Shown in pieces: positions 1 to 64,000 of a DNA stretch of 64,000 nucleotides; the first letter of the stretch is position 1, and each line of letters begins with the position of its first letter. This stretch comes from Pomphorhynchus laevis. Its lineage: Eukaryota > Acanthocephala > Palaeacanthocephala > Echinorhynchida > Pomphorhynchidae. The notes below the pieces were generated by a model. It worked only from the letters and a program-made list of their open reading frames with translations. It made no database searches and was not told the origin of the DNA. The translations under genes and the position numbers were made by a program. The DNA lies in the NCBI GenBank assembly GCA_012934845.2, contig WNNJ02001055.1, forward strand, positions 104,684-168,683, given 5' to 3'.

Positions 1-184
1 CAAAGATGATCTTAAATGTTGTAAGACGTGCATTTTTGGTAAATGTATTTGAATGACCTTTTTCAATACAGATATATATATAATTGTATCTTTTCTGTTT
101 TCTTTAATTTTTTAATGCAAACAGTAAATACTAAACGTATTACAGTAAATATTGAAAGCATTGAAGGTAAAACAAAAAACTTAC

Positions 185-322
185 ACTAATGCATTTAGCA
201 GCCACTTTTAATTCATCACGATTTATGATGACGTAATTTTCCTTATTTGAAAAGTGCTTGATGCAAAACGTAGACTTTCCAGAAGCAGGTGGACCCACGA
301 TAATAACCATTTCTTGATGTTC
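185..322 (-). CDS. PNKP: PNKP exon: start of the polynucleotide 5'-kinase domain
   Basis: This is the last exon of the gene visible in the window, 46 codons, phase 0 at both ends. It carries the Walker A loop GPPASGKST, which binds ATP for 5'-phosphorylation of DNA ends. A kinase helix with NRDEL follows, matching the NRD motif of PNKP kinases. The acceptor is CACATAG and the donor is GTAAGT. It joins in frame to the exon at 3339-3475. The rest of the kinase (Walker B, lid) must lie left of the window. No further exon could be identified with confidence in positions 1-184. The protein repairs DNA break ends in the nucleus. Confidence 0.9.
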
Positions 323-384
323 CTATGTGATCACACGATAATAATTTAGTCGACAAAATGAATTGCGACTTCAGCTAAAGTTTA

Positions 385-800
385 TTTATTATAAATAAAT
401 CAGATAACAATAAATCAGATCAGCTAACTGAGTCTACGTATATATTATAATATTATATATAATATAATATATATTATAAAAAATAATACTATATGTTTTT
501 TAAAAACAAAGATAAATAATTATAAATAATACATAATTAAAAAAGATTTTGTACATTTAATATTTACATGACGATAAAATTTATAATTTAAATAAAAAAT
601 AAAAATTAATTTTAGGAATTAATTAATAAATAATAGAAGATGCATCAGAATAAGCATTAGAGGTCATCATGATAAACTGCTATGTTATTAGGTTTCGGTC
701 CCTATTCCTCGACCTAACATAGCAGCGGGCCAAATACATGCCAATGACGTATTTTCTTTGATCAAATTTGATTATCTAGTGCATATTATTCTAATACAAA
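385..800 (-). mobile_element. Naiad-like PLE, 3' end only
   Basis: Read on the minus strand, this holds the family's end of coding sequence, the conserved 3' hairpin region (about 660-760) and the terminal ACGTAGACTC motif (about 432-441). No reverse transcriptase core is present. It lies in the last visible PNKP intron. It is recognised by similarity to the copies at 20985-21965 and 59118-60530. Confidence 0.7.
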
Positions 801-812
801 ACAAATTCTTCA

Positions 813-1125
813 TTGGTCGGTTTCATATTTGCCTCGTGTGATTATTTCAATCCTATCAGCATCACTGTACACTATACAATCAGAGTGGGTGGAGCTCATC
901 AACAGTCAGCCCACACCTACATTTTGTGTTTCGGTCATGTTTCTGTTTCTGCTGATCTCCTTGTCTCCGAAATGCTGGTTTTTATTTGGCTTAAATACCA
1001 AATTACACATTTAATGTGTTCTATATTTGGTGTGGGCGGTAACTATTATTCCCAATTTGAATCTATCACATACCGAATTTTATTATTAGTTTTTTATACG
1101 AAATGTTCACCAGACAGTAAACCAT
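813..1125 (+). repeat. solo arm of a foldback repeat family
   Basis: This is a direct-orientation, diverged copy of the arms of the foldback element at 1150-1636. Shared landmarks are the ATTGGTCGG start, the CCTCGTG block and the CTGATCTCC block. Open reading frames cross it in several frames but appear in every copy on both strands, so they are not taken as genes. Confidence 0.6.
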
Positions 1126-1149
1126 AAGCTGTATTTTTACTATTGTGAA

Positions 1150-1636
1150 TATTGCTTACACAAGACGTTATTCTTCATTGGTCGGTTTCGTATTTTCCTC
1201 GTGTGTTTCTTTCAATCCTATCAGCATCACTGTACACTACAATCAGAGTGGGTTGACCTTATCCGCAGCGAGGCCACGCCTACATTTCGTGTTTCATTCC
1301 TATTTATGTTTATACTGATCTCTCTTTTTTTAAATAAAAATAAAAAAACGAATAATAAAATTCGATGTGTGATGGGTTTGAATTCCACACCAAATATAGA
1401 ACAAATTAAATGTGTAATTTGGTATTTAAGTCAAATAAAAACCAGCATTTCGGAGACAAGGAGATCAGTAGAAACAGAAACAGACCGAAACACGAAATGT
1501 AGACGGGGACTGACTGCAGATGAGGTCCACCCGCTCTTATTACAGTGTATTGTGATGCTGAGAGAATTGAAAGAATCACACGAGGAAAATATGAAACCGA
1601 CCAATAAAAGAATACGGATCTTGTAAGCAAGATTCA
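1150..1636. repeat. foldback (long inverted repeat) element
   Basis: The left arm (about 1160-1320) and right arm (about 1400-1630) are inverted copies of each other, separated by a short AT-rich loop. Both arm ends read CATTGGTCGG or TATTGGTCGG followed by CCTCGTGTG. No transposase is encoded. It is probably a non-autonomous foldback element. Confidence 0.7.
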
Positions 1637-1639
1637 CAA

Positions 1640-1995
1640 TAACAAAACATATTGTTTATCCATAAAATGTTCTCGCTTAAGAGTGTAAATTTATTTTTAA
1701 TAATATTTTTTGTTGATTTATATATTATAAATTTAATATTTTAACAATATTTTGATGTTATATACTTCTTCATTATAATAAATATAAATAAAATGCATCA
1801 AACTTGATTGAAAATAAGCAGAAAATAATATTGTCGTACCAATAATACCTAGTTTCAGTATTTCTGATAGATGTCATACTACTAGGAAAACAAAGTCCAC
1901 ATGTCATTACTAACTTGATAGTTAAACAAATCATATCAGATAACAGAGTCTACGTATTTTATACGATATAAATATTTAAAATAAATACAATTAAT
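1640..1995 (-). mobile_element. internally deleted Naiad-like element (5' leader joined to C-terminal tail)
   Basis: On the minus strand a leader module (starting near ACGTAGACTC, about 1960) is joined directly to the last codons of the family's reverse transcriptase ORF (about 1660-1720). GIY-YIG and reverse transcriptase are missing. A near-identical copy lies inverted at 50955-51240. In the longer array the same leader precedes the GIY-YIG region (58900-59117), which is why it is read as a 5' end. Confidence 0.6.
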
Positions 1996-3338
1996 AATAA
2001 ATAATAAGTAAATATAAAAGATTTTATACAATTTATATTTATATAACAATAGAATTTATTATTAAAATTAAAAATATCAAGATATTAAAATATAATCCAA
2101 ATGCGGCGTGTCAAGCAATGATTGCGCGATACTAATCAACAATACATCAATAATATTACAACAATATAATAACCAACAATAATAAAAAATAATTATATAA
2201 TGCTTCATCATTTTTAAGGATTGCATTTATATTATCTCTTAACATTTTTATTAGAGATGATATATATACTTCTTGATTACGACAAATCATAATTTGTAAC
2301 AGTCTGCGTGACTGCTAATAATTAAAATGCGAATGTAACAGAGTAATCTTAATAAATTAAAAACTGAAAAAAATGAGCGTCGGCATACTTCCACGAAAAA
2401 TTGAAAAATATTTCATAGCTTTTAAGTGAAAATATATAAATTTTAGCTTTTAAAAAAATTAAAAGTGAACTATAAAACACATTTTATTTATAGATGTTGG
2501 CAATCTTGTCTTTCGTATTTAAAAATAATTTAAATTGCCTTATTAAGAGATTAAATGTATTAATTGATGTTTTATTAACATATATCAAAAAGAAAACCAA
2601 AATTGAAACTCAACTAGCTTAGCAACACACCATACAAAGTGAAGACAAGCAATCGATTTCCGATAGAATAATAGTACCATTTATGATGGTAATTTATACA
2701 TTTCCGACATTATATACAAAAGACATTATATGCATAAAAAGTCATCAATTGATTTAGCTAATTTATCATCCACGGGTTATTTTATTCGTTGGCGATATAA
2801 ATTAAAATGTAGACAAAACGCCATCAACCCCAAGGCTCGAATAGCATTTTGACTGTCGGTCATTGTTTTTAATTTAATACAGTACTTTGACTAGTCTGAG
2901 GCCAGTCTGATTGGTATATATATATATATATATATATATGTGCCAATGTAGATAAACCGTGTGCATTAAGTGGTGTTGACTCATTTCAGTCTTATCTGTT
3001 AAACGATGTGGATTGCGATTTTATCTAATTATTTAAATTATTAATTCTATCGATTATTTATCGCAAATCCATTGAACTAGGATAAACCCGTAAAAATCGA
3101 TAGATTATTATTTCGTCTTCATTGTAAAAGTATGCAGATGATAAAATCATTGACAGCATGTCTTAAAGATTTTTATCAAGTACCGATGCTTTATCGAAAC
3201 TATTACTAATATAATTAGTGCCAAAACGTTGCTAGTGTCAGAGTTGCGCTAATTTCCTACCTGGAAATCGAATACATTATTGCCGACGATTCAATTATAG
3301 AAAATTACCAATATATTAACACTAATTATACCCGTTAC
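1996..3338. other. intron sequence, no gene seen
   Basis: AT-rich intron of PNKP. It holds a short (TA)n run at 2915-2939. I see no coding exon or recognisable element. Confidence 0.6.
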
Positions 3339-3475
3339 CGTTAAAATGACATCTACACAATCATTAGATTCTGCTCCGATGCTTGTTTTTATGTATTCCT
3401 TTGGATTAAATGAGCCATAATCGAACGTATTGCATATTTGTTCGTTAAGAAAAAACTCCTCCGGCGTTTTGAACG
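3339..3475 (-). CDS. PNKP: PNKP exon: linker between phosphatase and kinase domains
   Basis: The exon is 137 nt (phase 1 in, phase 0 out). It follows the acceptor CTATTTCAG and ends before GTAACG, a weak donor. It begins with the AFKTPEEFF block. This matches the conserved F-x-TPEEFFL motif that closes the PNKP phosphatase domain. An NPKEY segment follows and leads into the kinase. Both splice phases agree with the neighbouring exons, which is strong support for the model. Confidence 0.9.
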
Positions 3476-3633
3476 CTGAAATAGTTAAGAAAAGAAAATA
3501 TACGCTTTAAAAAGAATAAAAAAAGTTGTATTCATAGAATATGCGTGAATCTGCAAATATACTGACCTACATAAAACAAGTATTGATTCTAGCAAATGTT
3601 GGGTATGTGCTATTCATCACGCATATATATGCG

Positions 3634-4330
3634 AACAACGTCTAGTGGTTTACTCTGATGATACCACAGCCCTGTTCTCTGAACGCAGGTGCAAAGACGT
3701 AGTCTCGGACATCAACCGATTATTTTTTAAGATTAAGAGACCAGTTACCAAAGTCTAATCTTATTTTAAACTCCTCCAAATCGCATGTGGTTGTCTTTCA
3801 TGGCGCCCCTGCAACAAAGCAAAAACTTATGAGATTAGCACTCTCTACTCTCTCCTCCATTTTGACTAATCAACCCCTTCCTGTCTTCACGAGTCGAGTA
3901 AAATACCTGGGGTATTTTACTCGACTCGTGAAGACGGGCCCAACATCTGTCATTCAAAGAGAAAACCCAGGTGCGCCTCTGGGGGTGCTTGGGCTATCTT
4001 AGGATTGGTCTTCTTTTCAAGATGACGTCCCCCAGAACAAAGACTAAGGTTTCTAAGGCTCTTCATATCCCGCTTACCGAGCATTGTCCGCCTCGATTGG
4101 ACTCTTCAGGGGGAGGGGTAAAAGACTCCAGGTGGTTAGGTCGAAAGCGGCGTGTTGGATTGGTTGGAGGGCTCAGATCCCACTGGACCTAAGGCCATGA
4201 AGATGATGGAAGAAGTGGACTAGTTTTTCGGGTAGACGATGATTTCTGACGGCTTTTTTTCCTATATTTGTTTTAATTCTATTTTTCCTATGTATTATTT
4301 TTGTAAAGAAAATCATTATTATTCAAATTG
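3634..4330 (+). mobile_element. Jockey-like retrotransposon, 5'-truncated and rearranged
   Basis: The sequence matches the 3' part of the intact element from about 19540 onward. It starts just before the YADD motif region and ends in a short A-rich and ATT-rich tail. Frameshifts break the reading frame. Roughly 110 bp of the parent (after 19800) is missing and replaced by an inverted copy of the preceding bases. It lies in a PNKP intron, on the strand opposite to the gene. Confidence 0.85.
3883..3935. repeat. perfect palindrome, 25 bp arms
   Basis: The arms 3883-3907 and 3911-3935 are exact reverse complements around the spacer TGG. The left arm is normal element sequence. The right arm is its inverted copy at a deletion junction. 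Confidence 0.95.
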
Positions 4331-5367
4331 AGTAAACTCTTGAAGTATGCACATAGTATATTACTTTATGTACATACCATAGTGAAAATTACATTAGTCT
4401 CTTGATTGATAACCTAGCTGAATTCAAATAGTAAAATTTCACCATAAAGGAACCCGTAATAATAAACTCGTGAGCGAATTATAGAAATTTATATTTTTAC
4501 ATAAAAAAATAATAATACTGGAATATCTTATAGGAAAGTCTGCATAATATTATTTGTATCAGACTTCAAAATTCACGCACTTACTCAGTCGACACTTTTT
4601 TTACTGTTAAACTTTTTTAAATCATTACAGTAGGCAAACAGTGTGAGAGGTAGAAAAATCATAATCGAGGATTCGCTACCAAGATCATTCTTCGTTTCAG
4701 TGCATTTATAACTTCAGATGTTTATCACAGTATTTAACACAGTGCGCAACTGTTCAACTTTCCGTGTTCACCAGTATTAAACAATTATACAACGCTTTTG
4801 TACTGTTCTTGTAATTGATATTCGTTTAAAATAAGTCTTGGATTAAAAAACCTTTGGACATAATCGAAAATATGACGAGAAACATACTCCTTGAAGATAA
4901 AGTGTAAGCTTGGTGAATCAAAGTAGGTAAATATTATCGAATTAATGAGTTCACTTTTGGCATTATTCATATCCGCATGCAGCTATTCCAGGAGTAAAAG
5001 TAATTATATCAAAACAATTAATGAATAATTGATCCTTGTTTAAGTAAAAGCAGGGATGTTTAAAATAATTTAAAATCGACGTCTAGCAAAATATATATTA
5101 ATGAAAAAGTTCATTATATAAAATTACGCTATTGTATGAGATCAGAGTAAAAACATTCACATAAAATAATTAAAGCCGAATATTACTTAAAAAACCATTA
5201 GTTCTAAACAGGAATGGTGTTTGGAAAAAATCTATTTTTTTCAATTCAAATGTAGAAAATGGATTAAAATCAATTATTACTTAAACCCATCATTTCCTAT
5301 TTGGAATGATGTATGACAAGAAATCTATTCTTTCCTATTCAAATGATAAATTACAATATTTCAAAAC
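4331..5367. other. intron sequence, one doubtful small ORF
   Basis: PNKP intron. On the minus strand 4785-4970 encodes 61 residues starting at an ATG (MNNAKSE...). It has no recognised domain and no splice context I can support, so it is not called as a gene. Around 5190-5345 are two diverged copies of a segment containing TTTGGAA and TCTATT. Confidence 0.5.
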
Positions 5368-5625
5368 GAAAAAGTTGGACTGGGATAATTGTTTATTTTA
5401 ATAATTGAAGGCAAAGTCCAACTCAAAGTTATTTAAAACTTTTTTCAATATTTGAGCAATTATTTGATGCCATCTTTAGGCATATTGAAATCAGTTTATT
5501 GTTGTAAATCAACTTAGCAATCTGACATATAATTAACTGACTGCAGATGGCATCAAATAGTTGCCGAAATATTGAACAGAGTTTTACTTTCTTTGTGCAG
5601 GACTTGTCCTTTAATTATCCAAATA
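5368..5625. repeat. foldback MITE-like element
   Basis: Arms of roughly 90-100 bp face each other. The left arm contains GGATAATTG, CAAAGTCC, TTCAATATT and TTTGATGCCATCT. The right arm has the inverse of each block. There is no coding capacity. Confidence 0.7.
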
Positions 5626-5701
5626 ATAAATTACAATAGAACAGTTAAAATTAAAAATTAGCTATCAATTGAAGCAACATTGCAATCCAGATGTTACATA
5701 C

Positions 5702-5822
5702 CAATGTTGATATTTTCCGCAAATTTACGGTCGGAACAAGAGAAATCCTTCTTCCTACCAGGTTTCCAATTTGCACACCTTCCTGCGGCATCACCAACGT
5801 AAATTGAGTTCTCCTTATCTAT
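5702..5822 (-). CDS. PNKP: PNKP exon: phosphatase domain, core
   Basis: The exon is 121 nt (phase 0 in, phase 1 out), with acceptor CTTTATAG and donor GTATGT. It contains IYVGDAAGR followed by [11 protein letters not shown] and [10 protein letters not shown]. These match the most conserved stretch of the PNKP 3'-phosphatase, a HAD-fold domain. The YVGDAAGR block supplies the acidic residue of HAD motif IV. The gene continues into 3339-3475 across a 2.2 kb intron that holds the truncated retrotransposon. Confidence 0.95.
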
Positions 5823-5883
5823 CTATAAAGATAAAAAAACAATTATTGTTGGTAATAGACTGCAATAATTAAATTGTCATTAC

Positions 5884-5973
5884 TTCTCCGCCATTTAATA
5901 TATTTTTGCATAAAAAATCCCATGAAGCAATCCAAGGCTTTCTATAGATATTGTCGCTGGTAATCAACAAAAC
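5884..5973 (-). CDS. PNKP: PNKP exon: phosphatase domain, lysine motif
   Basis: The exon is 90 nt, exactly 30 codons, phase 0 at both ends. The acceptor is TTATTTAAG and the donor GTAATG. It encodes VLLITSDNIYRKPWIASWD. The YRKP motif holds the conserved lysine of HAD motif III, and G/S-x-W follows as in other PNKP proteins. The intron to the next exon is only 61 nt. Confidence 0.93.
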
Positions 5974-6189
5974 CTTAAATAAAATAAATTAGATGAGCCA
6001 TTCTGATTAAGTGCAATGTATTGCATTGAAAGAAGAAGAGTATCTAAGTATATCACGATTACGAAGCTTAAATTATTAAAACTGAGCAATCAATATTTCA
6101 AGCGTTTTAGATTCCCAGATCTAAAGCGTACATATTTCAAAAAAGTAAATTGCATGTTTCCAGGAAACAAGCAATTGCGTGAATCCGAA

Positions 6190-6740
6190 TATGATTTTCT
6201 ATTGTTGAACTGCAGGAAATGAGAAGAGCACAAAAACCAAGAGCATGCTACCATCATATAATGTATGATTATATAATTGTTTAAATAATTAATTATTTAA
6301 ATTAATTATTTTTCTATTGTTCACAAAGATATGGAAACGATAATATCATAAAATACAAACACATACCAACATCAGATATTATGTATGATTAAATAATGAT
6401 TTATTTAAAATAATTATTTTTCTATTGTTGAACGACAATAAAAAGAGAAGATCACAAAGCCAATAATATCAGATTATGTATGATTAAATAATTATTTAAA
6501 TAATTAGATAATTAATTATTGAAATTAATTATTAAAATTAATTATTTTTCTATTGTTAAACGAAAAAAAACGATATTACAAAAGTCATTTTTATTGTTAA
6601 ACGGCATAAACGAGAATGATACAAAATACATGCTAACTTCAGATAAAGTATTATTAATCAATTATTTAAATTAATTAAATATAAATTATTATTTTTATTG
6701 TTGAACGAGTAAAAACGAGAAGAGCAAAACATACAAAAAC
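6190..6740. repeat. diverged tandem repeat, about 110-130 bp period
   Basis: About four to five degenerate units, each with TTTTTCTATTGTT-GAACGA, an AGAAGA/CACAAA stretch, CATCAGAT and ATGTATGATTAAATAAT. Unit length varies because of AT-rich expansions. It lies in a PNKP intron. Confidence 0.6.
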
Positions 6741-7489
6741 ATAACATCAATTAATGAAATGTTACGAACAAGCTATCTGAAATGAATCAAGCCGGCATAT
6801 TCCAGTAAATATACTCTGCTTTTGCAAAAAGCAAAGTATATTCAAAGATGTGACAGTGAAGCTATGAATGCTAAGTCAGTAAAAAATAAGATAATCAACA
6901 GCTATCAAGTAAAACTAAAAATATAGTTTTGATATATTTGATTGTATCGCTCGAATTATATCGAAAAGCAAAATTTCCTATAACTCAATTTAGTCCAACT
7001 CAATTGACTATCAGTTATCAATTTAGTACAACTTAATACTCATAATATCCCATAAGTTGAAATTATGAAATTTCTCAGATTTTGGATTTTTTGAGGTTTT
7101 TAAATAACTGCCAAATGTCATTATTAGAATATCTAGGTATGACTAAATGTATAATCAATCAGAAGATAATTCACATTTCAAGTTTTAAGTTGGCTAAACT
7201 GCATAATAAAATATTTACAGTTGCTAATTATTATATAATCTCATTCACTGATCTTTTATCGGGATTCTGGCTTAACTGCTCTGTGCAACAGTGGATTTGT
7301 GATATTATCATAATCAAAGACATAACAGAGCCAACATTTAAAATGAAAGTAATGATGTAGTTAATCACATCTGTATCAACCATATCGTTATATATGGAGT
7401 TTATGTAGATATCTGATGAAATCCACTCGTAAAAATTGATATAAAAGGTAAAACCAGATTCAGCGTTTTAATATAAGTATAGTGCTCAC
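6741..7489. other. intron sequence, no gene seen
   Basis: AT-rich PNKP intron. A plus-strand frame at 7082-7360 is open but has no recognisable domain and is treated as chance. Confidence 0.5.
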
Positions 7490-7668
7490 CATAATAGGTA
7501 TGTCTAGTTGTTCAATTAGTGCGTTAAGTTTACACGTAAGGTCAGTTAGTTTTACGCGTCCTTTACTCACGCCATTCTGATTCGAAATTATTACAATCAA
7601 GGACTTTCGATCTACCTCCTTTAATTTTTGAGGGATACAACTGTACAAAAATTTCCAATCAAATGGTC
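7490..7668 (-). CDS. PNKP: PNKP exon: phosphatase domain, HAD motif II
   Basis: The exon is 179 nt (phase 1 in, phase 0 out). The acceptor TTTTATTTTAG precedes GPFDWKFLY, and the donor is GTGAGC. With the first exon it restores FPTGPFDW, which corresponds to the FPTG-x-x-DW block of PNKP. IVIISNQNGVSKG matches HAD motif II (T/S-N-Q-x-G) of the 3'-phosphatase. It lies 15.3 kb from the first coding exon. Confidence 0.95.
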
Positions 7669-8423
7669 CTAAAATAAAATCGAAACATTAATTCATTAAT
7701 TGCAGAGAGCAAAATGAAAAAGAACATTATGCTAGCAATAAAAGAGTGTATAAATATAATTAGTAATTTAATCTTCACGTGAGAGACGGTTTAAATTAAA
7801 AACATCAGAAATAAAAAAACAATTTAAATCTTTAAAATGGTTCAGTATAATTTGAAGAAATTGAAATGGACGATTGATCTTATAAGTAACGATATCAGAT
7901 GTCGGTTTAGTACTATATTGTTAATAGTTTTCATAATCAAATAATTTCAAAATGATATATTAAATAATTTAGCAAATTATTTGCTTTTTACCAGAGCGTA
8001 TAAATTTATGCAGCTGTCTGTGCTACAAACAAAATTATTATCCGAATATAATAAGGTCGGTACTGAAGGTTTGTACTGTTTTCCGAGCATAGGTGGGCTA
8101 CTGCAGTACGCAGTAAATTCGTTTGTTGTTTAGAATTTGGAGGACAGAAAATACAAATATTCTTACGACATTTATTATCCAATAATACACTGTCGTTTCT
8201 CAAAGGTTCATCACTGATGAAACTTAGGAAATCAGTCGCTCGAATTTATTAAGAACATTGGTACGCAGAAACTACATATGTCTTTTAATTTAGTTGAGTG
8301 AGTGGACTTGCTAAACTATAGTAAGTTTAAATGTATTTAAGTGTGTATGTATTTTTTGGATCGACTAATCTACTAAATGTATATACTCAAGTTGACAATA
8401 TTATAACTACACAAGATATCACT
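7669..8423. other. start of PNKP intron 1, no gene seen
   Basis: AT-rich. A minus-strand open frame at 8006-8203 contains CIFCPPNSK and several cysteines, but shows no recognised fold and no good splice frame. Confidence 0.5.
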
Positions 8424-8665
8424 AGAAATTTGAAAATTGTTATTGATGACACTTTCATGCTGATCCATATGTGAAATTTGGGAATTGATGTTGATGACAC
8501 AAACATACTGATCCATGTGTGAAATTTGGGAATTGCTGTTGATGACACAAACATACTGATCCATGTGTGAAATTTGGGAATTGCTGTTGATGACACTTTC
8601 ATACTGATCCATATGTGAAATTTGGAAATTGTTGTTGATGACACTTTCATACTGATCCGTACGTG
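8424..8665. repeat. 48 bp minisatellite, about five units
   Basis: Units begin at TGATGACAC at 8444, 8492, 8540, 8588 and 8636, exactly 48 bp apart. Each contains ACTGATCCAT and AATTTGG-AATTG. The period is a multiple of three, so the minus strand stays open and spells a repeating 16-residue unit starting MDQY. A lone diverged unit sits near 8775-8815. Confidence 0.9.
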
Positions 8666-8701
8666 AATCTTATTCCTTTGTGGAACCTTGCGATTTTATA
8701 T

Positions 8702-8764
8702 AATAAATTGAAAAGACCGCTGATAAAATACTCGGTACCAGCTACATTTCAATGTAAACGAGAT
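8702..8764. repeat. direct repeat, left copy (right copy 9693-9753)
   Basis: Both copies read AATAAATTGA..AGAC-GCTGATAAAATACTCGG-ACC and continue for about 60 bp with some mismatches. They bracket the LINE fragment at 9065-9665. Confidence 0.75.
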
Positions 8765-9064
8765 GAATTCGTACTAGCAATTCGGGAATTGTTGTTGATG
8801 GCACTTTCATATTGAATCTATTCGTGAATCTTATCCCTTTGTGAAGCTTGCAATTTTTTTTATTACTAATCTTAGACATATCTTTATATAATTTATATAA
8901 AAAAATATAGTATATATTTATATAAATATATACTTTATATAATATCTTTATATATTTATATAATTTAAAAAAAAATAATCTTAGACAACAAAATAAGCGA
9001 AAGTTCAAAGTTGCATCACTAATACTAAAATAATAAAAGAATAGAACAAAACCTAAGTCATTCA

Positions 9065-9665
9065 TGGCCTCTAACAGGTGTTGCTTAAATTCGTGTAGTG
9101 TTTGAAATAATTATCGTGTCATCTAGGCTATTCCATTAAGAGGTAACTCACTGGGAATACTGTATAGTCTATGAGCGGATGAGTATGTGATGTCTAAAAG
9201 TAAACTTGTGCCCACGTAGATCTGAAGGATTCCGGAGATCAAGTATGGCACAAAGAGCATAGGCAGGATTACTGAGGATCAACCCCGCCAATCTCATATC
9301 AGTCATATCTGGCAGTGTTTGTAATAAAATCAGTCACAGAGTCTTTATTCTATCCGCATAGCTCGACGATCTTAATGGCTTGAACAGCTTTGTTGCCCGA
9401 CGTAGTACCCTTTCAAATTATTTATTTCAGCTTCAAATCGGGGATATATGTACTGTAATTCATATAGCAAGTGACTCAGAACAAATGCATGTATTAAGGG
9501 GGAACGAATTGATCTCTATATTTTAAGGTCGTCTGCAAAAAGCAACGAAGCTGAATTTAAAAAATTAGGCAGATCATTGACTTATATAAAGAACAGGATA
9601 GGACCAAGTACAGACCCTTGTGGAACTCCTACATTATATCCATCCCAATAAGCGAATACTCGAGA
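9065..9665 (-). mobile_element. decayed LINE reverse transcriptase fragment
   Basis: Translating the minus strand gives the RT motif B block GVPQGSVLGPILF, then LLFADDL (motif C). Downstream, with stops, come the C-terminal blocks RATKLFK-L, the thumb-like AD-RIKTL and the closing LWNSL. This order is typical of CR1/Jockey-group LINEs. Several stops and frameshifts make it non-functional. Confidence 0.75.
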
Positions 9666-9753
9666 AATTGATAAGAAATTGTAATTTTGTACAATAAATT
9701 GATAAGACTGCTGATAAAATACTCGGCACCGGAACATTTTAATGTGAACGAGG

Positions 9754-10399
9754 TCAAATTAATAGCCTTGAACGAAGTCCTCGACATTTTGCAAAATCAT
9801 GAAGACAATTGAGTAGCTTTCTTTATGCATTTCAATTGCAGAGCTTATATTTGACTTAAGTTGAACTTCAGCTTCTGATAATTGATCGGTCGCCATGCAG
9901 TAAATTGTTTATGGAGTCGATGGATATTGACTCAAAGTAATTGTGTTCAAATTAATAATCAACGAGTACGTAGAGGCATTAGTTAAAAAATGTTTAAGAG
10001 CATGACAAGCTTCCTCGCCATTTTTGAAATTCTCACCGAGCAGGACAGGCATAGAAACTATTATATGTCAAAGGAAATAATCGGTATTGGTGATCGAACA
10101 AAGTTTTGATCAAAAGTACTTTATTTACTAAATGAATTGGACGAGCGAATAAAATGATTTCATACAAATTAATATAATTGTTAATTAAATCCTTTGTATT
10201 TATTGTATTTTATCTCTGTGAGCAGTAGAAATAGACGTTAAAGGCTATTATAAAAAATAAAATAATTTATGGTAGAACAACAGTTCTAAAATATTTCTAA
10301 ATATATTATATATTTAGAAATATTATAGTATAAAAATTCAAAAGATATATGCCCTCCGTATTTAAATGACTTGAACGGTGTATACTTGATGACTGAGAA
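9754..10399. other. intron sequence, no gene seen
   Basis: AT-rich PNKP intron 1. No coding or repeat signal that I can support. Confidence 0.5.
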
Positions 10400-10770
10400 G
10401 GCTTAGCGCATTGCCCTTATAGGCACTTCAAAGATTAAACTTCAAAAATCATTGTTAAGAGATCAAGTGACTAATATTGTTGACAATATGTTACGTATTA
10501 TGGAAGATCTACAAGGCAAAGGTGCTTCGTTATGGATCTTCACATATCCTACAAGTTATAGTCTGACTCGAGTAAGCAATGTAGAATTTCGCGACGCACT
10601 TGAGCGCGATATAAAAGACTACCATTAAACACGCCTTCTCATTGCCCCTGCGGTGAACATAATACTCTGGATTACTCACTTACCTGTCCCATCGGATGTC
10701 ATCCATCGATAAGACATGATTCGATTAGTGATATCATTTCGAACACCTTAACATAAAAATATAATGTGCA
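10400..10770 (+). mobile_element. C-terminal fragment of a retroelement polyprotein (C-x-C-G type)
   Basis: Plus-strand translation, with stops and shifts, gives VEFRDAL, then SHCPCGEHNTLDYSL, TCPIG and PSIRHDSISDI. I recognise this arrangement (RDAL, HCPCG, D-SL-CP-GG-P-IRHN) from the C-terminal part of a family of LINE-type polyproteins common in invertebrates. The clade is not certain. Confidence 0.6.
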
Positions 10771-10929
10771 AAAAAAGCCAACACCTCAAGGACGTTTATG
10801 GGAGGACGTAAGAAGACAGCCACGACCGACACCAAATGTGCTCAACTACAAGTACAGTGCTCGACACAAGATTGCAGCGTCTAGACTACAATAGCATGCG
10901 ACAACAGTAAGTCTAAAGAAGAATTCCTA

Positions 10930-13900
10930 TGTGGCTTTTATGTCAACAAACTCATACGCGACCTCTCACATAAGAACATATCAACATCTAACGTGTCCAC
11001 TAAAACCAGCCCAGTCGTTTCTGATATCCTTTGTCAACTCACTAATCCTGTTACCACATGCACTTATGATCCCATGTCTTAACTTTCCGACACCCCCGTA
11101 TCTTCCCTTCTGTCTCGTTTCTCAATAACCTACATCCCTTAATCAAAATCACCTCCACCAACGTCCACTATCTTTCCACTCATAACATTTCCTCACATCG
11201 CTTGCCACCCACTTTATTATCCAAATCCTCTTTGTCTTCCGCTGTCTAACCTACTCCCTTGATATCCTCAAATCCGATCTCTCCTATCGAGATTTCACCA
11301 TTTCACGTTACTCGTCATCTTTTACGGAAACGCTTTCCTTCTCGCGATCGTTACGTCATCATCACTAATATCAATCCTTCCACCTCTTTATTTCAACAAG
11401 CACGTCTCAACCATGATGTTTCCGCATTCAGATCCGTCCTCTCGTATCTGGTTCCTGCGGGTAAACCATATTTTTTAAACAACATCTCTACTGTCGCATT
11501 CAACCGCGAAAATAAATCTTCTCAATCTAATCCTTCCCAGCCCCTCTCCTAAAAATTGTTTTCAAGCATTGCTCTCACGCGTTTTCTGTCCTCTTCCAAC
11601 AATTCAAACTCATGTCCTCTTCAGCCACTCGCATTTTTCCCGATCGCACCTCCGAAATCGCTCAACTCTCATCTGACCGCATCAATAAACGCCGTCGCGA
11701 GGAAAACGGCGAAACATCTCTCTCCATCTGAAACATCGACGAAAATTTTCAAGTTGTCCACACCCGCCCAAAAATTCGATAGCGCTCTATCTCCCCTATG
11801 TGTCTGCTCCACTAGCCCCTATCACCACCACACACAGTTTCAACGAAGGTCTCCTCAACACCAGATCTATACTCAATAAATCCGATGTCATCCTCAACCT
11901 ATTCATCAAGCAATCCATCGATCTCTTCTGCCTCACCGAATCCTGGCTCTCCAATTATGACGACCTCTCCATCCGTCGTTTGCTCTCTGCCGGTTGCTCA
12001 CTAGTCGAATCCGCTCGCCCCCTCAGCAAATCCCCTTCTAAATTCTCTAATCATGGCGGCATTGTCGCATTCGCCCGTCACCCCGCGTCTATTCTCTAAA
12101 TCACTTCCCATTTCAGTCCTTGCTCTTTTGAACTGCTCACTTGTCGTTCTTCTAACCCGATCACTCTAGATCTCGCCATTGTATACCGTCCTGGTTCATC
12201 AGCTCCTACATCCTTATTTTTTACCGAACTCGCTGACCTTCTGTCTCACTGTTCTTTGTCCTCCATCCCTTCAATCGTTCTTGGCGACTTCAACATCCGC
12301 CTCGACCGCCCCTCTTTCACCGAGTCCATCCAGTTCATCAACATTCTATCCAACAATAACTACAAACCCATCTACACTGCCCCTGCACATATCCTTGGTG
12401 GGGCACTCGACATCATCGCTGTCCCCGATCGTTTTGCTGGCTACACCACACAGTCCATCTTCGATCCTGGTATATCCGATCACTTTCTCGTCACCCTTGA
12501 CCTCACTCACAACTACACCCCTCCTCACACATCTGGAATCCTACGTCGCCCTTGGAGGTCTCATCTAAACCTACTACGTACCAAATGCAACTCCTTCTGG
12601 CAGCATAAAATCATCACTTCATTCAACTCGAAGACTCTATGGCATACTTTTAACTCAATCGCTAGCTCCTCTTCGCCGTGCAACATAAATCCCCATGATT
12701 ATTCGTCATTTCTCGATAAGAAATGATCCACGTTGCTCTCTTCTGCCCCGCCAAGCCTCATCCTTCCGGAACTCTTTCATCTTCTCACTGTATCACCTTC
12801 CGAAGTATCATCTGTCCTCATGTCCTTGACTAGCAAAACCTCACCTGTCGATCAACTGTCGATCCCCTGTCTACCAACATACTTAAATTCATATGCTCAT
12901 CGATATCCCCTTTTCTCACAACCTTGTTTAACTCGTCCATCCGCAGTCGTATCTTCCCTTCACACTGGAAATCCGCAATTGTTCGTCCCCTCCTTAAGAA
13001 ACAATCGCTCGACCTCTCCCTTCCTTCTAGCTATCGCCCCATTTCACTACTCCCTACTCTTTCTAAGCTCTTAGAACGCCTCATCTTAATACTGATCAAC
13101 GCTTATTACTCCTCATCCAATATGTACCCTCTTTCCAATCCGCTTTCCGCTCTAATCACTCCACATAAATCGCATGCATAAAAGTTTACAACGACTTACT
13201 CATTTCTCGAGACAAGGCTCTATATAGTGTTCTCACCTCCCTCGACCTCTCTTCCCCCTTCAACATTGTCGACCACTCCGTCCTTCTTTCTCGCCTTCGT
13301 TACGATTACGGCTTTTTTCATCCTCCGTAGCATGGTTTGCACCATATCTATCCGAACATTCCTTTCGCGTCTGTTCTAATTCATCATCTTCCTTTCCCAT
13401 CCCAATTTTTTGCGGGGTGCCACAAGGTTCAATCCTAGGTCCCCTGCTTTTCTCTCTTCTGCTTGGCGATCTTTCTCCGTTTATCAAACCTTACTCCTTC
13501 AACGCCAAGCAATACGCAGATGACATCCTCATCTATGCACATGTACCCGCACATCGCATACACGATATCAGCATTTTTGCCTCCAAATGTTTTTCTTCTA
13601 TCTACAAACGTCTCTCCGATCTCCATCTCGTTCTAAACCACGACAAGTCCAAAACAATGTGGATCCTCCCCCATAACCCAAACATATCTCCTCCCACTGT
13701 ATCTTTCGCTTCATCGATCATCCCGATAGTCCACAATCTAATTTCTTAGGCTTCCATTTCGATGATCACCTTTCCCTTCAACCCTTCGTCTGTGACAAAG
13801 TCCGCTCGTCCAAATTAATTCTCCGTGACATCTGCCGTATCCGCCCCGTTATCGACTTCCGTTCTTGTATGTATCTTCTTTCATGGCTTCTTTTCCCTAA

Positions 13901-14420
13901 AATCGATTACTGCCTTAGCCTTTTCGTCAATTCTCCAAAATCCATCATCCTACCCCTACAACGAATAATCAACTCCGCCGTTCGAGTGCTCTTTCGTCTT
14001 CCGTCGCTTCGACCACATATCAACATATTTTGCCCAACCCTCCAGGCCCACCATCCACATCCGTATCAAACTCCCCCTTCTTCTCGTAACTTTTCGTCTC
14101 ATCGCTGTCGGCTTCCCATCGTTCATCAACCTTCCTTTCTTAGACGACACTCGCCCCACCTCGCTATCGCTGCGTTCCCGTCATACCCTCTTACTCCACG
14201 TTCCCAATTACTTCAACAACTTCGGTCTCCGATCTTTCATCGTCGCCGCCCCACTTGCCTGGAATAAACTCCCTCTCGACGACTGCCGCGCTCCCTCTTT
14301 TATCACATTCAAACACCTCCTCCGTTCACACCTTCTCGACACATGATTTACATTTTTGTTTTGTTGTGGTCATGTAAGCGTGCGCTGGCACGCATTTGCC
14401 ACGTTAAAATAAATCTTTTT
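10930..14420 (+). mobile_element. CR1-like non-LTR retrotransposon, decayed
   Basis: Reading frames on the plus strand are broken but in order. The ORF1-like part is about 10930-11800. An endonuclease follows, with TESWL and later VLGDFNIRLD and SDHFLV. Then comes a reverse transcriptase with SHWKSAIV-PL-KK, YRPISLL, PQGSILGPLLF (about 13417) and QYADDILIY, and a C-terminal region. There is no RNase H. It ends near CATGTAAGCGTGCGC, a short hairpin and an A-rich tail. The coding strand is very rich in C and poor in G. It sits in PNKP intron 1, antisense to the gene. Confidence 0.85.
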
Positions 14421-14604
14421 TTAATAGTAGAAAGATCTTATTTTCATCCGTTCATAATGTCGACAGTAGGCAGACTTGGACAAACCGCCAATTCCATACT
14501 AAAGCAGGTTGCTATATTCGTTGTTCTACCAAGAGATCTATTCCTTTTAATGCTTAAGCTTATTTATTTATCATGTTTTGATTTTTGTATTAAGAAAATC
14601 ATCA

Positions 14605-14940
14605 TTATTGTACTGGTTCGTTCGAGAATCGATTTACATAGGCGTTGTTTGACGTCACGTTATTTAACAACCGCGCCGTTTCGTATTCCTCGAAGTCCGA
14701 CGCATTTAAACTTCCGCTAGTATTATCTGCTTTCGGGGATAGGAGATTGTTCACTGTCAGTATTAAGACGCATAGCTTGGCTGCAATCAATAAAATCCAC
14801 AACAAAAACACACAGTCAGATATTATGCGCTTTGTAACGGAGATCAGTTTTGCCCTTTGGTGGGCATCATCCTTATGCTTTCGCGGTTTTCGGTCGTCGC
14901 GTGGTAAGCCAACGACTAATACAACTTCGTTGACATACAC
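14605..14940 (-). CDS. unrecognised ORF with one predicted membrane segment
   Basis: The minus strand encodes about 111 residues: a basic start (RDDRKPRKHKDD), a hydrophobic run FLLWILLIAAKLCVLIL of about 17-20 residues, and an acidic/Asn-rich tail ending in a stop. The local base composition is less AT-rich than the surrounding intron. The plus strand is also open across most of it, which weakens the call. It lies between a CR1-like 3' end and a reverse transcriptase fragment. It could be an exon of a nested gene or part of a mobile element. Confidence 0.25.
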   Translation of the reverse strand: MYVNEVVLVVGLPRDDRKPRKHKDDAHQRAKLISVTKRIISDCVFLLWILLIAAKLCVLILTVNNLLSPKADNTSGSLNASDFEEYETARLLNNVTSNNAYVNRFSNEPVQ

Positions 14941-15149
14941 TACTCAGACTTTCAATCCGTGTGGAACGGATAGTGTTCACGTCTATGCAGAACAGGTATA
15001 ACATGTGCAGATAATGCATATGATTAATTATAAATTCGATGAAGTAAACCGTTTGTTTGCTCACTTTTTGCTGTATCTGCCGGAAAAAAATTAGACAAAT
15101 TATTTTTATCCGACAGAAAAAAGTTAGACAAATTCTCATTGACAAGCAC

Positions 15150-15485
15150 CCTGATCCAAAATTGTTATGTGATTATGCAATTTTTCGATCGACTTTGAAT
15201 CGAGAAACAACCTTTCTCAGAGGGATTCACACAATGGGACGTTTTTTCAATGCAGCGTATGCCGCCGAAATAATACTCTTAATACATCGGCTTAAAGAAA
15301 ATTTTTCAGGTGTCCATCAATTGTGGTATGCCGACGATGGTAACATTGTTGGACCCCCTAACCTGATAAAGGCAGCCTTCGTACATCCACAGGAGCTGGG
15401 TCCGAAATATAGTTTTTACATAACTCCCGCAAAATGTAACCTATACGCGAATAAATTTGACACTGTCAATACAAGCATAAGTTGA
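15150..15485 (+). pseudogene. reverse transcriptase fragment with YADDG motif
   Basis: The fragment contains FLRGIHTMGRFFNA and then LWYADDGNIVGP, followed by a stretch ending ITPAKCNLY. The YADDG motif C with a downstream P-x-KC-LY block is typical of a LINE-type RT family distinct from the Jockey-like and CR1-like copies here. The catalytic neighbourhood upstream is missing. Confidence 0.6.
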
Positions 15486-16412
15486 TGGAACTATACGATA
15501 CGAGCAAGTCGGCATGTGCATAACAAATTCTTATGACTTTGGATAATTACATTTTTCTTTAAAAAATTATGATTATTTTGCTCGAAACCGTTCTCTTGTT
15601 AGTGGAAATTAACAAATAAAGACGAAACTTAAAAATTATATTTCAATATTTAATTTGACTCATTTGAGAGAACCCTATTTTGTAAAAAAAATGAAATAAA
15701 AAATTATTATTATATTTTTGATTGAAATATTCACAGGCCCATTCGCGGGAACCCTATTTGTGTATATTTTGTAATAATAGTTACATAAATAGCTATTATT
15801 ATATTTCCAGTTCGCAGTATTCCGTAATCGCAGCTTCCTTTAATTTTCCTTTAAGGTTCAAAGAGCGATAAAATAGAAACCCAAAGAACTTCACGATACC
15901 AATTTTTAGCTCCGAAATTAGTTAGTGTTTTAATATAAACTAAAACTAACATCAGAAGAATAACTCCATACCACAAATCTTACATAAAGATAACCGAAGT
16001 GAGCAAACTTTCACATTCATAGATCGCTTGCTATGCTTTATTCTTATTAATATTTGTATATTGTATTTGACAATTAACCTTTTTTCACAAAAACCTACAT
16101 TAGTCTTAAGTAATGAGCTTTGGGATAGTATGACATGAATTTGAAGGCAATGATCAGTATATTTTAGTAATGCTTTCAATATCTCATGCACTTGCATTAA
16201 CACATGGTGTGACCGCGTGGTTCGTATGCGATGCGGATGAGCAGCTTTCGCAATTTATGTAATCGTTTGCGCGGTTGCCATAATCGAAATCTTCAATATT
16301 GAATATTATACTTTTTGATCAATCAACGACGTTCAAAAGTTATACGAATAAACTTCTATCGGCGGCTGTAATCACTATGTACTATTGTTTTGTGTTCATA
16401 TTCATGGCGAGC
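15486..16412. other. intron sequence, no gene seen
   Basis: PNKP intron 1, AT-rich. A minus-strand frame at 15952-16203 is open but unrecognised. Confidence 0.5.
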
Positions 16413-16424
16413 TATCAAGCGAGG
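16413..16424. repeat. target-site duplication, left copy
   Basis: TATCAAGCGAGG is repeated exactly at 20281-20292. The two copies bracket the Jockey-like element. Confidence 0.95.
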
Positions 16425-16454
16425 TGCATTTCATAACTCGGTTCGAACAGCAAA

Positions 16455-17660
16455 ATGAGTAAATTTAGCATGTCGGAGCGTTCAAAGAACTCAATGAAAA
16501 CTAATTTTCCTGCCAATGCAATAAACGAGGTAAGTGGAGATTTAGGTTCTCTTGAATATATTCCGGAGGGTGAACTTCCCCCGGTACCAAAATTATCCAA
16601 CCTGGTGATTATCAGACTTTTGGTGCCTCTGGAAAGGCAGAACATGTTCAATGTTTTTATAAGAGGCTTTGCTCATCGATTTAAAAAAAGGATATTGTTC
16701 AATGCGATTAAATATTATGAATCTGAGATTAAAATATCATTCTGCACTCCTGATCTCGCAATGTCGTACGTAGACTACTTTAAAAAAGAGCATTCGGAAC
16801 AAGGCATAATTGCTTCCAAACCAATCCTGGCAACAATAAAGATAAATAATATGCCCACATACATTTCAGAAGAAGATATATCAGCCCTAGAAACTGATTA
16901 CAAAATCTCTAACGTGCGCTTTATAAAAGGGATTAAAGGCTTCCCCATTCCCGTTGCGTTCTGCAATGCCCCGGTTGATGAAGCTCAAAAACTATCGATT
17001 TCAACATGCAATCCTTTTATGGGGTATAATTTGAGATTTTCAATAATCGAAACCGACTCACTAACGTACCCTCACTGCAACAATTGTCATCAGTGGGGGC
17101 ATTGGTCCACTGGATGTTCTTTACCACATAAGTGCGGCGTGTGTGGTACAACTGCTATACATCCTGAGAAGTGCGAAAGTAAGCCATTTTGCGCAAACTG
17201 CGGTGGTGAGCACCCCGCATGGTCAAAAAAATGTAAAATCTTTAAGGCGTACCAAAAGAGACACAGGGGTGTAACAGCAAAACCGACTAGCTTCGTGGAA
17301 GCTGTATCGTCTAACAAGAATGACGACAGGATGCCGGACACAGAAATTCTTAAACTTATTGAAATGCAGCATCAGGCATCAATGATTCAACTTGAAAAAT
17401 TGGTCCAAAAATTGGTGGGTCAATTAGCGGAATCCTTCCGTTCTCCTCCTTCTGGGAAGACCAACAATATTAAGAAGCCACCAAAATCTAAGAAACGGAA
17501 CGGGTCAGCGCTAAGCATAGCCGCTCTGAAGCTTGCTCGGAAGGATTCGATTTGGGCTCTGGCTAACGAGGGAAATGAAGATATCGCCCGTGGGCAAGCG
17601 ACTCCATTTGTCGTGACGGGAAGCGGTAAAGGCGACTTTTCCGCCTCTAGTTGCGACTAG
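16455..17660 (+). CDS. ORF1 protein (Gag-like, zinc knuckles)
   Basis: The protein has 401 residues and binds element RNA in the ribonucleoprotein. Residues of about 130-205 form the RNA-recognition-like central region seen in Jockey-type Gag proteins (GIKGFPIPVAF). Three CCHC-like knuckles follow at about 205-262: C-x2-C-x4-H-x4-C in CNNCHQWGHWSTGC, then CGVC, then CANCGGEHPAWSKKC. The last of these has the HPAW-x-K-C spacing typical of insect LINE Gags. The C-terminal part is basic (PPKSKKRN). The ATG at 16455 is the first in frame, and the next ORF starts 34 nt after the stop. Confidence 0.9.
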   Translation: MSKFSMSERSKNSMKTNFPANAINEVSGDLGSLEYIPEGELPPVPKLSNLVIIRLLVPLERQNMFNVFIRGFAHRFKKRILFNAIKYYESEIKISFCTPDLAMSYVDYFKKEHSEQGIIASKPILATIKINNMPTYISEEDISALETDYKISNVRFIKGIKGFPIPVAFCNAPVDEAQKLSISTCNPFMGYNLRFSIIETDSLTYPHCNNCHQWGHWSTGCSLPHKCGVCGTTAIHPEKCESKPFCANCGGEHPAWSKKCKIFKAYQKRHRGVTAKPTSFVEAVSSNKNDDRMPDTEILKLIEMQHQASMIQLEKLVQKLVGQLAESFRSPPSGKTNNIKKPPKSKKRNGSALSIAALKLARKDSIWALANEGNEDIARGQATPFVVTGSGKGDFSASSCD

Positions 17661-17694
17661 GTGGAGGGCGTCCCACTTCGGTAACACTTACGCA

Positions 17695-20154
17695 ATGGGA
17701 AGTAATCAAGGACCTTTTTCACTGAATATCCTTCAGTGGAATTCGGGAGGTGCTTCCGCCCTTAGCCTTCTATCTGGTAGAGATGCAGATGTTATAGTCC
17801 TTCAGGAGACGCGGTCTATCCGTCTCCCCCAGGATATTACTCGATTTATCCCTAAGCACATATACACCCACTTTACTCCTTACATAACCCCCCCTCACTC
17901 CTCTTCATCACAAGGTCTTTTAACCCTAGTAAAAAGCTCCTTAAGATCATCCCTCCTATTAAACTACTCTTGTCCAGCCCTATCTTGTTTAGCTATATCA
18001 CTTTGTAAGAACGGTAAGCGTATAAGCATAGCCAATGTCTATATTCGGCCAGGAGAAATTCACAAAAACCGTGACCTCCTGGATCAAATATTGGGGAGCG
18101 GTTATGACATGTTACTTGGTGACTTCAACGACAGAACTGGTCGTTGGATTAATGCAGCACTCCGCAGAGCAAGGATCGACTATCTTATTCATAAACCACC
18201 TTCCCCAACCTTTCATTGCTCTACAACAAATTCTCTCCTCGACATATTACTGCTACATAAGATGTGGTTGTTGAAACCCATTTGCACCGAGCAGTCGCGT
18301 CAACAACAGACCACCTCTCATGACCTAATTCGCTGGCGGCTAGAGGACGATACGTTGCTTAGAAGAAGGTTTCACTTTGATCCTATTAGAGTGGCCTTCT
18401 TTCAGGCAGCTATCCAACTCTTCCCCAGAATTGGAATTGAGAGTTTGACCGAATTTAATTCCTACCTCTCATCGCAAGCTACCGCGATCCTTTCGACTAC
18501 CTATAAAGGTCGAATATACAATCCTACTCCAACAAAGCTCAAGGTCCTAGCTAAAATGTTGCACCTTCCCAATCTCTCTGTTTCCGCCAGACATATCCTC
18601 TCGAATGAATATTGGAGCTCTAGATATAGGCTCCAGCTGAGCAGGGATAGGGCAAGCATTGCTCACCAAAACCCTTCTCAGGCTTCCTTCTGGAAGATAT
18701 TCAAGAAGGAGAAATTTGTTTGCTGGAAGGATAGAGCCTTGGTTTGGATTGGTAGCATAGGCCTTGACAAAGTTTTAGAGGAGTCACTTTCCTTACACAA
18801 TTATGGAGCCACTCATTCTCCCCAACCAATCCCGCCTTGGTGTGACTTCAGGAGTAGGGATTTGTCTGTTACAGATATCCTTAACTCCTGGGGACCACTC
18901 CCGGGCACCTCCAAATCCCACGCGCCACTCACCACTCGTGTCTGTCAGCTTTTGACATACAGTCAGAGAAAGGAGGTCGCCATCACAATGCTATTAGCCT
19001 CCCCGTCTGACATAGCGGAAATCAACATCAGCCGTCGAGTTTTTTTACCTAAAAAGAGATTAATCACTTGTCCTAAAGATCTGCGGCCCATCTCGATTCA
19101 AAACGCCCTCATATCCATCTACGAGAAAGCGCTTGCGCGTAGAATCCGCGTTCATTTATGTAGGCGTAATTTGATTCCACCGAGTTTTCATGGGTTTGTC
19201 AAAGGGCGCTCGGTCCATTCAGCAATTGGTGAAGTGCATCAGTTTTGTCAGGATAATAGTCATCAGCTTGCTGTGGCTGTTTTTCTTGATTTTTCAGCTG
19301 CATTTGACCGGATCTCCATTCCCTTCGTTATCTCCTCTCTCAGGTCCCTCGGGTTGCCTGCGAGAATTGTTAACAGGGTGGAGATATTGTTGTACACCAA
19401 GCGGTTCTACTATGAAGACGACCCTGATGCGCGTCAGTTCTACCCTATTACAGGTGTACCTCAAGGATCCCCACTTTCTCCTATCTTATATCTTGCTGCA
19501 TCCATTGTATTATTCAAGAATTTTAAACGTGATCAACATCTAGTGGTATATGCTGATGATACCACAGCCTTGTTCTCTGGACGCAGGTGCAAAGATGTAA
19601 TCTCTGACATCAGCCGTTTCTTTTTAAGATTAAAAGATCAGTTGCCCCCATCCAATCTTATTTTAAACTCCTCTAAATCACAGGTGGTTGTCTTTAATGG
19701 CGTTCCTGCCACCAAAAAGAAACTTAAGAGACTAGCACTCTCTACACTCTCCTCCATTTTGCAGCATCAACCACTCCCCATCTTCACGAGTCGAGTAAAA
19801 TATCTGGGGTTCACCGTTACGGTGAATTGGTCGGCGAAAGCTGACCTGGATAGACTTAAACGTATCCTGAAGAAAGCTAGGTGGGCTCTGAAACGGGCCC
19901 AGCATCTGTCATTGAATGGGATAACCCAAGTGCGCCTCTGGGGTACTTGGGCTATCTCGGGATTAGTCTTCTTCTCACGAGGACGTCCCCCAGAACAAAG
20001 ACTAAGGTTTCTCAAGCTCCTCATCTCGAGATTACCAACCATAGTCCGCCTTGACTGGACTCTTAGGTGTGTGAGAGACCCCGAATGGTTCAGTCAGAGG
20101 ACGGCGCGCTGGTGCGGCCGAGGGGCTCAGATCCCTCTGGACCTGAGGCCGTGA
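17695..20154 (+). CDS. ORF2 protein: AP endonuclease plus reverse transcriptase
   Basis: The protein has 819 residues. The N-terminal endonuclease nicks the target. It shows LQWNSGG, LQET (Glu near residue 38), NVYIRPG, LLGDFND near 140-146 and a TSHD motif. The reverse transcriptase begins near residue 450 with LRPISIQN. It continues with GFVKGRS, FLDFSAAFD (motif A, about 530), GVPQGSPLSP (motif B), YADD at 619-622 (motif C), LNSSKSQV and RVKYLGF. All catalytic aspartates are present. The protein ends soon after the thumb, with no RNase H. It is shorter than the roughly 900 residues usual for Jockey ORF2. Confidence 0.92.
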   Translation: MGSNQGPFSLNILQWNSGGASALSLLSGRDADVIVLQETRSIRLPQDITRFIPKHIYTHFTPYITPPHSSSSQGLLTLVKSSLRSSLLLNYSCPALSCLAISLCKNGKRISIANVYIRPGEIHKNRDLLDQILGSGYDMLLGDFNDRTGRWINAALRRARIDYLIHKPPSPTFHCSTTNSLLDILLLHKMWLLKPICTEQSRQQQTTSHDLIRWRLEDDTLLRRRFHFDPIRVAFFQAAIQLFPRIGIESLTEFNSYLSSQATAILSTTYKGRIYNPTPTKLKVLAKMLHLPNLSVSARHILSNEYWSSRYRLQLSRDRASIAHQNPSQASFWKIFKKEKFVCWKDRALVWIGSIGLDKVLEESLSLHNYGATHSPQPIPPWCDFRSRDLSVTDILNSWGPLPGTSKSHAPLTTRVCQLLTYSQRKEVAITMLLASPSDIAEINISRRVFLPKKRLITCPKDLRPISIQNALISIYEKALARRIRVHLCRRNLIPPSFHGFVKGRSVHSAIGEVHQFCQDNSHQLAVAVFLDFSAAFDRISIPFVISSLRSLGLPARIVNRVEILLYTKRFYYEDDPDARQFYPITGVPQGSPLSPILYLAASIVLFKNFKRDQHLVVYADDTTALFSGRRCKDVISDISRFFLRLKDQLPPSNLILNSSKSQVVVFNGVPATKKKLKRLALSTLSSILQHQPLPIFTSRVKYLGFTVTVNWSAKADLDRLKRILKKARWALKRAQHLSLNGITQVRLWGTWAISGLVFFSRGRPPEQRLRFLKLLISRLPTIVRLDWTLRCVRDPEWFSQRTARWCGRGAQIPLDLRP

Positions 20155-20280
20155 ATATAAGTTGAAGATTCCAAAATACACGTCGTGAACAGTTTCTATT
20201 TTAAGTTGTCTTTTGCATGTTTTTGTTTCTTAAGTTTTTATCAGTTATATAGTTATTAATAAAACCCTTACTTACTTACT

Positions 20281-20292
20281 TATCAAGCGAGG
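20281..20292. repeat. target-site duplication, right copy
   Basis: Exact repeat of 16413-16424, immediately after the CTTACTTACTTACT tail. Confidence 0.95.
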
Positions 20293-20984
20293 AGGCTGAA
20301 ACCGACATTGATGCAAATATAACTTTTTTGAACGACGCTTGTATTCTACGATAAATATTTTCAATTATGCTTGCCTTCTAAAGTTATAATGATTGCCCTC
20401 TAAAATTACGATGGTTAATCATTCGGGACAGATTGATAATCGCACCAATCAGTTTTCACTGTGTAAATACATTAGATATGCTAAATATGTTACCACGACA
20501 TCGTAATACCCAGCACGGACGATATTGTTCAGATTGAACATATAATTATGAGCATCGTAATTCAAAATCACGTTGTTAACGCAAACGCTATTTGATATAA
20601 ATGCACCATATTTAGAGTTCTAAAGCGACTTCGATATGAAGCCAAAGTAATTAATTTAGTAACTTTTATACCAGTATTTTTGATCGTAAATACTCATTGT
20701 AATACTCACATAATGCTAACATGTCTTTAATTAAACAACAGTTTTAGAAATACTGCATTGTACGACGTTATTTTTTATTTTATTAAATCAAACATAAAAT
20801 CATAAAATATATGAATTATCAAAGTATTATTAAAAGTAAATATAAACTTTATAGTGGGAAATTATTATGGATGGATAGTAAAAAATATAGTCTGTATTAG
20901 AATAAGGTATTGAGCTTAAAGTATTAAGCTCAATAAATCTTAATATATTAATTTATTTTTAATAAGGTATTTAAATTTAATAAT
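20293..20984. other. intron sequence, no gene seen
   Basis: PNKP intron 1, AT-rich, nothing recognised. A short Naiad-like tail remnant (GGGAAATTATTATGGATGGATAG) may lie near 20855-20880. Confidence 0.45.
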
Positions 20985-21965
20985 CAAATCAGCTAACTGA
21001 GTCTACGTATTGTTATATAATTTTAAAATAAACAAAACATAATAATGCTAAATCAGAATTTAATAATTAAATAATAAAATTAATAATTGTTTTTAGATTT
21101 TCTATAATTTAAATCAAGTTAAAATAAAAAATTGAAATTTAAAATAAACGTCATTTTTATGAATTGACCAATAAAAAACAGACGTTGTATCAGAATAAGA
21201 ATTAGAGGTCATCAGGAGGAACTGCTATGCTATCAGATTTCGGCCCCTAACTCCTCTACCCAACATAGCAGCGGGGCCAAATACATGCTAATGATGTGTT
21301 TCCTCTGAAATAACTATCTAGTATCTTATTCTAATGCAAAGTATATTATTTATTATCCATCCATAAAAATTTGCCACTTAAGAGTTTAAATTTATTCTTT
21401 ATATTATTGTGTTGATTTATATATTTTACTATTTTCTGCTTGATGTTATTTTTATAGTAACCTAGTTTAAAATATGTATCTATTAAATTATTTAAATGAT
21501 TTTGAAGAAAGCCAATATCATTACATATTGTTGCAATTCTTAAAATTTCATTATTTAATGTATTATATTTTATATTATGTGGTATGCATGAATGCTCATG
21601 CAAAAATATGTTTCTTGTAAATTTAAATATGTCATCTTTACGATATAAATTAATAGTAGTTTTAGTTAATGTTAATTTAATGTTCATATCTAGATATACA
21701 CCTTCTTTATCATTAATATTGGTTTTGTTAAGAATAAGCTTTTCTGGATAAATTTGTTCACTAATTGAATAAAAATTATTTAAATACACATATATCATCA
21801 ATGTATCGAAACATATATTTCATATCTTTATATAATTTAGATTTATTTTTTAAACAGTTATGAACAAATTCATATTCTATAAAGCTTAAAAACAAGTCAG
21901 CTATAATTGGGCTACTATTACCACCCATTGGAACACCTTTAAATTTACAATTCACTATTAAATTT
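20985..21965 (-). mobile_element. Naiad-like PLE, 3' half
   Basis: Minus strand. The RT block GG-NSSPI-ADLFLSFIEYEF lies at about 21860-21935 and FRYIDD at about 21800-21815, with a frame break between. An open C-terminal reading frame (21346-21801) begins NNFYSISEQIYPE, contains DKEGVYLDMNIK and ends SGKFLWMDNK. The 3' UTR with its hairpin (about 21205-21300) and the terminal ACGTAGACTC (about 20999-21008) follow. Confidence 0.85.
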
Positions 21966-22240
21966 ACAATATATAAATCAACAAAATTTTATTAAAAATA
22001 TATTTAAACTATTAAGCGAATTTTTTTATGGATTATAAAAAATGGACAATATGTTTTGTATTAGACAATACAATTTTTTATGGACAATATGTTTTTTATT
22101 AGAATAAGATACCTGATAACCAAATTTTATCTGACGAAATACATCATTTGCATGTACTCCGCTGTTATGTCGGGTCGAGGAATAGGGGTCCGAAATCTGA
22201 TAACATGATGATTCCTACTGATGACCTGTAACCTTGATTC
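21966..22240 (+). mobile_element. Naiad-like PLE 3' end, inverted to its neighbour
   Basis: Plus-strand C-terminal tail codons, then the family's 3' UTR hairpin (about 22155-22215). With 20985-21965 it forms a head-to-head inverted pair. Confidence 0.7.
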
Positions 22241-22358
22241 TTTAACTTCGTATACTATTTATATTAGTCGATTCATAAAAATTGAGTTAAAAAAATATAT
22301 TTCCATTTTGTAATTTATTTATAGTGCAAAATATGTAACCTCAATTAAGTGCTCTAAA

Positions 22359-22680
22359 TTGATGTATTTGGCTGTGGTTTATAAAATTGTAATAAGATAT
22401 AATGAACATCTTACTAAAAGTGTTAGCTTAACAGATGCAATTATCATTGTGAATAGTTTAAGTATTAGAACACATGCACATTACGTGTTGGAAAACACCC
22501 CGTCAGTTACATTCCATTTTGAAAGTGTGGAAAATACTGCCGTACATATAACTGCAAAGAAGAAAAATAAAGGTGTTTAATAATATTAACCAATTCATTG
22601 AACAGATTGACATTCCTGATAAGAAAAGCATTCGAGGTTTTTACATGAGGATGTTACGATTTGCTATTCGATAATATACT
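22359..22680 (+). pseudogene. unrecognised coding remnant with a frameshift
   Basis: The first frame (22359-22580) contains KSVSLTDAIIIVNSLS and FHFESVENTAVHITAKK. The reading then appears to continue one frame over, with NNINQFIEQIDIPDKKSIRG, to a stop near 22670. The residue mix looks coding-like. No domain is recognised. It may be a remnant of a mobile element. Confidence 0.3.
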
Positions 22681-22979
22681 TTAGTTAGAAGATATTATTC
22701 TATACAATGTGACGTTAAATAAGAGGAAACTAAAATGAGCATATCAGTTCCTTTAATATTTATTATATCACTTGATTTAGTAACAATCTATCTATTTTTA
22801 AAATCCAAGGTTAACCACATTCTTTAGATATTATAAAAGTTTTATTTTTAAATATATCTATAGTACAAAATATTGATGTCAGTTAAGGGATTTGAATTAT
22901 ATTGAGCCGTCAGACTAACGGAGGTATAATATTTTTATTAACATCGATAAAATTGCGTAAATAATAGATACACTCTTAC

Positions 22980-23220
22980 CTGTTGGAAACTTTTTGCCAC
23001 TAGTGGTGGTTATCAGTGTATCATCTAAATCAAATCCACAAATTTTATACGGTATTGACTTCCCTGCATTGAGAGCTTTGTTATTGATCATGTAAACTAA
23101 ATCTAGTTGATTTGAACCATCTCGAACTTCAGACCAAATATGTTTAGTAGATTTTGATCTTTTACCGTCATTGAAATGATCACCAATTGTAGTTTGATTG
23201 TTCTTTCGTTTCGACATCAT
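22980..23220 (-). CDS. PNKP: PNKP first coding exon: N-terminus and HAD motif I
   Basis: The start is the double ATG at 23218-23220 and 23215-23217. The exon ends AACAG before the donor GTAAGAGTG, phase 1. The N-terminus (SKRKNNQ) is basic and has QTTIGDHF at residues 9-16, a good match to a PCNA-interacting PIP box. There is no FHA domain. The nucleophile motif FDLDDTLI (D-x-D-x-T) follows, then SGKKFPTG, as in all PNKP phosphatases. No in-frame ATG upstream was found that would lengthen the protein. Confidence 0.92.
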
Positions 23221-23499
23221 TCTAAAATTCGTTTGAAAGTAAAAATTCGAACGAAACAATAATTTTAAATGAATTATTTTTATTAAATATTTAAATTTTG
23301 AATTTTTGGCAGAATCAACAAAACACAAATTAATTTTTATATTTCGCTAGCTGCTGTGAAACAATAATAAAAAATAAAGTACAATTTAAATACTATATAA
23401 AATCACTATTTGTTTAGTGGAAAAACAATATTATTTTACGTTTTTGAAAGCAGCATAACAAGAAAAAAAAATCTTATTTATTAAAAAAAGATTTATTTT
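23221..23499. other. region upstream of PNKP, no clear promoter motif
   Basis: AT-rich sequence just 5' of the first coding exon. It presumably holds the promoter or 5' UTR. I cannot point to a convincing core element. Confidence 0.3.
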
Positions 23500-23950
23500 T
23501 ACGTGGCAAATGCGTGCTCGCGCACGCTTACATGACCACGAACAAAACAAAAATCTAAATCAGGTGTCGAGAAGGTGAGAACGGTAGCGATATTTGAATG
23601 TGACAAAGGAAGGAGCGCGGCGGACGTCGAGAGAGAGGTGATTCCAGGCGAGTGGGGTGGCAACGAGGAAGGATCGGAGACCGTAGTTGTTAGAATAATT
23701 GGGAACGTAGAGTATGAGGGAATTACGGGAACGCAGTGATAGAGATGTGGGACGAATGTTGTCTAATAAAGAGAAGTTGATGAACGATGGGGATCCGACA
23801 GCGATGAGACGAGAAGTTACGATAAGAAGGCAGAGTTGTATGCGGATGTGGATAATGGGTCAGGAGAGTTAAGCAAGATGTGGATGTGTGGTCAAAGCGG
23901 TGGAGACGTATAAGCACTCGAACGGCGGAGAAACAAATTTCTCCCAAATT
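23500..23950 (-). mobile_element. CR1-like 3' end fragment
   Basis: The minus strand matches the last 450 bp of the element at 10930-14420. It includes FSSHRCR and VHQ protein blocks and the terminal hairpin GCGTGCGCGAGCACGC, then an A-rich tail. It is 5'-truncated. Confidence 0.8.
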
Positions 23951-24249
23951 TAACTTTCCTTCGATTGGAAAATTAACGCAATAATGTATGATTCAATGTT
24001 TAATGTAGTGTTATAATGAAAACAATTTTTCCTTGTAGTCATAATACTCGTCGGGATTCTACACAAGTCATATCTATTAGTTGATTTACTCTTAGAACAA
24101 ACATTAGGCTGCATATTCCTTACTGTATCATGACGTATTGACACCAATGATCTTTCTATAAAGTACATTTAATCACTTAAATATTACGTTCTTGAGTGTG
24201 CATGTTATCTATGTTCCGAATATCCATCCTAAAAGCTAATCATGGTTGC

Positions 24250-24455
24250 ATTGACGTTTCTTTTAATTATCTACACATCTTGAAATTATATATCGTCTGT
24301 TCTCTCCAACTAATTTTGAATTACTTCTCTGTCGAATATTTTCTACACACACCATATATCTTAAGTTAGCTATTGTCTATCGCTCTATATCATCACTCCA
24401 CCTTCCTAATTTTTTGTAGAACTTGATGATATAATGTCTTATGATTCTATTTCCT
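24250..24455 (+). mobile_element. CR1-like endonuclease-region fragment
   Basis: The sequence around CTATTGTCTATCGCTC parallels the element at 12170-12240 (AIVYRPGSS coding block). It is strongly decayed and ends next to the 5' LTR at 24458. Confidence 0.45.
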
Positions 24456-24457
24456 TC

Positions 24458-24682
24458 TGTAATCTAGGCAGTGCATCATTAAATGCGGCGGCATATCAAT
24501 CGAGCGAAACGGATTGTTGCTGACCGCCATTGTTACTGCAATTCTTTGTCAATCGTGTGTTTTGAACTTACCGGCATATTTTGCTATATAAGAAATTTTT
24601 GTTTCGCAAAAACACTAAGTTGTTTTACTTTCGAATAAATAAAAAAGAACACCAAAAAAATAAAATTTGTTCATTTGCAACA
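24458..24682 (+). repeat. 5' LTR of Ty3/gypsy-like element
   Basis: It runs from TGTAATCTAGG to TTTGCAACA (TG...CA ends) and is similar to 28359-28494. Shared blocks are TGCATCATTAAATG, ATCAATCGAG and AAAATTTGTTCATTTGC. Confidence 0.7.
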
Positions 24683-24954
24683 AGCTATTTCGGCGTTATG
24701 ACCAGCGTAAAGATAACGGATGTCGTTACTTTATGATGACCCATGACAAGGAGTGCTGGATTCGGAAATTAGATATGATCGTACAAATCCAGACGATGAA
24801 GGACGAATCCGCTTTGGTTAGTATGCATTTGGCAGGCGATGCGCTCGCAGCATTCCTTGAAATGCCAGAAGAACAGAAAGACCAATTGGTGCCAAAAACA
24901 ATATACGCCGTATATCCGGGGAAGTCTCTTAATGGTAAATCAGAAGCTTGCTGA
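24667..24954 (+). pseudogene. Gag-like fragment of the LTR element
   Basis: It contains CWIRKLDMIVQIQTMKDES and then LAGDALAAFLEM. This matches the pattern W-x-KL-x-M-V-x-L-Q-x-K-D followed by a hydrophobic L-x-G-x-A-x-x-x-x block in capsid regions of this gypsy-like family. The downstream part is lost to stops. Confidence 0.55.
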
Positions 24955-25700
24955 AATAAGATTGAATGATGAATCATTTGATATATTTATCAATTGACTT
25001 CGACGACTTGTCAGAATTGCGAGTGTTGATAGCGATATGTTGCTAAGACGTGCAATCGTGGTGTCATTGTCAACATATGTAAACAACAATCTACGGATAA
25101 TGGAGAGGATCGAAACGTACAGTATAGCGTCACTTATAGGTTGTGCAAGAGCAATAATAGAATCCAAAATTTTAAAGGAGGTTTTGCTCTCCTCAAGATT
25201 TAGTTTCACATAATTAAATATGTTCAAGATACATCGACGAAATCAGCATTACCAAGAAACACCAGGCTTTGAGCGAAACGTATTACGTGTTTCCGATGTG
25301 AAAAAGGGAGTCATTTTGCTCGAAATTGTTATGACGAGTTAGGAAATGGGCAAGACGAGACGATTATGTCTGGGGATGTCTCGTCGCCCCAACGAATTCT
25401 CGACTTTCAACCATTACAATTGTGGGTGAGGGTAGAAGAGGTACTGTACTTATCGAATCGAGCTGCACGACATCGATCGTTAATGGAACATTCATAGATG
25501 CTTGTTATAAATGGTAAAGTTCGTTTTTCTAACGCAATAGTAGAGACGGTAAATGTGAATATATTGAAATTTCTAACACATCCAACGCAGAATCATTACC
25601 GACCATTGACGATCCAGATTTTATGAAAAAAGATGGAAGTAGTATGGAAGTTGAAATCAACACTGACTGAGTTAATTAGTAATTCTCGTTCAACGGATTA

Positions 25701-26450
25701 GTGGAAGACGTTGAAAGTCAATTCAATGTAGAGATACACCAATGGATTAGAAAAGGAATTTTAATACGTTACTGTGAATCTATCACATGCGGAATTTTTT
25801 CGCTAATTGCTGTGATACAAGATCAGAAGAATAAAGTCAGTCCGGCGATAGACTTTCGAGAATTGAACGAATATGTTGAATCTCATATGGGCATGGATGT
25901 ATCGGTATGCGATGAAACTTTGAGAGATTAACGCAGAACGCGTGGAGGGAAGGAAAATATCGATTTAAAATCGACATATTTGGAGATTAGAGTTTGGTCA
26001 GATTTTTGGAAATATCAAATTGTGAGGTATATTGGTAATATTATTATCTAACTAAACCTATTTGGACTGCCGAATTTTCAATAAGATCCCACAGGTAGTC
26101 TTTCAACAAAGTTCGGAAATATAAAATGCAAACAAATACTATCTGGATTACATTTTGGTGTGCACGATATGGTATCGTCCAAGAAGGTGACCTTTCACAT
26201 GGAAAGATTTGGGCTTGAGGCAAAAGATACCAGCATCGTAAATACTCGTATTCTAGGACTGAATATTATAATGGTAACGAAAGATGTCGAGTTCCATAGT
26301 GAAAATCAAATCAGAGATGCAAGTTCTTTAACAACCGAATTGAGCCGTTGTGAATTATTTTCAATCTGCGGACAACAATTAGTGGCGAACCATCTAATTG
26401 ACGGATGGTTACGTGTCGCTCACAATTACATTAAGCGACTTTGTAAATGA
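25701..26450 (+). pseudogene. Pol reverse transcriptase fragment of the LTR element
   Basis: The first part (25701-25931) has IHQWIRKGILI, then IAVIQDQKNKVSPAIDFRELNEYV, the fingers-palm start of a gypsy-type RT. The second part (26160-26450) has HMERFGLEAKD, RILGLNI and CGQQLVANHLIDGWLRVA, the connection region that follows RT. The catalytic YVDD region between them is destroyed. Confidence 0.65.
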
Positions 26451-26689
26451 AATACATGGGAAATGTCGATAACTACATAAAACAAGTTATAGGAAATTTT
26501 ACTGGCAGTAAAGCAATATGATCATGTTAGAGATAGTGATATGTACCTAAAATCGGTGGAGTAGTTCGGTGCGATTCCAATTCGTTGGCAATTGGCGTAG
26601 CACTTCAGATTGGTAATTGTATTGTAGAGAACATGGTATGGTTACGAAAGGACAATGGAAGTTTACATGTAAATATATTGTCGTGTTCA

Positions 26690-27050
26690 TATTCGTCTTC
26701 TCACTGCTTTCCGCCTTGTAACTTTTCATACATCTTCCTTTCTCAACCTTCCTTTTCTTGATAATTCTCGTCTTGTTTACTGCTCCTTGCGTTCCCGTAA
26801 TTCCCTGCTTTTACATGTCCCAAACTACTCTACCTCATTTGACTTCCGCTCCTTCATTGTTGCTGCTTCTCTCTCGTGGAATCATCTACCCATTCATATA
26901 TACCAATCAACCTCCCTGCCGCGCTTAGAACGGCAAATCCGATCTCATTTAAACAATTTAACTAATTTATCTGCTTGACTTTTCTGTTTTTTTTGTTTGA
27001 TAGTAGACATGTAAGCGTGTAGCTGCTACGCATCCGTCACGTTAAATAAA
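26690..27050 (+). mobile_element. CR1-like 3' end nested in the LTR element
   Basis: The protein block with SRNSLLLHVPN and SFIVAASLSWNHLP matches the CR1-like C-terminus. It ends with CATGTAAGCGTG, a hairpin and CACGTTAAATAAAC, the family's 3' end. Confidence 0.7.
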
Positions 27051-27199
27051 CATATTATGTATTATAAATGTATACGAACTGGATGAAGTGTTTTAAGGAG
27101 TAAACAAGGCATTGAGATGGTATGTTAAGCAACTTAAGATATATTGCTACTCAGCTTTCGTTGTTTCTTGGGTGTTCAGTGTCATTTGGTAAACTCATC

Positions 27200-28245
27200 G
27201 AATAAAGACAAATAGCACATCTAAAATGCTAGTTCGGCGTCGATTAGGAGTGATAAAACGTAGGACAGAAGAATATGGAATGAATTTATCGATCCATTGT
27301 GTATAGTCTCGTTATAATAAAGCAGATGAATTTACACGAGAACCTAAATCATGGCTGAGGATAAATTCAGTAAGCTTAACATTTGCGCATATGGTTTATA
27401 AATTACAATCACCGCATCATCTTGAGGTCGATTGGACCCTACGATTAGCGTGCATGGCTGAAAAAGACGTTTGACTCGATGAAATAAAGATATGTATAAA
27501 GCAATGCATTCAATGTAAAACAATCGATCCGGTACCTTTTCGATTATCGACAGGTAATCTTGGATTCTTCAAATATTGAGAACGCTTAGAAATTGACAGC
27601 ACATTATCATCAACGACTTTATCTCACTTATAGATTGTGGTGCTAATCGCTTTGCTTTTGGCGGCAAATTCGTCGAGAAACCCCACAAATAATATTGAAA
27701 TCTTAAATCAAATAATTTGCTAGCGCAGACCTCCACTTGAACTATTCGCTGATAGCAGCGCCTGCTTTTGGTTTAATATGTCTTGAGAAGATTGCATGTT
27801 CTTTTAATGTTTCGAGGAGTATATCAACCCTGATGAAGCGGAATTGTGAAAGATCCCATCGCACTATAAAGCGGACGACCATGCTTGATAATATTGATTC
27901 TATAGACCCAACATGTTGGTACAACTTGTTTTATTTTATTAGAAAAGATTCGGATAATTCGCTAGCACTCTACCTTACAAATACAAGTGAAGATATCCAC
28001 AAGTTGCTCGACGAATTCATAAGAGCATGAAGATAAATCAGAATATCCGCTGCTCAAAGATCAGAAACTATGGGCAAAGCCTCCTGAAGCACGATGCCAT
28101 ACAAGGTGAAAAATGCAATGTCACTGGAAACACGACGCCTTGGACGGTTGAAGTTTATGATATGCCTAGACTTTTTTGTGATGTGAAAAAGATAAATACG
28201 GAATTCGATAGTATAATCGAGAAGGCGCTGTTTAGTCCTCAATAA
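27200..28245 (+). pseudogene. integrase-region fragment of the LTR element
   Basis: With frameshifts the plus strand reads RRRLGVIKRRTEEYGMN, then KADEFTREPKSWL, CIQCKTIDPVP (zinc-binding-like C-x2-C), LIDCG-like and CERSHRTIKR. These blocks follow the order RNase H end, linker, integrase of this gypsy-like family. Two open stretches (27737-28030 and 28027-28245) are parts of this reading, not separate genes. Confidence 0.6.
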
Positions 28246-28358
28246 CGACTAGACCAGCACGAAGGATTAAGATACCGGCACGATTATAAGGTTATGATGT
28301 TAATGTAAAACAACTGCTAGAAAAACGATTCATCAAGATTTACTATGTCAGGAGGTGA

Positions 28359-28494
28359 TGTAACGTAGGTAATACATCATTAGATGTAGTGGTCTATTAA
28401 TCGAGTGGCATGGATTGTTGCTCACTATCATCGTTACTGCTTATTCTTTGTCCGTTTTCTACATAATAAAAATAAAATTCGTTCATTTGCAACA
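28359..28494 (+). repeat. 3' LTR, internally deleted
   Basis: It starts TGTAACGTAGG after a purine-rich stretch (AGGAGGTGA) and ends TTTGCAACA. It is about 90 bp shorter than the 5' LTR because the central part is missing. Confidence 0.65.
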
Positions 28495-28559
28495 GAAACT
28501 AAGCACAGAGATACGTCGTATCTCTATGTAGCTATAGTTACTATATAGTTGATCCTCAT

Positions 28560-29830
28560 GTTTTCTCTTTTCATTTTTCTGCCAAATGGACCACTATACT
28601 CTTATTTCTTTCATTCACTCAGAGTAGTCAATTATATATACATCTATTTTACTTCATGAACTTTTATCTTTTCCCAGTATCATAAGATAAAATTTCAGTC
28701 TCCCTATAACTTATCATCACTACTGGATCCCTTCTAACTAATGTCTTTAAAATTCTTTCTAGTAATGTCTTACAGTTTAATTCATCAATTCAAAATTGTG
28801 TATTTCCAACTCAATAAAAATCTGCCATTATCCGATCACTTATGAAAGCATCGAATGATTACGGTTTATCCTATAGAACAATTTAATTTGTCGCTTCATA
28901 TCTTCGATCGTATATTTTCTGTGTTCTTAAACTCATCCTACTCATCTCATTCTTCACTAAGAAATGGAATGTCCCAATGACCCGTACTTGATCTACTTCT
29001 TTACACTCTCATTATGCGATTTATCGTCGATGCACTACTCACCACAATTTTCACATAATGCAGTATGCTGACGATATATTCATTTAAACCCATGTGAACA
29101 TCGACCACATCACTAACCTGTCTTGAACCAACTAATTGTTTTTGATCCATTTCACAGTATCTTATCTTTAGTTGCTATATACTAAAAGTCCAAAGTTCTT
29201 GAATTGTGCTTTCTCAAATCGACCCAAATCAATTCCAAATTTCCCTAAACTCGAAACCACTTCCCATAATTGATCAAATTAACTATATTGGTTTTTATTT
29301 TGACAACAAGCAATTTCTTACTAAACTCGTTCATCATAAAGTTCGCTCTTCAAGCATAATCCTCAGAGATCTTCTACACATTCGTAGACTAATAGATTAT
29401 CAAGCCTGCCTTACTCTTATCTCTACCCTAATGTTCTCTAAGATTACTACTGTCTCAGCACTTATACCAACTCCTCCAAAGTATCTTCAACACTGCAGTT
29501 TGTATTATTTTCCGACATCTTATTCTGACCATATCTTTATTCACTTCCACAAACTTAACTGACGGAATATATCCCAACATCAATTTCAGTTTACTTCGTC
29601 TTATATTTTGTTTCAGCCAAAATTAATTCTCCTTATATACACCTTTACTTCTCTAGACATTTTCCGACCAACTTATCTATATTTACGCTCCCGTGTTCCC
29701 AACCTATCCCTCAAACTTTGGTCCTCGATCTTACTTCATTGGATCACCATGAGCCTGGAACTTTCTACCTGCCCAGAGTCGTGCATCTAGTTTTTTTACA
29801 TAATTTGAACGTAATCTCATCAAATTCGTA
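28560..29830 (+). mobile_element. CR1-like fragment, strongly decayed
   Basis: It parallels the CR1-like element from the palm region to the C-terminus. It shows CAGTATGCTGACGATAT (YADD-like) near 29060, then INYIGFYFDNKQFLTKLV and SSSIILRDLLHIRRLIDYQ at 29206-29562. Numerous stops are present. Confidence 0.65.
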
Positions 29831-29965
29831 ATTTCAACTGATAAGTATTTTTTCCAAAACTTAATTTTTTGTATTTTTGTTTTAAACTGCACAATGTCGG
29901 CAACTGTAAAAATACAATATCAGAATTAGATCAGCGCAATAATAGGTTTAAAATAACAGTTAAAG

Positions 29966-29967
<2 letters not shown>

Positions 29968-30057
<90 letters not shown>
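29968..30057. repeat. (TA)n microsatellite
   Basis: About 45 uninterrupted TA units. Confidence 0.98.
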
Positions 30058-30060
<3 letters not shown>

Positions 30061-30109
30061 CAGCTCTTCTAATCAACATTAAAATAGCAATTATCAACTT
30101 AGATAATTA

Positions 30110-30362
30110 AGATGACATATTAAATTTACAAGAAACATGTTTTTTGCATGAGCATTCATGCATACCATATAATATAAAATATAATACATTAAATAATTAA
30201 ATTTTAAGAATTGCAACAAAAATGAAATGATATCGGCTTTCTTCAAAATCATTTAAATAATTTAATATATACATATTTTAAACTAGGTTACTATAAAAAT
30301 ACAATCAAACAGAAAATAGTAGAATATATAAATCAACACAATAATATTAAGGATAAATTTAC
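30110..30362 (+). mobile_element. Naiad-like PLE C-terminal fragment
   Basis: The plus-strand copy of the tail of the RT ORF, from TTTACAAGAAACAT to AACACAATAATATTAA, has stops and ends abruptly. Confidence 0.7.
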
Positions 30363-30550
30363 ATTATATTTTTCATTTGCCTGGGTAAATATGGCAAGTG
30401 AAAGTTCTAATAATGGATTATAAATATATGCTAAAGCATATTTAAAAGGATTTTGGCCCAATAAAAAATCTGTTCGTAACGTATTGATAATCAAAATCAT
30501 AAAGCTAAATCCAACAGTGAAAACTACGCATTTCATTATTTGTGCCTTGT
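30363..30550 (-). CDS. possible membrane-protein exon
   Basis: On the minus strand the acceptor-like TTGAATTTAG is followed by an open stretch. It begins KAQIMKCVVFTVGFSFMIL and continues NTLRTDFLLGQ, ALAYIYNPLLELSLAIFT. One or two hydrophobic segments are evident. The residue mix is protein-like, unlike the surrounding AT noise. The 3' edge touches a Naiad-like fragment, so the exon may be truncated. The family is not recognised. Confidence 0.35.
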
Positions 30551-30799
30551 CTAAATTCAAGATTAGCTATAGCATGCTTTAGCTTATGTGATGATGGCTC
30601 TTACAGCGTTTATCACAATATTAACGGTTCTTTCTAAAAAAATTTATCTGTTATTGGGTGAAGCCACATTTTTTGTACTGAGGCTACAAAACGAAGGCTA
30701 TATATTTTGTACTTTAAATTAATATTAAAAACGGAAATGTATTTACCTGAAAAAAAGAATATTTATACACACAGTCTTTTTATGAGTCGTTTAATAGTT

Positions 30800-31045
30800 A
30801 ATAGACAAAGTATCAGAATAAGGATGAGAAGTCATCAGAAAAAAAACTATTATGTTATCAGGTTTCGGTCCATATTCCTCGACCTAACATGACAATACAT
30901 GGCAAAGATGTATTTCTTCTAGTGTAAGGTGATTATCTAGAGTCATATCTAGTTCTAACACAGAATATATTATTTATTATAAATCCATAAAGTATTGCAC
31001 TTTATAGTTTAAATTTACTTTTAATTAAATTTTAATAATTTGTTT
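30800..31045 (-). mobile_element. Naiad-like PLE 3' end
   Basis: Minus-strand tail codons and the 3' hairpin (about 30840-30895). Confidence 0.65.
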
Positions 31046-31124
31046 TAGAAAAATTGCTATTCGGATATTTAAAGGTAAAATAAAAAAAATTCTAAAAAAA
31101 TAATGTCGTATCAAAATAAAATTA

Positions 31125-31500
31125 AATTCACAAGAAGCATATTTTTGCATAAGCACTCATGCATACCATATAATATAAAATATAGCACATTAAATAAAAA
31201 TACATTAAATAATACATTAAATAATGGAAAACAATACATTAAATAATGAAATTTTTAGAATTATCATATTATTTAATGATATTAGATTCTTTCAAAATCA
31301 TTTAAATAATTTAATCGATACATATTTTAAACTAGGTTACTATTTTAAAATACAATCAAACAGAAAATTGTGAAATATATAAATCAACACAATAATATTA
31401 AAAATAAATTTAAAATCATTAGCGGAAAATTTTTATGGATAATAAACAATATACTCTCTATTAGAATAAGATACTTGATAATCAAATTTCATAAGAGGAA
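31125..31500 (+). mobile_element. Naiad-like PLE C-terminal and 3' UTR fragment
   Basis: Plus-strand tail of the RT ORF, from CACAAGAAGCATATTT to TTTATGGATAATAAAC, with small internal duplications of ACATTAAATAAT. Confidence 0.65.
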
Positions 31501-32100
31501 ATACGTCATATATTTGGACAAGTAAAAGGTGTTCCAATGGGTGGTAATAGTTGCCCAATTATATCTGACTTATTTTTAAACTTTATAGAATATGAATTTG
31601 TTCATAACTGTGTAAAAACTAAATATAAACAATATAAATATATGAAATATATGTTTCGATACAATGATGATATTTGGTTATTTAATTCTAATAATACAAT
31701 ACATTAAATAATGAAATTTTTAGAATTATCATAATATTTAATGATATTAGATTCTTTCAAAATCATTTAAATAATTTAATCGATACATATTTTAAACTAG
31801 ATTATTATTTTAAAATACAATCAAACAGAAAATAGTAGAATATATAAATCAACAAAATATCATTAAAAGCAAACTCAAGTGGAATATTTTAATGGATGGA
31901 TAATAAATAATATATTCTGTGTTAGAATAAGATAATATGATAGATGATCAAATTTCATCGGATGCCCGATTATTTCCTCCGATAAAAATTGATCGATCCC
32001 GCTGCTATGTTGGATCATGGAATATGAGCCGTAACCTGATGACATAGATGTTTCTACTGATGACATATTATCTTAATTTTAGTGTATGATATATCATCGT
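31501..32100 (+). mobile_element. Naiad-like PLE with internal RT deletion
   Basis: It begins with the coding block for GQVKGVPMGGN, continues through LFLNFIEYEFVHN and FRYND (the catalytic YIDD changed to YND), then jumps to the C-terminal tail and the 3' hairpin (31980-32050). It follows the previous copy in direct orientation. Confidence 0.7.
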
Positions 32101-33204
32101 TAAATTGGTTCAGTAAAGTTCTAGATTATTAAAAAATTTAATAATTAAAATATTCACATTTTTTTAATTTATTTATAGTGGAAAACATGTAGCTTAAGTT
32201 AAGTGATCTGATTTGGCGCACGCTCAAATAATACAATTATCATGTATTAAGAGTAGTAAAAAAGTAAATTTGACGTAATTAAAAAAATTTCTACAGCATT
32301 TTTGTCGTAATGTATATGTGGATAAATGTTTTTATGAGCATTTCTATCTAATTTGTATTATATATCCAATATGAAATAATCTTTAAAGTCTTTTCTACTT
32401 CATCTATGTAGTGTTTTGCTCTGCTAATTAGTATTTCATATATAGCAGAAACTATAATTTATAGTGTGAGCTAAAACACATACCCGTAATATAGCAAGTG
32501 TGATACAATTATGTCAACTAATTTAAATAATTTGTATCGCCTTCAATTTTGTCTAGCAAGTGATTATATTCGATGACAAAAAGATGGCGTTAATAGTTTG
32601 GTAACAAAAATATTAGTGGACAATGTTTGCTCTCAATTTCAATTTTTTACAATTATGCAGATAATATACTCTGCAGAGTTCAATATATGTTAGCATAAAT
32701 TGCTCTTTGTGATGTTAAGTTTTACTTATAAATATGAGAATGAATATGGATGTGAAAAGTTTTGCAAAAATCGTTAAAAGAGTGTCGTTAATTTACACGA
32801 TGCAGAGAAAAAAACTATTTTGATATTGCGTAAATGATGGTATACACGAAAAAGCAAAACCCCTTAATGCAAATTTGACTTGATATAATCGCGATTAAAG
32901 CGGCTTATGTTGTATTACTCGATGTTCACATATTCTACAAAACCTAAAATAAGTACGTAAATTTAATAATTATATTTCCTACTTTTACTTATGGTTATTT
33001 GAATTAAGTTTTTTTTAATTAATTAATTTTTATTCTTGCTTTCAATGATTTCAGTATAAAGAGAATAAATATACTTTGAATTTTTCATCTAAAAGTAAAA
33101 GAATTACAATTGTACTTACCTTCAGGTACAAGAAAACAATGTTTTTCGTTTTTTTGTAGAGAGAATAATTTCTCAGCAATGAAAAATAATATTTTTCTGT
33201 ACTG
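32101..33204. other. no gene seen
   Basis: AT-rich. The first 120 bp resemble the flank at 22270-22360 (AATTTATTTATAGTG), so this piece may belong to the same repeat. Nothing else is recognised. Confidence 0.45.
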
Positions 33205-35460
33205 CATTTGGCCGGGGGAGATTCACAAAAATGTGACCTCCTGGACTGTATTTTAGGTAACGGCTACGACATGTTACTAGGTGACTTCAACAACAGAACT
33301 GTTAGTTGAATTAATGCAACACTCCGCAGAGCCAGGAACGATTATCTTATACACAAACCATCAAACGCTACCTTTCATTAATCAACAACAAATTCACTCC
33401 TCGACATTTTACTGCTACATAGGACGTGGTTGTTAAAACCAATCTGCACTGAGCAGTCGCGCCAACAACTGACCACCTCTCATGGCTTAATACACTGGCG
33501 GATTGAGGAATGCACGTTACTTAGAAGGAGGTTTCCCTTTGATTCAATTAGAGGGGCCATCTTTCAGGCAGCCATCCGACTTTTCCCCATGATAGGGATG
33601 AGAGTTTGACCGAATTTAATTCCTACTCTATTCGAAAGCTACCGGAATCATGTCGACTATCTATAAAGGTCGCATTCACAGTCACACTCTAACTAATCTC
33701 AAGGTCCTAGTGAAAATGCTGCACCTTCATAATATCTTTGATTCCTACAGATAGGTTCTATCTAATGAATACTGGAGCTCTAGATATAGACTCCAGCTGA
33801 GTAGGGACAGGACGAGTATTGCTCGTCTTAGTCTCTCTCAGGATTCCTTTTGGAAGATATTCAAGAAGGAGAGATTTGTCTGCTGCATGGAGATGGCATC
33901 ATGTTGGATTGGCAGCGTAAGCATTGATAAAGTTTTGGAGGAGTCACTAGCCCTACATAATTATAAAGCCACGCTTTTTGCCCAGCAAATCCCAACCTGG
34001 GGCAACTTCAGGAGCTAGGACTTGTCTGTTATGGATATCCCTAACTCCTAGGACCCACTCCCGGGCACCTCTCAATCCGTCGCTACACTCTCTTCTCAAG
34101 TTTGTCAGTTTTTGACAGTCGATCAAAGAAACTAAGTGACCGACACAATGCTTTTTGACTCTTCATCACATATCGCCGGCATCAACTGTAGCCGATGTAT
34201 ATTTTTACCAGAGAAAAAATCGGTTTCATGTCCCAAAGACCTGTCGCCCATTTCGATTCAAAATTCCATCATCTCCATCTACGAAAAAGCGCTTGCGCGT
34301 AGAATCCGCGACCTTTTAAGTAAACGTAATTTATCCCGTCGAGTTTTCATGGGTTTGTCAAGTGTCGCTAGGTTCATTCAGCAATTGGTGAAGTGCACAG
34401 TTTAGTCAGGATAACAGTCATCAGCTTGCTGTAGTGTTTTTCGTGACTTTCCCGCTGAATTTAACCGCATCTCCATTCCATTCGTTGCCTAATCTCCCAG
34501 GTCCCTCGGGTTGCCTCCGAGAATTGTTAACAGGGTGGAAATATTGCTGCACACCTAGCGATCCTTCTATGAAGACGACACTGATGCACGTCAGTTCAAC
34601 ACTGTTACAGGTGTGCCTCAAGGATCCCCACTTTCTCCTATCTTATATCTTGCTAGTTCTATTGTTATTTTCAAGACTTTAAAACGTGATCAACGTCCCG
34701 TGGTATACGCTGATGATACCACAACCATGCTTTCTGGACGCTGGTGCAAAGATTTACTATCGGACATCATCCATTTCTTTTCAAGATTAAAAGACCAGCT
34801 ACTTCCTTCCAATCTTATTTTGACATCAGAAAACTCGCATGTTATCGTATTTCATAGATCCCTTTTCCACGAAGAAAAAAACTTAAGAGACTAGCACTCT
34901 CTACTCTCTTTTCCATTTTGCAGTATCAACCACTTCCCATCTTCACGAGTCGAATAATATATATGGGGTTCACCATTACGGTAAACTGGTCTGCGAAAGC
35001 TGACCTAAATAGACTAAAAAGTATCATGAAGAGACCCAGGTAAGCCATACAACGGGCCAAGCATCTGTCATTGTAAGGGAAAGCACAAGTACGCTGTTGG
35101 GGTACTGGGGCTATCTCGGAATTAGTCTTCTTCACTAGAGGACGTCCCCCATAGCAAAGACTAAGGTTTCTCAAACTCCTCATTTTGAGATTACAAACCA
35201 TTATCCGCCTCGACTTGACTCTTAGGGGGTGAGAGACCCGAATGGTTCAGTCAGAAGGCGGCGCACTGTTACGGTCGGGGGCTCTGATCCCACTGGCCTG
35301 AGGTCGTAAAGCTTAAGAAGAAGCTAAAGACAGCAGATGAAGTTGTGATACAGACAAAGTTTCGTTCCTTGTACTCTGTTTTTTATGCAGCATTTTCTAG
35401 ATAATTATCAGTTGTGTAATGTTTTAAGAAATTCTTTATTTATTTATATAAAATAAAACG
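33205..35460 (+). mobile_element. Jockey-like retrotransposon, decayed copy
   Basis: It parallels the intact element from the endonuclease (LLGDFNNRT at about 33270) to the 3' end. The RT blocks LSPISIQNSIISIYEKALARRI (34240-34310) and GVPQGSPLSPILYL with VYADDTT (34600-34720) are still readable. Many stops and frameshifts are spread along it. It is 5'-truncated within the endonuclease. Confidence 0.85.
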
Positions 35461-36070
35461 TTACGGGTAAAAATAGTTTTCGAAATCGTCGATCTAATTA
35501 AGGAGATAAAAATATGAGGATCCATTTTATAGCCAGAGGAGACAAAACGATGTCAAATTAAGACGGCAGTCGATAAGGTAAAAAATGATCTGATGTTTGC
35601 TGCTACAGCCAGTGAAAACCGCAGAAAGAAATGGAGAATCAAACATATATTACAATAGTATGGAACCCGACATTGTCAAAGATAAATGATAAACCTGTGT
35701 GAATTAATACGTAATGTTAAAAACAGCTAAGAATAGTGGATACTAATATAAATATTGTATATTTCATCATTAAAAATTAAGGATATATTGGCTAAATCTA
35801 TATTACCCCGATAAATAAATGAACACAACAGAAACGAACCAAAACCATGTGTTAATGAAAGATTAAGCACATGCGCAGATGTAAAGAACACTACAACGTT
35901 TAAAAAACAAAAGCGCAATATACATTATAAAAGCAAATAGTAATTGGAAAAGTAGTGGAGATATTTATATGCTAATATTTTTATATACTTATGTTTATGT
36001 ACTAATATTTATATAATAATATTAGTATATACTAATATTTATATACTAATATTTTTATATACTGATATTT
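35461..36070. other. no gene seen, AT-rich simple repeats
   Basis: From 35960 to 36080 there are repeated ATACTAATATTTATAT units. No exon is recognised. Confidence 0.5.
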
Positions 36071-36074
36071 ATAT

Positions 36075-36270
36075 ACTTCAGTACAAAGTGTCAAGCTCAA
36101 TATATTGGCGAAACATCAGACTATATGAATGCTCGAATACATCTAAAACGGTTAAAAATTGAAACAAAAAACCACAAGCCACTCTTCAGTTCGTCATGCC
36201 GTCGGAAATAATCACAGCTTCGATATTATTGAATCCAATGTTCTAGAAACACCAAAAATAAAATCACAAT
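36075..36270 (+). mobile_element. PLE GIY-YIG endonuclease fragment
   Basis: The plus strand reads CQAQYIGETSDYMNARIHLKR and, after a shift, SSVRHAVGNNHSFDI. This matches the GIY-YIG nuclease of Penelope-type elements (QYIGET-x-R-x5-R-H then H-x5-H-FD). It is isolated and decayed. Confidence 0.6.
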
Positions 36271-37249
36271 AACTGTAATGGTGATCCCAGCTGATGACAG
36301 AATTGTTAGGCCTTTGCACAGTTGTATAACTGTATGGTGCATAGTGAAATACAGAGTATTCCGCACAACTGAATGTTACGTTCCACTAGAAGTTGAAATT
36401 GTTTTGGGAAGCTCTTATTGCAAATGTTATTGAAGGGAAGTATCCCGAAAACGTTAAAAAATAATTCATATTGTTTTTATAAGTCGATATTACAACAATT
36501 AATAAAATTGTATAATATAAATCTAACTCAGCCAAGATCAGTTTCAACCCGACTAAAAAAGGTAGATGGTTGGTGTCAGAAAGGGCATCCTACTGTAAAA
36601 ATACCTCTCCAAACCCTTAACATGATGAGTTGAAATTAAAAACAAAATTGACTAGGACGTTCCCCAAAAGCGACGCGCAGAGATTCAGCTTGGTCATTGC
36701 GAAGTCAAAAAAACGAGCAAAAAGTATAAACAGTGGCGGATCGAGTGCAGTGGAAGAGACTCATTATGGCGTGCGACCCCGAATATGGATAAACATGGAG
36801 AAATAAGTATAGTATGAATCTGAATATAGGGTAAGATCTTAAAAGGCAGTTACATTCCACAGAATCACGCTTAGAATCTTGGAAATATCCAAATAAAAGT
36901 TTTAGGTATAAACCCTTCTTCAGTTTGCGTTGCGACTTACCATTTTTACAAGGACTATTTGAAATACACCACGTTAACAATCTACTCTTTCTATTCAAAC
37001 TACTCAATTTTGATTCATTTTCAATTCTGGAAGAATTTACACTATGATCCGTGGTCATGGAAACAAAAAATGACGCGTTTTCACAATTAATTAGAAATAT
37101 ATTCATTGTCGAGCATTTTGTAGGTATAACCTTTCTATTCCAAAACATTTCATTAATTTTTTAGTTAGTGATATACAGAACGTCTCCGTCAATAAAAAGA
37201 GTCTGAATATCATGTTCTGGGTGTTTTATGCAATGTTTGACGACTCCAT
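36271..37249. other. no confident gene; possible LINE tail
   Basis: Near 36560-36600 GTTGGTGTCAGAAAGGGCAT resembles the 3' region of RTE-type LINEs. A minus-strand frame at 36705-37148 is open for 147 codons without a recognised domain and is not called. Confidence 0.35.
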
Positions 37250-40200
37250 CGTTTTTATACTACAACAATTTCTTGACGAGAAAAAACAAATAATAATATA
37301 CAAGATTTTCCCTGTTAACCAATTGTCCGGATGTCGGGTCATGGAGGCAGTGCACTAATTAAACTACTTCAGACATCGCGATCCTGGGCGACAGACCAGA
37401 GTTCTCTTTCAGATACCTCCAAGGCGGTAACGGCCAGTTTCGAGATTTGATCTCTCCACCGGTATCGAGGTCTACCTCGAGGTCTCTTTCTAGAGAGTTC
37501 GGTCTGGAAATCTCTTTAAGGAAGGCGATCCCTAGACATTCTCAGAGCGTGTCCTAGCCACCTCAGCTGACTTTCTTCGATGTGGAGAACCGGCGACTTT
37601 AATCCGAGTCCATCCCGGATTACCGAATTATTAAACTTATCTCTAAGGCTAAGACCAGCCACACCGCAAAGGAACCTCATTTCGGTCGCCTGTATCCGAA
37701 ACATCATCCTTTCGATCATAATCCAAAGCTGGTGATCATAGGTTAAGATAGGAACCAAGATTGCGTGATAAACATAAAGCTTCGCCCCAAGACTTAACTC
37801 CCTCTTCACAACGACATACCCGTACAAAGAACGCATTGCTGCGTTAGCTGCACATATCCGCTTCACAACCTACTTGATGTTCCAGCCGTCCCTCGAGAAC
37901 AATACCCAAGATACTTGAAATCATTAATATCAGGAAGATTTTTTTCCTTAATCCAGATTGACATTGACACCTGAATCCGAGAGGAACGCATAGAGACATT
38001 CTTGGAGGTACTAACTAACATCCCTGCGGCTTGACATTCCATCGTGGATCGATCTAATAGGCATTGTAAGTCATCAGGACAAGAAGCTAACAAGACAACA
38101 TCATATGCAAAAAGCAGAGATGATATACTGATGAAATCAAACTGAAGACCGAAATACGTCAGAACAGCCTGTCTCGTATTTTTATCTATGTAAACAAGGA
38201 ACAAAAGTGGAGACAAAGAACACCCCTGACGAAGCCCAACGCCTACTGGAAAATATTTAGACTTCCTACCTAGAACACAAACACAACTCATACTTTGTTC
38301 ATACAGTGAAGCCATAGCTACCCAAAGATAGTGTTGTAAGCTATACTCACTTGGTACCTTCCACCACCTCTCTCACGGAACTCGGTCGAACGCCTTTTTC
38401 AAATCTACAAGGCACACGTAGGCCGGTAGAGCGAACTTCTAAGACCGTTCGAGGATAGTTCAGAGAATAAAGAACTGGTCCTTAGTTCCAAGATCGGGAC
38501 GAAATCCGCATTGTTTTTCTTGCAACTGACCCTCAACTATAGGTCGTATCCTTAATTCAAGAATCCTAACAAATAGCTTACCAGTTTGGCTAAGAAGAGT
38601 GATACCCCCACTAATCTGTACACACTCTTCGGTCACCTTTCTTAAAGATCGTTACCACCACCCCAGTTCTGCCACTGACTAGGAACCTTTCCCGATTTTA
38701 ATGCAACGTTGAAGATATGTGTTAGCAACTTCATGCCTACAACGTCGAGAGCCTATAAAGCTTGCAGTCGAATCTCATCTATTCCCGAACACTTGCTATT
38801 ACGATGTTTTTTAGCAACAGCAATGACCTCTTCCAACGGATGAGCTCTTCCGTTGTTTCTATGGGCTCTACTTCTACAAAAGAAGGCACATCCACCGGAT
38901 TAAGGAAACTCTTAAAATGCTCTTTCCAACAACCGAGAATTTCTTCAATGTCAATTAGCATAGATCCTCTCTTGTCATAGGCAGTTTGAGAAGTTTTCTG
39001 CTTTCCAACACGAAAGTTTCTGATCGGCATCTAGAACATCTTCGAAACTGACATATAGTCAAGTTCTAAGTGATCCGCAAACTTCTCCAAAGTCGCCTTA
39101 TTCGCTTCGGTAACTGCTCAAGCTGAAGCTCTCTTTAATCTTCGGTACTTGTCTACAGCTTTCACTGATTTTTCTGAGAAAGTTTCATTATAAGCCAGCT
39201 TCTGTTAACAAAATCTCTAACTCTTGGTGTCCACCAAGCAGTTCGAGTATTTTCTCCGCTACGAGCACATGAGGCCTTCGATCCAGAACTTTTCAAAGTT
39301 TCCTTGGCAAGCAAAGATCTGAACATCTCCCATTCATGATCAATGTTCGTCACATTTTCTGCAACCGAGAAAAGTTCTCCTGAATGTAGTCGGAAAAACG
39401 TTACTTGACAGAAAAATCTGCTAGACGCTCCCAGCACGCCCTCACACAACGTTTGGGGTTATCAGACTTGTCTAGCATCCGATCTTACCATCGATGTAAG
39501 ATCGTACCTACCATCGAGAGGTTTGACAGCTCAGCCCTCTCTTCACACGAATGTCCAGAACATAACGTCGCAGATCAGATGAAACGATTACAAAATCGAT
39601 CATTGATCTTTGACTGACAGAATCATAATGCCATGTGCATCTATGGATCTCCTTATGTTATAACATGGTGTTGGTTATGTACAAATTGTTACTAGAACAA
39701 AAGTGCAGTAATTCAATATCACTCGCATTCAGATCGGAGAGATCGTTCCTCCCAAACACTCCCCTCCAAGTGCTACTGTCGCTACCAACATAAGCATTGA
39801 AGTCACCCAATAGAACGAGGGAATATCCAACAAGCGTACTATCAAGCAGAGCCTGAAGTTCTTCCACTGAGCTTGTGTATTCCGAGATAATGTCTTAAGC
39901 ATACGCACACACAACAGCTATCCCTTTTTCATATTTGACTAAAATTCTCAGAGACGCAAGCCTTTCGTTCATTGGGTTAAACCTCTCTACCACAAACGAC
40001 AACCGGGGACTTGTAAGTATCCCTACACCCGCATGCCTTCGATTTCCGTTGGTAACTCCCGAATAGTTCAAGGTTCAACCTTGATCCAAAAGTTTAGTCC
40101 CAGTTCCAGAATAGTGTAGAGAAGTCACTCCGACTATTTCTAAACCGAAGCAAACCATCTCTTCAACTAATTCTGGTTTATTCCCGGGCAGCGAGATGAC

Positions 40201-40300
40201 ATTCCACGTTCCTACATGAAGTCTAGTCCGCTTCAAATGTTGATGCCTCTTTCGCTGTCTCCGTACAACTGCCTGGTCACATGGCACCCGGCAATTAAAA
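37250..40300 (-). mobile_element. RTE-like non-LTR retrotransposon, decayed
   Basis: Minus strand, 5' to 3': the endonuclease starts with LHVGTWNVISL (about 40200) and has LLGDFNAYVG (39800) and WRGVFGRNDLSDLN. The RT has QCGFRPDLGTKDQ and CLVDLKKAFDRV (about 38400), then GLRQGCSLSPLLF and LFAYDVVLLAS (about 38130; the catalytic ADD reads AYD). It ends with AEMRFL-GVAGLSLRD. It closes with an ACAA-rich region, a (TTG)n-like tail in sense orientation. Numerous stops are present. Confidence 0.8.
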
Positions 40301-40397
40301 CTCCTCCGGTCAGTGGTGAGTTGACCATTGTTCTTCGCACTTTATTTATATTTTGTAAATTTGTTGCTTACCATTTTCATTGTCTTAGTTTTGATTG

Positions 40398-40605
40398 TTC
40401 GGCTATCTCCCGTTCCTGATATCCTTTGATGATCCAACATCGCTATTGTAAGGAAACAGGTCTCCGAGACCCTCTTCATCATTTTCGTCCATTGTCCAAT
40501 CTGCCGTTGGAGTAATCGGAGTGATTCTGCTTGTTCGGCTATATCCCGTTCCCGATATCCTTTGATGATCCAACATCGCTACTGTAGGGAAGCAGGCCTC
40601 CGTGA
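40398..40605. repeat. tandem duplication, 133 bp period
   Basis: TTCGGCTAT-TCCCGTTCC followed by GATATCCTTTGATGATCC occurs at about 40398 and again at about 40531. The two copies cover roughly 75 bp each. They are just upstream of the RTE-like endonuclease and may belong to its 5' region. Confidence 0.8.
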
Positions 40606-40984
40606 ATCTCATCTGACTTTTCGCCGTTGAACTCAGCGGAGGGATTTGAGATAATCTATGAAAGGACTATCCCTACGGCTGGTACTACTCGGCCAATTAT
40701 TAAGCCGTTGATTGACGAATGTCGAACATACGTTACCTGGGCCGCTCCACGAAGAGGCTAATTGGCAATAAGTTCCAGCTTAATACTTAATCGACTGGCA
40801 CTCAGCGGCCCCTTCTGTTTTGATACGCTTAAAAAATTCAGAAAGCGCACGAACAAGCAAAGATTAAATTTTATGGTAGACAGTAATCTGTGAGCAATTT
40901 TTATTGTCTGTAAGCAAGTACATCTAAAATATGTGTCCATATAAAAGTCTCACTATTAATACTTGATTAAAGTATTAATAAGGA

Positions 40985-41520
40985 AGCGGTGTTCAAGATC
41001 AGACTATTGGCTTCTTCTTCTAAAGAGTCCAGTGCATGGCTTAAAGCCCTTCTGGTAGCAAACATGGCAACTCTTTTGAATGACGACGTGGTGAGGATAT
41101 CAGTGTCCTTGAGATCGGATCTCCCGATATGTACGCCACACCAATTTATATTCGCAATTTGGGCACAACGAAGTGACATGGATGCTCCTGTAGAATGCAA
41201 CTTGTGTAGACCTATGACCCCTAGCAGCGTTGGACACTCAACATAACAAGCAAATGGAGCGGCCACAGCGATAGAGGAACGGGAGCGACAGAAACACCGC
41301 GACCTATCCCAGTCTTATTATTTCCTCCCCTCCGGAGTCAAAACGTATGGAGCGCTGGGCTAGTTCGCTCTTTATTATAATCGAAATATTGGACGCCGCC
41401 CCAATAGGGTGACAGGAGACTCTCGTTCAACGTCATACCTTTTTCATAAAATTAGCTTTGCTGTGCAGCGTGGAAACGCCGTGAGCGTTTTGGCCACGGC
41501 GCAAAAGTCAGAATGCTTGA
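40985..41520 (+). mobile_element. C-terminal fragment of a LINE-type polyprotein
   Basis: It begins RLLASSSKESSAWLKALLVAN and NDDVVRISVSLRSDLPICTPH, then, past a stop, YFLPSGVKTYGALG and SFAVQRGNAVSVLAT. This is the same family signature as at 10400-10770 (AWL-AL, LR-AV-LRLG, C-PH; then Q-GNA). The reading is broken in two. Confidence 0.6.
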
Positions 41521-41644
41521 GGACGTGAATTAACTAATGCATTTTAAATAATTTGCGATCTCAAATATTAGTAGCAACTTTGTAAACACACGTGTAATAT
41601 TGTTTAATTATCATAAAAACTATTAAAAACTATAAAAATTAGAA

Positions 41645-42010
41645 ATTTTAGGAAACGAAAAATAAACTTTAGATGGTCTATTAACTATCAAGTTGCCCAA
41701 CAGAATATCAAAATCCGATTTGTTGTTTTCGAATAGTTGATACTTTTCGGATTGTTAAAAAAGTCCTCTTTAATCAAACGACGATTACAAATATTATCAA
41801 ACGCCAATATATTTTTTGCATTATTAAAATCAAATTTATGTGTATTTGAATGGCGAGATTGAGTAAAGCTAATGGGATATCTCATTTTTCGTAGCATATC
41901 GGTGTTGTTGCAAGCGCTGTTCTAATGTAAAACCAGTTTGCCCAATATATATTGTCACAATTACTGCAAAATATGTCAACACGTTCACGTATAATAATAG
42001 GATTTTCTTA
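41645..42010 (-). mobile_element. Penelope-type GIY-YIG fragment
   Basis: The minus strand reads VTIYIGQTGFTLEQRLQQHR, then SRHSNTHKFDF and RLIKEDFFNNPKSIN, the order of the GIY-YIG nuclease (YIGQT, R-x-R-x-H, conserved H, E). It differs from the GIY-YIG in the Naiad-like array. It has frameshifts. Confidence 0.65.
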
Positions 42011-42049
42011 ATATGTAAATGTACATTTAAAGAAGAAATGGTTACAGCA

Positions 42050-44260
42050 GAAATGAAATAAACAAATTTATGTTCCTTCGAAGATTATAGTTTCACCATC
42101 TTCTTCCAATATTAATGAAATCAAATCCTGCAAATTCACACCAACACATCATCATCCCATTGATCCACTCAGGGTCTGCCACACATCTGATGTCCCAATC
42201 ACGTCGCACAATGGACAGTAGTCTCAACATTAAGTGCTTAAGAAATCTTAGTCTTTACTCGGGGACTTTTACTAGAATAGAAAAGTAGCCCCGAGATGAC
42301 CCAAATGCACCAAAGGTGCACCTGGATCTTATATCTTAATAAAATACTATGGGCCCGTTTTAAAGCCATATTGCACTATCCAGGAATTCTTTAATCTATT
42401 CAAATCAAATCCGGCAGCCCAATTCAAAGAAAAGGTGAAACCCAGGTACCTTACTTGATGTGTAAAGAAACGAGGAGCTGATTCGTCATAATAATAGAGA
42501 AGATTTAAATTGTTAATATATTAAAATTTCTCTTGTTACAGGTTTGCTATGAAATACAATCACCTGCGTCTTGAAGGATTAAGAAAGAGACTTATGATAC
42601 ATGAATAAGGTATTCGTTCTTTGTTCTGCTGAGTGCAAATTCGATTCATCGACTAGTTATCGTTAAAGTAACCAAGTATCATGTCATAACAACGACCAAT
42701 TATTTGATCCAGGAAGTCACGTTTCTTATGTATCTCCTCTGGTCGAATGCATATATGTGCTAAACTGATTCGCTTACCGTCATTACAGAGTTACGGCTAA
42801 ACAAGATAGGATTGGGCACGAAAAGTTTAGTAAGATGGATAATCTTAGTGAGCGTTAAGTTGGGGTTACAAGACCTTGAAATAAATATGATTTAGGAGGA
42901 GTTATGTACGGAGTATGAAGGGTGCTGATGTGTTGTGGTAGAAAACGGTTAATGTCTTGAGGGGTCTGGATTAATTTAGTTTCCTGAAGAACAATGACGT
43001 GAGCATCACTACTTTGCAGAAGAAAAAGTATAGAAATACTTCCCGAATTTCACTCAAGGATGTTCAGTGAAAAAGAGTTTTGGCTACTTCCCATTGCGGT
43101 GGTCGACATGCAGGAAGGAAAAATCCACTACTTAGGGTCGACAGCAGGATGGTTACCCACCTCTTCGTTGTCAGAACCTACTGTAGATATACCAGCTACG
43201 CTTGTTTCGTCTGCGTTGTATGACTTACTGGATATATCATCATTTCCCGCCGTCCACTTGCCTTATTTACTAGATAATTTGACTTTTATTTTCTGATTGT
43301 CGTTATTAGTGGACGCAATTCTCTTATTATATGTTGCTGTTTGTGTGAGGACGGGTTGAGGAGTCACCATGACAATGATCATTTCTGTTACTATTAGTTC
43401 CATATTATTTGCAAACTATCTCAGTATATTCTCTAAAAATATGGAGAACTCCTCGAAGGATAATTGCGGAGGTGTTAAATCAATTTTGCAAAATTCCACG
43501 AACGATTTGGGTCGAGTGTTGTTTGGTACATACTTATGTAATCTTTCAAAAACTGACATTTTCTAAGTAACGCCTGGTATTTCCCGTCCACATTTACAAG
43601 ACGAATTAAGGTAATTGGGACATTTCTCTTTCACTCAGTGACAGTCATTCCACGTTATATATCTTAATGAGTTAGTACATGCCGATCCCAGTGTCCCCAC
43701 TTGTGACATTGTGTAGTCATTTGAAGATACGTGCGGGAATACTAGATTTGTCTCTATGGAAGGAATAATGATTGTTCCTTGCTAGACAGATAACGTTGTC
43801 CGTGGTTGTCGTACCAAATGCTACAGGCAGTGAATACTCATATTTTTTCTTTATGAAACGGACATCCTTGATGATATAGATTCTTTCCAATACCTCAGAT
43901 CATCTTTCTCCAGGTCCGTTTCAAAACTAGATATTTTAATTGTTGTCATGATGCTTTATGTTCAATATTCTCATAATGTTTTAGGTTATCCCTGAAAAGC
44001 TTGATATAAGACAGAGCAACGACATTTGGTGCAAAAACAATTCTTAATGTTCCGGGAAATTTCCTGGCAGAGTTGTAAATCACTCTATCATGGTAGAGAC
44101 AAATAAAGAGTCTTATGAGCTTTCTGAAATATTCTTCCACTTTAGTTGAAATTTCAATTTTAATCTCAACTAGCTCCAAAATATTCTTCCACTTTAGTTG
44201 GAACTTCAATTTTAATCTCCACCAGATTCATGAGCTTATTCACGGGATAAAGCTCTATTC
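42050..44260 (-). mobile_element. Jockey-like retrotransposon, old inverted copy
   Basis: Minus-strand translation gives Gag pieces (CGREIPGV, then PKSFVEF) at 43500-43650. The start of ORF2 follows with FSLNIPE-NSGS and AHVIVLQET (about 43000). After a deletion come VVFHSKP and VRYLGFTFSLNWAA (42400-42560) and RLRFLKHLMLRL (about 42230). The order follows the intact element, with the endonuclease C-terminus and the RT palm deleted. It is the most diverged copy of this family. Confidence 0.7.
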
Positions 44261-44638
44261 TTTCAATAGTATTATCTTTATCTCGTAGTTTCCGATGTTG
44301 TAGGACATCTTTTTACCTGATAATCGACTTGATCCTAAATTCCATTAATATTTGCCTTCATTTTGCTCGTTATAGCTTGTTTGTTACAACCCCCGACAGT
44401 GGTCACGATTCAATGTTCAAATCTGTATAAATACCTTATATAAATACCTTTTCGATCCAACATAGCAGCGGGGCCAAATGCATGCTAATGACGTATTTCC
44501 TCTGATGAAATTTAATTATCTAGTATATTATTCTAATACAAAGTATATTATTTATTATCCATCCATAAACATTTCCCGCTTAAGATTTCAAATTGATTTT
44601 TAATAATATTTTGTTGATTTATATATTGTAAATTTTAT

Positions 44639-44750
44639 GTAAAACATGTAAGCCAAACGCGAAAGAATGACGAATCCCGTTTCGTCATCACAATGACTCA
44701 TCAGTGCCAGATCCCTCCCACTACTGGATTCAGAAGAGGACTGGCATTTA
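44639..44750 (-). mobile_element. 112 bp insertion carrying a hammerhead ribozyme
   Basis: TGTAAATTTTAT is present at 44627-44638 and again at 44751-44762. The paralogous site near 1720-1760 has a single copy, so this is a true insertion with a 12 bp target duplication. The insert has no coding capacity and no poly(A). Its minus strand contains the ribozyme at 44669-44746. It looks like a small non-autonomous retroelement. Confidence 0.8.
44669..44746 (-). ncRNA. hammerhead ribozyme, permuted at its cleavage site
   Basis: Minus strand, 78 nt, in order. Stem I is TGCCAG with CTGGCA, extended by CCTC/GAGG beyond a small internal loop. The core box is CTGATGA. Stem II is GTCA-TTGTGA-TGAC. Then come the GAAA box, stem III (ACG-GGATT-CGT) and the cleavage triplet GTC at the very end. 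Every invariant core base is present. The downstream bases (ATTCTTTC) do not pair with the 5' strand of stem I. The unit therefore begins with the base that would follow GTC in a tandem or circular transcript. Confidence 0.85.
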
Positions 44751-45975
44751 TGTAAATTTTATATTTTAATGATATTTTGTTAATTTATACTTCTTCGTAT
44801 AAATTATAGTAAAGCAATTTAAAATATGCATCTATTTAATTAATTGAATGATTTTAAAGAAAGTCAATATCCTTACATATTATGGGCAATTCTTAAAATG
44901 TCATTATTTAATCAACTAAATTTAATATTATATGGTATGCATCAATGTTCATGTAAAAATACATTTCATTTAAATTTAAATATGTCGTCGTTTAGATAAA
45001 TTAATAATAGTTTTAATTAATGTAAAGTTAATGTTCATATCTAGGTAAATAAATTTTTGTCATCAATATTAGTATTATTAGGAATTAAAATATCTGGATA
45101 AATTTGTTTACTTATGGAATACAATTATAAGAGTTAAATCCACATATGGTAATGTTTTATAACCTAAAACATTACCATTTGATTGATCAAAATATTTAAG
45201 GATTCTATTTATATAATTTTATCCTTATATTTATATTTATTTGATGGTTTAATTTTTGTTAGATATGCGCTATAGTTATTATAACATATGTGTGTATACT
45301 TTTCCAAAAAAGGTCAATGTATTTATATTTTACTATTTTCTGTTTGATTTTGTTTTTAGTAACCAAGTATAAAATATATATAAAATATTTAAATGATTTT
45401 GAAGAAAGCCAATATCATTACATATTGTTGCAATTCTTAAAATTTCATTATTTAATGTATTATATTTTATATTATATGGTATGCATGAATGCATTCATTT
45501 ATAGAATATTTTTAAATAATTTTGATTCATCAAAATATTTAAGGCTTCTACAAATTCAATTTTATCCTCACATTTATATTTACTACTGGTTTAATTTTGT
45601 TAGATAGGCGTTATAGTTGTTATAAAATATATATGTATATCTATTTTCGAAAATATAATTAATTAATTTTTCTAACGCTGTTTTAATATCTACCAAATCT
45701 AGATTTGTTTAAAGCGTACTAAAATCGTATTTATTTATATTTTAAAAATTTATTGCTTTTGTCTGTTCTAAAAATTCTTTTGTAGAATTAATACTAAAAT
45801 AGTGTTTTATACCAGTATTAATTTCGATTACTTCACAATATTTTTAAAGTATGCTTTAATTACTTTAAGTATTTTATTCATATAAACATAACGTGGTTTT
45901 AATGTACATTTAAAAGAACAATTTGAACCTGGATTTTATTGGATTTTTATGTAATTTTGGATTTCAATATAATAT

Positions 45976-46880
45976 AGGTATAGACAAATAAAAGGTGTTC
46001 CAATGGGAGGTAATAGTAGCCCAATTATAGCTGACTTATTTTTAAGTTTTATAGAATATGATTTTGTTCATAACTGTTTAAAAAATAAATCTAAATTATA
46101 TAAAGATATGAAATATATGTTTCGATACATTGATGATAAATGTGTATTTAACTCTAATAATTTTTATTCAATAAGTTAACAAATTTATTAATGTAGACTT
46201 ATTCTTAATAAAACCAATATTAATGATAAAGAAGGTATATATCTAGATATGAACATTAAATTAACATCAATTAAAACTACTTTTTATTTATATCGTAAAG
46301 ATGACATATTTAAATTTACAAGAAACATTGAAAAAGGCGAAAGAAAATATTATTAAAACTAAATTTAAACTCTTAAATGGCAGATTTTTATGGATGGATA
46401 ATAAATAATATACTTTGTATTAGAATAGGATACAAGATAATCAAATTTCACCTCAGGAAATACGTCATTAGCACGAATTGCCCCCTGCTATGTTGTGTTG
46501 AGGAATAGGGGTCTAAATCTGATAGCATAGCAATTCCTTCTAATGACCTATATTCCTTATTCTGATACAAAGTATGTTATTTATTAGCCAATTCATAAAA
46601 ATTAATGTTTTATTTTAAATTTCAATTTTTTATTTTAACTTGATTTAAATTATAGAAAATCTAAAAACAATTATTAATTTTATTATTTAATTATTAAATT
46701 TTGATTCATTGATTTAGCATTATTTTTATTTATTTTTATAATTTTATAATTATATTAAATACGTGGACTCAGTTAGTAGATTTAATTTATTATCGGATTT
46801 TATCTTTACATTATTTTTAGCCGTTATAGCTAAGTGACTTGTAATAATTGTTTCCTGTAAGATTAATCCATCATGTCACC
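45976..46880 (+). mobile_element. Naiad-like PLE, 3' half, head-to-head with the previous copy
   Basis: The plus strand begins RQ-KGVPMGGNSSPIIADLF, then FIEYDFVHN, MFRYIDDK and the DKEGIYLDMNIK tail. An internal deletion removes part of the C-terminus. The 3' hairpin (46485-46535) and ACGTGGACTC (46762-46771) follow. From about 46785 a short minus-sense piece matches the linker at 57060-57150. Confidence 0.75.
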
Positions 46881-47022
46881 ACGAGTGCAATCGTTTTATA
46901 TTAAAATTCACAGACTAATACATTTTATTAACTTATTACTGATAAGTTTTGCCATCATAGGGTTTCTTCAAATAGAATTGTTTTATCGTTTTAATTTCCA
47001 ACTTGGTTAATATACAATTACT

Positions 47023-48088
47023 ATGCCATTCGTTAATTCTTGCTTTTCTAGATTGACAGCATACATGGACAACGTTACTAATCACCAGTCATTGTCTTTA
47101 TTAAATTGTCAATCGACTGATGATATACTATCTACAGAATGCAATCCAGATAATAACACCAATAAAACAGTTAATATGAATGTACCGTTAATAAATACAT
47201 GTTTAAGTACATCTGCTGTAAACACGTCATTTAGATCTCAACAATGCTGTATTAATCCACTTTATAACCAAACATATTCTGGTCATACTCAATATTTACA
47301 TCAAACAAGTAATCTGTCCCACCGCTCCCAATCCACACTTAGTAATACAATTTCCTCCAATTTTTCGTCATCTCATCCCAAAGAGGATTCGACTGTTGTC
47401 TCGCCATCAACGGCATTATCAACTCGTAAAATCATTAATTATATTTCTTTGACAAATGATCAAGCACAACAAATTCATCCATCAGTATTGCTATACAACC
47501 AACGTTGCGGAAATCAAATTCCGACAGTATACGAACCCACTGTAACTATTGAAAAAATGAATTCCAATTATGGCGATTCAAATGATGGCAACACTAATCC
47601 ATCATATTCCTTGATATATATGCCATCATCACCTCATTATCTGCCGTCATCAAGGAGTAGCAATTATCATTCGATTTCAGCAATCCAACCGATTCAGCAG
47701 AAAGATCAGATGAGAATAGACACTCAAAGATCGTTGTTTTCCACTTACGATATCAATTGTATCAGCAATAATAACTTACGTTCACCAAATATAATCGAAA
47801 CCGTGGCAAAATTCACCGATAGCATTGGATGCGGTTCGAGCATTTCAAATAGTAATGACGATAGCACTTCGTTATCAGATTATGACCCATACGGTGAGGA
47901 GAACATAATAGATAGCGCTCAACAGACAACATTACAGGATGATCCGGCATCTTCGTCCTCAACCGGCAGTAATAATAACAATAATAATGGAAGTGTAAAT
48001 GCAACAAACAAACGAATTAAGCGTAAAAGCGCTTGGATACCTCCACCTTTATTAATTCCAGATAAGATAAACAGTTTTTCTCTATACG
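47023..48088 (+). CDS. Ser/Asn/Gln-rich protein, first coding exon
   Basis: It encodes 355 codons from the ATG at 47023. An in-frame stop lies just upstream, supporting this start. The sequence is of low complexity (Ser, Asn, Thr, Gln) with an acidic patch (SDYDPYGEENIID), an Asn run after SSSSTGS, and then a basic motif KRIKRKSAW followed by IPPPLLIPDK. It has no signal peptide and no membrane segment. The donor is TATACG before GTAACG. The end of the protein joins the exon at 48180. The family is not recognised. It could be a cytoplasmic or nuclear regulatory protein. Confidence 0.6.
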
Positions 48089-48179
48089 GTAACGATCGTA
48101 ATACAATATGTAAATTGTTATCTCTGCGCAGTCCCTGGACTTATTATGTTAACATATTTCTCTTTTCGTTATCGTTTAG

Positions 48180-48394
48180 ATCCGTCATTATCAGCGAATG
48201 CAGTAATTTCAACGGGTACTTCGATAGCGTTGCCATCATCAGATCAAGCGAACAACACCACGTTGACAATGGATGAATATATGAATCGATACAAGTATAT
48301 CAACTACGATAAATCCTCTGAGAATGCTAGTTTCTATCAATCACGCCATGGTCAACATCCAAATTCTCCGCATTCAACTGATTCATCATCAGTG
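48180..48394 (+). CDS. Ser/Asn-rich protein, second exon
   Basis: Skipping 48089-48179 (91 nt, GTAACG to a pyrimidine-rich TCGTTTAG) keeps the frame and gives SFSLYDPSLSANAV. The text continues MDEYMNRYKYINYDKSSENA and HPNSPHSTDSSS. After CATCAGTG a GTATTA looks like the next donor; the residues beyond it (LYIYLNINI) look non-coding. If unspliced, the ORF stops at 48460. An alternative acceptor at 48131 also keeps frame. Confidence 0.5.
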
Positions 48395-48460
48395 GTATTA
48401 TACATATATTTAAATATTAATATCATTGTTATCACGTATAGAGTGTTTAATCGAAGATAA

Positions 48461-48976
48461 AACGCTATAGAACTGTAATGCCTTGCGTAATTTTTAAGGT
48501 CTGCTGAAATATAGTCATCCTCTGAAAAATGATCTATTAAAATTAACATAATATCTTAGATGATAAATAAGTTAATTTTTATATCCTTCAGCACTCGACA
48601 CATTGTAATACGCCATTACTGGATTCTATAAATGTTCCGTATAATGTAGTTAGTTTTTTTAAGTATGCTGTGTGGATGAAATCTGCGTAGCATTATATTG
48701 TATAATATTATATGTGCTAATTTAATTTTAAGTAAATTAAATTCATAAATTTTAAACAATTGCATTATACTTTAACATTGAATATTTAATATAATATGCA
48801 ATATTTATTACTTGCAACATATTTAATGAATCCATCAGTCGATTTAAATAAAAATGCAACAGGTAAAATCTTAATTAAAAAAATGAATAAATATGTGTAT
48901 AAGGAAATTAATTGTTATAATAAAATTTAAAAATGTATTAGAAATATATCCATCCTGATCTGAATTAAAATTTTTT
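48461..48976. other. no gene seen
   Basis: AT-rich. Either intron or 3' flank of the gene at 47023-48394. Confidence 0.5.
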
Positions 48977-49265
48977 AATTTTCAGGAACTATCAGGTATA
49001 GTTCAACGACAACAAAAATTATTTTTATATTTCGCTAGTAACTGCAAGCATCTTGAGAAAATTAACATAAAAATGAAAAAAGTCACAAATAAAGTTTCTT
49101 TTCGGTTTGCACATTGATGCTGGAATCATAATCGTTGTTTACAATTTTATTTATGTGACTTTTAATCATTTTTATATTAATTTTCTGAAGATGTAAGGAG
49201 TTACCTGCGAAATATCAAAATAATTTTTGTTGTCGTTGAACTATACCTGATAGTTCCTGGAAATT
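48977..49265. repeat. foldback MITE with ~105 bp inverted arms
   Basis: The left arm starts CAGGAACTATCAGGTATAG. The right arm ends CTATACCTGATAGTTCCTG. The arms remain alignable for about 105 bp, to AAAGTCAC / GTGACTTT. The loop is about 80 bp and non-coding. Confidence 0.9.
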
Positions 49266-49681
49266 ATAAAATTAAAAAAATTATAGAAATTATGATAATT
49301 AAAAACACAGATTGTAATTTTATAAATATTTTACATCGTGTGATTTAAAATATTACACAAAATATATATATCATTTATAAAAAATATTTTTTTGAATGTA
49401 ATATATCCCTCGAAAATGGCGTCGGTTTTTTTACTGACAATTTTTTGTTATAAATGAAAAATAATAATGTCCGTAAACCACAATTCATTAGTTCATCTTT
49501 AAATATAATTCTTACGACCTTTGCTGTTATTGTCAAAAACACAATTTGATTACAATTCTTACCTAGTGCTGTTGTAACCGTGGCATACATTTTTATTCAA
49601 CTGAACTATTTTTCATATTTCCATTTTTACACGTGGACATATATACCTCATTCAAAAGAAGTATTAATTAACTTGTATTTT
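49266..49681. other. no gene seen; 3' flank of minus-strand gene
   Basis: AT-rich stretch following the stop codon of the gene at 49682. No obvious exon. AATAAA-like signals are frequent by chance. Confidence 0.4.
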
Positions 49682-50246
49682 TTAATGTAAATTCTTCATC
49701 GGTTTAACAATATCATCGGTGTCGCTGCTGTAAGTAGAGCGTGCGCGATTACCTTCAACCGAGCAACGATAATCAGTTCGCCACATAACGTCGTCAGCAA
49801 ACAATACCGATTTTTGGGGTCGTTTCTTTCGTCCGTTGTGTTTGGTGCAATATTCGTCACCAGTATCGCAGTTATTCACTCGAGCGCTCTTTGGAGGAAG
49901 CTTCTCATCGGTGTTGCTGCCGTCAATAATAAATAGCAGAATATGCTGCATCGCTAATTCTACTGCATAGCAATCCGCGAATTTGCTGATAGTTTGTTCA
50001 CTGCTAGTTGCGAAATTCAGTGTTTGGGATTTCTGTGGCATCACGTCTACGACGGCATCCTGGTCTCGCACTTGCTGATAATATATGTCGTCGAAGCCGA
50101 GCTTACTCTGCAAATCCTGAATATCGATAAGAAACGAATCCAGAACAATATGGTCTTTACCGTCAACGTGATAAAAACTAGACGATTGAATTGGGTTGAT
50201 TTTCCGAAATGGGATTTGAGTCAATCGCCTTTTGGCTTTGCTGGCT
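49682..50246 (-). CDS. unrecognised protein, C-terminal part
   Basis: The minus-strand frame is open from a TAA at about 50247 to the stop at 49682, about 185 codons. It contains YHVDGKDHIVLDSFLID, a hydrophobic AVELAMQHILLFIIDG, and then KHNGRKKRPQKSVLFADDVMW. The KSVLF element is compatible with a protein phosphatase 1 docking (R/K-V-x-F) motif, but that is weak. It reads one base out of frame with the ORF at 50221-50611. Base composition is much less AT-rich than the flanks, as expected of an exon. No domain is recognised. Confidence 0.45.
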
Positions 50247-50611
50247 TATTCTGTTTCGTATCTAGTGAATGTTGTTGAATATTGGTATTACTAGTTCTAC
50301 AAAGCGAAATGCTCTGTTTAGACCGATTATCATCGATCCGTCTCACTAATATCAGCTTGTCAATTGCGGCGATATCGTTGTACGTATAGATGTTAAAACC
50401 ACGTCTCCGACGTGGTTTCTCGCGGCGTTTGCCGGGTTGCGTCGCACCCCTGCCTCCTCTTTTATCACTATTTTCTAATGGTCGTTGCTGAATAGTCGTT
50501 ATCCAATTCGTTGAGCTAGCATTAGCTTCCTTTAATCGTTGCTTAGTCGTTACTTGTATTTTTAGCATATCGTTTTTATGTAAATCAAACGTGCCGCGTG
50601 TGCTTCCTGAT
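50221..50611 (-). CDS. unrecognised protein, upstream part, basic
   Basis: An acceptor-like CATGTAG precedes SGSTRGTFDLHKNDMLK. The reading continues with an Arg/Gly/Lys-rich stretch (RGGRGATQPGKRREKPRRRR) and FNIYTYNDIAAIDKLILVRR, stopping at 50221. It overlaps the next ORF by 26 nt in the -1 frame. An intron from the donor GTGAGACG (about 50346) to the acceptor ATTCAG (about 50124) would also join them in phase. A sequence error or a real frameshift are the alternatives. Confidence 0.45.
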
Positions 50612-50889
50612 CTACATGGCAACAACAAGTTCTAATAATATCATAAAAATCAGCGAAATAATTTAAAGAATCATTGTTTTGACGATATAATCTAAAAATA
50701 TTTCCACATTTAAGATTTTTGTGTTGTACTTTTTAAAGTATGTTCCACTTGAATTGTTGAAATATTGGCTCCTCTTTTCTTTCAATCAGTGAAGTTTGAG
50801 CTAGTAAAGCAAAATAGCTAATTGTTTGCTAAAAGGATATATATCTCATCGAATGTATTACTTCTCTTTAATGTAAATAACTTCTTGAT

Positions 50890-51330
50890 TGCTTTCTTAT
50901 ATTTTTGTACATCTCTAAATTAAATTGCGAAATTTAGGTCTAATAATATGATGTTTAAAATACGTAGACTCTGTTATGTTTAACTAACAAGTTAGTAATG
51001 ACATGTGGACTTTGTTTTCCTAGTAGTATGACATCTATCAGAAATACTGAAACTAGGTATTATTGGTACGACAATATTATTTTCTGCTTATTTTCAATCA
51101 AATTTGATGCATTTTATTTATATTTATTATAATGAAGAAGTATATAACATCAAAATATTGTTAAAATATTAAATTTATAATATATAAATCAACAAAAAAT
51201 ATTATTAAAAATAAATATAAACAACCAATCGAAACATTTCTATGAATAATAAACAATATACTTTGCATTTGAATAAGATGCACTAGATAATTAAATTCCA
51301 TTATAGGAAATACGGCATTAGCCCTGAATA
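50890..51330 (+). mobile_element. internally deleted Naiad-like element, inverted twin of 1640-1995
   Basis: The plus strand has the leader (ACGTAGACTCTG at about 50960) joined to the C-terminal tail and the start of the 3' UTR. Over about 270 bp it differs from the copy at 1690-1970 by two substitutions and one 13 bp gap. Confidence 0.75.
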
Positions 51331-51339
51331 GCCGCTACT

Positions 51340-51660
51340 TGCAAATTTCACTACTTCCAAAATTCATTACTTCCAAATTTCACTACTTTCAAATTTCACT
51401 ACTTCCAAATTCATTTCTTCCAAATTTCACTACTTCCAAATGCTATTATCGTAATAATACGATATAATACCACTACTAATAACGTGATATTATTAATTAA
51501 TAATACCACGTGGCACTACTAATTACGAGGCACTACTAATTGCGTTGCACTACTTATTACATGGCAGTAATAAGTAGCGCAATTAGAGTAATTAGTAGTG
51601 CCCACGTGGCACTACTAATTACGCATTCAAAATTTCATTACTTCCAAATGCTATTATCTT
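51340..51660. repeat. compound repeat: 16-17 bp tandem units plus inverted GGCACTACTAATTACG copies
   Basis: About six units of TTCCAAATTTCACTAC (with variants) lie at 51355-51440. GGCACTACTAATTACG occurs several times at 51513-51625, with an inverted copy TAATTAGTAGTGCC at about 51588. CTTCCAAATGCTATTATC stands on both sides (about 51431 and 51643). It precedes a MULE-type transposase by 30 bp and may be part of that element's end. Confidence 0.75.
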
Positions 51661-51689
51661 AAAAAAATATATATTTTTACCTCAAAATA

Positions 51690-52576
51690 ATGTCAAGAAA
51701 CATATTATGGTTACCTTCGAAGCAAGGAAAAAGTGTCCCCATAATCGATAACTACCTCTTTCATGCTAGCTGGAGATGTAATACAAACAAACAGTATTTT
51801 AAGTGTATATATGGTTTGTGTTCAGTAACCATTATTTCTACTGATTTTCAAATTGAGTTGGTAAATAATGAACACAATCACGAGACTGATTTAAAACAAA
51901 TAATAAGAATGTTGTTAAAAGAGAAGCTGAGTGAGTTGATATTCTTTGATCTCTTTCTTCGTGCCCGTTATTTGTATGGGAAGGCGATGTTGGAGTTCGT
52001 TTTGAAGGAAATCGATAATGAAAATATAAAACCTTATATTCCTGAGTATTCAAGTGTGAACACTTTTATCTACATTCAAAAAAGAATTTTCTATCCTTCA
52101 TCAGCCAAAACATTTTTTGGAGTATTAAATAAGAATGGTTTCTGAGGCAGAATGATGTCAATTGTCTGATGCACAAAAGTTTTGAATAAAGACTTGATAT
52201 AGTGATAATAGGTAATGTCGACATTGTAAGAAGATTTTCAGATTTGTGTTCCCTTCGTATTTTTATGAATGACACATTTAAGTCTTCTTCTTTCGACTTT
52301 TACCAACTATATATAATACATGGCGTTGCTAATGGCAAGTTCTTTCTCTTGGTATTTAGTTTTATATCCTCAAAGGAGGAATCTGCATATGTTTATATGC
52401 TAAGAAAGTTGTTGAAGATATTAGAAAGCAAATATATCAATTTCTCTCCCTCTAAGTTTCAGGTTGATTTTGAAATAGCGGCTTTTAATGCAGTAAAAGA
52501 AGTATTACCCACGGATTCATCAGTGGTGGCTTTTTCACTTAAGACAATGTATAATGAGGACGCTGAACAGCCTTAA
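51690..52576 (+). pseudogene. MULE-type transposase with FLYWCH zinc finger, broken
   Basis: The first frame (51690-52145) starts at an ATG. It has a FLYWCH-like finger: LFHASWRCNTNKQYFKC, then C and NEHNHE. A stop and shift at about 52145-52200 separate it from DIVRRFSDLCSLRIFMNDTFKS, FDFYQLYIIHGV and VDFEIAAFNAVKEVLP. These match the MULE transposase core (D-TF, FYQLYTIHG, DFE-A). The C-terminus is lost where a Naiad-like 3' end begins. Confidence 0.75.
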
Positions 52577-52594
52577 AACTAAATTTAAAATTTG

Positions 52595-52870
52595 CTACAA
52601 CTAAATTTAGACTCTTAAACGGACAAATTTTATCGATAATAAATAATATACTTTGTATTAGAATAAGATACTGTATAATCATTTTTTTAAACATACGTCA
52701 TGAGCATGTATTTGATCTCGTTGTCATGCTGTATTTAAATCTAAATTATATTATATCTAATCATGTTTAGATCTAAATTATCAAAATCTTAAGATTAAGA
52801 TATTTATTTTTAAATAAAAATAAATCCAAAATAAGTACAAAATACGTAGACTTAACTGATTTGAATTTGA
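52595..52870 (+). mobile_element. Naiad-like PLE 3' end
   Basis: Plus-strand tail codons, TATTAGAATAAGATAC, and a terminal ACGTAGACTT near 52840. The hairpin region is decayed. Confidence 0.6.
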
Positions 52871-53315
52871 AAGGAACTAATGACATAGTTTTTTAAATTA
52901 CAGAGGCAATTTACATATCTTGTAATAAGGGCGAGTGGAAATAAAGCAGATTTTTAGATCGTAGCAAACTGCTCGAAATTTGATATAGCTATCGAATGAT
53001 TAAGACCATTTGTGTTTTATAGCATTTTGTTTTTGTTTTCATTGCTCATTGCATACCAATTTTGCATTGATTCCCCTTTTCCATATATTTACTAGATCAT
53101 TTATGATATAATAGAGAGGCTGTCTTTGGCTGAAATTTTGGAAGAAATACATTATAAAAGCGTATTCTCGCCAACATTTGTTATTAAGAATTGCTATTAA
53201 CAATTAACACTAAATATTTTGTTGAGCAATAAAAATTTTGAGTTCAAAAATCTATTTTTGCCAATATATAAAATCTATTTAAAATCTATTTTTATTATAT
53301 AAAAATCTATTTTTG
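52871..53315. other. no gene seen
   Basis: AT-rich, with CTATTTTTGC-AATATA repeated near 53250-53320. Confidence 0.5.
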
Positions 53316-53520
53316 CTAATATATCCGCTTGTCACGGATATATCGCAGACAAGGCATATTTAATATCTGGAGGCGTTTCGCGTAGCCATAAATATGCAGC
53401 CCTGAGACTAATTTAGTTGTTGATCTGAACACTTTCTCTAATGCACGACGCTCATAAGTAGTTTCGGGATAACAAGCTGGCGATGCGTATAAGATATGGC
53501 TCAAGAAAAACGCATTTGCT
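53316..53520 (-). mobile_element. LINE reverse transcriptase C-terminal scrap
   Basis: The minus strand encodes RRALEKVFRSTTKLVSGL, YAKRLQILNMPCLRYIRDKR. This matches the post-RT region (LE-VQRRATK, Y-ERL-LPSL-YRR-R) of Jockey/CR1-type LINEs. Confidence 0.6.
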
Positions 53521-53925
53521 AAGGTATGGTAACATAACGGATCTATGCTTATCAGAGCTCGACGAGTATGTCATATTAACATTATCATTGGATAGTTAAT
53601 AGCGATCTGTTAAATTGTTCTGCCAACTTTATTTAAACTTTTATATTTTTTACTGATATAATTGTCGCTTTAAATGATTACACTTTAATAATCGTTGCCT
53701 TATCCCTTAATAAGTAATATTAAATTACCCCTTAACAAGTAATTTAAATTGTAAATTTTAATAGCGACAGGAATAAATTAAATGGAAAGCACAAGTAATT
53801 TTAATTGTAATTTTTAATAGCGACAAGCATAAATTAATTGGAAACAATATTTTTTATATTTTTGACAAATTACATTTTAAATAGTTCCTTCAAATAGGCC
53901 ATAATCAATTTTAAACGTTATGTCA
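53521..53925. other. no gene seen
   Basis: AT-rich. TAATTTTAATTGTAA and AGCGACA-G-ATAAATTAA are repeated near 53740-53850. Confidence 0.5.
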
Positions 53926-54175
53926 TCATGAATTATTAGAGTAAATGATTTTTAAACCACCATTATTTGTGCTCAACTTGAAGGAAGAATCGCGAAGAGA
54001 TTTTCGAAATTCACGAATACACCGATCGACATTGAGGCAAGGTGAAACAGTGAATATTTCACGTCTTAGGCGGAGGGCGCCAAAACAGTAAGAAGGTTTA
54101 CAGGATTGAGCACATCTGACAGTCCCTTCCAATGAATATGTAGACGCCTCCGCACAACTCAAAAATTTTGTATTG
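53926..54175 (-). CDS. unrecognised Cys-containing ORF
   Basis: The minus strand encodes about 80 codons with LSCAEASTYSLEGTVRCAQSC, SYCFGALRLRREIF and PCLNVDRCIREFRKSLRD up to a stop. It is less AT-rich than its flanks, which suggests true coding ancestry. The start is not defined and no domain is recognised. It may be a last exon or a retroelement remnant. Confidence 0.3.
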
Positions 54176-55084
54176 TCAAATTTTTTTCACCCAACTCTAA
54201 TCGACATGCTAACTCTGATTTCTATCATTAAAAGTTTTTATCATTTTTCGTTTATCATTGAAATAACAACTATATTCGTTTTGTTTTAAGTTTCAAAATA
54301 CAAGAAAGCGATCGGTTTCATTTGCAGAACGGTTACCTCTATGCTACAAATATCAGCTTATTGATATGCTTTCATTAGAATGTAGCAGGTAAAGAAGGCG
54401 TTATTATATCATTTTATATTTCTTATGAGTCATAATAATTTTGTATATTTTGATGTCATAATAATTTTGATAGTGAGTCATGATGATTTTGTGTACCTTA
54501 TGATTGATATTTTGTAGTAAGTCAATATGAGAGAAACTTTCTCATCTTGGAGAAAGTTTTAATACTCCTCTTGCACAAGCTAGCTTTCGATGATAAACCG
54601 TTCAAAATTTGACTTTGAATTTTTTTTAACCAAATTGCAAAGGTAAGCCAACACAATGGTGTCTTCTGTATTGTTTACTTGAATTTGAGGAATATGGGTA
54701 ATAGTACAACTATGGTAGCAGCTGATGAATGTTGACACTCCATCTAATTACATGCACAAAACGAAACAATCGGAACATTTCTATATTCAGCTTTATTAAT
54801 ACATAAAAATATAAATCGTTATCTCTACTGGATCCAAGTTTTTTTGGATAGTTTCAAGAAATCATTCTTATGCAGCAGCATAATGACTGATTTTATTTCT
54901 AGCAAACTTAAATAGAAAATTAAATAAATAAATTGAACATTATTTCTAACAAGCTTTAATGTTAAGTAGAATAAATTAGAAATTGAAATTGTTTGCAGTT
55001 ACTCTAATTTGTCATCTTTATGAGCCATGATATTTTACTTACCAACCAAGATTCGTGTTTATTAATAAGCTAATGTTCAATTAG
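54176..55084. other. no gene seen
   Basis: AT-rich. A TGAGTCATAATAATTTTG-TA motif repeats near 54425-54500. Confidence 0.5.
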
Positions 55085-55515
55085 TACGCTATCGATTAAT
55101 AACAACAACAATTTCTTGACAAGAAAAAAACAAATAATATAAAAAAATTTCTTGTCAACCATTGGTCTGGGTGTCAGGTCGTGGAGGCAGTGCACGAACC
55201 AAATTACTCTAGACATCGCGATCCTGGGCGACAGACCAGAGTTCTCTTTCAGATAGCTCAAGTCGGTCTTCGGCCAGTGTCGAGATTTAATCTCTCCACC
55301 GGTATCGAGGTCTACCTCGAGGTCTCTTTCCAGAGAATCCGCCCCGGAAAACCCTTCGAGAAAGGCGATCCCTAGATATCCTCAGGACGTGTCCTAACTA
55401 CCTAAGCTGACATTCTTCGATGTTGAGAAGCAGCGACTTTACTCCGAGTCCATCCCGGATGACCGAATTCCTAACCTTATCTCTAAGACTAAGACCAGCC
55501 ATACATCGAAGGAAC
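55085..55515 (-). mobile_element. RTE-like 3' end
   Basis: The sequence is close to 37260-37690, from the AACAACAACAATTTC tail through GAGGCAGTGCAC to the coding block GLSLRD and RDGLGVKS. It is 5'-truncated. At 55518-55541 a 23 bp piece of the RTE 5' region (GTGACCAGGTAGTTGTACGG) is attached in the opposite orientation. Confidence 0.8.
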
Positions 55516-55545
55516 CTCATGTGACCAGGTAGTTGTACGGTATCG

Positions 55546-56336
55546 ATTAATGTAAAATGATAATCAGTCGAATCGAATTTGAAATAAATTATTAAAATAC
55601 GTGCATTTACATTAATTGAAGTGTAATATAATATTTTGGAAGTATATTGATAGAACATCGTATGGGATAAAATTGTCGCTGGCTAAAGCTAACCATGAGA
55701 AAGATGTATATACAGCAATAAAATTACTATTCCAAGCGATCAGTAGACGAAATGATTAATGAAAACAACTGATGTTAATGATATCACAATTTCCGTTGAC
55801 CAAGATCAGATTATAGATGTGTTGCGTAACAAATTAACTATCTCACATCCTTTATATTTTATGTATTCATCATATCACCACCACGTCATCATTGTATAAA
55901 ATATTTTGCATATATTACATAACTTTAATAATATTAATCATAAATTTACTTATCCCAATGATATTTGAATTTAAATATTTTATAGGGGAACTTTTATTAA
56001 ATCAAGGAAGATCACGTGATTGTAGAAATTGTTTTTCATGAACACAGTTGATGAAAATTGAACATTTAATGCAAATATTTGCATTTTTCTAGGTTTTTAA
56101 ATATGATGTAAGCAACTAACTTTGTTTTTACTCTGTATTCGCACAGTAATGACCACAATCATACTGCAGTTGAAAGTTTTATTAAATCATCAATTATCAT
56201 CGATCGGCATCAACATCAGCCATGCGAGGCCTTCAGATTCATAGTCAATATCCTTGAACAAAGACTCGCACAAGATATCAGCAAAACATGGAACACCTTA
56301 CACGACGCAAGTTCTTTTTTATTATTTTATTGCTAT
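55546..56336. other. no gene seen
   Basis: AT-rich, nothing recognised. Confidence 0.5.
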
Positions 56337-56513
56337 TTTTAATAAATAATTATTGGAGCTGGATCAAAGGAAAGATGAAATTATTTTTGATATTTTGCTA
56401 ACTACTTCTGTTAGCGAAATACAAGTATTTTTCTGAAGATGCTAACAGAAGTTAACGAAATACAAAAATAATTTTTATTTTCTTTGATCCAGCTCCAATA
56501 ATTATTTATCAAT
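56337..56513. repeat. foldback MITE
   Basis: The ends ATAATTATTGGAGCTGGATC and GATCCAGCTCCAATAATTAT are exact inverted repeats. The arms continue for about 65 bp, to CTTCTGTTAGC. It is non-coding. Confidence 0.9.
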
Positions 56514-56854
56514 AAGTGGATCAGTAACAACTATTTAAAAGCTATTTTTAATGTTAATGTTTAAAACTATTACTAACCAAAAGCAATAACTATCTTCAAT
56601 TATAATGATGTAGACTTTGATAATAAATTCATATGTGTGTGAGCATGCCCAACGTTCTAGAGAGCATTGACTGGGAAGAAAGAGCGGTTAATCGAAACTA
56701 TTTATTTAGTTTAATAAAACCCGCAAAGTAGAAAATATAAACAATTTAGAGCAAAACTATTAATTCGTCGAGTTTTGGTTTTTATTAGACGATATAAATG
56801 ATGTTTCGTGCAGAACATAACTTAAATATGCCGTATCTTCTGTGATTTTATTCT
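56514..56854. other. no gene seen
   Basis: AT-rich, nothing recognised. Confidence 0.5.
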
Positions 56855-56857
56855 ACA

Positions 56858-57625
56858 TTAGAACTTTTCCATTGCTCTGTCTGTATACACAGAGCAATGC
56901 TTGCAATATTTTTTGAAGTGTGCTTTAATTACTTTAAGTATTTTATTCATATAGACAGAAAGTGGTTTTAATGTACATTTAAACGCACTACATATGAACC
57001 TAGGTTTTATTGGATTTTTATGTAATTTTGGATTCCAATATAATATAGGTATAGTTTTATTATCTGATTCAACCTTTATACCCTTTTCATCCATTATAGA
57101 ACAGTGACTTGTAATAATTGTTTCTAAACTCAACTCGCTACGTTCATATGTTGGATTTACATTTAAATCATTAGAATTAACCTATTTCATTAGTATATCA
57201 TAATAAAGCTTTTTGCATATGAAGACAAAGTTATTACTAGCTTTATCAATAGTTGTTATTATATAGTTATCCTTTAATTTAGTAAGTTCTTTATACATAT
57301 CTTTATTAATTTTATCTTTCCTTTTATAATTGTTTGTTATTTTCATTTTATTTTTAATTTTATCAAATATATAATATTTCCAAATTTTTATCTTAGATAT
57401 ATTCGAGCTTTCACTATTAATCAGCCTCCTAAAGTAATCATTTAAGTTATTATATAACGAACTGTAAATTTTATTTTTGTCGTTGTTGTTATTTAATCTA
57501 TATTTATACCCTTTCGATAGCAGCTTTCTTAATTCACAATTTTCAATTAATTCTAGATTATGGGTACATATATGTTCATTTATTTTATCAAAACTAAGAC
57601 TTTTACAATTGCATTCTGTTTCCAT
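56858..57625 (-). pseudogene. PLE linker and start of reverse transcriptase
   Basis: It contains CNCKSLSFDKINEHICTHN, ENCELRKLLSKGYKYR, TTIDKASNNFVFICKKLYY (equivalent to the DKG motif of PLEs) and then IPILYWNPKLHKNPIKPRF, RT motif 1-2 with the K-PRF block. It has a frame break at 57133-57182. Motifs A to C of the RT are missing. Confidence 0.75.
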
Positions 57626-58194
57626 TGTTTCTAATATTATCGTTACATATTGATTTCAATTCTTTATTATAATTACAAATTTTTCGTTCCAATTGCGCTA
57701 ACAACTTATACCTTATTTTAGGAATATATTTGCTTAAATCTGACCCTATTATTTCTTTACTTTTAGAATTATTTAAAAGTCCGGCTATATTTATGTTATC
57801 TATACATTTATTAATGAAGTTTATGATTAATGTATATTTTCTATTGTTATTATTTACATTTATTGTATGATTATAGTATTTTGTATTACAATAACTGTCT
57901 ATTATACAACTTAGCCTATCATAGTCGTTAATTAATTTTTGATTTATTGAACATATGATATCTTTAGAAAAACTTCTTATATTTACATAAAGATCTTTTA
58001 GCTTATTATCTCTTAAAAATTGTTTTAATATTTCTAATTTTTTATATTTATACATACATTTTTTCTATTTTTAACTCTATTTTTCTTATCCCTTTTATCA
58101 CCATGATTTCTTGGCTTGCGTTTAACCGGATTATTATGATATAGTTGTTTATTATGTACTAAACTACTTCTGCCAATTCCTTGTACCACGTCAT
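57603..58194 (-). pseudogene. PLE linker between GIY-YIG and RT
   Basis: It continues the GIY-YIG reading after a single-base shift (LYPSGLND, then KRKPRNHGDKRDKKN). It then has the Asn/Lys-rich stretch 58055-57603 with IINFINKCIDNINIAGLL. Such a helical linker occurs in this position in Naiad-type elements. Confidence 0.6.
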
Positions 58195-58600
58195 TCAATC
58201 CTGATGGGTACATAAAATTAAGCGTTTAATCCAAAAATCTTCTTTTTTTAATAGTTTTTGATTTAATATTGATATGTTTTCTTCGATAATATGTTCTAAA
58301 ATAAATAATTTACAGTTTTTAATATTATGATTTATTAATCTCATATGTTTATGAAATATAGTTTGACTATTATGCTGTATATTATATATGTGTTGCCTAA
58401 ACCTAGTTTTTAACATTTGATATGTTTTTCCTATATATTGCAATCCACATGTACATTGTATTAGATACACTACACCTGCGGTATTGCAGTTACAATTATT
58501 ATTAATATTTAATGAAAAACATTTGTTTGTCGTATTACTTACAATACAATTATTATTTATAACATCACAAACTATACAATTTTTCTGTTACATTTAAAAG
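58195..58600 (-). pseudogene. GIY-YIG endonuclease domain of the PLE
   Basis: The reading runs from NCIVCDVIN through a Cys-rich stretch (NCNCN) to GVVYLIQCTCGLQYIGKTYQ. R-x3-H follows (TRFRQHIYN), then FHKHMRLINHN and an EENISILNQKLLKKEDFWI glutamate region. The GIY and YIG motifs appear as VVY and YIG, and Arg and His are present. It would nick the target for insertion. It ends in a frameshift that hides LYPSGLND. Confidence 0.8.
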
Positions 58601-58679
58601 ATCTAAAATTGAAATCATTAGTACTTACGTATTTTTCCAATATGGTTGAGTACATGTAACTTTTAAGTCATAATTTTTA

Positions 58680-58910
58680 ACGTTGCTTTTTCGGTGTCAC
58701 CACCTAGTTTAGTTGACTCAGACTAAACTTCCAACGGGCCGTCCAGCAGCATCTGATAGTGGGCTGCCCTGCTTAAGGCGGTTGCAGGCTGGAACAAGAT
58801 CTATAAAGATCTACCACCTTCACTCCACGCGCTACGCGACCTAGCTATTGGCCATTACCTGGTCTCTTAAACGTGATCACGTGAAGCAGTTTACATTTTA
58901 AAGTGTAAAC
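58680..58910 (-). other. GC-rich, hairpin-dense leader of the PLE
   Basis: This is a 230 bp island of clearly higher GC content in an AT-rich element. Inverted repeats are AGTTTAG/CTAAACT (58706-58729), AGATCTATAAAGATCT (58797-58812), ACGTGATCACGT (58871-58882) and GTTTACA/TGTAAAC (58889-58910). It lies between the leader start and the GIY-YIG coding region. It could be a structured 5' UTR or an unrelated insertion. Confidence 0.6.
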
Positions 58911-59117
58911 ACCTTGAGATGCAAACTTCTCTTTTTTTAAGAATCAATAATTCATCAAACTTGTTTGAAAATAAGAAAAAATAATAGTAAAGTCGTAACC
59001 AATAATACATAGTTTCAGTATTTCTGGCAGAGGTCATATTATCGGGAAAACAAAGTCCACAGGTCAATAATAACATGTCAGTAGAACAAATTAAATCACC
59101 TATCGAGTCTACGTATT

Positions 59118-60530
59118 TAATATAATTATAAAATAAACAAAACATAATAATGATAAATCAAAATTTAATAATTAAATAATAAAATTAATAATTGTTTTTA
59201 GATTTTCTATAATTTAAATCAAGTTAAAATAAAAAATTGAAATTTAAAATAAACGTCATTTTTATGAATTGACTAATAAATAACAGACGTTGTATCAGAA
59301 TAAGAATTAGAGGTCATCAGGAGGAACTGCTTATGCTATCAGGTTTCGGCCCCTAACTCTTCTACCCAACATAGCAGCGTGGCCAAATACATGCTAATGA
59401 TGTATTTCCTCTGATAAAACTATCTAGTATCTTATTCTAATACAAAGTATATTATTTATTATCCATCCATAAAAATTTAGCACTCGAGAGTTTAAATTTA
59501 TTCTTTATATTATTATGTTGATTTATATATTTTACTATTTTCTGCTTGATGTTATTTTTATAGTAACCTAGTTTAAAATATGTATCTATTAAATTATTTA
59601 AATGATTTTAAAGAAAGCCAATATCATTACATATTGTTGCAATTCTTAAGATTTCATTATTTAATGTATTATATTTTATATTATATGGTATGCATGAATG
59701 CTCATGCAAAAATATGTTTCTTGTAAATTTAAATATGTCATCTTTACGATATAAATTAATAGTAGTTTTAGTTAATGTTAATTTTAATGTTCATATATTG
59801 ATATACACCTTCTTTATCATTAATATTGGTTTTGTTAAGAATAAGGCTTTCTGGATAAATTTGTTCACTAATTGAATAAAAATTATTAGAATTAAATACA
59901 CATATATCATCAATGTATCGAAACATATATTTCATATATTTATATTGTTTAGATTTAGTTTTTACACAGTTATGAACAAATTCATATTCTATAAAGCTTA
60001 AAAACAAGTCAGCTATAATTGGGCTACTATTACCACCCATTGAAACACCTTTTACTTGTCTAAATATAGATGTCCCTACTTTTAAATAATTTTGATTTAT
60101 CAAAATATTTAAGGATTCTATTAATTCAATTTTATCCATATATTTATATTTACTTGATGGCTTAATTTTTGTTAGATAGGCGTTATAATTATTATAACAT
60201 ATATATGTATATCTTTTTCCGAATATAAGATTAATTAATTTTACTAACGCTTCTTTAATATCTACTAAATCTAGATTTGTATAAAGCGTACTAAAATCGT
60301 ATGTATTTATATTTTGAAAATTTATTCCTTTTGTCTGTTCTAAAAATTCTTGTAGAATAAATACTGAAATAGTGTTTTATACCAGTATTAATTTCAATTA
60401 ACTTGCAATATTTTTTAATGTTTGTTTAATTACTTTAAGTATTTTATTCATATAAACAGAAAGTGGTTTTAATGTACATTTAAACGCACTGCATATGAAC
60501 CTAGGTTTATTGGATTTTTATGTAACTATG
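59118..60530 (-). mobile_element. Naiad-like PLE, 3' half
   Basis: Minus strand: RT motif A region (60240-60330), then an open frame 60139-59768 with GVSMGGNSSPIIADLFLSF (motif B) and FRYIDDICVF (motif C). The C-terminal tail to LWMDNK, the hairpin (59325-59390) and ACGTAGACTC (about 59106-59115) follow. It is 5'-truncated before the RT. It is followed head-to-tail by the GIY-YIG copy. Confidence 0.85.
59768..60139 (-). pseudogene. PLE reverse transcriptase core fragment
   Basis: The longest uninterrupted RT stretch of the family here (123 codons). It contains motif B with GG-SSPI-AD and motif C FRYIDD, with both catalytic aspartates kept. A stop or shift follows after DKEGVYQYMNIK. Confidence 0.8.
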
Positions 60531-61084
60531 AAAAGTCTTATCTTTCTCTAATTTAAAATTAACTTTAAACTTAATTTAAATCTAATGTCTATAAGTTAAT
60601 ATTATATATGCTTGTAATTTGGAGAAATAAATATGAAAACAGTTTTAATTTTTATTTGGCAACATTAAATAGGATATATTTATGACACTATATAATCATA
60701 AAATTTATTATTTTTTGAAAATATCAATACATTAATATATAAATATTAGTTTTAAAAGGCAATTTGCCCACACGAGAACTGTAATAATTTATTTGACGAT
60801 TAGGTCAATTTCAGATACTCGTTTCATAGAGAAGTTTTTACAAAATTAAAACCTCTCAGACATAAGTATGTACAATTCACGAAAAATTCAAAGACTCACA
60901 AATGTTGCAAAAGCTATTATAATTCTGACAAAAATCAAAATTACACTATAGACCAACAAGTTTTATCAGTGGATAACTTTGTAATTCAACAGTGTAATCC
61001 GTAACATACATAAAATTAAGTTATATGAATTTTAACTTTAGTCAATTCTAGCATTGTTGGTATTTCATATATTCTCTTTTGCAG
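60531..61084. other. no gene until the exon at 61085
   Basis: AT-rich. It ends with a pyrimidine-rich tract leading to the acceptor TTTTGCAG. Confidence 0.5.
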
Positions 61085-61216
61085 TCTGCCACTAAATCTA
61101 AAAACAACGAAACATTTACTCATCAGTTTATGGACAACGGATACAATCCCCAGTATCCAGACGCAATTGACAGGATAAACAACCCGGATCAACTTTTGCG
61201 AAAAGCGCTGATACAG
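61085..61216 (+). CDS. orphan internal exon of an unknown gene
   Basis: It is 132 nt, exactly 44 codons, phase 0 at both ends. The acceptor is a strong TATTCTCTTTTGCAG and the donor GTGATG. The encoded text includes SKNNETFTHQFMDNGYNPQY, PDAIDRINNPDQLLRKALIQ. It is balanced, less AT-rich than the flanks and lies outside all recognised elements. The neighbouring exons are not seen. It could belong to the plus-strand gene beginning at 47023 or to one continuing to the right. Confidence 0.5.
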
Positions 61217-61324
61217 GTGATGATCATATTATAGATCATTATTTTTCTAAAAGTGCAATTAGTTTCTCTCATGCTGTATCGCTGTTTGAGAATACTTTCG
61301 ACTTGCTGTGTATTTTTGCATATT

Positions 61325-63660
61325 AGTTGGTAAAAATCAAAATTTAATAACTAAATAATAAATAATTATAAATTATAAATAATTGTTATAAGATTTTATA
61401 TAATTTATATCAAGTTAAAATAAAAATTGAAATTAAAAATAAAAGCAATTTTTATGAATTGACTAATAAATAACAGACGTTGTATCATAATAAAGATAAG
61501 AGGTCATCAGGAAGAACGGCTACGCTGTCAGGTTTCGGCCCCTATTCCTCGACCCAACGTATGAGCGGGGTCAAACATGTGCTTATGGCCTATTTCCTAT
61601 GATGAAATTTGATTATTTAGTATCTTATCATAACACAAAGTATATTATTTATTATCCATCCATAAAATTTTTCCATCGTATATCGTCAATATATCGAAAC
61701 ATATATTTCATATCTTTATATAATTTAGATTTATTTTTTAAACATTTATGAACAAAATCATATTCTATAAAACCTAAAAATAAGTCAGTTATAATTGAAC
61801 TACTATTACCTCCCATTGGAACACCTTTTATTTGTCTAAATATAAATACCCCTACCTTTAAATAATTTTGATTTCAGGTTGTGCTGATAGTTTAAAAAAT
61901 CGTGTAGAAAGCCATTTTGCCGCACAACAAAAAACAGAAAGTTCATATTTATTAAGTTTTCGGTAATCGTCTGTTACCATCATCAGAAAATCTAAACTAA
62001 AATAAACATAAAACGTTAAATATAATGACAATATGTAGTGGTATTTAGTGAAATTATTTTGAGACTCAAAACACCTTAAGTGTTCTAACGAATCCCTTGT
62101 CCTTCGCATTAAGCTTAGGCGTCATTTCTTTTATTGATAGAGATTCCAACAGCTGTAGATCTTCTATACATGTGTTTCGGAAAATGACGCTGGTGCTGTT
62201 GAAAATTTCTTGAAATGTAGGCACTCTTTTGTGTACATCTTCAAAGTGTTTTCGGATCGCACCATTGTATGTATGTTGACGAATTCGGTCTCGCAAGAGT
62301 TGAGTTGTGTATCCTATATATGTGTTTCCGGCCTTACATCAGGGTTCAGAGCAATTGAATATATACACAACTTTGCAGATTTCGTCCTTTGTTCGCTGGT
62401 TCTTGATTGTTTAAGATTTCAATTTTCTGCCCTGAAAATTATATGCGTAGCCTTATTGTATTTTCTGACCTTATACATCTTTTTACTATGCTCTTAATGT
62501 GATTTCGTCCTTCTGGTATTGACTCGTATACTGGTTCCCGTAGTAAAGGGGAACAGTATCTGTCGCGTTCAATAACTTTTAGGGTTTGATCACTTTTGAG
62601 CTGGCAAAATTCTTTATCGTTTTGTATATAATACCAGTTGGATAATTGTTATTTGTGAAGAGTTGCTTTATGCGCTTTGTTTCTTGATCGAATGTTCGCC
62701 AGTCTGATCTCAATTTATATGCACGATATATCATGCCTTGTAAAACGCCTATTTTGTATTGGACGGGGGCATACGCTACAGTAGTTGATGTACGTGCCAT
62801 CATTTGTGCTCTTCATGTACATTATGTGCCTTAGCTTCTTGTCTTGCCGTTCCACTTCTAAATTAAGAAAAGCTAATTTTGAATTCGCCTCGAATTGAAT
62901 TGTTATTTCTAGTCCTTAATTCAATTGACTCACGAAGTTTATTAGCTTGCTATCTCTATTTTTGATCCAACAAAATGTGTCATCTATATACCGTGTGTAT
63001 ATTACTGGCTTTAGGTGTGGTTATTTGGCGAACCACATGCGCCATATAAAAGTTGGCGACAGTTAGTCCGAAGACACATTTCAACAGCACCAACGTCATT
63101 TTCCGAAACACAAGTAAAGAAGATCTACAACTGTTGGAATTTCTATCAATAAAAGAAATGACTTCTAAGCTTAATGCGATGGACGATGGATTCGTTAGAA
63201 TCCCTTGTCATGTGTTTTGAGTCCCAAAATAATTTCACTAATTTTGATTAATCAAAATATTTAAGGATTCTATTAATTCAATTTTATCCATATATTTATA
63301 TTTACTTGATGGTTTAATTTTTGTTAGATATGCGTTATAATTATTATAACATATATGTACATATTTTTCCGAATATAAGATTTATTAATTTTACTAACGC
63401 TTCTTTAATATCTGCTAAATCTAGATTTTTATAAAGCGTACTAACATCGTATGTATTTATATTTTGAAAATTTATTCCTTTTGTCTGTTCTAAAAATTCT
63501 TTTGTAGAATTAATACTGTAATCGTGTTTTATACCAATATTAATTTCAATTACACTGCAATATATTTTAAAGTGTGTTTTAATTACTTTAAGTATTTTAA
63601 TCATAGTCCAGAAAAAATCTTTACTTACCAGGAAAATAATCTTTTTCTGGTTCAACTTTT
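61325..63660 (-). mobile_element. Naiad-like PLE interrupted by another PLE
   Basis: Right part (63240-63660): RT motif A text FQNINTYDVSTLYKNLDL. Left part (61325-61873): GVPMGGNSSSIITDLFLGF and FRYIDD, then the 3' hairpin (61510-61570). Between them a 1366 bp insertion splits the sequence AATTTTGATT. Once it is removed the two parts align with the uninterrupted copy near 60080. Confidence 0.85.
61874..63239 (-). mobile_element. Penelope-type PLE nested in the Naiad-like copy
   Basis: It is flanked by AATTTTGATT at 61864-61873 and 63240-63249. Minus strand: YTRYIDDTFCWIK (RT motif C, about 62960-63000), then the connector with KIGVLQGMIYRAYKL. A C-terminal GIY-YIG follows: RDRIRQHTYNGAIRKHFEDVH and ESLSIKEMTPKLN, in the classical order. 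The outer end (about 63060-63239) is an inverted copy of the nuclease region at 62060-62220. It is truncated and frameshifted. Confidence 0.8.
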
Positions 63661-63723
63661 TATATATATGATAATTGCATACTAGGATCTACAGAATAGG
63701 ATTGTATACATAACACCTTGAAA

Positions 63724-63842
63724 TTGGATTTTGAAAGCCAAAAAGTAAATGATTTATTTTAACGTTTCAGGTTTTTTAACCTTTCGGTTGTGTTATGCGA
63801 AATGTTAGAATAAATCATTCGTTTTTTGGCTTTCAAAATCCA
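63724..63842. repeat. foldback repeat
   Basis: The arms 63724-63769 and 63798-63842 (GGATTTTGAAAGCCAAAAA and its inverse) are separated by about 28 bp. Confidence 0.85.
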
Positions 63843-63961
63843 GTTTTCTAGGTCTTATATGGCTTGGTTTTTAACTTTTCGACAAGCGATTTAACAAATG
63901 TCATAAGATAAAATAATATTTTATCACCATTGAAGAATACAGCGTTTTTTATATAGAAATG

Positions 63962-63997
63962 TTTTACATTCCGTCATATAAATGACGGAATGTAAAA
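63962..63997. repeat. short perfect palindrome
   Basis: TTTTACATTCCGTCAT and its exact inverse around the spacer ATAA, at the right edge of the window. Confidence 0.95.
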
Positions 63998-64000
63998 TAT

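Follow-up and report, generated by a model that had tools for sequence, protein, structure and literature searches.

The 112-bp insert at positions 44639-44750 of the window, the 64,000-nt stretch of Pomphorhynchus laevis DNA analysed here, belongs to the non-coding element RZ1, which has a tandem unit of 304 bp and carries a type III hammerhead, as judged from the layout of its conserved segments. RZ1 is probably a non-autonomous retrozyme whose copies are made by a Penelope-type enzyme on RNA that the ribozyme has cut. In the available part of PMC7229834, the mover of animal retrozymes is an open question for which Penelope-like elements are no more than a candidate, their enzymes being put forward there as a proposal. 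The accessible text of PMC11167929 leaves unclear what the hammerhead does during such insertions and finds no role for it in vitro, where ribozyme mutants had no effect on insertion. RZ1 supplies natural insertions with 5' ends at the ribozyme cut more often than at any other position and with 3' ends that display the two-site signature of Penelope, and it puts a type III hammerhead into an abundant animal retrozyme.

The window insert is bounded exactly on both sides by TGTAAATTTTAT, a 12-bp target-site duplication with copies at 44627-44638 and 44751-44762, as the original prediction had stated. Between the right copy and the element lie four extra bases (44747-44750, TAAA on the minus strand) that are probably an untemplated addition; the insert then begins, as had been proposed, at the ribozyme cleavage position. 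Counting unit position 1 as the first base 3' of the cut, the RZ1 copy occupies 44639-44746 on the minus strand (unit positions 108 to 1). It comprises, all on that strand, the helix I hairpin, which starts at the 5' end of the cleavage product (44705-44746, unit 1-42), the catalytic core CTGATGA (44698-44704, unit 43-49), the helix II hairpin (44684-44697, unit 50-63), and GAA followed by the 3' strand of helix III (44675-44683, unit 64-72). The latter strand reads ACGGGA, compared with ACGGCA in the family consensus, and its 5' partner TGCCGT is missing: the copy starts at the TGCCAG base after the four extra bases, and helix III therefore has no upstream half.

The prediction of a minus-strand hammerhead thus stands for helix I, CTGATGA, helix II and GAAA, but not for the assigned stem III and GTC. 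The GTC that had been taken as the cleavage site (44671-44669, unit 76-78) is located within a separate minus-strand hairpin (44666-44689, about unit 58-81), which is predicted when the upstream strand is left out of the fold (unit ~58-66 pairing with 73-81) and which may block re-ligation. The cleavage GTC of intact copies lies upstream of TGCCAG and is lacking in the window copy. The sequence previously described as an unexplained tail (ATTCTTTCGCG...) belongs to the element and extends to a 3' end that we refer to as A. On the minus strand, 44639-44664 corresponds to the start of a putative copying-initiation region up to A, delimited by the 3' ends of the family and named by analogy with the part of PMC11167929 available; it contains the 5' strand of a CGCGT/ACGCG stem (44657-44664). 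If the model as a whole is right, as we consider likely, the insert would be a one-armed product that began at A, reached the cut and gained four bases.

The host sequence on the minus strand is a decayed copy of a Penelope-like element (44457-44638, resuming at 44804-45147). A related stretch near 1.70-1.77 kb of the window, read by eye, has no insert, in agreement with the empty paralogous site noted originally. Both neighbourhoods match the Penelope-like element at ~80-86%, and thus the insert sits in an old copy. The Rfam model RF00008 matched the window copy weakly and in another register (25.6 bits, with a gathering score of 48.5); a model built from RZ1 relatives scored it at 72.6 bits, as for a relative.

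A genome search with the insert listed at least 50 matches, so it is not unique, and intact relatives were found in tandem arrays with a 304-bp unit; the suggestion of a mobile ribozyme element of the retrozyme sort is supported. Altogether 31 monomers were extracted from tandem relatives, 15 of them exactly 304 bp long, and the array at L010 holds about 11 units (3,333 bp) with no coding unit inside. In the 249-Mb genome (3,242 contigs), searches that allowed up to two mismatches for the catalytic core and up to one for the cleavage junction gave 1,901 and 508 occurrences, respectively, and 0 for the reversed-pattern control of either. RZ1 therefore fits a short non-coding tandem unit with a hammerhead, dispersed through an animal genome; an animal source is indicated by four matches to the TGF-beta domain and none to the chlorophyll-binding one. 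It is not itself a Penelope-like element, since 304 bp is too short for an open reading frame (ORF) encoding reverse transcriptase and GIY-YIG endonuclease, and it may act through such an ORF supplied elsewhere.

Hammerheads share the conserved core CTGANGA...GAA and are cleaved after NUH. RZ1 relatives read ...GCCGTC^TGCCAG...CTGATGA...GAAACGGC, and intact units have the form ATTGATTGCCGTC^TGCCAG...CTGGCACTGATGAGTCATTGTGATGACGAAACGGCA, with GTC^, CTGATGA and GAAA all in place. Helix III is formed by TGCCGT with ACGGCA, helix II by GTCAT with ATGAC, and helix I is a long capped hairpin; the predicted fold of the ribozyme segment returns all three. Helix III is open while helices I and II are closed by loops, a layout that by its sequence is that of a type III hammerhead cut directly upstream of TGCCAG, and not that of a type I ribozyme with every stem closed. 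From the conservation of the ribozyme and its fold, the RNA is predicted to cut itself at GCCGUC^UGCC. Searches with Rfam gave no hammerhead match on the RZ1 loci L013, L088 and L103 at E up to 0.5, and none at the gathering score on L009 and L013; the RF00008 gathering score was not reached by the RZ1 copies tested.

The ribozyme is better conserved than the rest of the unit. Comparison with RZ1b, a diverged subfamily represented by 18 aligned pieces (11 loci), showed a change at 1 of 79 positions in the ribozyme versus 38 of 225 elsewhere (Fisher p = 1.2e-4), or 30 of 217 when eight deleted positions are left out (p = 9e-4). The sole ribozyme change turns a G-C pair of helix III into G-U. 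One whole RZ1 unit folds at z = -6.4. In a structure alignment of 16 sequences, which left out L102 (chimeric), L097 and L016, five helix pairs carried changes in both partners, compared with a mean of 3.0 after shuffling; 3 of 500 shuffles reached that number. Three of these pairs lie outside the ribozyme and for the most part distinguish one subfamily from the other, and hence count as few events; the remaining two were found in one sequence each. Paired cells amounted to 96.7% versus a shuffled mean of 95.0% in the same alignment, and further pair types did not exceed the shuffles (450 of 500 as high).

No single position serves as a 5' end in RZ1 more often than the cut, which accounts for 28 of 108 segment 5' ends at L001-L033 and L078-L117, inner junctions included; L003, which is near-identical to L002, was dropped from all counts. 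The other 80 ends are mostly scattered. Loci were picked for containing unit 1-50 or most of 1-112, so that 5' ends at 2-50 are under-sampled, and the choice favours copies close to the window insert; among the 82 5' ends lying at 1 or beyond 50, position 1 again contributes 28. Against an expectation of 1 in 255 this corresponds to p about 2e-46 under the assumption of independent ends, and the 5' and 3' ends include inner junctions and hence are not all independent. In the three batches of loci, 9 of 26 one-armed insertions begin at position 1 (L001, L006, L007, L029, L104, L107, L109, L113 and L129). Four of these (L001, L006, L104 and L113) have target duplications of 9-12 bp by the tight-boundary test, that of L006 overlapping the first element bases. 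Twenty-nine arms span position 1-4 to one of the two 3' sites described below, 19 as a single pass and 10 with one or two further units; no weight was given to arm lengths in whole unit multiples, which aligning to a tandem consensus produces by construction.

The 3' ends are concentrated at two internal sites about 36 nt apart, near the CGCGT/ACGCG stem: site A (~110) with 31 of 103 ends at 108-119, and site B (~146) with 47 of 103 at 136-153. None of the 103 lies at position 304 and one lies at 299. Family ends thus often coincide with the cut on the 5' side but not on the 3' side, and the unit is not the whole cleaved monomer of the original prediction, its 3' end being the internal site A. 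No poly(A) tract was noticed at A or B ends. RZ1b ends at about 97 and 141, and one U-G pair of the CGCGT/ACGCG stem is C-G there.

When two-armed, head-to-head insertions with both outer ends resolved were considered (n = 37), 25 paired A with B, one was B/B (L021, which has a left flank in common with L115) and none was A/A. A/B thus makes up 25 of the 26 with both ends at A or B. The other 11 have at least one end elsewhere: nine with one B, one with one A and one with neither. Insertions cut by or near locus ends were excluded from these and from the duplication counts. Local-alignment end positions carry an error of a few bases, more in diverged copies, and the A window was set at 105-119 for copies of at least 90% identity and at 91-119 for diverged ones. 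The B window was 133-153, its lower bound fixed after L130 (133) had been seen. Six of the 25 A/B assignments depend on these windows, namely L088, L090, L100, L103 and L124 on the wider A and L130 on the B bound. Among the 20 two-armed insertions with a duplication of at least 9 bp by the tight test, 16 were A/B, three had B and another end, and one had neither.

The A/B rule was set down in advance of the third batch. This batch added two two-armed insertions with duplications of at least 9 bp: L122, which is A/B at 110 and 144, and L124, which has B and an end at 97 that can be accommodated solely as the diverged subfamily's A end. The remaining two-armed insertions of the batch are L130, an A/B case with B at 133, and L121, L126, L127 and L131, each with one end elsewhere. 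The second part of the prediction fared less well, one of five one-armed insertions (L129) starting at position 1. As a separate observation, eight two-armed insertions (L008, L024, L026, L030, L031, L105, L126 and L131) have one B end and another arm that stops short of A, at 23-83, and in such insertions erosion seems commoner on the A side than on the B side.

Target duplications recur in the family. With tight boundaries, 23 of 51 insertions had a duplication of at least 9 bp, versus 14 of 997 mismatched flank pairs, in which the two flanks came from different insertions. With the third batch included, this applied to 25 of 63 resolved insertions, with a mode of 12 bp, and 38 of the 63 showed none of that length. 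A wider search found at least 11 bp in 30 of 63 versus 21 of 619 mismatched pairs; it is noisier, with 112 of the 619 control pairs reaching 9 bp. It adds duplications of 12-13 bp in L088, L090, L100, L103, L127 and L130, diverged copies in which the tight test had missed them because the alignment had shortened their ends. In L127 the duplication lies 43 bases past the painted end, and its end counted as elsewhere is probably an A end.

These features resemble the chemistry of a purified Penelope-like protein, Poseidon of Anolis. According to the portion of PMC11167929 available, it cuts and extends both strands at AT-rich DNA and initiates at two neighbouring positions within the RNA that correspond to an optional genomic tail of 30-40 bp. 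RZ1 has such an optional tail in the spacing of its A and B ends, and shares with Poseidon the two internal start sites, the use of both strands, the AT-rich targets and the tandem copies; in contrast to Poseidon, it has no ORF. Since its ends match internal starts and the priming of both strands in vitro, Penelope-type copying appears to be the best reading by analogy, and the Penelope link made in the original prediction agrees with this insertion signature. The start sites are reported as the same for both strands, and an A/B rule per insertion is not given in the accessible text. The Anolis hammerhead is described as having parts of the canonical structure only, and no RNA-seq reads began or ended at its cut, which was not seen setting insertion ends in that text.

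Under the preferred model, RZ1 would be transcribed and its RNA would cut itself at GCCGUC^UGCC, perhaps with circular RNA also being formed. A Penelope-type reverse transcriptase/endonuclease, presumably from another element, would make staggered cuts, about 12 bp apart, in the two strands of AT-rich DNA. Copying would initiate within the RNA, at site A on one side and at site B on the other, and would run off at the 5' end made by the ribozyme or read through uncut junctions to yield tandem units. Two arms might then unite head to head, or one arm might join the other target end directly. A broader claim would make Penelope-type insertion obligately two-sided, with the target strands primed at A and B and the ribozyme cut setting the copy ends, so that RZ1 records the process and shows the mover of animal retrozymes; we regard the case for it as evenly balanced.

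The autonomous partner was sought among 32 Penelope-like loci (L034-L065), none of which shares sequence with RZ1 or matches the type III model at E up to 1; at least 75 other GIY-YIG matches were listed in the genome. The absence of RZ1 from these loci also speaks against the reading of RZ1 as the pseudo-LTR of an unseen Penelope-like element, with the window copy as a solo or partial pseudo-LTR rather than an independent retrozyme. The two-site tail, inverted arms and tandem order are indeed traits of Penelope-like elements in the part of PMC11167929 available, but the array of about 11 units at L010 runs on without a coding unit, and we find this reading unlikely.

A LINE-type enzyme working by target-primed reverse transcription from the RNA 3' end has a possible source within the window, where a LINE with endonuclease and reverse transcriptase lies at 17617-20154. 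Such an enzyme is very unlikely to move RZ1: the 3' ends are internal, without noticeable poly(A), and come in A/B pairs facing both ways, on which grounds we reject priming at the RNA 3' end. The same internal 3' sites lead us to reject the original model, in which a complete monomer, cleaved or circular, was copied into DNA with both ends at the cleavage site. It accounts for the 5' ends at the cut, but is contradicted by the 3' ends, and the GTC on which it was built is not the cleavage site; we give it hardly any credence. Equally improbable in our view is a satellite DNA spread by recombination, with DNA breaks setting the ends: tandem arrays and the copies without a clear target duplication would suit it, whereas the 12-bp duplications, the fixed 3' sites and the 5' ends at the cleavage site would not.

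Placed among known retrozymes, RZ1 resembles the animal non-LTR retrozymes in its size, in having a hammerhead per unit, tandem copies and no LTR features, and in the length of its target duplications. The available part of PMC7229834 describes these retrozymes as RNAs of ~170-400 nt whose target duplications exceed the 4 bp typical of plants. Their hammerheads are of type I, in contrast to the type III hammerhead and two-site end signature of RZ1. RZ1 does not have the type I ribozyme and is therefore a variant rather than a standard animal non-LTR retrozyme. With plant LTR retrozymes it shares the type III hammerhead and the non-autonomous state; as far as the accessible parts of PMC7229834 and PMC7761336 go, these are ~700 bp long with LTRs and 4-bp duplications, compared with 304 bp and ~12-bp duplications in RZ1. 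The available text of PMC7761336 assigns type III hammerheads mostly to plants and viroid-like RNAs and refers to type III-bearing elements of bacteria or insects. Atypical animal type III motifs are reported, in the part of PMC7936874 available, from toad and termite delta-like RNAs and from termite and fly genomes. Like RZ1, they have a long helix I with an additional hairpin as its cap, but the termite-genome motifs are isolated, whereas RZ1 is an abundant mobile family. In the accessible portions of the open-access literature, neither a type III hammerhead nor the two-site signature was found in any animal retrozyme.

The genome also contains an abundant Penelope-like element with a 908-aa ORF, in which an N-terminal GIY-YIG was seen by eye only, and a tandem unit of 3,517 bp (L064 and L065; window 56900-60525). 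At least 150 matches were listed, many equal in score. It was rejected as the partner of RZ1, as its loci share no sequence with it, and neither L064 nor L065 showed a hammerhead. Few target duplications could be resolved around its copies, 2 of 17 tests giving at least 9 bp. Just 3' of its ORF we noted a motif of ~85 nt with interlocked helices and a hairpin, the helices GGCCCC/GGGGCC, CTGCTATG/CATAGCAG and GAGGA/TCCTC following the order 1-2-3-1'-2'-3'. Copies are present in the window at 59414-59304, 21310-21199, 761-656, 46455-46552, 61602-61496, 22130-22231 and 30920-30824. Pairing is kept in 714 of 762 cells, a count made with no shuffled control, with some compensatory changes, and the motif may represent a structured RNA that has gone unrecognised, in an element that showed no hammerhead.

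A second hammerhead repeat, of canonical type I and with a 296-bp tandem unit, was observed at L066-L077. It matches RZ1 at the core only, and several of its copies abut (TA)n stretches with their ends near position 110-120. Yet another repeat with a type I hammerhead was found at L041 (3060-3440, in an inverted arrangement) and L069 (937-1017).
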